A stretch of DNA of 33,966 nucleotides from Alistipes sp. (lineage in GTDB: Bacteria; Bacteroidota; Bacteroidia; Bacteroidales; Rikenellaceae): positions 1-33,966 of the forward strand of contig JAFVRN010000036.1 in assembly GCA_017504265.1 (NCBI GenBank), read 5' to 3'. Of the stretch, positions 1 to 33,966 are shown in pieces. The position numbers and the translations under genes are program-made. The notes below the pieces were generated by a model. That model did no database searches and had not been told where the DNA came from. It saw only the letters and a program-made list of their open reading frames with translations. Each line of letters begins with the position of its first letter. Position 1 is the first letter of the stretch.

Positions 1-14
1 GAGCGCATCAAGTA

Positions 15-140
15 AATTTTTGTGATAAGGGGTCATCTGCGACCTCTCAATCATTGCCCCGAATGGAATGTACGTCAAGTACTATCCATCCGGGGCAATC
101 TCTTAATCGAGGCCACAGCTAACCCCTTCTGACAAAAATT
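15..140. repeat. 126-bp long-hairpin repeat, copy A
   Basis: The element is bounded by AATTTTTGT (15-23) and its exact inverted complement ACAAAAATT (132-140). Inside these lie GTGATA and TCTGAC, an imperfect outer stem (29-46 against 109-126), an inner stem ATTGCCCCGAATGG against CCATCCGGGGCAAT with one A-C mismatch, and an apical GTAC-GTCAA-GTAC stem-loop. It differs from copy B (33623-33748) at only three positions. The preceding bases read gag cgc atc aag taa, so the element may begin in the stop codon of a gene whose body lies outside the window. This is seen directly; function and mobility are unknown. Confidence 0.9.
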
Positions 141-171
141 GGGGTCTTACCGCTGATTATCCCGAGTGTTG

Positions 172-294
172 TGGGTTCTATGGGTTCTATGGGTTCTATG
201 GGTTCGGTGGGTTCAGTGGGTTCTGTGGGTTCGGTGGGTTCGGTGGAAAAAATCCCCATCTAACCCATTGGACCCATTTGACCCATCTGACCCA
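172..294. repeat. 9-bp tandem repeat with inverted complementary arm
   Basis: Eight and a third copies of a 9-mer TGGGTTCNN occupy 172-246. After a short A-rich spacer, about three and a half copies of ACCCATNNG occupy 263-294 and are complementary to the first arm at TGGGTT/ACCCA. The two arms can fold on each other in many registers. Length variation by slippage is likely. Both arms are formally open in several frames, giving low-complexity W/V/L and P/N/D/S peptides, but these are not believable genes. Confidence 0.85.
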
Positions 295-366
295 CACTGC
301 TCCGCAGTGGCAGGGCATCGCCCTGCAACACAAAGGCTTCGCCTGCACAACAAAGGCGAGTTTCGC
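295..366. repeat. run of four tri-loop hairpins
   Basis: Four small perfect hairpins follow one another, each with a three-base loop: CACTGC-TCC-GCAGTG (295-309), GCAGGGC-ATC-GCCCTGC (310-326), AGGC-TTC-GCCT (334-344) and GCGA-GTT-TCGC (356-366). They lie between the 9-bp repeat and the transporter promoter. They could be a degraded mobile element, a terminator region for transcription coming from the left, or a structured untranslated RNA. Confidence 0.75.
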
Positions 367-471
367 TTCCCATTTCCATAACATTGCCACCTCTTGCCCA
401 TCTATTTTACTCAAAACGATACCTTTTAGAACAAATTAGGCGCAATAATTTTTTTATATAGAATAAACGAG

Positions 472-479
472 TATCTTTG
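472..479 (+). promoter_or_regulatory. Bacteroidetes -7 promoter element
   Basis: TATCTTTG matches TAnnTTTG and lies 26 bp before the transporter start at 506. The upstream region is T-rich, with no clear TTTG at -33. Confidence 0.65.
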
Positions 480-505
480 CGCCAAGAAACAAAACTATTA
501 ATCCA

Positions 506-2191
506 ATGAGTTTAGAGTGGTTAAAAAATGTCGTCATCGGTGGCGACGGAGCACCAACTATTGCGCACACGGTTTTTGTGTTGGCGATAGTGATAGCATC
601 GGGTATTGCCCTCAGTCGAGTAAAGATTAAGGGTATATCGCTCGGTATGACCTGGATACTCTTTACGGGTATTGCCGTAGGTCATTTCGGCGTAAACATA
701 GATCATGCAACACTCCATTTTATCAAGGAGTTTGGCCTGATTTTATTCGTATTCTTCATCGGCTTGCAGGTTGGCCCCGGTTTCTTCTCGTCACTTAAAA
801 GTGGCGGTATGACACTTATCGGCCTTGCAACGCTGATTATCCTGTTGGGTGTCGCAACAACCTATGTCATACACCTTATCACAGGAGAGCCATTGCCTAC
901 GATGGTCGGTGTATTGTCGGGTGCTGTGACCAACACCCCCGGACTTGGTGCTGCACAGCAGGCCTACCTCGATTCTACGGGTATTGACGATCCTTCGATA
1001 TCGTTAGGTTATGCAGTGGCATATCCTCTTGGTGTGGTAGGTATCATCTTCACGATGATTATTATGCGCTATGTGTTGCGTGTGGACTTCAAGAAGGAGG
1101 ATGAGGGCTTGGCAGCTATGAGCGATGAGACACATCTGCCTCGTCGCTACTCGGTGGAGTTTACCAACAAAATGCTGGCAGGTCGTGATATAGCTACGGC
1201 ACACGTGCTTATCAATCGTCAGTTTGTCGTGTCGCGTATTATGCACAAGTCGGGAGAGATTGTTATGGCCGATGGTAAAAGTACGCTATCTATCGGTGAT
1301 AGACTTAGAGTGATATGCACCGAGGAGGATAGCGAGGCTATTCTCGCATTCTTCGGACATCCGGTCGAGATGACGGCTGATGAATGGGGTGCTACAGCTA
1401 TGCAATCTACACCTTTGGTATCACGTAGAATACTTATCACACGCGAGGAGGTCAATGGTAAGAAGTTCTCCGACTTGCGCCTTCGTACACGCTATGGTAT
1501 CAACATCACACGTGTCAATCGTGCCGGCGTCGATCTTATCCCATATCAGGGTATGGAGTTGCAGGTGGGCGATAAGGTTATGGTAGTAGGTCCTGAGGCT
1601 GCTGTGTTGGCCGCAGAGAAGGTATTGGGTAATTCTCTTAAAAAACTCGATCACCCAAATCTGTTGCCGGTATTCATAGGTATTGCTCTTGGTGTGTTGC
1701 TCGGCTCGCTGCCATTGATGAACATTCCTCAGCCTGTGAAACTCGGCTTGGCTGGTGGCCCGCTTATCATCGCCATATTGTTGGGACGCTTCGGCCCGCA
1801 CTTCCATCTTGTGACCTATACTACGATGAGTGCCAATCTTATGCTTCGTGAGATAGGTCTTGCCATGTTCCTTGCGGCTGTTGGTATTGGTGCTGGTGAT
1901 GGCTTTGTTGATGCGATTGTAGGTGGCGGTTACAAGTGGATAGGCTATGGTGTGATTATCACGGTATTGCCACTTATCATCGTGTCACTTATAGCACGTC
2001 TTAAATTTAAGATGAACTATTATACGCTTATGGGTCTTATGTCGGGTGCTATGACCGATCCTCCGGCATTGGGCTTTGCAAGCACATCATCGGGCAATGA
2101 TATGCCTGCGGTGAGCTATGCAACGGTATATCCCGTCGTAATGTTCCTACGAGTGCTTACGGCGCAGTTGCTTATTCTTATGTCTATGTAA
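506..2191 (+). CDS. AspT/YidE-type putative transporter
   Basis: The 561-residue integral membrane protein belongs to the aspartate:alanine exchanger (AAE) family. Two homologous membrane halves flank a cytoplasmic middle of about residues 200-380 that resembles paired TrkA-C (RCK_C) domains. Each half has the family's glycine/proline-rich re-entrant signature: GAVTNTPGLGAAQQ in the first half and GAMTDPPALGFAS near the C-terminus. Family members exchange small carboxylates or amino acids, or have unknown substrates, so the substrate is not assignable here. The ATG at 506 is the first start after the promoter at 472. The gene stands alone, with a strong terminator at 2266. Length is normal for the family. 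Confidence 0.85.
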   Translation: MSLEWLKNVVIGGDGAPTIAHTVFVLAIVIASGIALSRVKIKGISLGMTWILFTGIAVGHFGVNIDHATLHFIKEFGLILFVFFIGLQVGPGFFSSLKSGGMTLIGLATLIILLGVATTYVIHLITGEPLPTMVGVLSGAVTNTPGLGAAQQAYLDSTGIDDPSISLGYAVAYPLGVVGIIFTMIIMRYVLRVDFKKEDEGLAAMSDETHLPRRYSVEFTNKMLAGRDIATAHVLINRQFVVSRIMHKSGEIVMADGKSTLSIGDRLRVICTEEDSEAILAFFGHPVEMTADEWGATAMQSTPLVSRRILITREEVNGKKFSDLRLRTRYGINITRVNRAGVDLIPYQGMELQVGDKVMVVGPEAAVLAAEKVLGNSLKKLDHPNLLPVFIGIALGVLLGSLPLMNIPQPVKLGLAGGPLIIAILLGRFGPHFHLVTYTTMSANLMLREIGLAMFLAAVGIGAGDGFVDAIVGGGYKWIGYGVIITVLPLIIVSLIARLKFKMNYYTLMGLMSGAMTDPPALGFASTSSGNDMPAVSYATVYPVVMFLRVLTAQLLILMSM

Positions 2192-2265
2192 GGGTAATGA
2201 TGCAAAAAACGGCGCTTGTGTCAATAAATAAGTAGCTGAATATTTGCAGATTACAGCGATATTTT

Positions 2266-2306
2266 AGAGATTAGTAGAAAACATCTTCTACTAATCTCTA
2301 TTTTTA
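2266..2306 (+). terminator. Rho-independent terminator of the transporter gene
   Basis: A perfect 14-bp stem (2266-2279 with 2286-2299) encloses a six-base loop and is followed by ATTTTTATCTC. The remaining convergent spacer, about 2307-2464, shows no gene or further structure that I can identify. Confidence 0.9.
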
Positions 2307-2464
2307 TCTCAAAATCTCTAATGTGTCATCTTCTTGATATGGCGTGCCTCTCTTATATGCGACATCGCAGGCAGCTCTTATAAGCAGATACAGTATATGC
2401 TGTGTTCATAGATGTGAATCTCTCCCATTACCTACCCATTTATTGCACCATCTCGTGTGCAAAT

Positions 2465-3163
2465 CTACTCACGATTATCGAGTATCTCTCCATTGTGGTA
2501 GTCTGTTTTGCGTTTAATCCACCCAATAAGAATATAGGCAAGAGGCGTGCCCGCTACGGACTCTATGAAGAGCTTCGAGAAGTATTGGAAGAGTATCATC
2601 ATAATAAGGTCGTGCGTAGATACCGTTCCGGCAAAGGCGATAAGTACGAAGGGTAGCGAGTCGAAGAGGTAGCCTATCATCGAGCTGCCTATGGTTCGCA
2701 CCCACAGCCTACGCCCCTTGGTCTTGCGCTTGATGTACTCCATTACCTTGGCGTTGGATAGCTCTCCGAGCAGGAAGCCCACCAACGAGCCTATAACGAT
2801 GCGGGGCACGTAGCTGAACATATGGTTGTACGCAGCCTCCGATTCGGCCATATAGTCGGGCGAGGGCAGCCATACACCTATCTGTGTACTTATGACCATA
2901 ATGATATTGCACATAAGCGTAATAAGGATGACCTTACGTGTTGTGCGATACCCCCACAACTCGGTAATAACATCGCCAAGCATATATGCCAATGGGAATG
3001 TTATCGTTCCGGCATCGAAGTAGAAGATGTCGAACAGACTGATGACCTTTACGGCCATGATGTTTGAGGTGATGTATAGCGAGGCGAAGATAGCCACGCA
3101 ACAAAGAAAGACACTTTGTGTGCTTACTCGGTTTTTGAAAGGGTTTTCCGATACCTTGTTCAT
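2465..3163 (-). CDS. yhhQ: queuosine precursor transporter, YhhQ/QPTR family
   Basis: The 232-residue membrane protein has about six hydrophobic segments and the look of the DUF165/YhhQ family. Typical parts are ITFPLAYMLGDVITELWG near residue 55, a central GSLVGFLLGEL segment, and the late GSSMIGYLFDSLPFV and FIESVAGTPLAY segments. Family members import queuine precursors (preQ0, preQ1) for tRNA wobble modification. The gene has its own promoter region just beyond the purA terminator and no queuosine biosynthesis gene beside it, which fits a salvage role. The ATG at 3163 is followed by a polar N-terminus before the first membrane segment. Confidence 0.88.
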   Translation of the reverse strand: MNKVSENPFKNRVSTQSVFLCCVAIFASLYITSNIMAVKVISLFDIFYFDAGTITFPLAYMLGDVITELWGYRTTRKVILITLMCNIIMVISTQIGVWLPSPDYMAESEAAYNHMFSYVPRIVIGSLVGFLLGELSNAKVMEYIKRKTKGRRLWVRTIGSSMIGYLFDSLPFVLIAFAGTVSTHDLIMMILFQYFSKLFIESVAGTPLAYILIGWIKRKTDYHNGEILDNRE

Positions 3164-3186
3164 AATGTATATTTTTTATTCGCCGA

Positions 3187-3194
3187 CAAAGATA
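3187..3194 (-). promoter_or_regulatory. -7 promoter element of the queuosine transporter
   Basis: On the minus strand TATCTTTG lies 23 bp before the start at 3163. TTTG sequences lie a little closer than usual upstream (plus-strand CAAA at 3206 and 3211), and the latter abuts the purA terminator stem. Confidence 0.6.
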
Positions 3195-3211
3195 CAAATT
3201 ATTATCAAACC

Positions 3212-3248
3212 AAACAACCCCTCGTAGCATAGCCATGAGGGGTTGTTT
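3212..3248 (-). terminator. purA terminator
   Basis: A perfect 12-bp stem, AAACAACCCCTC (3212-3223) against GAGGGGTTGTTT (3237-3248), with a 13-base loop. It lies directly after the purA stop on the minus strand. In the minus direction the 3' arm ends in TTGTTT and runs into TTGGTTTG. It overlaps the promoter region of the next gene. Confidence 0.85.
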
Positions 3249-3265
3249 GTTGTGTTGCCGATATG

Positions 3266-4549
3266 TTAGAATATCTGCTTGCGGATAATGGTCTGCTCTC
3301 TATCGGGACCTACCGATACCACTGCAACCTCGGTGCGGGTAAGCTCTTCTACCTTGCGGATATAGGCCTTGGCGTTATCGGGAAGCTCGTCGTAGCTCTT
3401 GATAGCTGTGATATCTTCCGACCATCCATCCATCTCGATATATTCGGCCTCGACACGCTCCAGCTGAGCGATAGTCGATGGTACATAGTCGATAGACTTG
3501 CCATCGAGTTTATAACCTGTGCATATGCGTATCTTCTCTAATCCCGAGAGTACGTCGAATAGCATAAGCGATATGTAGTTTACACCGCTGATACGACGTA
3601 CATGGTTGAGAACCACTGTGTCGAGCCAGCCTACACGACGTGGACGGCCTGTAACCGTGCCATACTCGTGTCCACGCTCACGGATATAGTTTGCTTTGTC
3701 GTCGAACAACTCCGTAGGGAATGGGCCTTCGCCAACTCGTGTGGTATAAGCCTTTGCCACTCCCATTACGGTATCTACATAACGGGGAGCAATACCCGTG
3801 TTGATAGGCACGCTGGCGGCCGTAGGGCTCGATGATGTGACAAACGGATATGTGCCGTGGTCAATACATAGCATAACACCCTGAGCACCTTCGAACAACA
3901 CCTTCTTGCCCTCCTCGATAAGGCGGTTGAGAAGTACCGATGTGTCGCATATCATCGGACGCAGTCTCTCGCCGAGTTCCACATATTGGTTGTAGATGGT
4001 GTCGAAGTCGCAAGGCTCCATACCTAATGCTTGAAGCTCGATGTTCTTCTGGGTGAGGGCATCCTTCAATCGCTCGGCGAAGTACTCCTTATCCAGCAGG
4101 TCGCCAATGCGGATACCCACACGGCTATACTTGTCGGTATATGCCGGGCCTATACCTTTCTTCGTAGTGCCAATCTGACGACCTCCTTTCAATGCCTCAT
4201 AAGCACCGTCGAGTAGCGAGTGGTATGGCATCACGCAGGCAGCACGATCGGATATATATAATTTGTAGTCTGTAATACCCGCTTTGTGCAAGCGATCGAG
4301 CTCTTCGAATAGCGAAACGGGGTTGATAACCATACCGTTTGCCATAATATTTATGATATGTGGGTTGAATACACCCGATGGTATTGACTGCAACGCAAAC
4401 TTCTTACCGTCAAAGACGATTGTGTGACCGGCGTTGTTACCGCCCTGATGACGTACTACAACATCGGCATTACCGGCATAGAAGTCGGTGATTTTACCCT
4501 TACCTTCATCGCCCCACTGTGCGCCTACAACAACTAATGTATTACTCAT
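3266..4549 (-). CDS. purA: adenylosuccinate synthetase
   Basis: PurA joins IMP and aspartate using GTP to form adenylosuccinate, the first committed step to AMP. From the chosen start the protein has about 427 residues, the usual length. It opens with the P-loop-like VVVGAQWGDEGKGKITD, followed by RHQGGNNAGHT, the IGTTKKGIGPAYTDK segment, GEGPFPTE and TGRPRRVGWLD. All catalytic landmarks appear intact. The ATG at 4549 gives the conserved MSNTLVVVGAQ start. An upstream in-frame ATG at 4585 would add 12 residues that overlap a leader hairpin, so it was rejected. It is downstream of, and probably partly co-transcribed with, the nucleobase permease. Confidence 0.97.
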   Translation of the reverse strand: MSNTLVVVGAQWGDEGKGKITDFYAGNADVVVRHQGGNNAGHTIVFDGKKFALQSIPSGVFNPHIINIMANGMVINPVSLFEELDRLHKAGITDYKLYISDRAACVMPYHSLLDGAYEALKGGRQIGTTKKGIGPAYTDKYSRVGIRIGDLLDKEYFAERLKDALTQKNIELQALGMEPCDFDTIYNQYVELGERLRPMICDTSVLLNRLIEEGKKVLFEGAQGVMLCIDHGTYPFVTSSSPTAASVPINTGIAPRYVDTVMGVAKAYTTRVGEGPFPTELFDDKANYIRERGHEYGTVTGRPRRVGWLDTVVLNHVRRISGVNYISLMLFDVLSGLEKIRICTGYKLDGKSIDYVPSTIAQLERVEAEYIEMDGWSEDITAIKSYDELPDNAKAYIRKVEELTRTEVAVVSVGPDREQTIIRKQIF

Positions 4550-4564
4550 AATATCTATATTTTG

Positions 4565-4606
4565 AGTCACGTAACGCCGTGACATAATTCTACGGCTACA
4601 AAATTA
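4565..4606 (-). promoter_or_regulatory. purA leader: -7 element and hairpin
   Basis: TAATTTTG on the minus strand (plus 4599-4606) fits TAnnTTTG and would give purA a promoter of its own. Just downstream GTCACG and CGTGAC (4565-4582) form a six-base inverted repeat in the leader, 15 bp before the start. It could be a hairpin or an operator; no regulator is implied by the neighbours. Confidence 0.45.
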
Positions 4607-4670
4607 CAATTTTTTGTGATATGAGGGTGTTAAAATTGACGAATTTATCAACAGTTTATCAAAAACAGAC

Positions 4671-5924
4671 TTAATTCCTGCGCTCACGGTTTATAACGTG
4701 CTCCATAATGATAACGCTTATCACGCCCATAGCAAAGCCATTGCATACCAATGGCTCGATAATAGCCGGTACTATGCCTCGCGGCATAAGCTGAAACAAC
4801 ATAGCCAGCATCAGTGGCAGACCAATAGTCATACCATCCGAAAAACTCTTTACCGAGGCTGTGGAGTGTAGCATCTCGAATGAAGCAGCAAACTGCGTGC
4901 CCATCAAAAATAGCAGGATGACACCTATTACGGGTGAAGGTATGGCTGTTAGTACCCATATAAGTTGGGGTGATAGTGCACAGAGCATAAGAAGTATTGT
5001 TGCGGGTAGCAACGCATAGCGTGATGCACATCCCGTAGATGCCACCACACCGGGACTCATCGAGTAGTTCACAGGTCCGAGAACCCCTAATGCGCCTGCC
5101 ACAATATTCATCGCACCTGTAATACGAACACCGCGTTTTAATCTGCGTGGCATATCCTCGGCACCAAGCATCGCACCAAGCGACTCAATGGAGCCTATGT
5201 CGTTGATAAGCAGCGCAATGTAACATATCACAAAGGCTATGATGAGGCTTGCATCGAACTCCGCATGTCCGATTATCATACCTTTGGCCGATATGTCGCT
5301 TTCGACATACTCGGGCATAGGGAAGAGTGTATAGTATAGAACGCTACCCAGTAGAAGAGCGATAGGTATTACAAGACTCTTGGCAACACCCTTCAAACAG
5401 CGGTTCATAATGACCATAGCCACACAGCCCACAAGTGCAAACACCAGTCCGAAACTATGCTCCGCGTGGCTTGCATTGGCGGGAAAGACCAATCCCTTGA
5501 TTACGGGCGTTAAGGTGAAGGCTATAAGCATCAATATCACAATGATAATGCGTGGTGTGAATAGCCGCTGTACCATACTCATAACATTGCCAAACGTAAG
5601 TAGTGCGACAAGCACGCCGCCGAGGGCTATCGAGGTGTATATGGCGTTGCTACCGGCTCCCGCGCCAAGCGACGATAATACTCCTACAAGAAGTACGGCT
5701 GCCGGGCCTACAACCAGAGGCAGACGATGTCCCCACAATATCTGAATAAGGCCTGTGATGCCCATCACACCAAAGAGTTTCTGTGCGTAAAAGAGCTTTT
5801 CGGCATCTGTTCCCTGAGCCACAAAGACACTTGTTATGACAACTGCAACAGATAGAATAAACCACTGAATACCATATAGTGCAAGCTGTGGTATGGGAAG
5901 TCGGTCGTTAAGATTATACTTCAT
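4671..5924 (-). CDS. NCS2-family nucleobase permease
   Basis: The 417-residue protein has about 12-14 hydrophobic segments and belongs to the nucleobase:cation symporter-2 family (uracil/xanthine permeases). Visible family features are the early QWFILSVAVV segment, the GPAAVLLVGV loop, and the signature region INDIGSIESLGAMLGAEDMP in the second half. Family members take up purines or pyrimidines with a cation. Position just upstream of purA and 8 bp after the phosphodiesterase gene suggests a purine substrate and co-transcription, but this is inference. It looks complete. Confidence 0.85.
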   Translation of the reverse strand: MKYNLNDRLPIPQLALYGIQWFILSVAVVITSVFVAQGTDAEKLFYAQKLFGVMGITGLIQILWGHRLPLVVGPAAVLLVGVLSSLGAGAGSNAIYTSIALGGVLVALLTFGNVMSMVQRLFTPRIIIVILMLIAFTLTPVIKGLVFPANASHAEHSFGLVFALVGCVAMVIMNRCLKGVAKSLVIPIALLLGSVLYYTLFPMPEYVESDISAKGMIIGHAEFDASLIIAFVICYIALLINDIGSIESLGAMLGAEDMPRRLKRGVRITGAMNIVAGALGVLGPVNYSMSPGVVASTGCASRYALLPATILLMLCALSPQLIWVLTAIPSPVIGVILLFLMGTQFAASFEMLHSTASVKSFSDGMTIGLPLMLAMLFQLMPRGIVPAIIEPLVCNGFAMGVISVIIMEHVINRERRN

Positions 5925-5932
5925 AGCTGTTA

Positions 5933-6697
5933 TTATTCCAAAATTCGAGGATTATCCGTAGTGATATAGTCTACACCCTTGCTGATGCTCCATATAGCAT
6001 CCTCCGAATCATTTACAGTCCATATGCCTACCGAAAGGCCAAGACGATGAGCCTCCTCAATCCAGCGGGGTATGCGTTTAAGTACATCTACCGAGTAGCT
6101 GATGCCCGTATAACCAAGGCCTTTTACGTAGCGTGGTGTGAGGTTGCCACCAAGGTAGCTGACAGGTGTGTTCGCAGGTGCCAGACGTACAAGCTCATTG
6201 CATATATGCTGACGGAAGGAGATATACTCAACTCTATCTTGCAGTTTATGGTTCTTTACAGCTGCTACTACCTTGCGGACTACCTCGCTCTCGATTTGTG
6301 GAGTGGCATGCTCCTTAATCTCGATGACAAGGCGGATGTTGTCGCCCTTAGCTGCCTCTGCCAGATATTCGTCGAGAGTGGGTACTACCTCTCCATTTTT
6401 AAGTTGCTTCGAGCGGATAGTGGCAAAGTCACTACGCTGGATATTCAAACGGTCGGCATCGTTCTTGTCGCCCAGCCACGGGCCGTGTACTACGACAATC
6501 TCGCCATCTTCGGTCATATTCAGGTCAAACTCCGTAGCGTACAGACCTGCATCTATTGCGGCACGCAGAGCTGCTATACTATTCTCCTCTGCACCACTTG
6601 CAGCGTGGTAGCCACGATGTGCAATGATGTTTTGCGCCGACAGACTACCGCTGGTAATCAGCAATGCGATGGTTGCTATAAATCTAAAAACTTTCAT
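5933..6697 (-). CDS. exported glycerophosphodiester phosphodiesterase
   Basis: The 254-residue GDPD-family enzyme has a signal peptide (about residues 1-21, ending SLSAQ). Catalytic features of the TIM barrel are present: HRG at 27-29, EEN at 37-39, EFDLN around 56-60 and VVHG around 70-72. The enzyme hydrolyses glycerophosphodiesters to glycerol 3-phosphate and an alcohol, here probably in the periplasm. It follows the EptA-type gene by 12 bp and precedes the permease by 8 bp, so these are likely one transcript. Placement beside a phosphoethanolamine transferase suggests a role in phospholipid head-group turnover. Confidence 0.88.
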   Translation of the reverse strand: MKVFRFIATIALLITSGSLSAQNIIAHRGYHAASGAEENSIAALRAAIDAGLYATEFDLNMTEDGEIVVVHGPWLGDKNDADRLNIQRSDFATIRSKQLKNGEVVPTLDEYLAEAAKGDNIRLVIEIKEHATPQIESEVVRKVVAAVKNHKLQDRVEYISFRQHICNELVRLAPANTPVSYLGGNLTPRYVKGLGYTGISYSVDVLKRIPRWIEEAHRLGLSVGIWTVNDSEDAIWSISKGVDYITTDNPRILE

Positions 6698-6709
6698 ATT
6701 AGAGGTTGT

Positions 6710-8242
6710 TTATTGCTTTTGAAATATATTCATATTCTCGTCATAGATCTCGCTCTCCACACCTAAGAACGATAGCACGGAGTGGAATACGTGGTAGTGT
6801 CCCACTTCGTTAAGCTCTCGTGCTTCGATATCTTCGCTATTTTCCCATACGATGAAAGGTATCTCGTACTGCTCCTTGGGTGCTACGGCCATAGGCATAC
6901 CGTGCATATAAAGGCCATCTTCGCCAAGGGACTCGCCATGGTCGGATACAAAGAGCATCATGGCGCGACGCTCGGTACATTCGGCAAGAAGCTCTATGGT
7001 GCTGTGCAGCAGATGATCGGTATATAGTATAGAGTTGTCGTAGGCGTTTATCAGCTCGGCATTGTCGGCCTCCGATACCTCTACCTTGGTACAAACCGGC
7101 GTAAACTGCTCAAATTCGGCTGGATATTTTTTATAGTATGTCGGGCCGTGACTTGTGCTTAGGTGTAGTACGATAAAGAGCTTGTCGCTATCGCAGGTGT
7201 TGATAATCTCGGACAGACCCTCCAGGAGTATTTCATCGTATTCGGCTCGGGCATCAGGATATTTCGCTTGTAGCGAGTGCTGGTCGTAGTAGTTCTCCAA
7301 ATGCAACTTAGGCTCGCCCCAATTTGTCGTTAGCCAAAATACCTCGACCCCGCTGCGTGATAGGTAGTCGGGGAGTGTTTCGTATAGCTCGTCGGTAGGT
7401 TTATGGTCTATGATGGCCTTGACACCCGCCGTAGTATATGTTGCCGAGGAGTGTGCCTGGTAGACGGTGATGTCATCACCGCTGAGCTTAGGGTTGGTAT
7501 TACGCTCGTAGCCATAAAGCGAGAAGTTTTGGCTGCGTGCCGACTCGCCAATGACAAGTACGCATACGTCACGACTGTCACTCGTAATGGTGGCATCGGG
7601 TAGAGGTATCGCACTTCTGTTCAGCTTATTCTGCATATTCTGATAGCGGATAGAGTTTACCGTATACGACCACGGCATAATAAGACTGCCAATCTGTGTG
7701 GCGTTGCGGTCTATCCACAATACATTCTGCATATTGCATACTGCCATTATGGCTATTGCAGCAAGCGATATACCGATATTTAACAGTAGTCGTCGCCACG
7801 AGCCATACTCCATCCTGCGTAGGAAGATGTATATGACAGGCGGTATGCCCAATAGAAGTACGTATGCCACGGCCGAGAGCGAGAAAAATCCGGATGCCTC
7901 AGAGAAGCGGGTGTTAAAGACATTACCCATCATCATATCCGTGATAAGCACCTCGTATGTGTTTATGAAATATAGACAGATGGCATTGCCCAAGAACGAT
8001 ATGGCAAGTATTATCTTGCCAACGACACGACCCAGATATAGTATTATGTTGTATACCATAAAGTTGGCTACAATCATAAGCAGCGCAAAGCATACCATAA
8101 TGAATATGCCGTTGAACCCCGGGGCAATGTTCGCGGAAACATATCTAAATAGTGGTATGTGGTAGGCAACAAGCGTAAATAGACTCAATGCCAACGTATA
8201 GCGTGTTATGGTTGAGGGTTTGCGCTCTCTCTTTATACTCAT
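6710..8242 (-). CDS. EptA-type phosphoethanolamine transferase
   Basis: The 510-residue protein has about five N-terminal membrane segments (to about residue 175) and a periplasmic sulfatase-fold domain. It keeps the metal-site and family motifs VIGESARSQNFSLYGY (E233), a Thr-rich nucleophile segment SATYTTAG (265-272), HGPTYYKKYPAEFEQFTPVC, and SDHGESLGEDGLYMHG near residue 432. The family moves phosphoethanolamine from phosphatidylethanolamine to lipid A or other envelope glycans. The nucleophile should be a threonine in 268-271. The usual cysteine after the nucleophile loop is absent (GVKAI instead of a VPCMF-like run). The start overlaps the preceding stop by 4 bp (ATGA), which implies translational coupling. 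Acceptor unknown. Confidence 0.88.
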   Translation of the reverse strand: MSIKRERKPSTITRYTLALSLFTLVAYHIPLFRYVSANIAPGFNGIFIMVCFALLMIVANFMVYNIILYLGRVVGKIILAISFLGNAICLYFINTYEVLITDMMMGNVFNTRFSEASGFFSLSAVAYVLLLGIPPVIYIFLRRMEYGSWRRLLLNIGISLAAIAIMAVCNMQNVLWIDRNATQIGSLIMPWSYTVNSIRYQNMQNKLNRSAIPLPDATITSDSRDVCVLVIGESARSQNFSLYGYERNTNPKLSGDDITVYQAHSSATYTTAGVKAIIDHKPTDELYETLPDYLSRSGVEVFWLTTNWGEPKLHLENYYDQHSLQAKYPDARAEYDEILLEGLSEIINTCDSDKLFIVLHLSTSHGPTYYKKYPAEFEQFTPVCTKVEVSEADNAELINAYDNSILYTDHLLHSTIELLAECTERRAMMLFVSDHGESLGEDGLYMHGMPMAVAPKEQYEIPFIVWENSEDIEARELNEVGHYHVFHSVLSFLGVESEIYDENMNIFQKQ

Positions 8243-9438
8243 CGTTTTACTACTTTATATATTAGCGTTACTACTCCTGCACTGAGCAGTAGTAGCACAA
8301 GGTTATAGATAATAGTCAGCAAAATATTCACATTGTGTGTAGGCTCTCGAAACGGACTGTCACTTGCAGTGCTGTCGTAGCGTGCAAAGGGGTTGGTATA
8401 TATCACCTCGCCACCCTCCATATATGCAATGATGCGTGCGTAGCTATCCTCTTCGCGTAATCGATATTCGGCTATGTTGGACGATTGCTGTTTTGCAAGC
8501 GTGGTATGTCCTGCACCAATGAACTTAATGCTGTCGGCCTGCTCCGAGAGTGATATATATATAGTGTCACCACGCAGCCCGATACTCTCAATATAGGGTA
8601 TATCCTTGTTGCGCTGCTCTTTAATTGTGAAATTGCCATCGCCATAGTCCGGCAGACGCATAGCATAAAATCCGCCATCGAGTATCGTCTGACGTATATC
8701 CTCATAGTATGGTGAGGGGGATGCCACCATATTACACCTAACGGCAATAGCGCGACTGCGGTCGGGATAGTGTAGATCGTCGTTGGCCATACCATAGGAG
8801 TAGTGACCTGCGCTCAGTGCCGCATCCCAATACTCGTTCTCGGTGGAGTGTCCGCTATCAAGCTCCATAATATGGTAGCCGCCGAGTTTCGATAGTTGCT
8901 CGCTGCCAAGGGCCCATGTGCGTAGCGGGTGGTTTATTTGGAGTATATCGCATTGGCGGGCAAGAATATCGAGTTGCATCTGTTTCTGAGATGCGAGAAT
9001 CGGTAGCAGGTGGTCGAAATGCCACACCTTCTCAGCTCCAAATGCCAGCTTATGGAATTTAAGAATGTTGTATCCATGCTCGTATAGATTCACCTGTAAG
9101 GAGGGCTCTGGATGTGTGGTTATCTCATTATGGTTCGAGAAGGTGACAATATCGTAGTTGTAGCGATTGTACTCTTCGATAACCTCCTCGGGCCAATATT
9201 CGCACTCGTTGAGCGGCCCTTCGACACGTGTGTGTACATGGAAGGCGGCACGTTGCCATTGTCGGGTACTATCCACATAGCGATAGGGATTGTATATATC
9301 TTTGCCCTCGAAGGGTTGTGGCTCCGAGAAATTGTATATTGGAGATATGCTTGTCACCACCACCAGTAATACCCCCGCAAGGAGCAGCAGTGATATGCTC
9401 TTGACCAATAACCTCGCTATCTTGTTAATGTATCGCAT
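8239..9438 (-). CDS. membrane-anchored PHP-like metallohydrolase
   Basis: The 399-residue protein has an N-terminal membrane segment (about 9-31), a large extracytoplasmic domain and a second hydrophobic segment near the C-terminus (about 370-395). The domain carries PHP-type metal-binding landmarks: FHVHT (H67, H69), FSNHN (H103), INHP (H170) and MANDDLH (D220, D221, H223). Family members are phosphoesterases or related hydrolases; the substrate here is unknown. It is the first gene of the minus-strand envelope operon and overlaps the phosphoethanolamine transferase start by 4 bp, so the two probably act on the same envelope lipid or glycan. The start follows the promoter at 9461. Confidence 0.7.
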   Translation of the reverse strand: MRYINKIARLLVKSISLLLLAGVLLVVVTSISPIYNFSEPQPFEGKDIYNPYRYVDSTRQWQRAAFHVHTRVEGPLNECEYWPEEVIEEYNRYNYDIVTFSNHNEITTHPEPSLQVNLYEHGYNILKFHKLAFGAEKVWHFDHLLPILASQKQMQLDILARQCDILQINHPLRTWALGSEQLSKLGGYHIMELDSGHSTENEYWDAALSAGHYSYGMANDDLHYPDRSRAIAVRCNMVASPSPYYEDIRQTILDGGFYAMRLPDYGDGNFTIKEQRNKDIPYIESIGLRGDTIYISLSEQADSIKFIGAGHTTLAKQQSSNIAEYRLREEDSYARIIAYMEGGEVIYTNPFARYDSTASDSPFREPTHNVNILLTIIYNLVLLLLSAGVVTLIYKVVKR

Positions 9439-9460
9439 AGTAATCCGATATTGTTGCTGA

Positions 9461-9468
9461 CAAAGATA
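9461..9468 (-). promoter_or_regulatory. -7 promoter element of the PHP-EptA-GDPD operon
   Basis: TATCTTTG on the minus strand, 22 bp before the start at 9438. No clear -33 TTTG was found. Confidence 0.6.
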
Positions 9469-9516
9469 CGAATTAATTTCAGTTAGTAGGCCTATGACGG
9501 CAAATTAATTACATAA

Positions 9517-9565
9517 AGACTACCGGTGAAACAGCCAATCGTATAGGCTATTCCACCGGTAGTCT
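9517..9565 (-). terminator. terminator of the DUF2795 gene
   Basis: A 20-bp stem (9517-9536 against 9546-9565) with two mismatches and a nine-base loop. In the minus direction it is followed by TTTATGTAATTAATTT. It separates the small gene from the downstream envelope operon. Confidence 0.85.
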
Positions 9566-9579
9566 CTCTTATCTTGGAA

Positions 9580-9801
9580 TTAATACTCCTCCTCGTTGAA
9601 GAAGAAGTCATCCTTAGAGGGGTAGTCAGGCCAAATATCCTCGATAGACTCGTAGATATCGCCCTCGTCTTCTATCTCTTGAAGGTTTTCCAATACTTCA
9701 AGCGGAGCACCTGAACGCACCGCATAATCAATCAACTCATCCTTGGTAGCTGGCCAAGGAGCATCCTCCAACTTTGATGCAAGTTCTAATGTCCAATACA
9801 T
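9580..9801 (-). CDS. DUF2795 small acidic protein
   Basis: The 73-residue acidic protein matches my memory of the small DUF2795 proteins common in Bacteroidetes: a conserved WPATKDELIDYAVRSGAP core, then NLQEI and a long acidic tail ending NEEEY. Function is unknown; the core looks like a short helical domain. It has its own strong promoter (9870-9900) with a leader of about 60 nt and its own terminator, so it is a single-gene transcript. No membrane segment or signal peptide is visible. Confidence 0.85.
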   Translation of the reverse strand: MYWTLELASKLEDAPWPATKDELIDYAVRSGAPLEVLENLQEIEDEGDIYESIEDIWPDYPSKDDFFFNEEEY

Positions 9802-9869
9802 AGTAATATTTGTTTAATTGTTGTTTGTCGCCTAAGTGCATAAACGTGTCTTTACCACTATTTAGCGTG

Positions 9870-9900
9870 CAAATATATAAAATAATTCTATACTTACAAC
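9870..9900 (-). promoter_or_regulatory. promoter of the DUF2795 gene
   Basis: On the minus strand GTTG, then 19 bp, then TATATTTG (plus 9870-9877). This is close to the Bacteroidetes consensus in both boxes and spacing. Confidence 0.75.
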
Positions 9901-9939
9901 AATGCAACAAAGAAATGTTTGAATCTCAGTGGCTTTACA

Positions 9940-10491
9940 CTATGGTATCCATAGCACCTCTTCTATCTTCAAACGCTCGCCAAGCAGTCGTCCGAGTGTG
10001 TAGAAGTAGTCCGAAAGGCGGTTCAGATAGCGTGTGGCAGAGCTATTCACAGGATGCTCGGCCGATGCTCGTAAGGCGGCACGCTCGGCACGACGGCAGA
10101 TGGTGCGACATACGTGACATAGCGAGCAGATGCAATGTCCTCCGGGAATGGTAAACTTGGTAATAGGTTGTAGCTCCTCCTGCATGTCGTCTATCAACCT
10201 CTCCAGCCTGGTTATTTGCTCCTCGTCAATATTCTTGACCTTATCCTCGCCACCACGTCCTGTAGCCAAAAGAGCTGCTACGTTCATCAGCTGACATTCG
10301 ATGTGGCGCAGTTCATCGATAAATGTCTCGGTGCGTTCGTCCTCGCGCAGTTTATCGGTAAATAGTGCTACAAACGCCATTAGCTCGTCCACGGTGCCAT
10401 AGGCCTCGACACGCAGGTCGTACTTCTCGACGCGCTCGCCACCTATGAGGGATGTGGTGCCATTGTCACCGGTCTTGGTATATACTTTCAT
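9940..10491 (-). CDS. cob(I)alamin adenosyltransferase, PduO type
   Basis: The 183-residue ATP:cob(I)alamin adenosyltransferase has the family's N-terminal VYTKTGDNGTTSL ATP-binding segment, VEAYGTVDEL, and the C-terminal CRRAERA and YLNRLSDYFYTLGR helices. It makes adenosylcobalamin from salvaged or made cobalamin; Bacteroidales use it for methylmalonyl-CoA mutase. It is last in the minus-strand run 12313 to 9940, after a 52-bp gap. No other cobalamin gene is in the window. Cysteines cluster at HCICSLCHVCRTICRR, an unusually dense run of five Cys that may be a species feature. Confidence 0.93.
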   Translation of the reverse strand: MKVYTKTGDNGTTSLIGGERVEKYDLRVEAYGTVDELMAFVALFTDKLREDERTETFIDELRHIECQLMNVAALLATGRGGEDKVKNIDEEQITRLERLIDDMQEELQPITKFTIPGGHCICSLCHVCRTICRRAERAALRASAEHPVNSSATRYLNRLSDYFYTLGRLLGERLKIEEVLWIP

Positions 10492-10543
10492 CTCTTTGGG
10501 GGTATTATAAATTGAATCTCTATCTGTGGATTAACCATCCTTG

Positions 10544-11059
10544 CTACAACCTATATTGTTGGCGTGGCAGGTGGTTGTTGAAGAATAGTAGGTATCCGCG
10601 GTTATCTATCGTCGTTGAGGGGTGACACTCGATAAACTCGCGGCAACTGTGTAGTCGCTCGGCATTGAGATAGGGGCTGAGGATACATAGCGTGGCACCA
10701 AGGCTGCGTGCCTCGTTATAGTATCGTGCGAACTCGGCGGTGTTGGTATTCTCGGTGAGAATGATGTAATCGCTATCGGCTGCTATACTATCTATGCTCC
10801 ATACACTATATTGGCAGTGTGCCGCAAGATTTTGGAGTTGCAATGCCCGTTTATGTGCATAGCCCCTCTCTATAAGGGTGTCGTAGAGAGTATGGTCGTC
10901 GTTGATAAACGTGGAGTGCATCAACACCTGTCGCACGACATCGTATACATAAGGCGAGTGTACGCCGTGTCCTCTGAAATGACGTATACGACCAATATGC
11001 GTGTGTAGGTGTTTTAGCCCGAATAGTCGCTGTTTAAGTGTTCGTCCCGATCTCTTCAT
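10544..11059 (-). CDS. short methyltransferase-like protein
   Basis: The 171-residue protein starts with a basic segment followed by HFRGHGVHSPYVYDVV, a motif I associate with the N-terminus of Bacteroidetes proteins annotated as class I SAM-dependent methyltransferases. It is shorter than those (usually well above 200 residues) and shows no glycine-rich SAM-binding loop. It may be a reduced or inactive relative. It starts 6 bp after the flavoprotein stop, so it is probably co-transcribed. No signal peptide. The family link rests on one motif. Confidence 0.6.
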   Translation of the reverse strand: MKRSGRTLKQRLFGLKHLHTHIGRIRHFRGHGVHSPYVYDVVRQVLMHSTFINDDHTLYDTLIERGYAHKRALQLQNLAAHCQYSVWSIDSIAADSDYIILTENTNTAEFARYYNEARSLGATLCILSPYLNAERLHSCREFIECHPSTTIDNRGYLLFFNNHLPRQQYRL

Positions 11060-11065
11060 AACTCA

Positions 11066-12313
11066 CTATTTTTTAAGTTGTCCTGCCAGACGGCCTGTTG
11101 AGAAGGCTATCTGCATATTGTAGCCTCCGGTGTTGGCATCGATGTCGAGAACCTCGCCGGCAAAGTACAAACCTTTGATTTTAAGCGATTCCATAGTGTA
11201 GCGGTTTACCTCGTCGCAACATACACCACCCGCCGTAACAATGGCATATTGGAACGGTGCATAGTCCACGATGGGGAATACCATACCTTTTAGTATCTTT
11301 ACAAGACGCATCTTCTCGGCATCGCTGAGCTTCGATACGTATGTCTTGGAGTGGAAGTCCACCTCCTTGGCAAGGGGGACAACAAGCTGCTTGGGAACGA
11401 GCTTGCGCAGCAGCTCCGAGAAGAACTCCGAGGGTTGCATCTCGGCAATCTCTCGCTCGATACGTGCCAGTAGCACCTCCTCGTCCAGCGCAGGTTTTAG
11501 GTCTACTACGAGTTTTACTCGCTTCTCATCTATGATGGCATCCACAGCATCACGGCTGACGCGCAGTGCTACGGCACCCTCAATGCCGCGCTCCGAGAAG
11601 CCCATCTCTCCAAACTCCTCCTGACGTAGTTCGTTGTCTATATATAGCTTGACACCCACGTTTTTCAGAAGCAGACCATTGAGATACTCCTTTTGTGGGT
11701 GCGATGTGACAAGTGGGGTGAGTGATGGACGTACAGGCTCGATGTTGTGGCCGAGCGAGTATGCAAAGTCGTAGCCATCGCCCGTAGAGCCTGTCGAAGG
11801 GTAGCTGACACCTCCCGTGGCGACTATCACGTGCGATGCCTCCTCACGACGCTCAAAACCGCGCGCATTGAGATACTTCACGCCTGTGACCTTGTCACCG
11901 ATAGTGGTAATTTCGGTAACCTGTGTCTTGTAGACAATCTTAACACCTTTATCCTCGCAAAATTCAACAAGTGCATTGGCTATGTCCCAAGCCTTGCCGC
12001 TCTTCGGAAATACTCGTTCGCCACGCTCTATTTCGAGCTTCACGCCAAGACGCTCGAAGAACTTTATTGTGGCGCGATTGTTAAACTCGGCAAAGGCCAC
12101 CGAGAAGAACTCGTTGTTTACACGTACCTTCTCTAAGAACTCTTCTGCGGGACGGGCATTGGTGAGGTTGCATCGTCCCTTGCCGGTGATGCGTATCTTA
12201 CGTCCGGCCTTCTCCATCTTCTCGATAAGGAGTACACTGCGGCCACTCATTGCTGCCGTGCCTGCGGCCATCAGTCCTGCTGCGCCTGCGCCGATAACTA
12301 TTACGTCGTACAT
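11066..12313 (-). CDS. HI0933/YhiN-family flavoprotein
   Basis: From the chosen start the protein has about 415 residues. It opens with the FAD-binding Rossmann motif VIGAGAAGLMAAGTA, followed by GRKIRITGKGRCNLTNA, VATGGVSYPSTGSTGDGY and C-terminal GGVCCDEVN, GLYFAGEVLDIDANTGGYN and IAFSTGRLAG. These are the signature blocks of the HI0933-like NAD(P)/FAD oxidoreductase family, whose reaction is poorly defined. An upstream ATG at 12355 would add 14 residues but overlaps the -7 element (12345-12352), so the ATG at 12313 is preferred. First gene of an operon with the methyltransferase-like and PduO genes. Confidence 0.9.
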   Translation of the reverse strand: MYDVIVIGAGAAGLMAAGTAAMSGRSVLLIEKMEKAGRKIRITGKGRCNLTNARPAEEFLEKVRVNNEFFSVAFAEFNNRATIKFFERLGVKLEIERGERVFPKSGKAWDIANALVEFCEDKGVKIVYKTQVTEITTIGDKVTGVKYLNARGFERREEASHVIVATGGVSYPSTGSTGDGYDFAYSLGHNIEPVRPSLTPLVTSHPQKEYLNGLLLKNVGVKLYIDNELRQEEFGEMGFSERGIEGAVALRVSRDAVDAIIDEKRVKLVVDLKPALDEEVLLARIEREIAEMQPSEFFSELLRKLVPKQLVVPLAKEVDFHSKTYVSKLSDAEKMRLVKILKGMVFPIVDYAPFQYAIVTAGGVCCDEVNRYTMESLKIKGLYFAGEVLDIDANTGGYNMQIAFSTGRLAGQLKK

Positions 12314-12344
12314 ATTTTGGGTGTCAATTCGGTTTGATAATCGA

Positions 12345-12352
12345 CAAATATA
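12345..12352 (-). promoter_or_regulatory. -7 promoter element of the flavoprotein operon
   Basis: TATATTTG on the minus strand, about 31 bp before the start at 12313. It also decides the start, because the longer reading frame would begin within the promoter. Confidence 0.65.
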
Positions 12353-12394
12353 CAAAAAATCTTGTGAAAAGAGAAATCTTATGCCAATTAATTT

Positions 12395-12441
12395 AACAAT
12401 CGAGGCCGACTATATGGCATTTTAGTCGACCTCTGGTTGTT
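12395..12441 (-). terminator. terminator of the nitroreductase gene
   Basis: GAGGCCGACTA (12402-12412) pairs with TAGTCGACCTC (12423-12433), with one G-T/A-C difference. The stem extends to AACAA (12395-12399) against TTGTT (12437-12441). In the minus direction the hairpin follows the nitroreductase stop and leads into TAAATTAATT. Confidence 0.75.
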
Positions 12442-12455
12442 TTGTATCTGGCTTG

Positions 12456-12989
12456 TTACTCTACAAATAGCAGACGCTCCGGACCCTCATAGTCGGGTAG
12501 TGGCTTTGGGGTATAGTCGGCATAGCCTACCGCTACGACGTTAAGCACGCTGTAGTGCTGAGGTATCTCGGGCAGAATCTCCTTCACGTAGCTGTCGCTT
12601 GTCTGGCTTTCGGGGTCATCTTGCAGTGTGCGGTACTTGCCCACGTGTACCCAGCACGAAGCCAGGCCCTGGTCTACGAGGGCGAGCTGCAATGTGTTGG
12701 CCATAATTGCGGCATTAATCTCCCACATTGGGCTTGCATCGCTGTCGCCAAGCACTACGATAGCTGCTCCTGCCTCGTCGAGTAGTGACGAGCCGAAGTC
12801 GCGCAGACGCGATAGGGCATGCACCTTGTCTAAGTTGGTTACAGCCATAAGACGCGTAGAGCGTGTATTCTTTGATGACGGAGCAAGAAGTGCTAACTCC
12901 ATAGCAGCACGAAGTTTCTCTATCTCAACGGGTTTACCCGTAAAGCGGCGTGTAGAACGACGCTTCTTTACTACATCCTTAAAATCCAT
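12456..12989 (-). CDS. nitroreductase-family flavoprotein
   Basis: The 177-residue protein has the FMN-binding KKRRSTRRF start (8-16), LLAPSSKNTRS, AIMANTLQLALVDQGLASCWVH and a late VLNVVAVGYAD segment, all typical of the short nitroreductase family. Members reduce nitro compounds, quinones or flavins with NAD(P)H and FMN; the natural substrate is not known. Its start codon sits at the end of a 24-bp tandem repeat that forms the leader, and its promoter overlaps that of the divergent HAD gene. Confidence 0.88.
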   Translation of the reverse strand: MDFKDVVKKRRSTRRFTGKPVEIEKLRAAMELALLAPSSKNTRSTRLMAVTNLDKVHALSRLRDFGSSLLDEAGAAIVVLGDSDASPMWEINAAIMANTLQLALVDQGLASCWVHVGKYRTLQDDPESQTSDSYVKEILPEIPQHYSVLNVVAVGYADYTPKPLPDYEGPERLLFVE

Positions 12990-13046
12990 AGTCGTTATCT
13001 GTTTATATTATTTAGTCGTTATCTGTTTATATTATTTAGTCGTTAT
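12989..13046. repeat. 24-bp tandem repeat forming the nitroreductase leader
   Basis: TAGTCGTTATCTGTTTATATTATT occurs twice without change (12989-13012, 13013-13036), then its first ten bases occur again (13037-13046). On the minus strand the sequence just before the ATG is therefore duplicated twice upstream. Copy number may vary between strains and alter leader length. Confidence 0.95.
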
Positions 13047-13047
13047 A

Positions 13048-13079
13048 ATTGCAAAAATAGTGATTTTTTTGTATATTTG
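13048..13079. promoter_or_regulatory. overlapping divergent promoters
   Basis: For the plus-strand HAD gene, ATTG (13048-13051), 20 bp, then TATATTTG (13072-13079) lies 29 bp before the start. For the minus-strand nitroreductase, TATTTTTG (plus 13052-13059) fits the -7 consensus. The -7 of one promoter lies in the spacer of the other, so the two polymerases should exclude each other. Confidence 0.65.
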
Positions 13080-13108
13080 AACCATCTTATATAAATTTTT
13101 ATCTTACG

Positions 13109-13969
13109 ATGGGAGAGAAGATTACAGTAGCACTTATATACGATTTCGATGGTACGTTAGCTCCAGGCAATATGCAAGAGTACGACTTTATCCCCGCTGT
13201 GGGTAAGAGCAATATGGAGTTTTGGCATGAGGCCAATACCTTGGCCGAGGAGCAGGATGCCGATCAAGTGCTGACATACATGGCACGTATGCTGCAAGCT
13301 GCACAGTCTAAGGGGTTGTCGTTGCGCCGTGAAGCATTTCGAGAGTCGGGACGTAATGTGAAATTCTATCGTGGTGTGATAGATTGGTTTGCACGCATCA
13401 ATAAGTATGGCGAGGAGCGTGGCATACGTATCCTGCACTATGTAAACTCTTCGGGTTTGAAGGAGATTATTGAGGGTACGGCCATAGCGCACGAATTTAA
13501 GAATATATATGCTTGCTCCTATCTATACAATGTAGACGGCATAGCCTATTGGCCGGCAGTCGCTGTCAATTACACCAATAAGACACAATTCATCTTCAAG
13601 ATTAACAAGGGTGTCGAGTCGGTATTCGACACCAAGGATGTAAACCGCTTTATGGAGGAGCAGAAGCGTCCCGTGCCATTCAGTCGTATGATATATTTTG
13701 GTGATGGTACAACGGATATACCTTGTATGCGTCTTGTCAAGAACTTCGGTGGTCACTCCATTGCTGTGTACAACCCCGAGGAGGAGTCGCAGCGTACGGT
13801 GCTCAACGAGTTGATACGTGACAACCGTGTAAATCATGTATGTCCTGCCGACTATTCCGAGGACTCGGAGATAGATGTTGTGGTTAAGACTATCATCGAC
13901 AAGGTGAAGCTCGATCATCGCCTCTCGGAGCTTGAAGTGGCTAAGAATGAAGAGCGTTTGGTAAAATAA
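13109..13969 (+). CDS. HAD-superfamily phosphatase
   Basis: The 286-residue cytosolic protein has all HAD motifs: YDFDGT at 11-16 (nucleophile D12, acid D14), YVNSSG near residue 112, a later lysine, and YFGDGTTDIP around 196-205. A long insert between motifs I and II forms the cap. It resembles phosphoserine-phosphatase-like HAD proteins, but the substrate cannot be told. rdgB follows 11 bp downstream, so the two are likely co-transcribed, suggesting a nucleotide or phosphometabolite housekeeping role by inference only. Confidence 0.85.
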   Translation: MGEKITVALIYDFDGTLAPGNMQEYDFIPAVGKSNMEFWHEANTLAEEQDADQVLTYMARMLQAAQSKGLSLRREAFRESGRNVKFYRGVIDWFARINKYGEERGIRILHYVNSSGLKEIIEGTAIAHEFKNIYACSYLYNVDGIAYWPAVAVNYTNKTQFIFKINKGVESVFDTKDVNRFMEEQKRPVPFSRMIYFGDGTTDIPCMRLVKNFGGHSIAVYNPEEESQRTVLNELIRDNRVNHVCPADYSEDSEIDVVVKTIIDKVKLDHRLSELEVAKNEERLVK

Positions 13970-13980
13970 GATAAATAGAT

Positions 13981-14553
13981 ATGAAGATAGTATTTGCTAC
14001 GAATAATAGACATAAACTCTCGGAGGTGGCTGCCGTCCTTGGCGATGGTTTCGAGTTGGTTACACTTGCCGAGGTAGGCATCACGGAGGATATCCCCGAG
14101 ACGGGGGCAACACTCGAAGAGAATGCTTCGATAAAGGCCCGATATGTATACGAGCGTACTGCTCTTGACTGCTTTGCCGATGATACCGGCTTGGAGGTAG
14201 AGGCTCTTGATGGTGCTCCGGGTGTACACTCGGCACGTTATGCTACGGATGGTCACGATTTTGCGGCCAACAATCGTAAGTTACTGTCGGAGTTATCGGG
14301 CATTTCCAACCGTAAGGCACGTTTCCGCACGGTGATATCTCTTATTCGCGGAGGTGTGGAGCAACAGGTGGAGGGCATTGTCGAGGGGCGTATCGCTACG
14401 TGCGAGTCGGGTAGTGAGGGCTTTGGCTATGACCCACTATTTATCCCCGATGGCAGCGATGTAACATTTGCTGAGATGACGGCCGAGGCCAAGAATGCCA
14501 TATCGCATCGTGGACGTGCCGTGGCAGCACTCCAAGAAGTGCTGAGAGGATAG
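13981..14553 (+). CDS. rdgB: XTP/dITP diphosphatase
   Basis: The 190-residue Ham1/RdgB-family enzyme removes deaminated purine nucleotides (XTP, ITP, dITP) by releasing pyrophosphate. Signature parts are FATNNRHKLSEV (residues 4-15), the catalytic ADDTGLEVEAL, GAPGVHSARYA, GFGYDPLFIP and the C-terminal NAISHRGRA. Length is normal. It is second in the transcript with the HAD gene. Its stop is only 12 bp from the stop of the convergent lipoprotein gene, with no clear terminator in between. Confidence 0.96.
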   Translation: MKIVFATNNRHKLSEVAAVLGDGFELVTLAEVGITEDIPETGATLEENASIKARYVYERTALDCFADDTGLEVEALDGAPGVHSARYATDGHDFAANNRKLLSELSGISNRKARFRTVISLIRGGVEQQVEGIVEGRIATCESGSEGFGYDPLFIPDGSDVTFAEMTAEAKNAISHRGRAVAALQEVLRG

Positions 14554-14565
14554 CCGACTACACTC

Positions 14566-15336
14566 TTATATTCTATCGTAGTTATACTCATCTTCCCATA
14601 TGTCGTAGCTGAGGGCAACCCGATATGGCTCCGATAATATATCTACGCCTACCACATCACGGTTGTCGTATAGCTCGTCGTAGCACTCTATCTCCATACT
14701 GCCGTCGGTCATACCTTCGGTGTTATAGTATGTTATAGGAGCGGTTATGGTGGCTGTGAGTGTTAGGGGTTTATCCTTGCTTGCATCATCGTCGATCATA
14801 ACCAGCTGGCCGCTATACATCAGACATATGGCACTGCCAAGTCCCGAGTAGTCGTAGTCCAATAGCAGTGATGCGTTGCCACGCGATTCGCGATGGCGTA
14901 TATCGCTGAATATGGCTTCAATACCCTTGTTCGTGCTACGTAGCGTGAGGGTATATCCCCAGCCACCGGTGCGTACCACCTGCCACTCGCCGGCCTCACG
15001 TATTGTAGCTCCGTTGGTCAGTATCGTTGTAGTGTAATAGGTGTCGTATGTCGTGGGACTCTTTATTATGATATGTCTATCATCGATGCTAACCTCCGAG
15101 CCGCTGAATTGGTTGAATATGAACTCTTCGCGCTGCTCTTCGCTCTCCAATGTCAGGATATATTCGGCTTTTACAACCAATTCCAATATATCGTGTATAC
15201 GATTCAAGTCCAAGCGTACAGCCTCCCAGATAGATTTACCTATGGTATCATACTGCTTATCTGTGCCATTTCCCGTAACACATCCGCCGAGTAGCAACGC
15301 TGCCCACACAAAGGTTGTATAGATAAGTCGTTTCAT
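14566..15336 (-). CDS. lipoprotein of unknown function
   Basis: The 256-residue protein has a lipoprotein signal peptide with lipobox LGGC (Cys19). The mature part begins with a short helical stretch and continues as mostly beta-looking sequence (repeated T/S/Y-rich strands such as TYDTYYTTTILTNGATI). I do not recognise a domain. It begins 12 bp after the stop of the preceding exported protein, so the two are probably a pair in the outer membrane or periplasm. Confidence 0.7.
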   Translation of the reverse strand: MKRLIYTTFVWAALLLGGCVTGNGTDKQYDTIGKSIWEAVRLDLNRIHDILELVVKAEYILTLESEEQREEFIFNQFSGSEVSIDDRHIIIKSPTTYDTYYTTTILTNGATIREAGEWQVVRTGGWGYTLTLRSTNKGIEAIFSDIRHRESRGNASLLLDYDYSGLGSAICLMYSGQLVMIDDDASKDKPLTLTATITAPITYYNTEGMTDGSMEIECYDELYDNRDVVGVDILSEPYRVALSYDIWEDEYNYDRI

Positions 15337-15348
15337 AGCCTTTAAGTA

Positions 15349-16065
15349 TTAAAAACGGTAACCCAAACCTACTCTTAGTGAACCGCTTATTCCCCCGCCA
15401 AATTCCAAATAACCATATAGCTTATTTCCTGCCGAAAGGCCTAAATAGGTGGCATCGGGCAGAGGTAGCACGGTGGTATTATCGGGGTTGATGATGCTGA
15501 TGACTCCCAATCCTATCGACGAATATAGCTGTATGTAGCGTCTGCGTAGCCAGTCGAAACGCACGTTGGCTATTACGCCTATTATGTGCCGACCATCGTA
15601 GCTTACCACTTTGTCGTTGCTGATATGCCTTGTTGATTGCCATATACCTGCATAGCTTAGCTTGGCACCAAACGACAACCACGGTTTGAACGTGTAGTTA
15701 TACTCCGCAGTGAGGTTCGATAACATACGCTGCTTGCCTTTGTAGTAGTGCGCATCGTTTAGCTGGTCGCTAAGAGTAGGGTCGTATGGATGTTGCCCTG
15801 TTGTCGCATCTTCGTCGCCGAAGTCAATTAGCAGAAGACCGGATAGGAGGCTCGGTAGAGCATAGCCTATACGGATGTTATGTCGCCAGCGGATGGAATT
15901 TCGTATGGCCTCGGTAGAGATTTCGGTATCGATGTCGGCTTGCTTTGCCACCTCGTCTACGGTATAAACGTAGGTATTCTGCACTGTGTTATACTGCTGT
16001 GCATTAAGCGAATAAATGCTCAGCATGGGGAGAAGTAAGAATAGTATGTGGCGTAGCGGTTTCAT
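15349..16065 (-). CDS. putative outer-membrane beta-barrel protein
   Basis: From the ATG at 16065 the protein has 238 residues with a signal peptide (to about residue 22, ending LNAQ). The rest alternates polar and hydrophobic residues, has turns such as YNYTFKPWLSFGAKLSYAG, and ends in the aromatic GLGYRF typical of barrels. The upstream in-frame ATG at 16134 would overlap the threonine aldolase gene and hide the signal peptide, so it was rejected. Function unknown. The lipoprotein gene follows directly; the two may form an envelope pair. Confidence 0.65.
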   Translation of the reverse strand: MKPLRHILFLLLPMLSIYSLNAQQYNTVQNTYVYTVDEVAKQADIDTEISTEAIRNSIRWRHNIRIGYALPSLLSGLLLIDFGDEDATTGQHPYDPTLSDQLNDAHYYKGKQRMLSNLTAEYNYTFKPWLSFGAKLSYAGIWQSTRHISNDKVVSYDGRHIIGVIANVRFDWLRRRYIQLYSSIGLGVISIINPDNTTVLPLPDATYLGLSAGNKLYGYLEFGGGISGSLRVGLGYRF

Positions 16066-16105
16066 CGTTCGGGTTGGATTATGTTTGTGTTTATAGCCAA
16101 GATGA

Positions 16106-17149
16106 CTATCGTTGGCAGATATGTTGCAGCACACGGCGCAGCTTATCTATATCCTCCTCTTTTGTTGCCCAACTTGTGACAAGACGCACGGTGCTGTACT
16201 CTTCACCTCGTACTCCCCAATAATCGAACGAAGCCTGTTCGCGCAACTTGTCGATAAGGTTGTTGGGCAGATGAAAGAATTGCTGATTTGTAGGCGAGGC
16301 GATGACGGGAGTATACCCTGCCTCGGCAAAGGCCTCGGTAAGACGCTTGGCCATAGTTATGGCGTGGCGGCTTAAACGCAGGTACAACCCATCACGAAAC
16401 ATCTCCGAGAACTGCACTCCCAACAATCGTCCTTTGGCCAGGAGTGCCCCGTGTTGCTTGACCAGCGGAAAGAGGTTGCGCAGCAACTCCCTGCGTGTTA
16501 CAACCAACGCCTCTCCAAAGAGAGTGCCTTGCTTGGTGCCACCAATGTAGAATACGTCGGCAAGCTGCGCTATGTCACTTAGTGTGAAGTCGGCATTATC
16601 GGCTGCAAGGGCATAACCCAACCTCGCACCATCAATATATAGGGGTATCTGGTGGTTGCGGCAAACATCGCGCAATGCTTTCAACTCGTCGTGAGAGTAT
16701 ATTGTGCCATATTCGGTCGGCTGCGATATGTAGAGCATGCCCGGTGCTACCATATGGGGATAGGTCTCATCTGCATAAAACTCTGTGATGAAGGCATCTA
16801 CATCCTCGGCCGAAAGCTTTCCCTCGTGGTGCGGCAGTGTGAGAACTTTGTGACCCGAAGCCTCTATTGCTCCCGCTTCGTGTACGGCTATATGGCCGCT
16901 ATCTGCTGCCAACACCCCCTCGTGGCGAGCCAACAGACCGTCAATCGCCGTGGCGTTGGTCTGTGTGCCGCCTACAAGGAAGAATATTTCGGCCTCGGGC
17001 AGGCTGATTGCCTTACGTATGAGATCTTTGGCTTCGGTCGTGTAGGGGTCGTTGCCATAACCTGCCGTAAGTTCTAAGTTGGTGCGCACCAAAGCATCCA
17101 TAATCGCCGGATGCGCACCTGCCATATAGTCCGAGTCGAAGCGTACCAT
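16106..17149 (-). CDS. ltaE: low-specificity L-threonine aldolase
   Basis: The 347-residue PLP enzyme of fold type I belongs to the threonine aldolase / beta-eliminating lyase family and cleaves threonine or allo-threonine to glycine and acetaldehyde. Visible features are GGTQTNATAI (60-69), the cofactor-stacking region SGHIAVHEAGA, YIDGARLGYA (D173, R176) and the Schiff-base lysine in YIGGTKQG (K206). It is complete. The gene follows the large lipoprotein by 16 bp and precedes two envelope proteins; no shared role is apparent. Confidence 0.92.
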   Translation of the reverse strand: MVRFDSDYMAGAHPAIMDALVRTNLELTAGYGNDPYTTEAKDLIRKAISLPEAEIFFLVGGTQTNATAIDGLLARHEGVLAADSGHIAVHEAGAIEASGHKVLTLPHHEGKLSAEDVDAFITEFYADETYPHMVAPGMLYISQPTEYGTIYSHDELKALRDVCRNHQIPLYIDGARLGYALAADNADFTLSDIAQLADVFYIGGTKQGTLFGEALVVTRRELLRNLFPLVKQHGALLAKGRLLGVQFSEMFRDGLYLRLSRHAITMAKRLTEAFAEAGYTPVIASPTNQQFFHLPNNLIDKLREQASFDYWGVRGEEYSTVRLVTSWATKEEDIDKLRRVLQHICQR

Positions 17150-17165
17150 ACTGTTCTGTGCTCTT

Positions 17166-18791
17166 TTATTTCTTTAATTCAGGAACATATATATCTATGC
17201 CCATCTCGAAGAATTCGGTAGCGGGTGAGCGATTCTCATAGAGGATGGGTACAGGCTCTCCATAATAGATGTCGCTCATATTACCCTCTTCATCTTCGGC
17301 AACACCGGCAAAGAAAAACTCATCGGCAGAGTACCATAATGTGACTACTGTTGGCGATGGAGTTGGTTCATAGAGCATAAAATCCTCCATAAATGCCTCC
17401 TTGCTGTACTCATATCGCATCCAGTCCTCGAACCAGAAATAGTATATCTTGTCGCAGGCGATATTGGTTTTTGCCTCTACCGCCACCAAACATTCGCACT
17501 CCTCGGTAAGTGACATATAGCGTTCGTCGATGGCTGCAACCTCATTAATATCAAATATTTTAAGCACATCAATACTCTCGATATATACTGCACTTTCGGC
17601 TTGTGATGGTGTGGTAAAGCGGTATACATATAGCGAGCTTGTAGGCATCTTGCCATCACATCCAAAGGCTGCTACGACATACTCCGACGACGGCATAAGC
17701 GGCATGAGCTTCTCGCTATGTGGTCCCTCGAATATGGCGGGTATGTAGTACTCTATAATTTTGTTCATCGTCTCCAAGTCATCTTCCGATTCGGGGAATT
17801 GTTCGGCCGTAAGGAATACGCAGGCGTAGGGCTCATCGCTCGATGGCGTGAGTGTAAGCTCTGCGTCGTATGGAGTGATATTTGTTACGGCTATGTCAAT
17901 GCTCAGCTCTGAGTATAGCGGATCTCCCGTTGTAAAGTAGTGTGTCTGTGGGGTAGAACATAGCAGTGGCAGTTGATCGTCGCTTATGGCAAAGGTAAGC
18001 AACATATAGTTGGTATTGGGGTCGAGTCGCTCGCTGAACTCCGCAGCACCCTTATGGCAGAAGTTCTCCTTCGATACTCCCTGAACGTCGATAAGCTCCT
18101 GGAAATCGTCTACGGCCATATTACGGTAGTATGTGATATATTCGTCGGTAATCTCCATACCGTTGTGGATGAAATATGGGTCGTTGTCGGGGATGATGTA
18201 GTGGTAGTAGTAGCCGTCATAAGCGTTTGGCTCAATGCTTAGCGATGCTACGTTTCCATCAATGCTATGCTCAGTAGTGAATGTTATCTCACGAAGCTCA
18301 GGAGTGGTTGTGCGTAGCAGTGTGTAGCAGATGTCGGTGGTTGCACTGTAGTACTCGCCATCGAACTCTACACCATAACAATATACGATATAGTCGGTAT
18401 CGGGATACAGATTGATACCCTTATAACCGAGCTTATCGCCGGATGTCAGCCAGCCGGCAGCCTGCAAAAAGTCACGCATAGGCATCTCGAATTCTGCTGC
18501 CATCGCGCTGAAATAGAGGTAGTCGTCTTCGAGAAGCTCCTGCTCGGTGTCAATACCATTCATATAGAAGTGCTTCAACTCCGATAGGAACACTATATAC
18601 TCCATAGATTTATCCTCGGGGATGATGCTTGTGGCTACACTGGTGTGCGTAACGGTATTCATCTCGAAACTAAAAGCTTGATCCTGAGTGCCAGGAGTAG
18701 GCTCATCGCTACCGTTGGGCTCGCAACCAATGGTGAAAGCCAGTGCGGCAAGAGCCGCTACGTTTAACAAACAGTGAATAATTCTCATCAT
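17166..18791 (-). CDS. modular lipoprotein with FN3-like repeats
   Basis: From the tandem ATGs at 18791 the protein has 541 residues, a signal peptide and lipobox TIGC (Cys23). The mature part is acidic and built of repeated modules. Three have a matching strand pattern ending in LYPDTDYIVYCYG, LDPNTNYMLLTFA and LMPSSEYVVAAFG, followed by a threonine-rich FTT strand; a fourth C-terminal module has WYSADEFFFAGVAEDEEGN. The NTxY pattern is like the F-G strands of fibronectin type III domains. It is probably a surface or periplasmic binding protein; ligand unknown. A start at 18836 was rejected because it lies beyond the -7 element. Confidence 0.7.
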   Translation of the reverse strand: MMRIIHCLLNVAALAALAFTIGCEPNGSDEPTPGTQDQAFSFEMNTVTHTSVATSIIPEDKSMEYIVFLSELKHFYMNGIDTEQELLEDDYLYFSAMAAEFEMPMRDFLQAAGWLTSGDKLGYKGINLYPDTDYIVYCYGVEFDGEYYSATTDICYTLLRTTTPELREITFTTEHSIDGNVASLSIEPNAYDGYYYHYIIPDNDPYFIHNGMEITDEYITYYRNMAVDDFQELIDVQGVSKENFCHKGAAEFSERLDPNTNYMLLTFAISDDQLPLLCSTPQTHYFTTGDPLYSELSIDIAVTNITPYDAELTLTPSSDEPYACVFLTAEQFPESEDDLETMNKIIEYYIPAIFEGPHSEKLMPLMPSSEYVVAAFGCDGKMPTSSLYVYRFTTPSQAESAVYIESIDVLKIFDINEVAAIDERYMSLTEECECLVAVEAKTNIACDKIYYFWFEDWMRYEYSKEAFMEDFMLYEPTPSPTVVTLWYSADEFFFAGVAEDEEGNMSDIYYGEPVPILYENRSPATEFFEMGIDIYVPELKK

Positions 18792-18824
18792 CGTTAATAG
18801 TTTTACTTTAAGGTTTATTTCGCG

Positions 18825-18832
18825 CAAATATA
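18825..18832 (-). promoter_or_regulatory. -7 promoter element of the modular lipoprotein operon
   Basis: TATATTTG on the minus strand, 33 bp before the start at 18791, with TTTG about 22 bp upstream (plus 18855-18858). Confidence 0.65.
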
Positions 18833-18968
18833 GCAAAAAAATATTAACTCACACCAAAAATAGTCAGATGTGTTATTTTTTTGATTGTCAAATGTCGCTG
18901 TTAAACCTATTATGGCTTTTGTGATAACTTTTTTAGTGTGAATGGTTACAACGATACGAAATTTTCGG

Positions 18969-18976
18969 TAACTTTG
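18969..18976 (+). promoter_or_regulatory. -7 promoter element of the Rel gene
   Basis: TAACTTTG fits the consensus and lies 29 bp before the start at 19006. The -33 box is weak (GTTA, 20 bp upstream). Confidence 0.65.
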
Positions 18977-19005
18977 CATTGTATTACCACCCAACAATAT
19001 ATGTT

Positions 19006-20877
19006 ATGAACGAAATCTACGCAGCCCAAATACGTAACAGCATAGACCAGCTCTTTTCACGTATGGCCGGTCGCTGCTCATCGGAAGAGATAGCGCGTAT
19101 GCGTGCAGCATATGAACTTGCAGCATTGGCACACAGTAAGCAACATCGTAAGAGTGGCGAGCCTTATATCTTTCATCCCATTGCCGTAGCTACAATTGTT
19201 GCTGAGGAGCTTGAACTTGGCGAGAACCCTGTAATATCGGCATTCCTGCACGACGTTGTCGAGGATACGGAGTATACCATAGAGGATATAAAGCAGCGTT
19301 TTGGTGACGATGTAGCCTTCCTTGTGGATACGGTTACGAAGCGTAAGAAGGATAGCTATCAGCACTCTAAGCAGGTGGATAACTATCGTCAGATATTGGA
19401 GTCGGTACACTACGATATACGAGCCTTGCTGATAAAACTTGCCGACCGTCTGCACAATATGCGCACCTTGGAGAGTATGCGCCCCGATAAGCAGATGAAG
19501 ATAGCCGGAGAGACCGACTACTTTTATGCCCCTTTGGCCAATCGTCTCGGCCTGTACCATATCAAGACCGAACTTGAAAATCTGTCGTTCCGCTATCGTT
19601 GTCCACGTGACTATGCTATCGTAGAAGAGATGCTCCGTGAGGAACGTGAGGCCGACAGACCACGTTTGGAGCGTTTTACTGCCAAGATTGCAGAGCTGTT
19701 AGATAGTGCCGGTATCACGGCTCGTACCGAGGTACGCTACCGTAAGCCGTATAGCATTTGGCGTAAGATGCAGGCCACGGGTAGCGATATTCGTCATATC
19801 GATGGTAAGCACTATATACGTATCATATATCCCAATACGGAGGGTTGTTCGGAGAAGAGCATGAGCCTGCGCATATATGCTACGCTTACAGATGTGTTTA
19901 AGGAGCGTCCGGGCAGTGTATCCAATTATATTGATGCCCCCAAGGAGAATGGCTATCAGAGTTTCCATGTTAAGCTGCTTAGCGAGCAGGGACTATGGGA
20001 GGAGATACACATATCCTCGGAGCGTATGGTGCGTAACTCACGCCTCGGATGTGCTGCCGAGCGTACCGAGGATAATGTTAAGGCGTGGCTCGAAAAGTTC
20101 AAGGCTATCTTGCAGGATGTCGCCGACGATAATCACGATATGGAGTTTATGGATGGTGTTACATCTACCTTCTATAACGACGATATAATGGTCTTCACGC
20201 CCAAGGGACGCGGAGTGATTCTTCCGAAGGGGGCTACGGCTCTTGACTTCGCCTTCGAGATACACAGCAAGGTGGGCGAGAAGGCTGTATATGCGCGTAT
20301 CAATGGCAAGCTGTCGTCGTTGCGCACGGTGCTACATCGTGGCGACTGTGTGGAGATAGGCACGGCAGATGATGCCCGCCCCGAGGAGGAGTGGATGGGA
20401 CACGTATCAACATATCGTGCAAAACGCTATCTGAGAGGCTATTTCGCCAATCTGCCACGCTTGGAGTATGAACGTTGTGACCATTGCCGTCCTCTGCCCG
20501 GTGACGAGGTTGTCGGTTTCCGTGACCACGAGGGACATATCGTGCTTCATAAGCGAGATTGTACGACTGCCATACGTCTTGCCTCGCAGCACGGTGACTC
20601 GATTATATCGGTAAACTTCGAGGAGAATCCGGCATTCCTTTACCCCGTGAAGATACGTGTCAAGGGTATCGACCGCTACCATCTTATGAGCGACCTTATA
20701 GATTGCATCACCGACAAGCTGCACCTTACCATGACCTCGCTTGCCACCGAGAACATAGACCGCATAGCGATATGCAATATCGAGTTCCTGGTACACTCAC
20801 TCAGTGAGTTACAAAAGGTTATGGAGAGTATCGGGAAGATTGACGGAATCGACGAAGTTAGTCATCTGCATGTTTAA
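19006..20877 (+). CDS. RelA/SpoT paralogue, probably (p)ppGpp hydrolase
   Basis: The 623-residue protein has the Rel order: HD hydrolase (about 35-155), synthetase-like (240-350), TGS (392-452) and C-terminal ACT (about 555-623). The hydrolase residues look intact: H57, H82-D83, E86-D87 and D147 in KLADRLHN. The synthetase-like domain is altered. Where active Rel has FDLIAIR, this has IDGKHYIR, putting Gly267 at the catalytic Asp. GRFKDYI is replaced by GSVSNYI, and EIQIR by EIHIS. NGYQSFH is kept. This suggests a hydrolase with weak or no synthesis. The protein is about 100 residues shorter than full-length Rel. Start 19006 gives MNEIYAAQIR; the ATG at 18979 is too near the promoter. Confidence 0.85.
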   Translation: MNEIYAAQIRNSIDQLFSRMAGRCSSEEIARMRAAYELAALAHSKQHRKSGEPYIFHPIAVATIVAEELELGENPVISAFLHDVVEDTEYTIEDIKQRFGDDVAFLVDTVTKRKKDSYQHSKQVDNYRQILESVHYDIRALLIKLADRLHNMRTLESMRPDKQMKIAGETDYFYAPLANRLGLYHIKTELENLSFRYRCPRDYAIVEEMLREEREADRPRLERFTAKIAELLDSAGITARTEVRYRKPYSIWRKMQATGSDIRHIDGKHYIRIIYPNTEGCSEKSMSLRIYATLTDVFKERPGSVSNYIDAPKENGYQSFHVKLLSEQGLWEEIHISSERMVRNSRLGCAAERTEDNVKAWLEKFKAILQDVADDNHDMEFMDGVTSTFYNDDIMVFTPKGRGVILPKGATALDFAFEIHSKVGEKAVYARINGKLSSLRTVLHRGDCVEIGTADDARPEEEWMGHVSTYRAKRYLRGYFANLPRLEYERCDHCRPLPGDEVVGFRDHEGHIVLHKRDCTTAIRLASQHGDSIISVNFEENPAFLYPVKIRVKGIDRYHLMSDLIDCITDKLHLTMTSLATENIDRIAICNIEFLVHSLSELQKVMESIGKIDGIDEVSHLHV

Positions 20878-20887
20878 TCTGTCGATA

Positions 20888-20919
20888 AGTAATGGCTGCC
20901 CCGCAGGGCAGCCATTACT
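20888..20919. terminator. shared terminator between convergent genes
   Basis: AGTAATGGCTGCCC (20888-20901) pairs almost perfectly with GGGCAGCCATTACT (20906-20919) around a four-base loop. It lies between the Rel stop and the stop of the convergent choloylglycine-hydrolase-family gene, and can serve both. Confidence 0.85.
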
Positions 20920-20927
20920 CATTGTAT

Positions 20928-21992
20928 CTATATAACCTGTTCGATAGGTTGCGTAGTGGTGGTATCGAGGGGATAGCTATCGTACTTGGCCTTTAGGAAG
21001 TCTATGTTATTCAGGTCGATACAACGTATTGTGTTGTTGTAGGCTGTTTTGTAGTATACCTTACGGGCTTTCAAATCTATTGCCGAAGTCCACTGCGTAG
21101 CACTCGGCATGGAGTGTTCATCGGGATTTTCGATAGCAATGGGCACATCGAAATTGTTGAGCAGATGGAAACATTGCAAGACGGTATCTTTGCCCGTAGG
21201 TTGTATTGGTGCGGTATTGCGGAAGAAGGCGGCACGCACAAAGCGTGAGGGTGGTGTAAAGTCGCCCGGTAGTCCGAGCATTGCAGAGCTGCCTCCCAAT
21301 GGTTGTAGAGTGACGCTGCCGAGTGTAAGGTTGGGTGCGCTACCGGCACGCAGATTAACGTAGTTCTCCAAGTTGGCCATCTGCCACTCGAATCCGGGAG
21401 CGTTGGTAAGTACGCCTATCTCATTTTCGTAGAAGTGTACAACGCCATCGACAATCTCCATTACCACCTGTCGTCCCGAGGGCTCGCCTATACGCCAGTG
21501 TACCACCGATGTTGCTTCGAGCGACACTATATCTACCTTGTCGATGGATGCTATCAACTCGTCGATGGTGGCAAACTGGGTCAGAAGCCACTCCACTACT
21601 TGCAGGTCGGCCAATGTTACATCTGCACGTTGCTCGTCGTATGGCTTATAGCTGCCATAGCGAGGAAAGAAGAAGAGCCCGGCCGAGAGTCCCATCTCGT
21701 TTATGCCCTCGGCGATAAACTCACGTTGTACCACGGCGAGGCCTACAACACCATAGCGCGAGGTGAACTCCAAACCGTTAAGTCCCTTTGGGGTATAGGA
21801 GCGTAGTGGCTCGTTGCGAGGGATTATAACATACTCGCTTTTCAGCGGGCTGTATGCCCACTCTATCGTTCGCGCCTGAACATAGCTGCCATCACGCGAT
21901 GTGAGCGATATTCCGGTGCAGGCAACAGAGAGGTGAGATGCTCCGAGCATCGATGCTGTTGCTAAAAAAAGTCCTGTCATAAATTTTCTCAT
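20928..21992 (-). CDS. choloylglycine hydrolase-family amidase (Ntn hydrolase)
   Basis: The 354-residue linear amide C-N hydrolase carries a signal peptide ending at SVA, so that Cys25 would become the N-terminal nucleophile (CTGISL). Other family positions are R41 in ARTIEW, N98 in EGINEMGL, N197 in LTNAPGFEW and an Arg in PSRFVRA. The Asp that follows the early Arg in bile salt hydrolases is Glu44 here. The family includes bile salt hydrolases and penicillin V acylases; sequence alone does not choose between them. Exported location and a single-gene transcript fit a periplasmic amidase acting on bile conjugates, acyl-amino acids or N-acyl lipids. Confidence 0.85.
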   Translation of the reverse strand: MRKFMTGLFLATASMLGASHLSVACTGISLTSRDGSYVQARTIEWAYSPLKSEYVIIPRNEPLRSYTPKGLNGLEFTSRYGVVGLAVVQREFIAEGINEMGLSAGLFFFPRYGSYKPYDEQRADVTLADLQVVEWLLTQFATIDELIASIDKVDIVSLEATSVVHWRIGEPSGRQVVMEIVDGVVHFYENEIGVLTNAPGFEWQMANLENYVNLRAGSAPNLTLGSVTLQPLGGSSAMLGLPGDFTPPSRFVRAAFFRNTAPIQPTGKDTVLQCFHLLNNFDVPIAIENPDEHSMPSATQWTSAIDLKARKVYYKTAYNNTIRCIDLNNIDFLKAKYDSYPLDTTTTQPIEQVI

Positions 21993-22056
21993 AATAGATC
22001 TGTTTTAGCATGGCTAAGCATAAATCATACCTTTGAGCCAAAGAGTACTGTTTGCG

Positions 22057-22088
22057 ATTGTATAACAGAATATTTTTTATTATATTTG
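22057..22088 (+). promoter_or_regulatory. promoter of the peptide-lipoprotein-C10 protease operon
   Basis: ATTG (22057-22060), 20 bp, then TATATTTG (22081-22088), 30 bp before the first start at 22119. Confidence 0.75.
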
Positions 22089-22118
22089 CAACTGATATTA
22101 ACCTTAAATGTAACTGTT

Positions 22119-22247
22119 ATGTTAAATGAGAATTATCAGGCTCCTATGCTCGATATTGTAGGAGTTTTTGTAGAGAGTGGTTTTGCTCTGTCGTCTGTTG
22201 GTGGCGGTTTGGAAAATCCCGATGTAAAAGATGATCAAGATTGGTAG
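22119..22247 (+). CDS. 42-residue peptide, first gene of C10 protease operon
   Basis: A short ATG-initiated frame encodes 42 residues: N-terminal MLNENYQAP, a hydrophobic middle LDIVGVFVE, then SGFALSSVGGG and an acidic tail ending DDQDW. It is placed 30 bp after a good promoter and ends 2 bp before the lipoprotein start, which argues for real translation. I recall that Bacteroidales often have 40-60-residue peptides of this pattern (YxxP, then GFAxS, then an acidic tail with W) ahead of such lipoprotein genes. It has no signal peptide. The triple Gly after SSV could be a leader cleavage site, in which case it would be a secreted peptide; this is speculative. Confidence 0.7.
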   Translation: MLNENYQAPMLDIVGVFVESGFALSSVGGGLENPDVKDDQDW

Positions 22248-22249
22248 TT

Positions 22250-23356
22250 ATGAAGAGAATTATTTTTATGGCTGTCGCACTGCTTGTTGCTACGGCCTGC
22301 TCTAAGAGTAATGTCGAGGAGATGCGTCACGATAGGCTGTCAAAAGATAAGATATATGCCACTATCGCTGATGTAGATACTCGTGTGGTCCTCAACTCCA
22401 AACTTAACACAGTATGGAATGTCGAGGATGAGATTGTTGTTGTCAATAAGGATGGTATTTCGCATTGGCAGTACGATAGTAGTGACAAAAGTCGCTCGGG
22501 TAGCTTCAGCTGCATTGAGGAGATAGCAACCGATCTCTCGGCAATAGAGTTCGACGATATGTCGGTTGCTGTATATGCCGCCAAGAGCCCCTATTATCAG
22601 AACAATCTGGGTAAGTTGCACTTTATATCGGAGGTAGCTGCCCTGCAGAAGTATGAGGTGGATAGCTATGCTTCGGGTATCAACACTATGGTAGCCAATA
22701 GTAGCGATGCTACGTACTACTCCTTTAAGAATGTGCTGGGATACCTGCGCTTGGCTATTAAGGGTGATAAGAGCGTTGAGAGCATAGTGCTTCGCGGTAA
22801 TGACAACGAGCCGCTTGCGGGTGAGTTTACGGTGAGTGCGCTGGATGTTAAGAAGTGGGGTTGGAGCGAGTCTGCGCAGGGGCAGAACATAACGCTCGAC
22901 TGCGGTAGCGAGGGTGTGAAGCTCGATGAGTCGGCCTCTACATACTTCTATTTTGTCCTACCTCCTATGACCTTCGATAATGGCTTTACGGTTGTCATCA
23001 ACTTCACGGATGATAGCTCTGTGGAGCATAGCACCTCGAAGAAGGTTGTCATCGAGCGTAATACCTTACAGCCAATGTCGGTTATCGACATTAGTGGCGG
23101 TGAGGTAACAACGCAGTTTGTTAAGATATACCACAGCGGTACAACTATCTCAGCTCCTGTACTCACCGGTACGGATGACCTCGCCGGATATATCTATTGG
23201 GGTGATGACAATCAGAGTGCTTTGGGTGCAGTTGCATCATATACCTATGACGATGGTGTCGATACTCACGTAATAGAGATTGTGGCTACCGATGCCGAGA
23301 CAATATCGGTCGAGAGCTGCAAGGGTATTTCGCAGATAGATCTGTCTAACTTTTAA
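22250..23356 (+). CDS. fimbrillin-like lipoprotein with C-terminal PKD-like domain
   Basis: From the ATG at 22250 the protein has 368 residues and a lipobox (VATAC, Cys17). The segment TRVVLNSKLNTVWNVEDEI is typical of Mfa-like/fimbrillin-family proteins (TR...W..GD.I pattern), as is the central FKNVLGYLRLAI block. The C-terminal 70 residues contain GYIYWGDDN and end GISQIDLSNF, as in small PKD-like modules of Bacteroidales surface proteins. It may be a fimbrial subunit or a surface adhesin. It is co-transcribed with the peptide (2-bp gap) and the C10 protease (11-bp gap). Confidence 0.75.
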   Translation: MKRIIFMAVALLVATACSKSNVEEMRHDRLSKDKIYATIADVDTRVVLNSKLNTVWNVEDEIVVVNKDGISHWQYDSSDKSRSGSFSCIEEIATDLSAIEFDDMSVAVYAAKSPYYQNNLGKLHFISEVAALQKYEVDSYASGINTMVANSSDATYYSFKNVLGYLRLAIKGDKSVESIVLRGNDNEPLAGEFTVSALDVKKWGWSESAQGQNITLDCGSEGVKLDESASTYFYFVLPPMTFDNGFTVVINFTDDSSVEHSTSKKVVIERNTLQPMSVIDISGGEVTTQFVKIYHSGTTISAPVLTGTDDLAGYIYWGDDNQSALGAVASYTYDDGVDTHVIEIVATDAETISVESCKGISQIDLSNF

Positions 23357-23367
23357 TCCGATGTGTT

Positions 23368-25170
23368 ATGAAAAAGATAACTCTTTTACTTCTATTAACC
23401 ATAACGTCGCTGGGACTCTTTGCCGCACCTATTGATGAGAGCCGTGCACGTGAGATTGCGGAGAGCTTCTTCAGCGGTTACTCTACACGAGGCTCGTCGA
23501 GTGACGTAGATTTGGCATGGTCGGGTAGCAGCTTCCTCGCTCAACCATTTGGCACGACGGATGCCGATGCTACACTTTATATATATAACAGAGCTTCGAA
23601 CGATGGATATGTTATCGTGTCGGGCGACGATAACACAGCTCCTATTGTTGCTTTCTCGTTGGATCGTGCCTTTGATGTGGAGAATATGCCATTTACCACC
23701 AGGCGACTTCTCGAGGCATGGAACGAGCAGATTGCTGCGGCACGTGCAGGTCTGATCCCGCCCGTAAAACTTGCCTCGCAGGGAAATGTTGTCAAGAAGT
23801 ACGATACGGCTCAGTGGAGTCAGTTTACCCCATATAACGATGAGTGCCCTATTATCGATGGCTATCGGGCTGTTACGGGCTGTGTAGCTACGGCAATGTC
23901 TATCATATGCCACTACAATAAGTGGCCAAAGGAGGTTAGCGGCGAAACGCCGGCATATACCTATGATGATATGGTAGACAAAAATACGAAACGTAGTATA
24001 GCTGCCAATCCGCTTGGCCCGACATACGACTATGATAATATGCTTATGGGTTATTATGATTCGAATGGTTATTCTAAGTATAATGAAGTTCAGGGAGCTG
24101 CCGTAGCACGTCTTATGCACGATATGGGTACCTCCGTAGAGATGATGTATCACCATACCGGTTCGGGAGCTTTTGATGATATGGTGCCCAAGGCCTTCTA
24201 TACCTATTTCAAGTACTCTAAGCAGGCTACATATCTCCCACATGGAGAGATGAGCGAAGAGAAGTGGACTGCCATGTTACAGGAGAATCTCGCTGCATAT
24301 GGCCCTACATATTTCAGTGGTGCTGGTGAGGAGGGTGGCCACGCCTTTGTATTGGATGGCTATACCGATGCCGGATACTTCCATATAAACTATGGCTGGG
24401 AAGGTGAAGGTAATGGCTACTATCTTCTTCCCAAGATAGATTTTTATGCGTATCAGGGCGCAGTATTCTATCTCGAGCCCGATAAGGATGGAACGTCAAG
24501 CTTCCGTGACTTTTTGGTGTTGCGCTATTATGACGACTCTTATAAGGGTATCACCACCGATACCACAGAGTATGTTAAGGGTGAAGCTTTTAGAGTGTGG
24601 ATTGGAAATATTACTAATTTGGGTAATACAGCCTTTACGGGTGATGTCGCCTTGGTTTTATGCGATAAAGATGGAGAGGTTAAACAGACACTGCGCAACT
24701 ATAAGTTTAGTGGCAGTGATAAAATTGATGTGCATTATGGCACCATCTTGGGCCCTGTAACGGTAACAATCAGCAAGGATTTGGCCAAGGGAGATCGTCT
24801 GCGTATCTACTATAAGGGTGCTAATTCCGCAGAGTGGCAGTGGGCCACGGCCTATGACGCAAACGCCGTAGATGAGATTATTGTGTGTGATACCGAACAG
24901 GAAGAGCCCGAAGAGCCCGAAGAGCCGGCAACACCTATCGACGAGGCACTATCATTTACATACTCAAAGGTAGACAAGACCATTGCTATCACATCACAGA
25001 TAGATGTTGATTATAGGTTGGTGTACGGTACTAATACCAATATTGAATATAAAGTGATTAAGGCCGGTGAGAGTGCTACGATTGATTGCTCTTCGTTGCC
25101 TGCGGGTAGTTATACCTTCACCTTTAACAATGCTACATCGGAGAGTTATGTGCTTAAATTAGAGCTGTAA
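23368..25170 (+). CDS. C10-family (streptopain-like) cysteine protease
   Basis: The 600-residue secreted protease has a signal peptide (about 1-20), a propeptide (about 21-140) and a peptidase C10 domain with the nucleophile in AVTGCVATAM (Cys172) and the catalytic His in GGHAFVLDGY (His325), followed by NYGWEGEGNGYY. A beta-rich region follows, then an EEPEEPEEP linker and a last 75 residues that end LPAGSYTFTFNNATSESYVLKLEL-like, resembling type IX sorting or Ig-like tails. Streptopain and Bacteroides Bfp proteases are relatives; they are activated by propeptide removal. No separate staphostatin-like inhibitor gene is visible unless the preceding lipoprotein acts so. Confidence 0.9.
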   Translation: MKKITLLLLLTITSLGLFAAPIDESRAREIAESFFSGYSTRGSSSDVDLAWSGSSFLAQPFGTTDADATLYIYNRASNDGYVIVSGDDNTAPIVAFSLDRAFDVENMPFTTRRLLEAWNEQIAAARAGLIPPVKLASQGNVVKKYDTAQWSQFTPYNDECPIIDGYRAVTGCVATAMSIICHYNKWPKEVSGETPAYTYDDMVDKNTKRSIAANPLGPTYDYDNMLMGYYDSNGYSKYNEVQGAAVARLMHDMGTSVEMMYHHTGSGAFDDMVPKAFYTYFKYSKQATYLPHGEMSEEKWTAMLQENLAAYGPTYFSGAGEEGGHAFVLDGYTDAGYFHINYGWEGEGNGYYLLPKIDFYAYQGAVFYLEPDKDGTSSFRDFLVLRYYDDSYKGITTDTTEYVKGEAFRVWIGNITNLGNTAFTGDVALVLCDKDGEVKQTLRNYKFSGSDKIDVHYGTILGPVTVTISKDLAKGDRLRIYYKGANSAEWQWATAYDANAVDEIIVCDTEQEEPEEPEEPATPIDEALSFTYSKVDKTIAITSQIDVDYRLVYGTNTNIEYKVIKAGESATIDCSSLPAGSYTFTFNNATSESYVLKLEL

Positions 25171-25176
25171 TCTCTA

Positions 25177-25371
25177 CTATTTTCGACCAACGCTATTTAT
25201 GAAGCTCTCTAACAAGGCTCTTTTGGTATCTGCCTTGTCTGAAAAATGGTCATTTGCGCTAAGTGAACTCTGCTTTTCCAGCCTGCGAGCAGCTTCAAAA
25301 TAGTTCTTGTTATACAACTTCTCAATTAGTGAGCGTGCCCAAACTTGTTGGACACGCTCATCTCTTTTGTG
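25177..25371 (-). pseudogene. possible 3' remnant of a lost gene
   Basis: On the minus strand an open frame without a start ends at TAG (plus 25177-25179). It reads as a plausible hydrophilic helical C-terminus (LIEKLYNKNYFEAARRLEK, then a KRALLESFINSVGRK end). It is in a different frame from the lipocalin gene upstream. Another reading is a 34-residue plus-strand frame at 25199-25303. Neither is recognised. This is offered only as a possible relic within the 200-bp spacer. Confidence 0.25.
25330..25368. terminator. hairpin between C10 protease and lipocalin genes
   Basis: TGAGCGTG (25330-25337) pairs perfectly with CACGCTCA (25353-25360), followed on the plus strand by TCTCTTTT. It could end the plus-strand protease operon and, in the other direction, the lipocalin gene. 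It lies 160 bp after the protease stop. Confidence 0.6.
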
Positions 25372-25372
25372 G

Positions 25373-25897
25373 CTACTGCTTAACCCATATAAGTTTTGAG
25401 GTGTCGTAGCCGCGTTGCTTGGCTATATCCACAATATGGGTCTTGGTCCGCTCGTCGATATGTGGCCGGCGTGACAGTATCCACAGATATTTCGGCGATT
25501 TACTGCCGATGAGTACCCACTCGTATTCGTCGTCTAAGGCCAAAATATTATAGTCGGAGTAGAAGAAGAGGAAGAATGACACTCGCAGCTGTCCCGGCTT
25601 ATCGCCCAACTTGGCCTTGCCGTAGGAGTTCTTGCGTTTTCCGGTCTTGATATTTACTCCCGAGTTGGTAACCGATATCTTGCCATCAGGAAGGAGCGTA
25701 TAAAAAGCTTCGCACTGTTCGAGGTTGCGCTCGAAGGTGTGGTCGAAGCGGGCTATCTCATACCATCGCCCCATAAAGCGTTTTATATCGAGTGAAGCTA
25801 CGGTGCTGCTATCTATTGTGGGGGTTTGCGCCCTGCAACCTGCCACAGTCATCAAACATAACATAGTGCCGATAATAATCATTTTAACTGTTCTCAT
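25373..25897 (-). CDS. blc: bacterial lipocalin, outer-membrane lipoprotein
   Basis: The 174-residue protein has a lipobox (VAGC, Cys21) and the lipocalin signature GRWYEIARFDHTFERNL near residue 42, then NSGVNIKTGKRK, a YSDYNILALDDEYEWVLIGS strand pair and a C-terminal helix. Blc-type lipocalins bind lysophospholipids or fatty acids at the outer membrane and are tied to envelope stress. Single gene, divergent from the Na/Pi transporter. The ATG at 25897 is used; an in-frame ATG five codons later would also give a signal peptide. Confidence 0.9.
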   Translation of the reverse strand: MRTVKMIIIGTMLCLMTVAGCRAQTPTIDSSTVASLDIKRFMGRWYEIARFDHTFERNLEQCEAFYTLLPDGKISVTNSGVNIKTGKRKNSYGKAKLGDKPGQLRVSFFLFFYSDYNILALDDEYEWVLIGSKSPKYLWILSRRPHIDERTKTHIVDIAKQRGYDTSKLIWVKQ

Positions 25898-26080
25898 AGA
25901 AAAAATCGTTTTCGCTCACTCCTGCATAATCAGTGCCAAATGTGGTGGTCGTGGTCGTCGGAAGTTTCATATCTGTTATATGTGTTACGGCACTAATCGT
26001 GCGTAGAAGTGTGTCAGAGCCACTATTCGTTGCAAAGGCGTTGCATCGATGTTAAATTTGTGTTACATTCTTTTGTAACT

Positions 26081-26112
26081 ATTGTATGGCTCTTTTTTAC
26101 TGATTACATTTG
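26081..26112 (+). promoter_or_regulatory. promoter of the Na/Pi cotransporter gene
   Basis: ATTG (26081-26084), 20 bp, then TACATTTG (26105-26112), 41 bp before the start. The rest of the 256-bp divergent spacer (25898-26153) shows nothing else that I can name. Confidence 0.6.
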
Positions 26113-26153
26113 TTGCGTAAAAGTGATGAAACTATAAAAACAAATATAAAATT

Positions 26154-27866
26154 ATGATGCAAGCTTTGACATTACTTGGTGCGCTCGGTATGTTCCTCTA
26201 CGGAATGAATCTTATGAGCGCAGGATTGCAGAAGGCGGCAGGTAGCAAGATGCGTAACCTGTTGTCGGCGATGACCTCTAACCCATTCAAGGGTGTTCTT
26301 ACCGGTCTGGGTATCACTACGGTTATACAGTCGTCATCGGCGACAACCGTGATGACCGTAGGTTTTGTAAATGCCGGATTGCTATCACTATCTCAGGCCG
26401 TGGGCGTAATTATGGGTGCCAATATCGGTACTACGGTTACAGCATGGCTCGTATCACTCCTCGGCTTTAAGGCTGATATATCACTCTTTGCTGTGCCTTT
26501 GATGGCCGTAGGTTTCATTCTCAGCCTATCGAAGAGCGATAAACGTCGTCATATCAGTGAGCTTATCGTAGGCTTCTCGCTGCTCTTCCTCGGTCTGTCA
26601 CTGATGAAGGAGTCGGTGCCCGACCTGCGTGAGACACCCGAGGTGTTGTCATTCATTCAGAACTGGACAAGCTATGGCTTTGGCTCGGTGCTAATCTTTA
26701 TGGTGTTCGGTACGGTGCTTACCCTGGTGTTGCAGTCGTCGTCGGCAACAATGGCTCTTACGCTGATTATGGTAAACATGGGTTGGATACCGTTTGAGAT
26801 GGGTGCTGCAATGGTGCTTGGTGAGAATATCGGTACGACGATTACAGCAAATATCGCAGCAGCTGTGGGTAATGCCAATGCTCGCCGTGCCGCTCTTGCT
26901 CATACGCTCTTCAACGTATTCGGTGTATGCTGGGCATTAGCACTATATCGTCCATTCCTCTCACTCGTAGGTACGGTAATATCGTGGCTGGGCTTGCCTA
27001 ATCCTATGGATATAGCACACTCTGCACAGATAGCAATGACTACGGAGGAGAGTATGGCAACACTCTATGGCGTATCAATGCTTCACACACTCTTTAACAC
27101 CTTCAATACACTCGTTCTGATATGGTTCGTGCCGGTTATTGTGAAGATTGTTTCGACGGTTATCAAGGATAAGAAGGGCGCAGATGATGAAGTCGTTAAG
27201 TTGAAGTATATCAATGCCGGCCCATTGGCAACAGCAGAGCTCTCTATTGGCCAGGCTCGTAGCGAGGTTGTACACTTTGCCGAAATCTCTCGCCGTGAGG
27301 TAGGTTTCATTCGTGCTGCAATCAACGCGACCTCGGATAAAGCCTTCGAAGAGATGCGAGTAAAACTTGTTAAGTACGAGGAGATAGCCGACCGTATGGA
27401 GTATGAGATAGCATCGTTCCTAAACTCATTGCCCGATGAGAGTATCAGCGATGAGGCTCGTGATGAGGGTAAGCGTATGTACAAGATTATCGGAGAGCTC
27501 GAAAGCCTCGGCGATTCGGGTGAGGCTGTTAGCCGAATCCTGTCACGCCGCAATAGCCACAAGCGTACATTTACCTCGGAGCAGGTGGAGAAGCTTGGCA
27601 AGATGCTCAACGTCTTGGATCATGCCTACGAGATTATGATCGAGAACCTCAAGGCCGAGAAGTTTGAGGAGATAGGCCTGCGTCTGGCTACCGATTGCGA
27701 GATAGAGCTCAACGAACTTCGCAACAATATCCGTGAGGAGGAGATTATGCAGATAGAGCAGAATGGTGCAAACTATCAAGCGAGTGTATACTACCTCGAC
27801 ACCGTATCGGAGTTGGAGCGTATGGGTGACTTTATAATCAACATATCGCAGGCTCTCGGTAAGTAG
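26154..27866 (+). CDS. Na/Pi cotransporter with PhoU-like C-terminus
   Basis: The 570-residue protein belongs to the NptA/PNaS family. Two inverted membrane repeats each carry the QSSSAT motif (59-64 and again near residue 197), followed by GANIGTT and GENIGTT. A cytoplasmic PhoU-like helical domain spans about 355-565. It imports phosphate with sodium; the PhoU part probably senses or regulates. Start ATG-ATG at 26154/26157; the longer is given. Single gene with promoter and terminator. No phosphate regulon genes adjoin it. Confidence 0.92.
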   Translation: MMQALTLLGALGMFLYGMNLMSAGLQKAAGSKMRNLLSAMTSNPFKGVLTGLGITTVIQSSSATTVMTVGFVNAGLLSLSQAVGVIMGANIGTTVTAWLVSLLGFKADISLFAVPLMAVGFILSLSKSDKRRHISELIVGFSLLFLGLSLMKESVPDLRETPEVLSFIQNWTSYGFGSVLIFMVFGTVLTLVLQSSSATMALTLIMVNMGWIPFEMGAAMVLGENIGTTITANIAAAVGNANARRAALAHTLFNVFGVCWALALYRPFLSLVGTVISWLGLPNPMDIAHSAQIAMTTEESMATLYGVSMLHTLFNTFNTLVLIWFVPVIVKIVSTVIKDKKGADDEVVKLKYINAGPLATAELSIGQARSEVVHFAEISRREVGFIRAAINATSDKAFEEMRVKLVKYEEIADRMEYEIASFLNSLPDESISDEARDEGKRMYKIIGELESLGDSGEAVSRILSRRNSHKRTFTSEQVEKLGKMLNVLDHAYEIMIENLKAEKFEEIGLRLATDCEIELNELRNNIREEEIMQIEQNGANYQASVYYLDTVSELERMGDFIINISQALGK

Positions 27867-27900
27867 CAGTCTCGGTAATATACGACATAATAAGTAAGTG

Positions 27901-27942
27901 GGATATCGGCGGGCAGAATGTTGTCCGTCGATACCTTTTTTT
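27901..27942 (+). terminator. terminator of the Na/Pi cotransporter gene
   Basis: GGATATCGGCGGGC (27901-27914) pairs with GTCCGTCGATACC (27923-27935) with one bulge and G-T pairs, followed by seven T. Confidence 0.85.
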
Positions 27943-28038
27943 ATGAGTCCGTAATATTTTTTTGTATGTGTAAAATATGTTAATTTGCTGATATGTAATG
28001 ACTTGTCTATTTCACTAAAAAAAAAGATTGTGGCACGA

Positions 28039-28068
28039 TTTGTATATCCCGAAAAATTAGTATCTTTG
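28039..28068 (+). promoter_or_regulatory. promoter of the rplM-rpsI operon
   Basis: TTTG (28039-28042), 18 bp, then TATCTTTG (28061-28068), a near-perfect Bacteroidetes promoter. The leader of about 60 nt begins with a small hairpin CTGAAA/TTTCGG (28075-28091) and has an A-rich stretch before the start, as in highly translated Bacteroidetes genes. Confidence 0.8.
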
Positions 28069-28136
28069 CAGGCCTGAAATTTTGGTTTCGGGTATTGGAT
28101 TACAATAAATTAAGTATTAACTAAACGTAAACAAAA

Positions 28137-28598
28137 GTGGATTCAAAAAGCTACAAGACTATCTCGGTCAAGGCAGAGGACGCTCAGAAGGAGTGGTTCG
28201 TGATTGACGCTACGAACGAGATTTTGGGACGTCTTGCTTCGCAGGTTGCTAAGATCCTCCGTGGCAAGAACAAGCCTAGCTACACTCCCCACACTAATTG
28301 CGGTGACTACGTTATCGTAATCAATGCGGATAAGGTGAAGCTTACAGGCGCAAAGATGACCGATAAGGTCTATACTCGCTACACCGGTTTCCCCGGCGGT
28401 CAGCGTTTCGCTACACCAGCTGACTTCTTGACAACCGACAAGAAGCCTCAGTTCGTTGTTGAGCACGCCGTACGCGGTATGTTGCCTAAGACTCGTTTGG
28501 GCGAGGCAATTATGAAGAATTTGAAGGTTTATGCAGGCGCTGAGCATCCTCACGCTGCACAGAACCCAAAGGAGATTAAGTTAAACGAGATTAAGTAA
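28137..28598 (+). CDS. rplM: ribosomal protein L13
   Basis: The 153-residue 50S protein has the family signature regions WFVIDATNEILGRLASQVAKIL and GMLPKTRLG near the end. It starts with GTG at 28137; no ATG upstream in frame gives the conserved MDSKSYKT start. It is the first gene of the translation operon with rpsI 5 bp downstream, the universal rplM-rpsI pair. Confidence 0.97.
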   Translation: MDSKSYKTISVKAEDAQKEWFVIDATNEILGRLASQVAKILRGKNKPSYTPHTNCGDYVIVINADKVKLTGAKMTDKVYTRYTGFPGGQRFATPADFLTTDKKPQFVVEHAVRGMLPKTRLGEAIMKNLKVYAGAEHPHAAQNPKEIKLNEIK

Positions 28599-28603
28599 GA
28601 ATT

Positions 28604-28990
28604 ATGGAAGTTGTAAACACCGTAGGTCGCCGTAAGGCAGCTGTGGCTCGCGTATTCGTGAAGCCGGGTAATGGTAAGATTACAATCAACCACAAGGAGT
28701 TGGAGGTTTACTTCCCCCTTCATATTCTTCAGTACGAGGTTAAGCAGCCTTTGCTCGTAACCAACACATTGGAGAACTATGACGTTACTATCAACCTCGT
28801 AGGTGGTGGTATCAAGGGTCAGGCTGAGGCTGCTCGTATGGGTATTGCCCGTGCTCTCTGCCAGATTGATGCAGAGATGCGTCCTGTATTGAAGAAGAAC
28901 GGCTTCCTAATGCGTGATTCGCGTGAGGTTGAGCGTAAGAAGCCAGGTCAGCCTGGAGCACGTCGTAAGTTCCAGTTCAGTAAGCGTTAA
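28604..28990 (+). CDS. rpsI: ribosomal protein S9
   Basis: The 128-residue 30S protein has the VGRRKAAVARVF start, GGGIKGQAEAARMGIARAL and the basic tail ending GARRKFQFSKR, which reaches towards the P-site tRNA. The final residues KR are the invariant end of S9. Complete. Confidence 0.98.
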   Translation: MEVVNTVGRRKAAVARVFVKPGNGKITINHKELEVYFPLHILQYEVKQPLLVTNTLENYDVTINLVGGGIKGQAEAARMGIARALCQIDAEMRPVLKKNGFLMRDSREVERKKPGQPGARRKFQFSKR

Positions 28991-29225
28991 TCCTTACACG
29001 ACCGAACTTCGGCAAAAGCACAATCAGGGTTTCGAAACCTCGGGGACCACACCTATATATTATTATGTCGCATAGGCGATGGCGTAGGGTGGTGTAGGAC
29101 ATTAAGCCATTTGCGCCGGGAGTGCTGCCACGATGGTTGCCCGATTGCGGAAAACCAGCGAGAACAAGAGATGTTGCTACTCGCAGGTTGATAAAAAGAG
29201 TAAAACGATTAAAACAAAAAAGAAA
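28991..29225 (+). ncRNA. structured rpsI-rpsB spacer, possible r-protein leader
   Basis: A 235-bp spacer within the operon has no believable gene. It contains a small hairpin CCGA-ACT-TCGG (29002-29012), a 12-bp palindrome GGTTTCGAAACC (29028-29039), and ACCAC/GTGGT arms flanking about 36 nt (29045-29095). No -7 element was found in it. S2 leaders regulate rpsB in several bacteria, so this could be a leader bound by S2, but I have not matched it to a known class. A frame from 29133 in line with rpsB is the rejected upstream extension. Confidence 0.4.
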
Positions 29226-30074
29226 ATGTCACGTACAGATTTTAATACACTTTTGGAGGCCGGTGTACACTTTGGTCACTTAAAGAGAAAGTGGAACCCT
29301 AAAATGGCTCCATATATCTTTATGGAGAAGAACGGCATCCACATCATTGATCTTCACAAGACTGTAATCAAGCTTGATGAGGCTGCTGCAGCTATGAAGC
29401 AGATTGTAAAGAGCGGTCGTCGCATCTTGTTCGTAGCTACTAAGAAGCAGGCTAAGGAGATCGTTGCCGAAAAGGTAGCAGCCGTAGGTATGCCATACGT
29501 TACAGAGCGTTGGGCAGGCGGTATGCTTACAAACTTCCCCACTATACGTAAGGCCGTTAAGAAGATGGCTACCATCGATAAGATGACCAACGACGGCACT
29601 TTCGATAATTTCTCAAAGCGTGAGAAGCTTCAGATTGCACGTCAGCGTGCAAAGCTCGAGAAGAACCTCGGTTCTATCGCAGATCTTAACCGTCTTCCTG
29701 CTGCCTTGTTCGTTATCGACGTACAGAAGGAGCAGAACGCTGTTAAGGAGGCTAAGCGTTTGAGCATCCCCGTATTTGCTATGGTAGATACTTGTTGTGA
29801 TCCAACCGACATTGATTACGTTATTCCAGCAAATGACGATGCAGCAAAGTCAATCGCTACTATCCTTGATGTAGTATGTGGTGCTATTGCTGAGGGTGCA
29901 GAGGAGCGCAAGCTTGAGAAGGAGAAGGAGGCTCAGGAGGCTGAGGCTTCTGAGGCAGCTGCAAAGAAGGAGGCTAAGCCACGTATCAAGAAGGCAGTTA
30001 AGGCTGCTGTTGATGCTGAGGAGGCTGCCGTAGCTGATGTTGTTGCTGCAACAGAGACTGCCACTGAGGAGTAA
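29226..30074 (+). CDS. rpsB: ribosomal protein S2
   Basis: The 282-residue 30S protein from the ATG at 29226 starts MSRTDFNTLLEAGVHFGHLKRKWNP-like and has ATKKQAKEIV, RWAGGMLTNF, and VIPANDDAAKSI. The last 50 residues form an Ala/Lys/Glu-rich tail, common in Bacteroidetes S2. The 93-base upstream extension is rejected because S2 begins near the first AGVHFGH. It leads the rpsB-tsf pair. Confidence 0.97.
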   Translation: MSRTDFNTLLEAGVHFGHLKRKWNPKMAPYIFMEKNGIHIIDLHKTVIKLDEAAAAMKQIVKSGRRILFVATKKQAKEIVAEKVAAVGMPYVTERWAGGMLTNFPTIRKAVKKMATIDKMTNDGTFDNFSKREKLQIARQRAKLEKNLGSIADLNRLPAALFVIDVQKEQNAVKEAKRLSIPVFAMVDTCCDPTDIDYVIPANDDAAKSIATILDVVCGAIAEGAEERKLEKEKEAQEAEASEAAAKKEAKPRIKKAVKAAVDAEEAAVADVVAATETATEE

Positions 30075-30080
30075 ATTTAG

Positions 30081-30128
30081 AACCTAAGGCGGGTTGGCGA
30101 TGAGGCCCGCTCGCCTTGGTTTTATTAT
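30081..30128 (+). terminator. partial terminator/attenuator between rpsB and tsf
   Basis: AACCTAAGGCG (30081-30091) pairs with CGCCTTGGTT (30112-30121) with one bulge; an inner GCGGG/CCCGC pairing is possible, and TTTATTATT follows. It would lower, not abolish, read-through to tsf; no separate tsf promoter is seen. Confidence 0.6.
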
Positions 30129-30166
30129 TGCATTATTTATTAACGAATAAAAAACTAATAGATATT

Positions 30167-30997
30167 ATGGAAATCAAAGCAGCTGATGTGATGAAGCTCC
30201 GTAAGATGACCGGTGCTGGTATGATGGACTGCAAGAAGGCTTTGCAGGAGGCTGAGGGCGATTTCGAGCGTGCCAAGGATATCATTCGTGAGAAGGGTAA
30301 GTTGGTTGTTGCTAAGCGTTCGGATCGTACGGCTACTGAGGGCGTTGTTGTTACTAAGATTGTTGGCGAGAAGGCATACATCCTTTGCCTCGCTTGCGAG
30401 ACAGACTTCGTAGCGGCTAATGTTGAGTTCGGTGCTTCGGCAAATGCTATGTTGGAGGTTGCTGTTGCTGCTGATGCAGCTGACCGTGATACTCTTCTTG
30501 CTGTTAAGACTGCAGAGGGTGTTACCGTTGAGGAGATGGTTACCGAGAAGTCTGGCCAGACAGGTGAGAAGGTAGAGCTCGCATACTATGCTCGTATTGA
30601 GGCTCCTTACTGCGTATCGTACGTTCACTTCAACAAGAAGCTCGGTACTATCCTTGGTTTCAATAAGCCTATCTCTGAGGAGGCTGCTAAGGCTGTTGCT
30701 ATGCAGGCTACCGCTATGGCACCTATCTCTATCGACGAGAACGACTGCCCGGTAGAGGTTGTTGAGAAGGAGCGTGCTATTGCTCTCGAGATGATGAAGC
30801 AGGATCCTAAGAACGCTAACAAGCCTGAGGCTATTCTTGAGAAGATTGCCGAAGGTAAGATGCGTAAGTTCTTCGAGGAGAACACTCTTCTTAACCAGTG
30901 TGTTGTAGGTGAGAAGGAGACTATCCGCGAGTTCATCCAGCGTGCCGATAAGGAGGCTACTGTTGTTGCTTACAAGCGTTTCGCTCTTGAGGCATAG
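30167..30997 (+). CDS. tsf: elongation factor Ts
   Basis: The 276-residue EF-Ts recharges EF-Tu by GDP release. It shows the N-terminal VMKLRKMTGAGMMDCKKAL, the TDFVAAN core segment and a C-terminal coiled section. ATG at 30167 gives MEIKAADV; the frame upstream (30116) is spacer. Last gene of the operon, closed by a strong terminator. Confidence 0.97.
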   Translation: MEIKAADVMKLRKMTGAGMMDCKKALQEAEGDFERAKDIIREKGKLVVAKRSDRTATEGVVVTKIVGEKAYILCLACETDFVAANVEFGASANAMLEVAVAADAADRDTLLAVKTAEGVTVEEMVTEKSGQTGEKVELAYYARIEAPYCVSYVHFNKKLGTILGFNKPISEEAAKAVAMQATAMAPISIDENDCPVEVVEKERAIALEMMKQDPKNANKPEAILEKIAEGKMRKFFEENTLLNQCVVGEKETIREFIQRADKEATVVAYKRFALEA

Positions 30998-31021
30998 TCG
31001 AGGCTACTCCTTAAAATAACT

Positions 31022-31058
31022 ATTCCTCCACATCTCAGGGTGTGGAGGAATAATTTTT
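31022..31058. terminator. terminator after tsf
   Basis: ATTCCTCCACA (31022-31032) and TGTGGAGGAAT (31041-31051) form a perfect 11-bp stem with an eight-base loop, followed by AATTTTTAT. It also lies after the stop of the convergent DUF486 gene. Confidence 0.9.
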
Positions 31059-31071
31059 ATAGGCAGAGTTG

Positions 31072-31440
31072 TTATTTGCGGAAAATGAAGTATACGGCAA
31101 GTACCAAACATGCAAAGCCTGCCATATGATTCCATTTCAGCGGGTCGCCCTTAACAAAGAGCACTGCAAATAGTGTAAATACCACGAGTGATATCACCTC
31201 CTGTATCACTTTTAGCTGCCATAGCGTGAAAGGTCCGCCAAGTTCGTGGCTGCCTATGCGGTTTGCGGGTACTTGAAAGCAGTATTCAAAGAGTGCTATA
31301 CCCCAGCTGAGTAGTACTATTGCAACTATGCCGTATCTCTCCAACTTCGACTTAAAGGCGATATGACCATACCACGCCAATGTCATAAACACATTAGAAC
31401 ATACCAAAAGTGCTATTGTTGCAATACCTTTGAGTAGCAT
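31072..31440 (-). CDS. DUF486/DMT-family membrane protein
   Basis: The 122-residue protein has four hydrophobic segments and the family pattern LVCSNVFMTLAWYGH, then SWGIALFEYCFQVPANRIG and FTLWQLKVIQEVISLVVF. It matches DUF486, often called DMT family protein. Small members may be efflux-like carriers that act as dimers; substrate unknown. Single gene, promoter at 31470. Confidence 0.88.
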   Translation of the reverse strand: MLLKGIATIALLVCSNVFMTLAWYGHIAFKSKLERYGIVAIVLLSWGIALFEYCFQVPANRIGSHELGGPFTLWQLKVIQEVISLVVFTLFAVLFVKGDPLKWNHMAGFACLVLAVYFIFRK

Positions 31441-31469
31441 ATATAATTATTTTATTTGTTTTTGATTGG

Positions 31470-31477
31470 CAAAGGTA
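31470..31477 (-). promoter_or_regulatory. -7 promoter element of the DUF486 gene
   Basis: TACCTTTG on the minus strand, 29 bp before the start at 31440. No convincing -33. Confidence 0.55.
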
Positions 31478-31538
31478 CGAAAAAATGTCTTACAATATGC
31501 CGAGAGCATCTATAATATGCTACTCATTTTTGTAAATG

Positions 31539-31570
31539 TTTGGGTAATTCACATAATAGTAGTAACTTTG
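31539..31570 (+). promoter_or_regulatory. promoter of the DPP III gene
   Basis: TTTG (31539-31542), 20 bp, then TAACTTTG (31563-31570), 32 bp before the start. Both boxes match the consensus. Confidence 0.8.
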
Positions 31571-31602
31571 CGTGATTTATGAAACAATCTTAAACTTATA
31601 AA

Positions 31603-33624
31603 ATGATGAATAAATTTTTAGGAATTTTTGCTATGGGAACATTGTTACTTACCTCATGTGCTACGACCGTGGAGCAGGAGGGTGAGCAGCCTTGGATTGT
31701 TGATCGTTTCGATGACATCAAGGTTATCCGTTACGAGGTCCCAGGATTTGAGTCGCTTACTCTTGAGGAGAAGGAGTTAATCTACTATCTATCAGAGGCA
31801 GCTAAATGTGGACGTGACATCTTGTTCGACCAGAATTTTAAGTACAACCTCTCGATACGTCGCACTCTCGAAAGCATATATACTGCATCAGAGAAGCGTG
31901 ATGGCGATGAGTTCAAGGCTTTTGAGAAGTATCTTAAAAAGGTGTGGTTTGCTAATGGTATCCACCACCACTATTCCAACGATAAGTTTACTCCTGAGTT
32001 CTCTGAGGAGTGGTTCCGTGAGCAGTTGGCTAAGTATATCAACGACGATAACCGTCATATTGAGGATGATTTTCTCTGCGAGATTCTCTTCAACAAGGAG
32101 CTTTATGCATCGCGTCTTAACCAGACAGCCGGTGTAGATGTTGTCAAGGCCTCGGCTAACAACTACTATGAGGGAGTATCACAAGAGGAGGTTGAGGCAT
32201 TCTATGCAGGTATGGTTGCTGCCGATGCCAATAATCCTGAGCCTATATCGTATGGTCTTAACTCGAAGCTTATGCGCGATGAGAATGGTAAGATTGTCGA
32301 GAAGGTGTGGAAGATAGGTGGTATGTACTCGCCAGCTATTGAGCAGATTGTATATTGGTTGGAGAAGGCTGCCACGGTAGCTAAGGGTGAGCAGAAGGCA
32401 ACCATTGAGGCTCTTATCAAGTACTACAATACAGGCGATTTGAAGGATTTCGACGATTATAGCGTTCTTTGGGTTAAGGATACAGCCTCGAATGTAGATT
32501 TCGTAAATGGCTTTATCGAGAACTATGGTGATCCTCTTGGCCGTAAGGCATCGTGGGAGTCGGTAGTTAATTTCCGCGACGAGGAGGCTTGCCACCGTAC
32601 CGAGATTATGGCTGCCAATGCACAGTGGTTCGAGGATAACGCTCCTATCAACCCTGCATATCGCAAGGAGGAGGTTAAGGGCGTATCGGCTAAGGTTATC
32701 ACCGTAGCTATGCTCGGTGGCGATTGCTACCCTGCAACAGCCATCGGTATCAACCTTCCTAATGCAGACTGGATTCGTAAGGAGCATGGCTCTAAGTCGG
32801 TTACCATAGACAATATCACCTATGCCTATGATAAGGCAGCTCAGGGTAACGGCTTTGCCGAGGAGTTCGTACTCCGTGAGGAGGATCGTGAGCGTATGGC
32901 TAAGTGGGGTAAGCTCAGCGATGACCTCCACACCGACCTTCACGAGTGCCTTGGCCACGGCTCGGGACAGCTTGCCCCTGGTACTAAGGGCGATGAGCTT
33001 CGTACCTACTCATCTACATTGGAGGAGGCACGTGCCGACCTCTTTGCGCTCTACTATCTTGGCGACGAGAAGCTTATCGAGATTGGTCTTATCCCAACAT
33101 TGGATGTAGCTTGGGCGCAGTATAGCAAGTATATCATGAACGGTATGATGACTCAGCTATCACGTATCGAGCCTGGTAAGAATGTAGAGGAGTCTCATAT
33201 GCGTAATCGTAAGCTTATTGCTGAGTGGTGCTATGAGAAGGGTAAGGCGGAGAATGTTATCGAGCTTGTGGAGAAGGATGGTAAGCACTATGTCGTTGTA
33301 AACGACTTTGAGCGTCTGCGTGAGCTCTTTGGAGAGCTTCTTTGCGAGGTGCAGCGCATCAAGTCTGAGGGCGACTATGAGGCTTGCCGTGCTTTGGTTG
33401 AGGACTATGCCGTTGTTGTAGACCCAGCTATCCACGCTGAGGTTATCGCACGTAACAATGCTCTTAACATTGAGCCTTATGGCGGTTTCGTTAATCCCGA
33501 GTACGAGCTTGTTACCGATGATGCCGGTAATGTCGTAGATGTTAAGATAAGCTATCCTGCCAACTATATCGAGCAGCATCTACACTATGGTAAGGATTAT
33601 TCGTTCCTTCCCTCACTAAACTAA
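31603..33624 (+). CDS. dipeptidyl peptidase III lipoprotein (M49)
   Basis: The 673-residue zinc peptidase removes dipeptides from peptide N-termini. The metal motif HECLGH is at 447-452 and the second motif EEARAD at 474-479, very near the positions known for the Bacteroides thetaiotaomicron DPP III. A lipobox LTSC (Cys19) shows membrane anchoring. It is complete; its TAA stop at 33622-33624 overlaps the first two bases of a long-hairpin repeat, so the transcript ends in that structure. The start is the first of two adjacent ATGs. Confidence 0.95.
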   Translation: MMNKFLGIFAMGTLLLTSCATTVEQEGEQPWIVDRFDDIKVIRYEVPGFESLTLEEKELIYYLSEAAKCGRDILFDQNFKYNLSIRRTLESIYTASEKRDGDEFKAFEKYLKKVWFANGIHHHYSNDKFTPEFSEEWFREQLAKYINDDNRHIEDDFLCEILFNKELYASRLNQTAGVDVVKASANNYYEGVSQEEVEAFYAGMVAADANNPEPISYGLNSKLMRDENGKIVEKVWKIGGMYSPAIEQIVYWLEKAATVAKGEQKATIEALIKYYNTGDLKDFDDYSVLWVKDTASNVDFVNGFIENYGDPLGRKASWESVVNFRDEEACHRTEIMAANAQWFEDNAPINPAYRKEEVKGVSAKVITVAMLGGDCYPATAIGINLPNADWIRKEHGSKSVTIDNITYAYDKAAQGNGFAEEFVLREEDRERMAKWGKLSDDLHTDLHECLGHGSGQLAPGTKGDELRTYSSTLEEARADLFALYYLGDEKLIEIGLIPTLDVAWAQYSKYIMNGMMTQLSRIEPGKNVEESHMRNRKLIAEWCYEKGKAENVIELVEKDGKHYVVVNDFERLRELFGELLCEVQRIKSEGDYEACRALVEDYAVVVDPAIHAEVIARNNALNIEPYGGFVNPEYELVTDDAGNVVDVKISYPANYIEQHLHYGKDYSFLPSLN

Positions 33625-33748
33625 TTTTTGTGATAAGGGGTCATCTGCGACCTCTCAATCATTGCCCCGAATGGAATGTACGCTAAGTACTATCCATCCG
33701 GGGCAATTTCTTAATCGAGGCCACAGCTAACCCCTTCTGACAAAAATT
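33623..33748. repeat. 126-bp long-hairpin repeat, copy B
   Basis: Nearly identical to copy A (three differences in 126, two of them in the apical loop: GCTAA here, GTCAA in A). Ends are AATTTTTGT and ACAAAAATT. It begins within the stop codon of the DPP III gene and is the first unit of a head-to-tail array. Confidence 0.9.
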
Positions 33749-33868
33749 TATGTGATAGCGGCGTATTAGCGACGCTTCAGTCCAAAGGGCGAATGGGAAA
33801 TACGCTGAGTATGTCCCATCCGCCCTTTCTCGTGTCAGCGCCACTACTGCGCCACTCTGACAAAAATT
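33745..33868. repeat. 124-bp long-hairpin repeat, copy C
   Basis: Shares AATT with copy B at the junction. The constant motifs GTGATA, GCGAC, GAATGG, CCATCC, GCCAC and TCTGAC are kept in the same order. The intervening stems differ from A/B by compensatory changes (AGGGGT/ACCCCT becomes GCGGCG/CGCCAC; TTGCCCC/GGGGCAA becomes AAAGGGC/GCCCTTT; apical GTAC/GTAC becomes ATAC/GTAT). Confidence 0.9.
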
Positions 33869-33966
33869 TTCGTGATAAGGGGTCGATTGCTGCCCCTAAC
33901 AAAAAATGGCGACAATGGGACGTACGCTAAGTACTACCCATCGTCGCCATTTTTGCCGAGTGTGGC
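33865..33966. repeat. long-hairpin repeat, copy D (cut by window end)
   Basis: Shares AATT with copy C and begins AATTTTCGTGATA. The inner stem is AAAAATGGCGACAATGGG against CCCATCGTCGCCATTTTT, again with one A-C mismatch five bases from the hairpin end, and the loop is GTAC-GCTAA-GTAC. The outer 3' arm lies beyond the window. Confidence 0.85.

Follow-up and report, generated by a model that had tools for sequence, protein, structure and literature searches.

The hairpin units that lie near both ends of a contig from an Alistipes species appear to be a Bacteroidales branch of the ERIC (IRU) superfamily, that is, non-autonomous hairpin elements of about 125 bp whose copies spread inside genomes and lodge at gene 3' ends; we give this reading a probability of roughly 0.6. 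The attribution follows from the matches of ERIC copies both to a model of units from the order (R3) and to a structure-blind profile, from the shared strand of the stronger fold, and from a common orientation relative to stop codons. The DNA analysed, hereafter the window, is a whole contig of 33,966 nucleotides, contig 30 of the 48 that make up the 1.83-Mb home genome. ERIC-like repeats of about 125 bases lie behind genes in many gut bacteria of the Bacteroidales, and no report of ERIC-type elements outside the Gammaproteobacteria was found in the open part of the PMC literature, where few subscription journals are represented.

Units in the window and the home genome

The hairpin array described in the sequence-only reading is real: four copies lie at the places given, three of them (B, C and D) head to tail with start-to-start distances of 122 and 120 and with AATT common to neighbours. 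Unit A (15-140) is complete and folds best on the (-) strand, antisense to the upstream gene (-72 versus -55 kcal/mol); model R1, seeded with ten stem types of the window's genus, scores 126.7 bits on that strand versus 68.3 on the opposite one. Unit B (33623-33748, (-) strand), also complete, belongs to the same type A, scores 129.9 bits with R1 and is 98% identical to copy A. Unit C (33745-33868, (-) strand) is a complete copy of another stem type (-63.1 versus -52.7 kcal/mol) and provides seed row B of R1, and unit D (33865-33966, (-) strand), of a third stem type, ends at the contig end and scores 66.3 bits as a truncated copy (L020 1743-1844). What the earlier reading had missed are the stop codons at the starts of B and A, along with the strand of the selected fold. 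Unit B begins at the second base of the TAA (33622-33624, (+) strand) that closes a gene for an M49-family peptidase (31603-33624), and unit A starts inside a TAA at 13-15 on the (+) strand, offset -2, which ends a 196-codon ORF with its body on contig C13. That contig and the window start overlap by 140 bases, and the C-terminus of the gene product presumably resembles elongation factor P.

Behind unit A, at 141-171 on the (+) strand, a pattern search finds the tail ACCGCTGATTATCCCGAGTGTTG, which comes after the final unit in many of the home genome's arrays; a 22-base pattern with at most 2 mismatches occurs at 34 places in that genome, versus 0 for the reversed control. Sequence inspection reveals a 9-bp minisatellite, (TGTGGGTTC)n, and then a second, partly complementary 9-bp run, (CCCATTTGA)n, as a tandem repeat block at 170-294 on the (+) strand, which is probably part of the intergenic block and not of the unit itself. 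Short tandem repeats with two complementary runs often end the intergenic block behind units, in the window as well as at L110, L114 and L188, and make up a second large hairpin; the repeat varies by species, with the 9-bp TGTGGGTTC being the form in the window. Elsewhere in the window, a C10-family peptidase with an N-terminal Spi-type inhibitor domain is encoded at 23368-25170, preceded by an ORF without a Pfam match (22241-23356), and a perfect 24-bp tandem repeat of 2.4 copies lies between two divergent genes (12989-13046).

In the home genome, R1 combined with end motifs, applied to stretches fetched around matches, yields 73 units in 45 loci, of which 25 are single, 13 double, 6 triple and 1 quadruple. 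The true number of units is slightly lower because overlapping contig ends were counted twice, C13:1-126 and copy A being one locus present on two contigs. The units are 123-128 bp long in a list of 64 rows, which includes one false entry (C4:11732) and some long entries that span a remnant. Sequences at least 96% identical to copy A occur at 25 places in different loci, one of these being copy A again, and such near-identical copies stand behind unrelated genes. Many arrays are located at contig ends, probably because the repeats broke the assembly, which would explain the contig ends of the home assembly.

Among 22 copies of type A, with the first base left out, 22 variant cells fall in five tip-loop positions versus 12 in the 120 others, types having been assigned by short motifs with some copies left out. 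Such concentration is expected if the tip is free or opened in the cell. Some units (L038 1664-1787, that is, C24:26863-26986 of genome G000, together with the type C copies) are chimeras, with arms and tip from different types, and look as if recombination between units occurs at the tip.

The selected fold and its strand

All four copies in the window fold beyond dinucleotide-shuffled controls (z of -9.1, -8.6, -5.9 and -5.0 for A, B, C and D; 0/200 shuffles each), although D folds in the inner hairpin only because its 3' part is missing. Their stems differ in sequence while pairing is kept, as had been read from the sequence. The A-C mismatches of that reading call for revision: in both units folded on two strands, A and C, the complementary strand has the stronger fold because the A-C mismatches become G-U pairs there. 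The same asymmetry holds across the genus. Among the matches listed, 89 non-redundant units, read on the antisense strand with respect to the upstream gene, have 370 G-U and 37 A-C in 3854 pair cells. These units stem from the first 80 of at least 116 stretches (L137-L216), where 150 aligned matches of 219 reduce to 107 places with one strand each and to 89 below 90% identity. The pattern used for fetching fixes the G-U pair of the tip and thereby gives 79 of the 370 G-U and 1 of the 37 A-C cells; without this pair, 291 G-U versus 36 A-C are counted among the listed matches. Order-wide, 49 sequences show 182 G-U versus 21 A-C in 1817 pair cells, all these counts leaning toward the favoured strand, to the models of which the alignments were fitted. 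With G-U about ten times as common as A-C, the antisense strand appears to be the one selected to fold. The R1 score on this strand is about twice that on the other, both being significant because the element is nearly palindromic.

Covariation between the arms is strong. Paired cells amount to 92.7% versus 65.4 in shuffled alignments, and covariation is 0.706 versus 0.202 when shuffled and about 0.1 with slid partners; in both cases, 0/500 shuffles reach the observed value. The 12 seed units give 0.465 versus 0.181, which amounts to compensatory change among copies of one genome. Abundant copies elsewhere and covariation between them had been set beforehand as the test on which the claim of structural selection would stand or fall, and both were found. 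The proposal that selection acts on structure, and that the units accordingly work as a folded RNA or as single-stranded DNA, is borne out to the extent that the pairing is kept by selection.

On the folded strand, the unit consists of a terminal stem of 7-9 pairs, a 3x3 internal loop and a long rod with further internal loops. The rod is capped by an nTAC-loop-GTAn tip, in which the basal G-U pair is fixed and the loop varies. In other families, the tip reads GGAGC-nTAC-n4/5-GTAn-GTGAC; G-A/A-G mismatches adjoin it in most families and in ERIC, and are absent in the window's genus. In the terminal stem, 8/8 pairs show change on both sides: its sequence is free and its pairing is kept, which argues against recognition of the terminal sequence.

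Position at stop codons

The units have a nearly fixed place relative to genes. In the home genome, the first unit stands at the stop codon of a gene in 40 of 43 testable loci (-24 to +8, ORFs of at least 80 codons), and in 34 of these 40 it starts at -5 to -1 from the stop. A second set, the first 80 of at least 116 stretches, from named assemblies titled Alistipes or Rikenellaceae, behaves alike: among the loci listed, 62 of 74 first units start between -22 and +8 relative to a stop that closes an ORF of at least 100 codons, the commonest stop being TAA at -2 (27 loci), and five first units use the TGA within their own GTGATA as the stop. When the listed arrays of the genus are collapsed, a stop is found at the gene-side end in 62/70 versus 4/70 at the other end, with 8.0% at random. 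Of the listed arrays away from edges, 56 of 62 follow a gene of the same sense. The next gene downstream of these 62 lies at a variable distance; it is co-directional in 36 cases and convergent in 26.

Occupancy varies between species behind the same gene. The end of the M49 peptidase gene was readable in 14 of the 30 orthologues fetched; at the stop codon, G000 and G067 carry units that differ in type, in G051 a worn unit lies further downstream, and no unit was found in the 227 bases downstream in, for example, G055, G011 and G056. Some way behind this gene in G046, inspection by eye alone shows a hairpin (L283) that has the other tip (CTCATTTAC..GTAAACTGCG). Comparisons of L188 with L138 and of L213 with L240 likewise show an array or unit present and absent behind the same gene. 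TA is common before units and not after them, the filled and empty pairs coming from species too diverged to fix the insertion point, and no target duplication was found among these strongly diverged pairs. ERIC has a TA target duplication and, in Yersinia, is intergenic, standing beside stop codons in one orientation.

Relation to ERIC and means of spread

R1 matches at least 95 of 151 sampled genomes of the genus and at least 4 of 295 genomes of the order sample, the home genome included in each; as strict filters were applied and the number of scored candidates was capped, all counts of matched genomes are lower bounds. R2 was made with 11 units from three other families that R1 found in the order sample. 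Counting its seed genomes, it matches at least 66 of 393 genomes and at least 48 of 207 genera of the order; at E 1e-4 it matches none of the other 344 genomes of a phylum sample. R3, for which 49 sequences of the order and none from a proteobacterium were used, reaches further at E 0.001, with matches in at least 5 of 276 others in a phylum sample, all outside the class, at 35-49 bits. These five out-of-class matches bear the same tip, and for one of the five (L366) the opposite strand gives the better fold. Rfam gave 0 matches over the gathering score in the window and nothing over the units in further scans, one of them with E up to 1. Viral contigs hold 0 exact matches of the genus pattern and 1 match of the other tip pattern, which R3 recognises as a full unit (L364 4524-4648, 85.5 bits, on a contig from a viral collection that may be provirus or host DNA).

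The tip of the other families resembles that of ERIC, the core of which is present in 5375 of 5426 E. coli genomes. The best match of R3 is ERIC in 7/7 distinct copies, over the whole model and on the same strand, with E-values of 1.3e-8 to 9.4e-4 that are rough because calibration was short. The E. coli copies beside ybhI (E 6.2e-6) and pgk (4.1e-5; L358 is the pgk site again) score 32.2 and 28.7 bits versus 10.7 for the next match, and a model of the opposite strand with identical pairing scores no more than 6.2 bits on E. coli ERIC. In five other Enterobacterales the scores are 44.3 to 23.5 bits (K. aerogenes, 1.3e-8; Rahnella, 1.8e-6; Proteus, 2.8e-6; K. michiganensis, 1e-4; Citrobacter, 9.4e-4). 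R2 reaches ERIC with E 5e-4 to 1.1e-3, and R1 does not find it (best overlap 5.6 bits, one copy, E 9.2). Judged from these comparisons, the link to ERIC runs through the other families and not through the window's genus, which would be a lineage of the superfamily that has diverged at the tip. With the structure-blind profile, 6 of 7 ERIC copies outscore every one of their 300 pair-preserving decoys and align nearly in register, the Citrobacter copy having a score of 0. The aligned core comprises only 24-52 positions, so that convergence on one recogniser is possible; common descent seems the simplest reading of the sequence likeness.

The resemblance extends to the general plan: about 127 bp in one long hairpin, a 7-bp terminal stem followed by a 3x3 internal loop, and the nTAC/GTAn tip with G-U at its base. 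In addition, 7/7 ERIC copies fold better on the strand of the model. Stop codons are adjoined in the orientation of the units by 3 of 7 ERIC copies (ybhI, potI and an ABC-transporter gene of Rahnella), and 1 of 7 has the stop at the opposite end; in the other families, too, the position is weaker than in the window's genus (15/32). ERIC differs in having been described from another phylum, and the terminal sequence is not conserved between the two. The window's genus further stands apart through its changed tip without G-A mismatches, its head-to-tail arrays with 120-122 spacing, and its nearly invariable position at stop codons. ERIC, which the sequence-only reading did not name, is a better fit than the REP/RAYT or attC systems.

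If the units are indeed mobile kin of ERIC, new copies would be made by a trans-acting factor that recognises the folded strand rather than the terminal sequence, and a factor reading the folded strand fits a terminal stem with free sequence and kept pairing. A unit that inserts at the TA of a stop codon would leave a stop, because it begins with A, so that TAA is recreated, or else offers the TGA inside GTGATA; the single orientation would derive from selection or from the insertion step. Once in place, a unit would give the mRNA a large 3' hairpin and may alter its decay, by analogy with ERIC at the 3' end of Yersinia genes, the effect of which on mRNA decay is reported in a review (PMC10969869).

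The genomic evidence bears on other accounts as well. That the units are not mobile at all and belong to the host, as a cis-acting 3'-end structure or an antisense RNA from the downstream side, selected gene by gene and homogenised by gene conversion, is unlikely, even though the near-fixed position and orientation at stop codons, the compensatory change between copies within one genome and the clustering of type A variation in the tip loop would all suit such an element, as would the share of G-U among the listed matches, about 10% of pair cells, which is usual for RNA. This account is hard to reconcile with the differing presence at the same gene between species and with near-identical copies behind unrelated genes; the selected fold, moreover, is not that of the mRNA, and a motif search on the far side revealed nothing beyond a weak T-G-G-G-T, so that no promoter for an antisense RNA is seen. 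Still less probable is a MITE mobilised by a DDE transposase through binding to its terminal inverted repeats as duplex DNA. The inverted repeats and the TA before most units would be accounted for, and ERIC is placed among the MITEs, as one of Enterobacteriaceae and Vibrionaceae, in a review (PMC10969869); yet the sequence of the terminal 7-9 pairs is free to vary as long as they pair, which makes a transposase binding duplex ends unlikely, and no insertion sequence with such ends was found in at least 116 loci, the sole candidate (L165) being without a transposase.

A SINE-like retroelement, with an antisense RNA reverse transcribed from the gene side, is highly improbable. Short remnants of the gene side only, ahead of a full unit at offsets of -20 to -24, occur at 5 loci and favour this model, whereas over at least 116 loci of the genus strict motifs find 49 far-end-only versus 22 gene-side-only remnants (109 full units). 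Reverse transcriptase genes, suggested earlier as possible partners of the arrays, are present in 49/151 genomes of the genus, but none was found in the home genome (90% complete) or in the unit-rich genomes G011, G017, G021 and G022; the wider remnant count and the missing enzyme together mostly refute this mechanism. We attach slightly less probability again to REP/RAYT elements or integron attC-type sites working as single-stranded DNA, the likeness raised by the sequence-only reading. Both attC and REP are hairpins behind stop codons with one strand preferred, and an attC site, like the units, is an imperfect hairpin after a gene with one active strand. The units, however, adjoin directly or about 20 bp apart with no gene cassettes between them, the R-box motifs of attC are absent, and the lack of an integrase, RAYT or reverse transcriptase in the window that had been noted holds for the 29 ORFs scanned with Pfam, which likewise include no tyrosine or other recombinase. 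The REP likeness fares no better, as the Y1 (HUH) transposase of RAYT type is found in 2/151 genomes of the genus and in none of the home contigs. REP, BIME and REPIN sequences are palindromic repeats behind genes, some in arrays (PMC3733652), but REPs measure 20-40 bp and carry a GTAG or CGTC tag, against about 125 bp in the units. The BrickBuilt MITE of Porphyromonas gingivalis, also from the Bacteroidales, is intergenic and hairpin-forming and has a short tandem repeat, as the tail block does; it is set apart by its description as 23-nt direct repeats at 49-591 nt from genes (PMC4596501), whereas the units begin at the stop codon.

ERIC repeats have been used for strain typing for decades, and to our knowledge the way in which they spread is unsolved. 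Kin in the Bacteroidales with many diverged copies provide variation that ERIC alone could not, which shows that the fold of one strand is kept, and the terminal sequence is not, and points to the positions that a recogniser likely sees, so that the question of the mobiliser of ERIC becomes testable in two phyla at once. A more speculative extension, which we regard as doubtful, is that folded elements form an ancient class spanning the Gammaproteobacteria and several classes of Bacteroidota, with ERIC as one of its twigs. The core of these elements (3x3 loop, G-A mismatches, G-U pair, nTAC/GTAn tip, antisense strand) would be read in single-stranded form, possibly as RNA, by a conserved factor of the host that would need no dedicated transposase to copy it to stop codons.

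A search for an autonomous element with unit ends in at least 116 loci of 0.8-8 kb gave one candidate, which proved to be a unit interrupted at the tip. At this locus (L165 100-2369), about 2.2 kb without a transposase by Pfam is inserted near the tip. It contains a 353-aa ORF that Pfam does not match and, in an 85-aa ORF, a nucleotidyltransferase domain (PF01909); the insert may be mobile and target the tip, or may be cargo.
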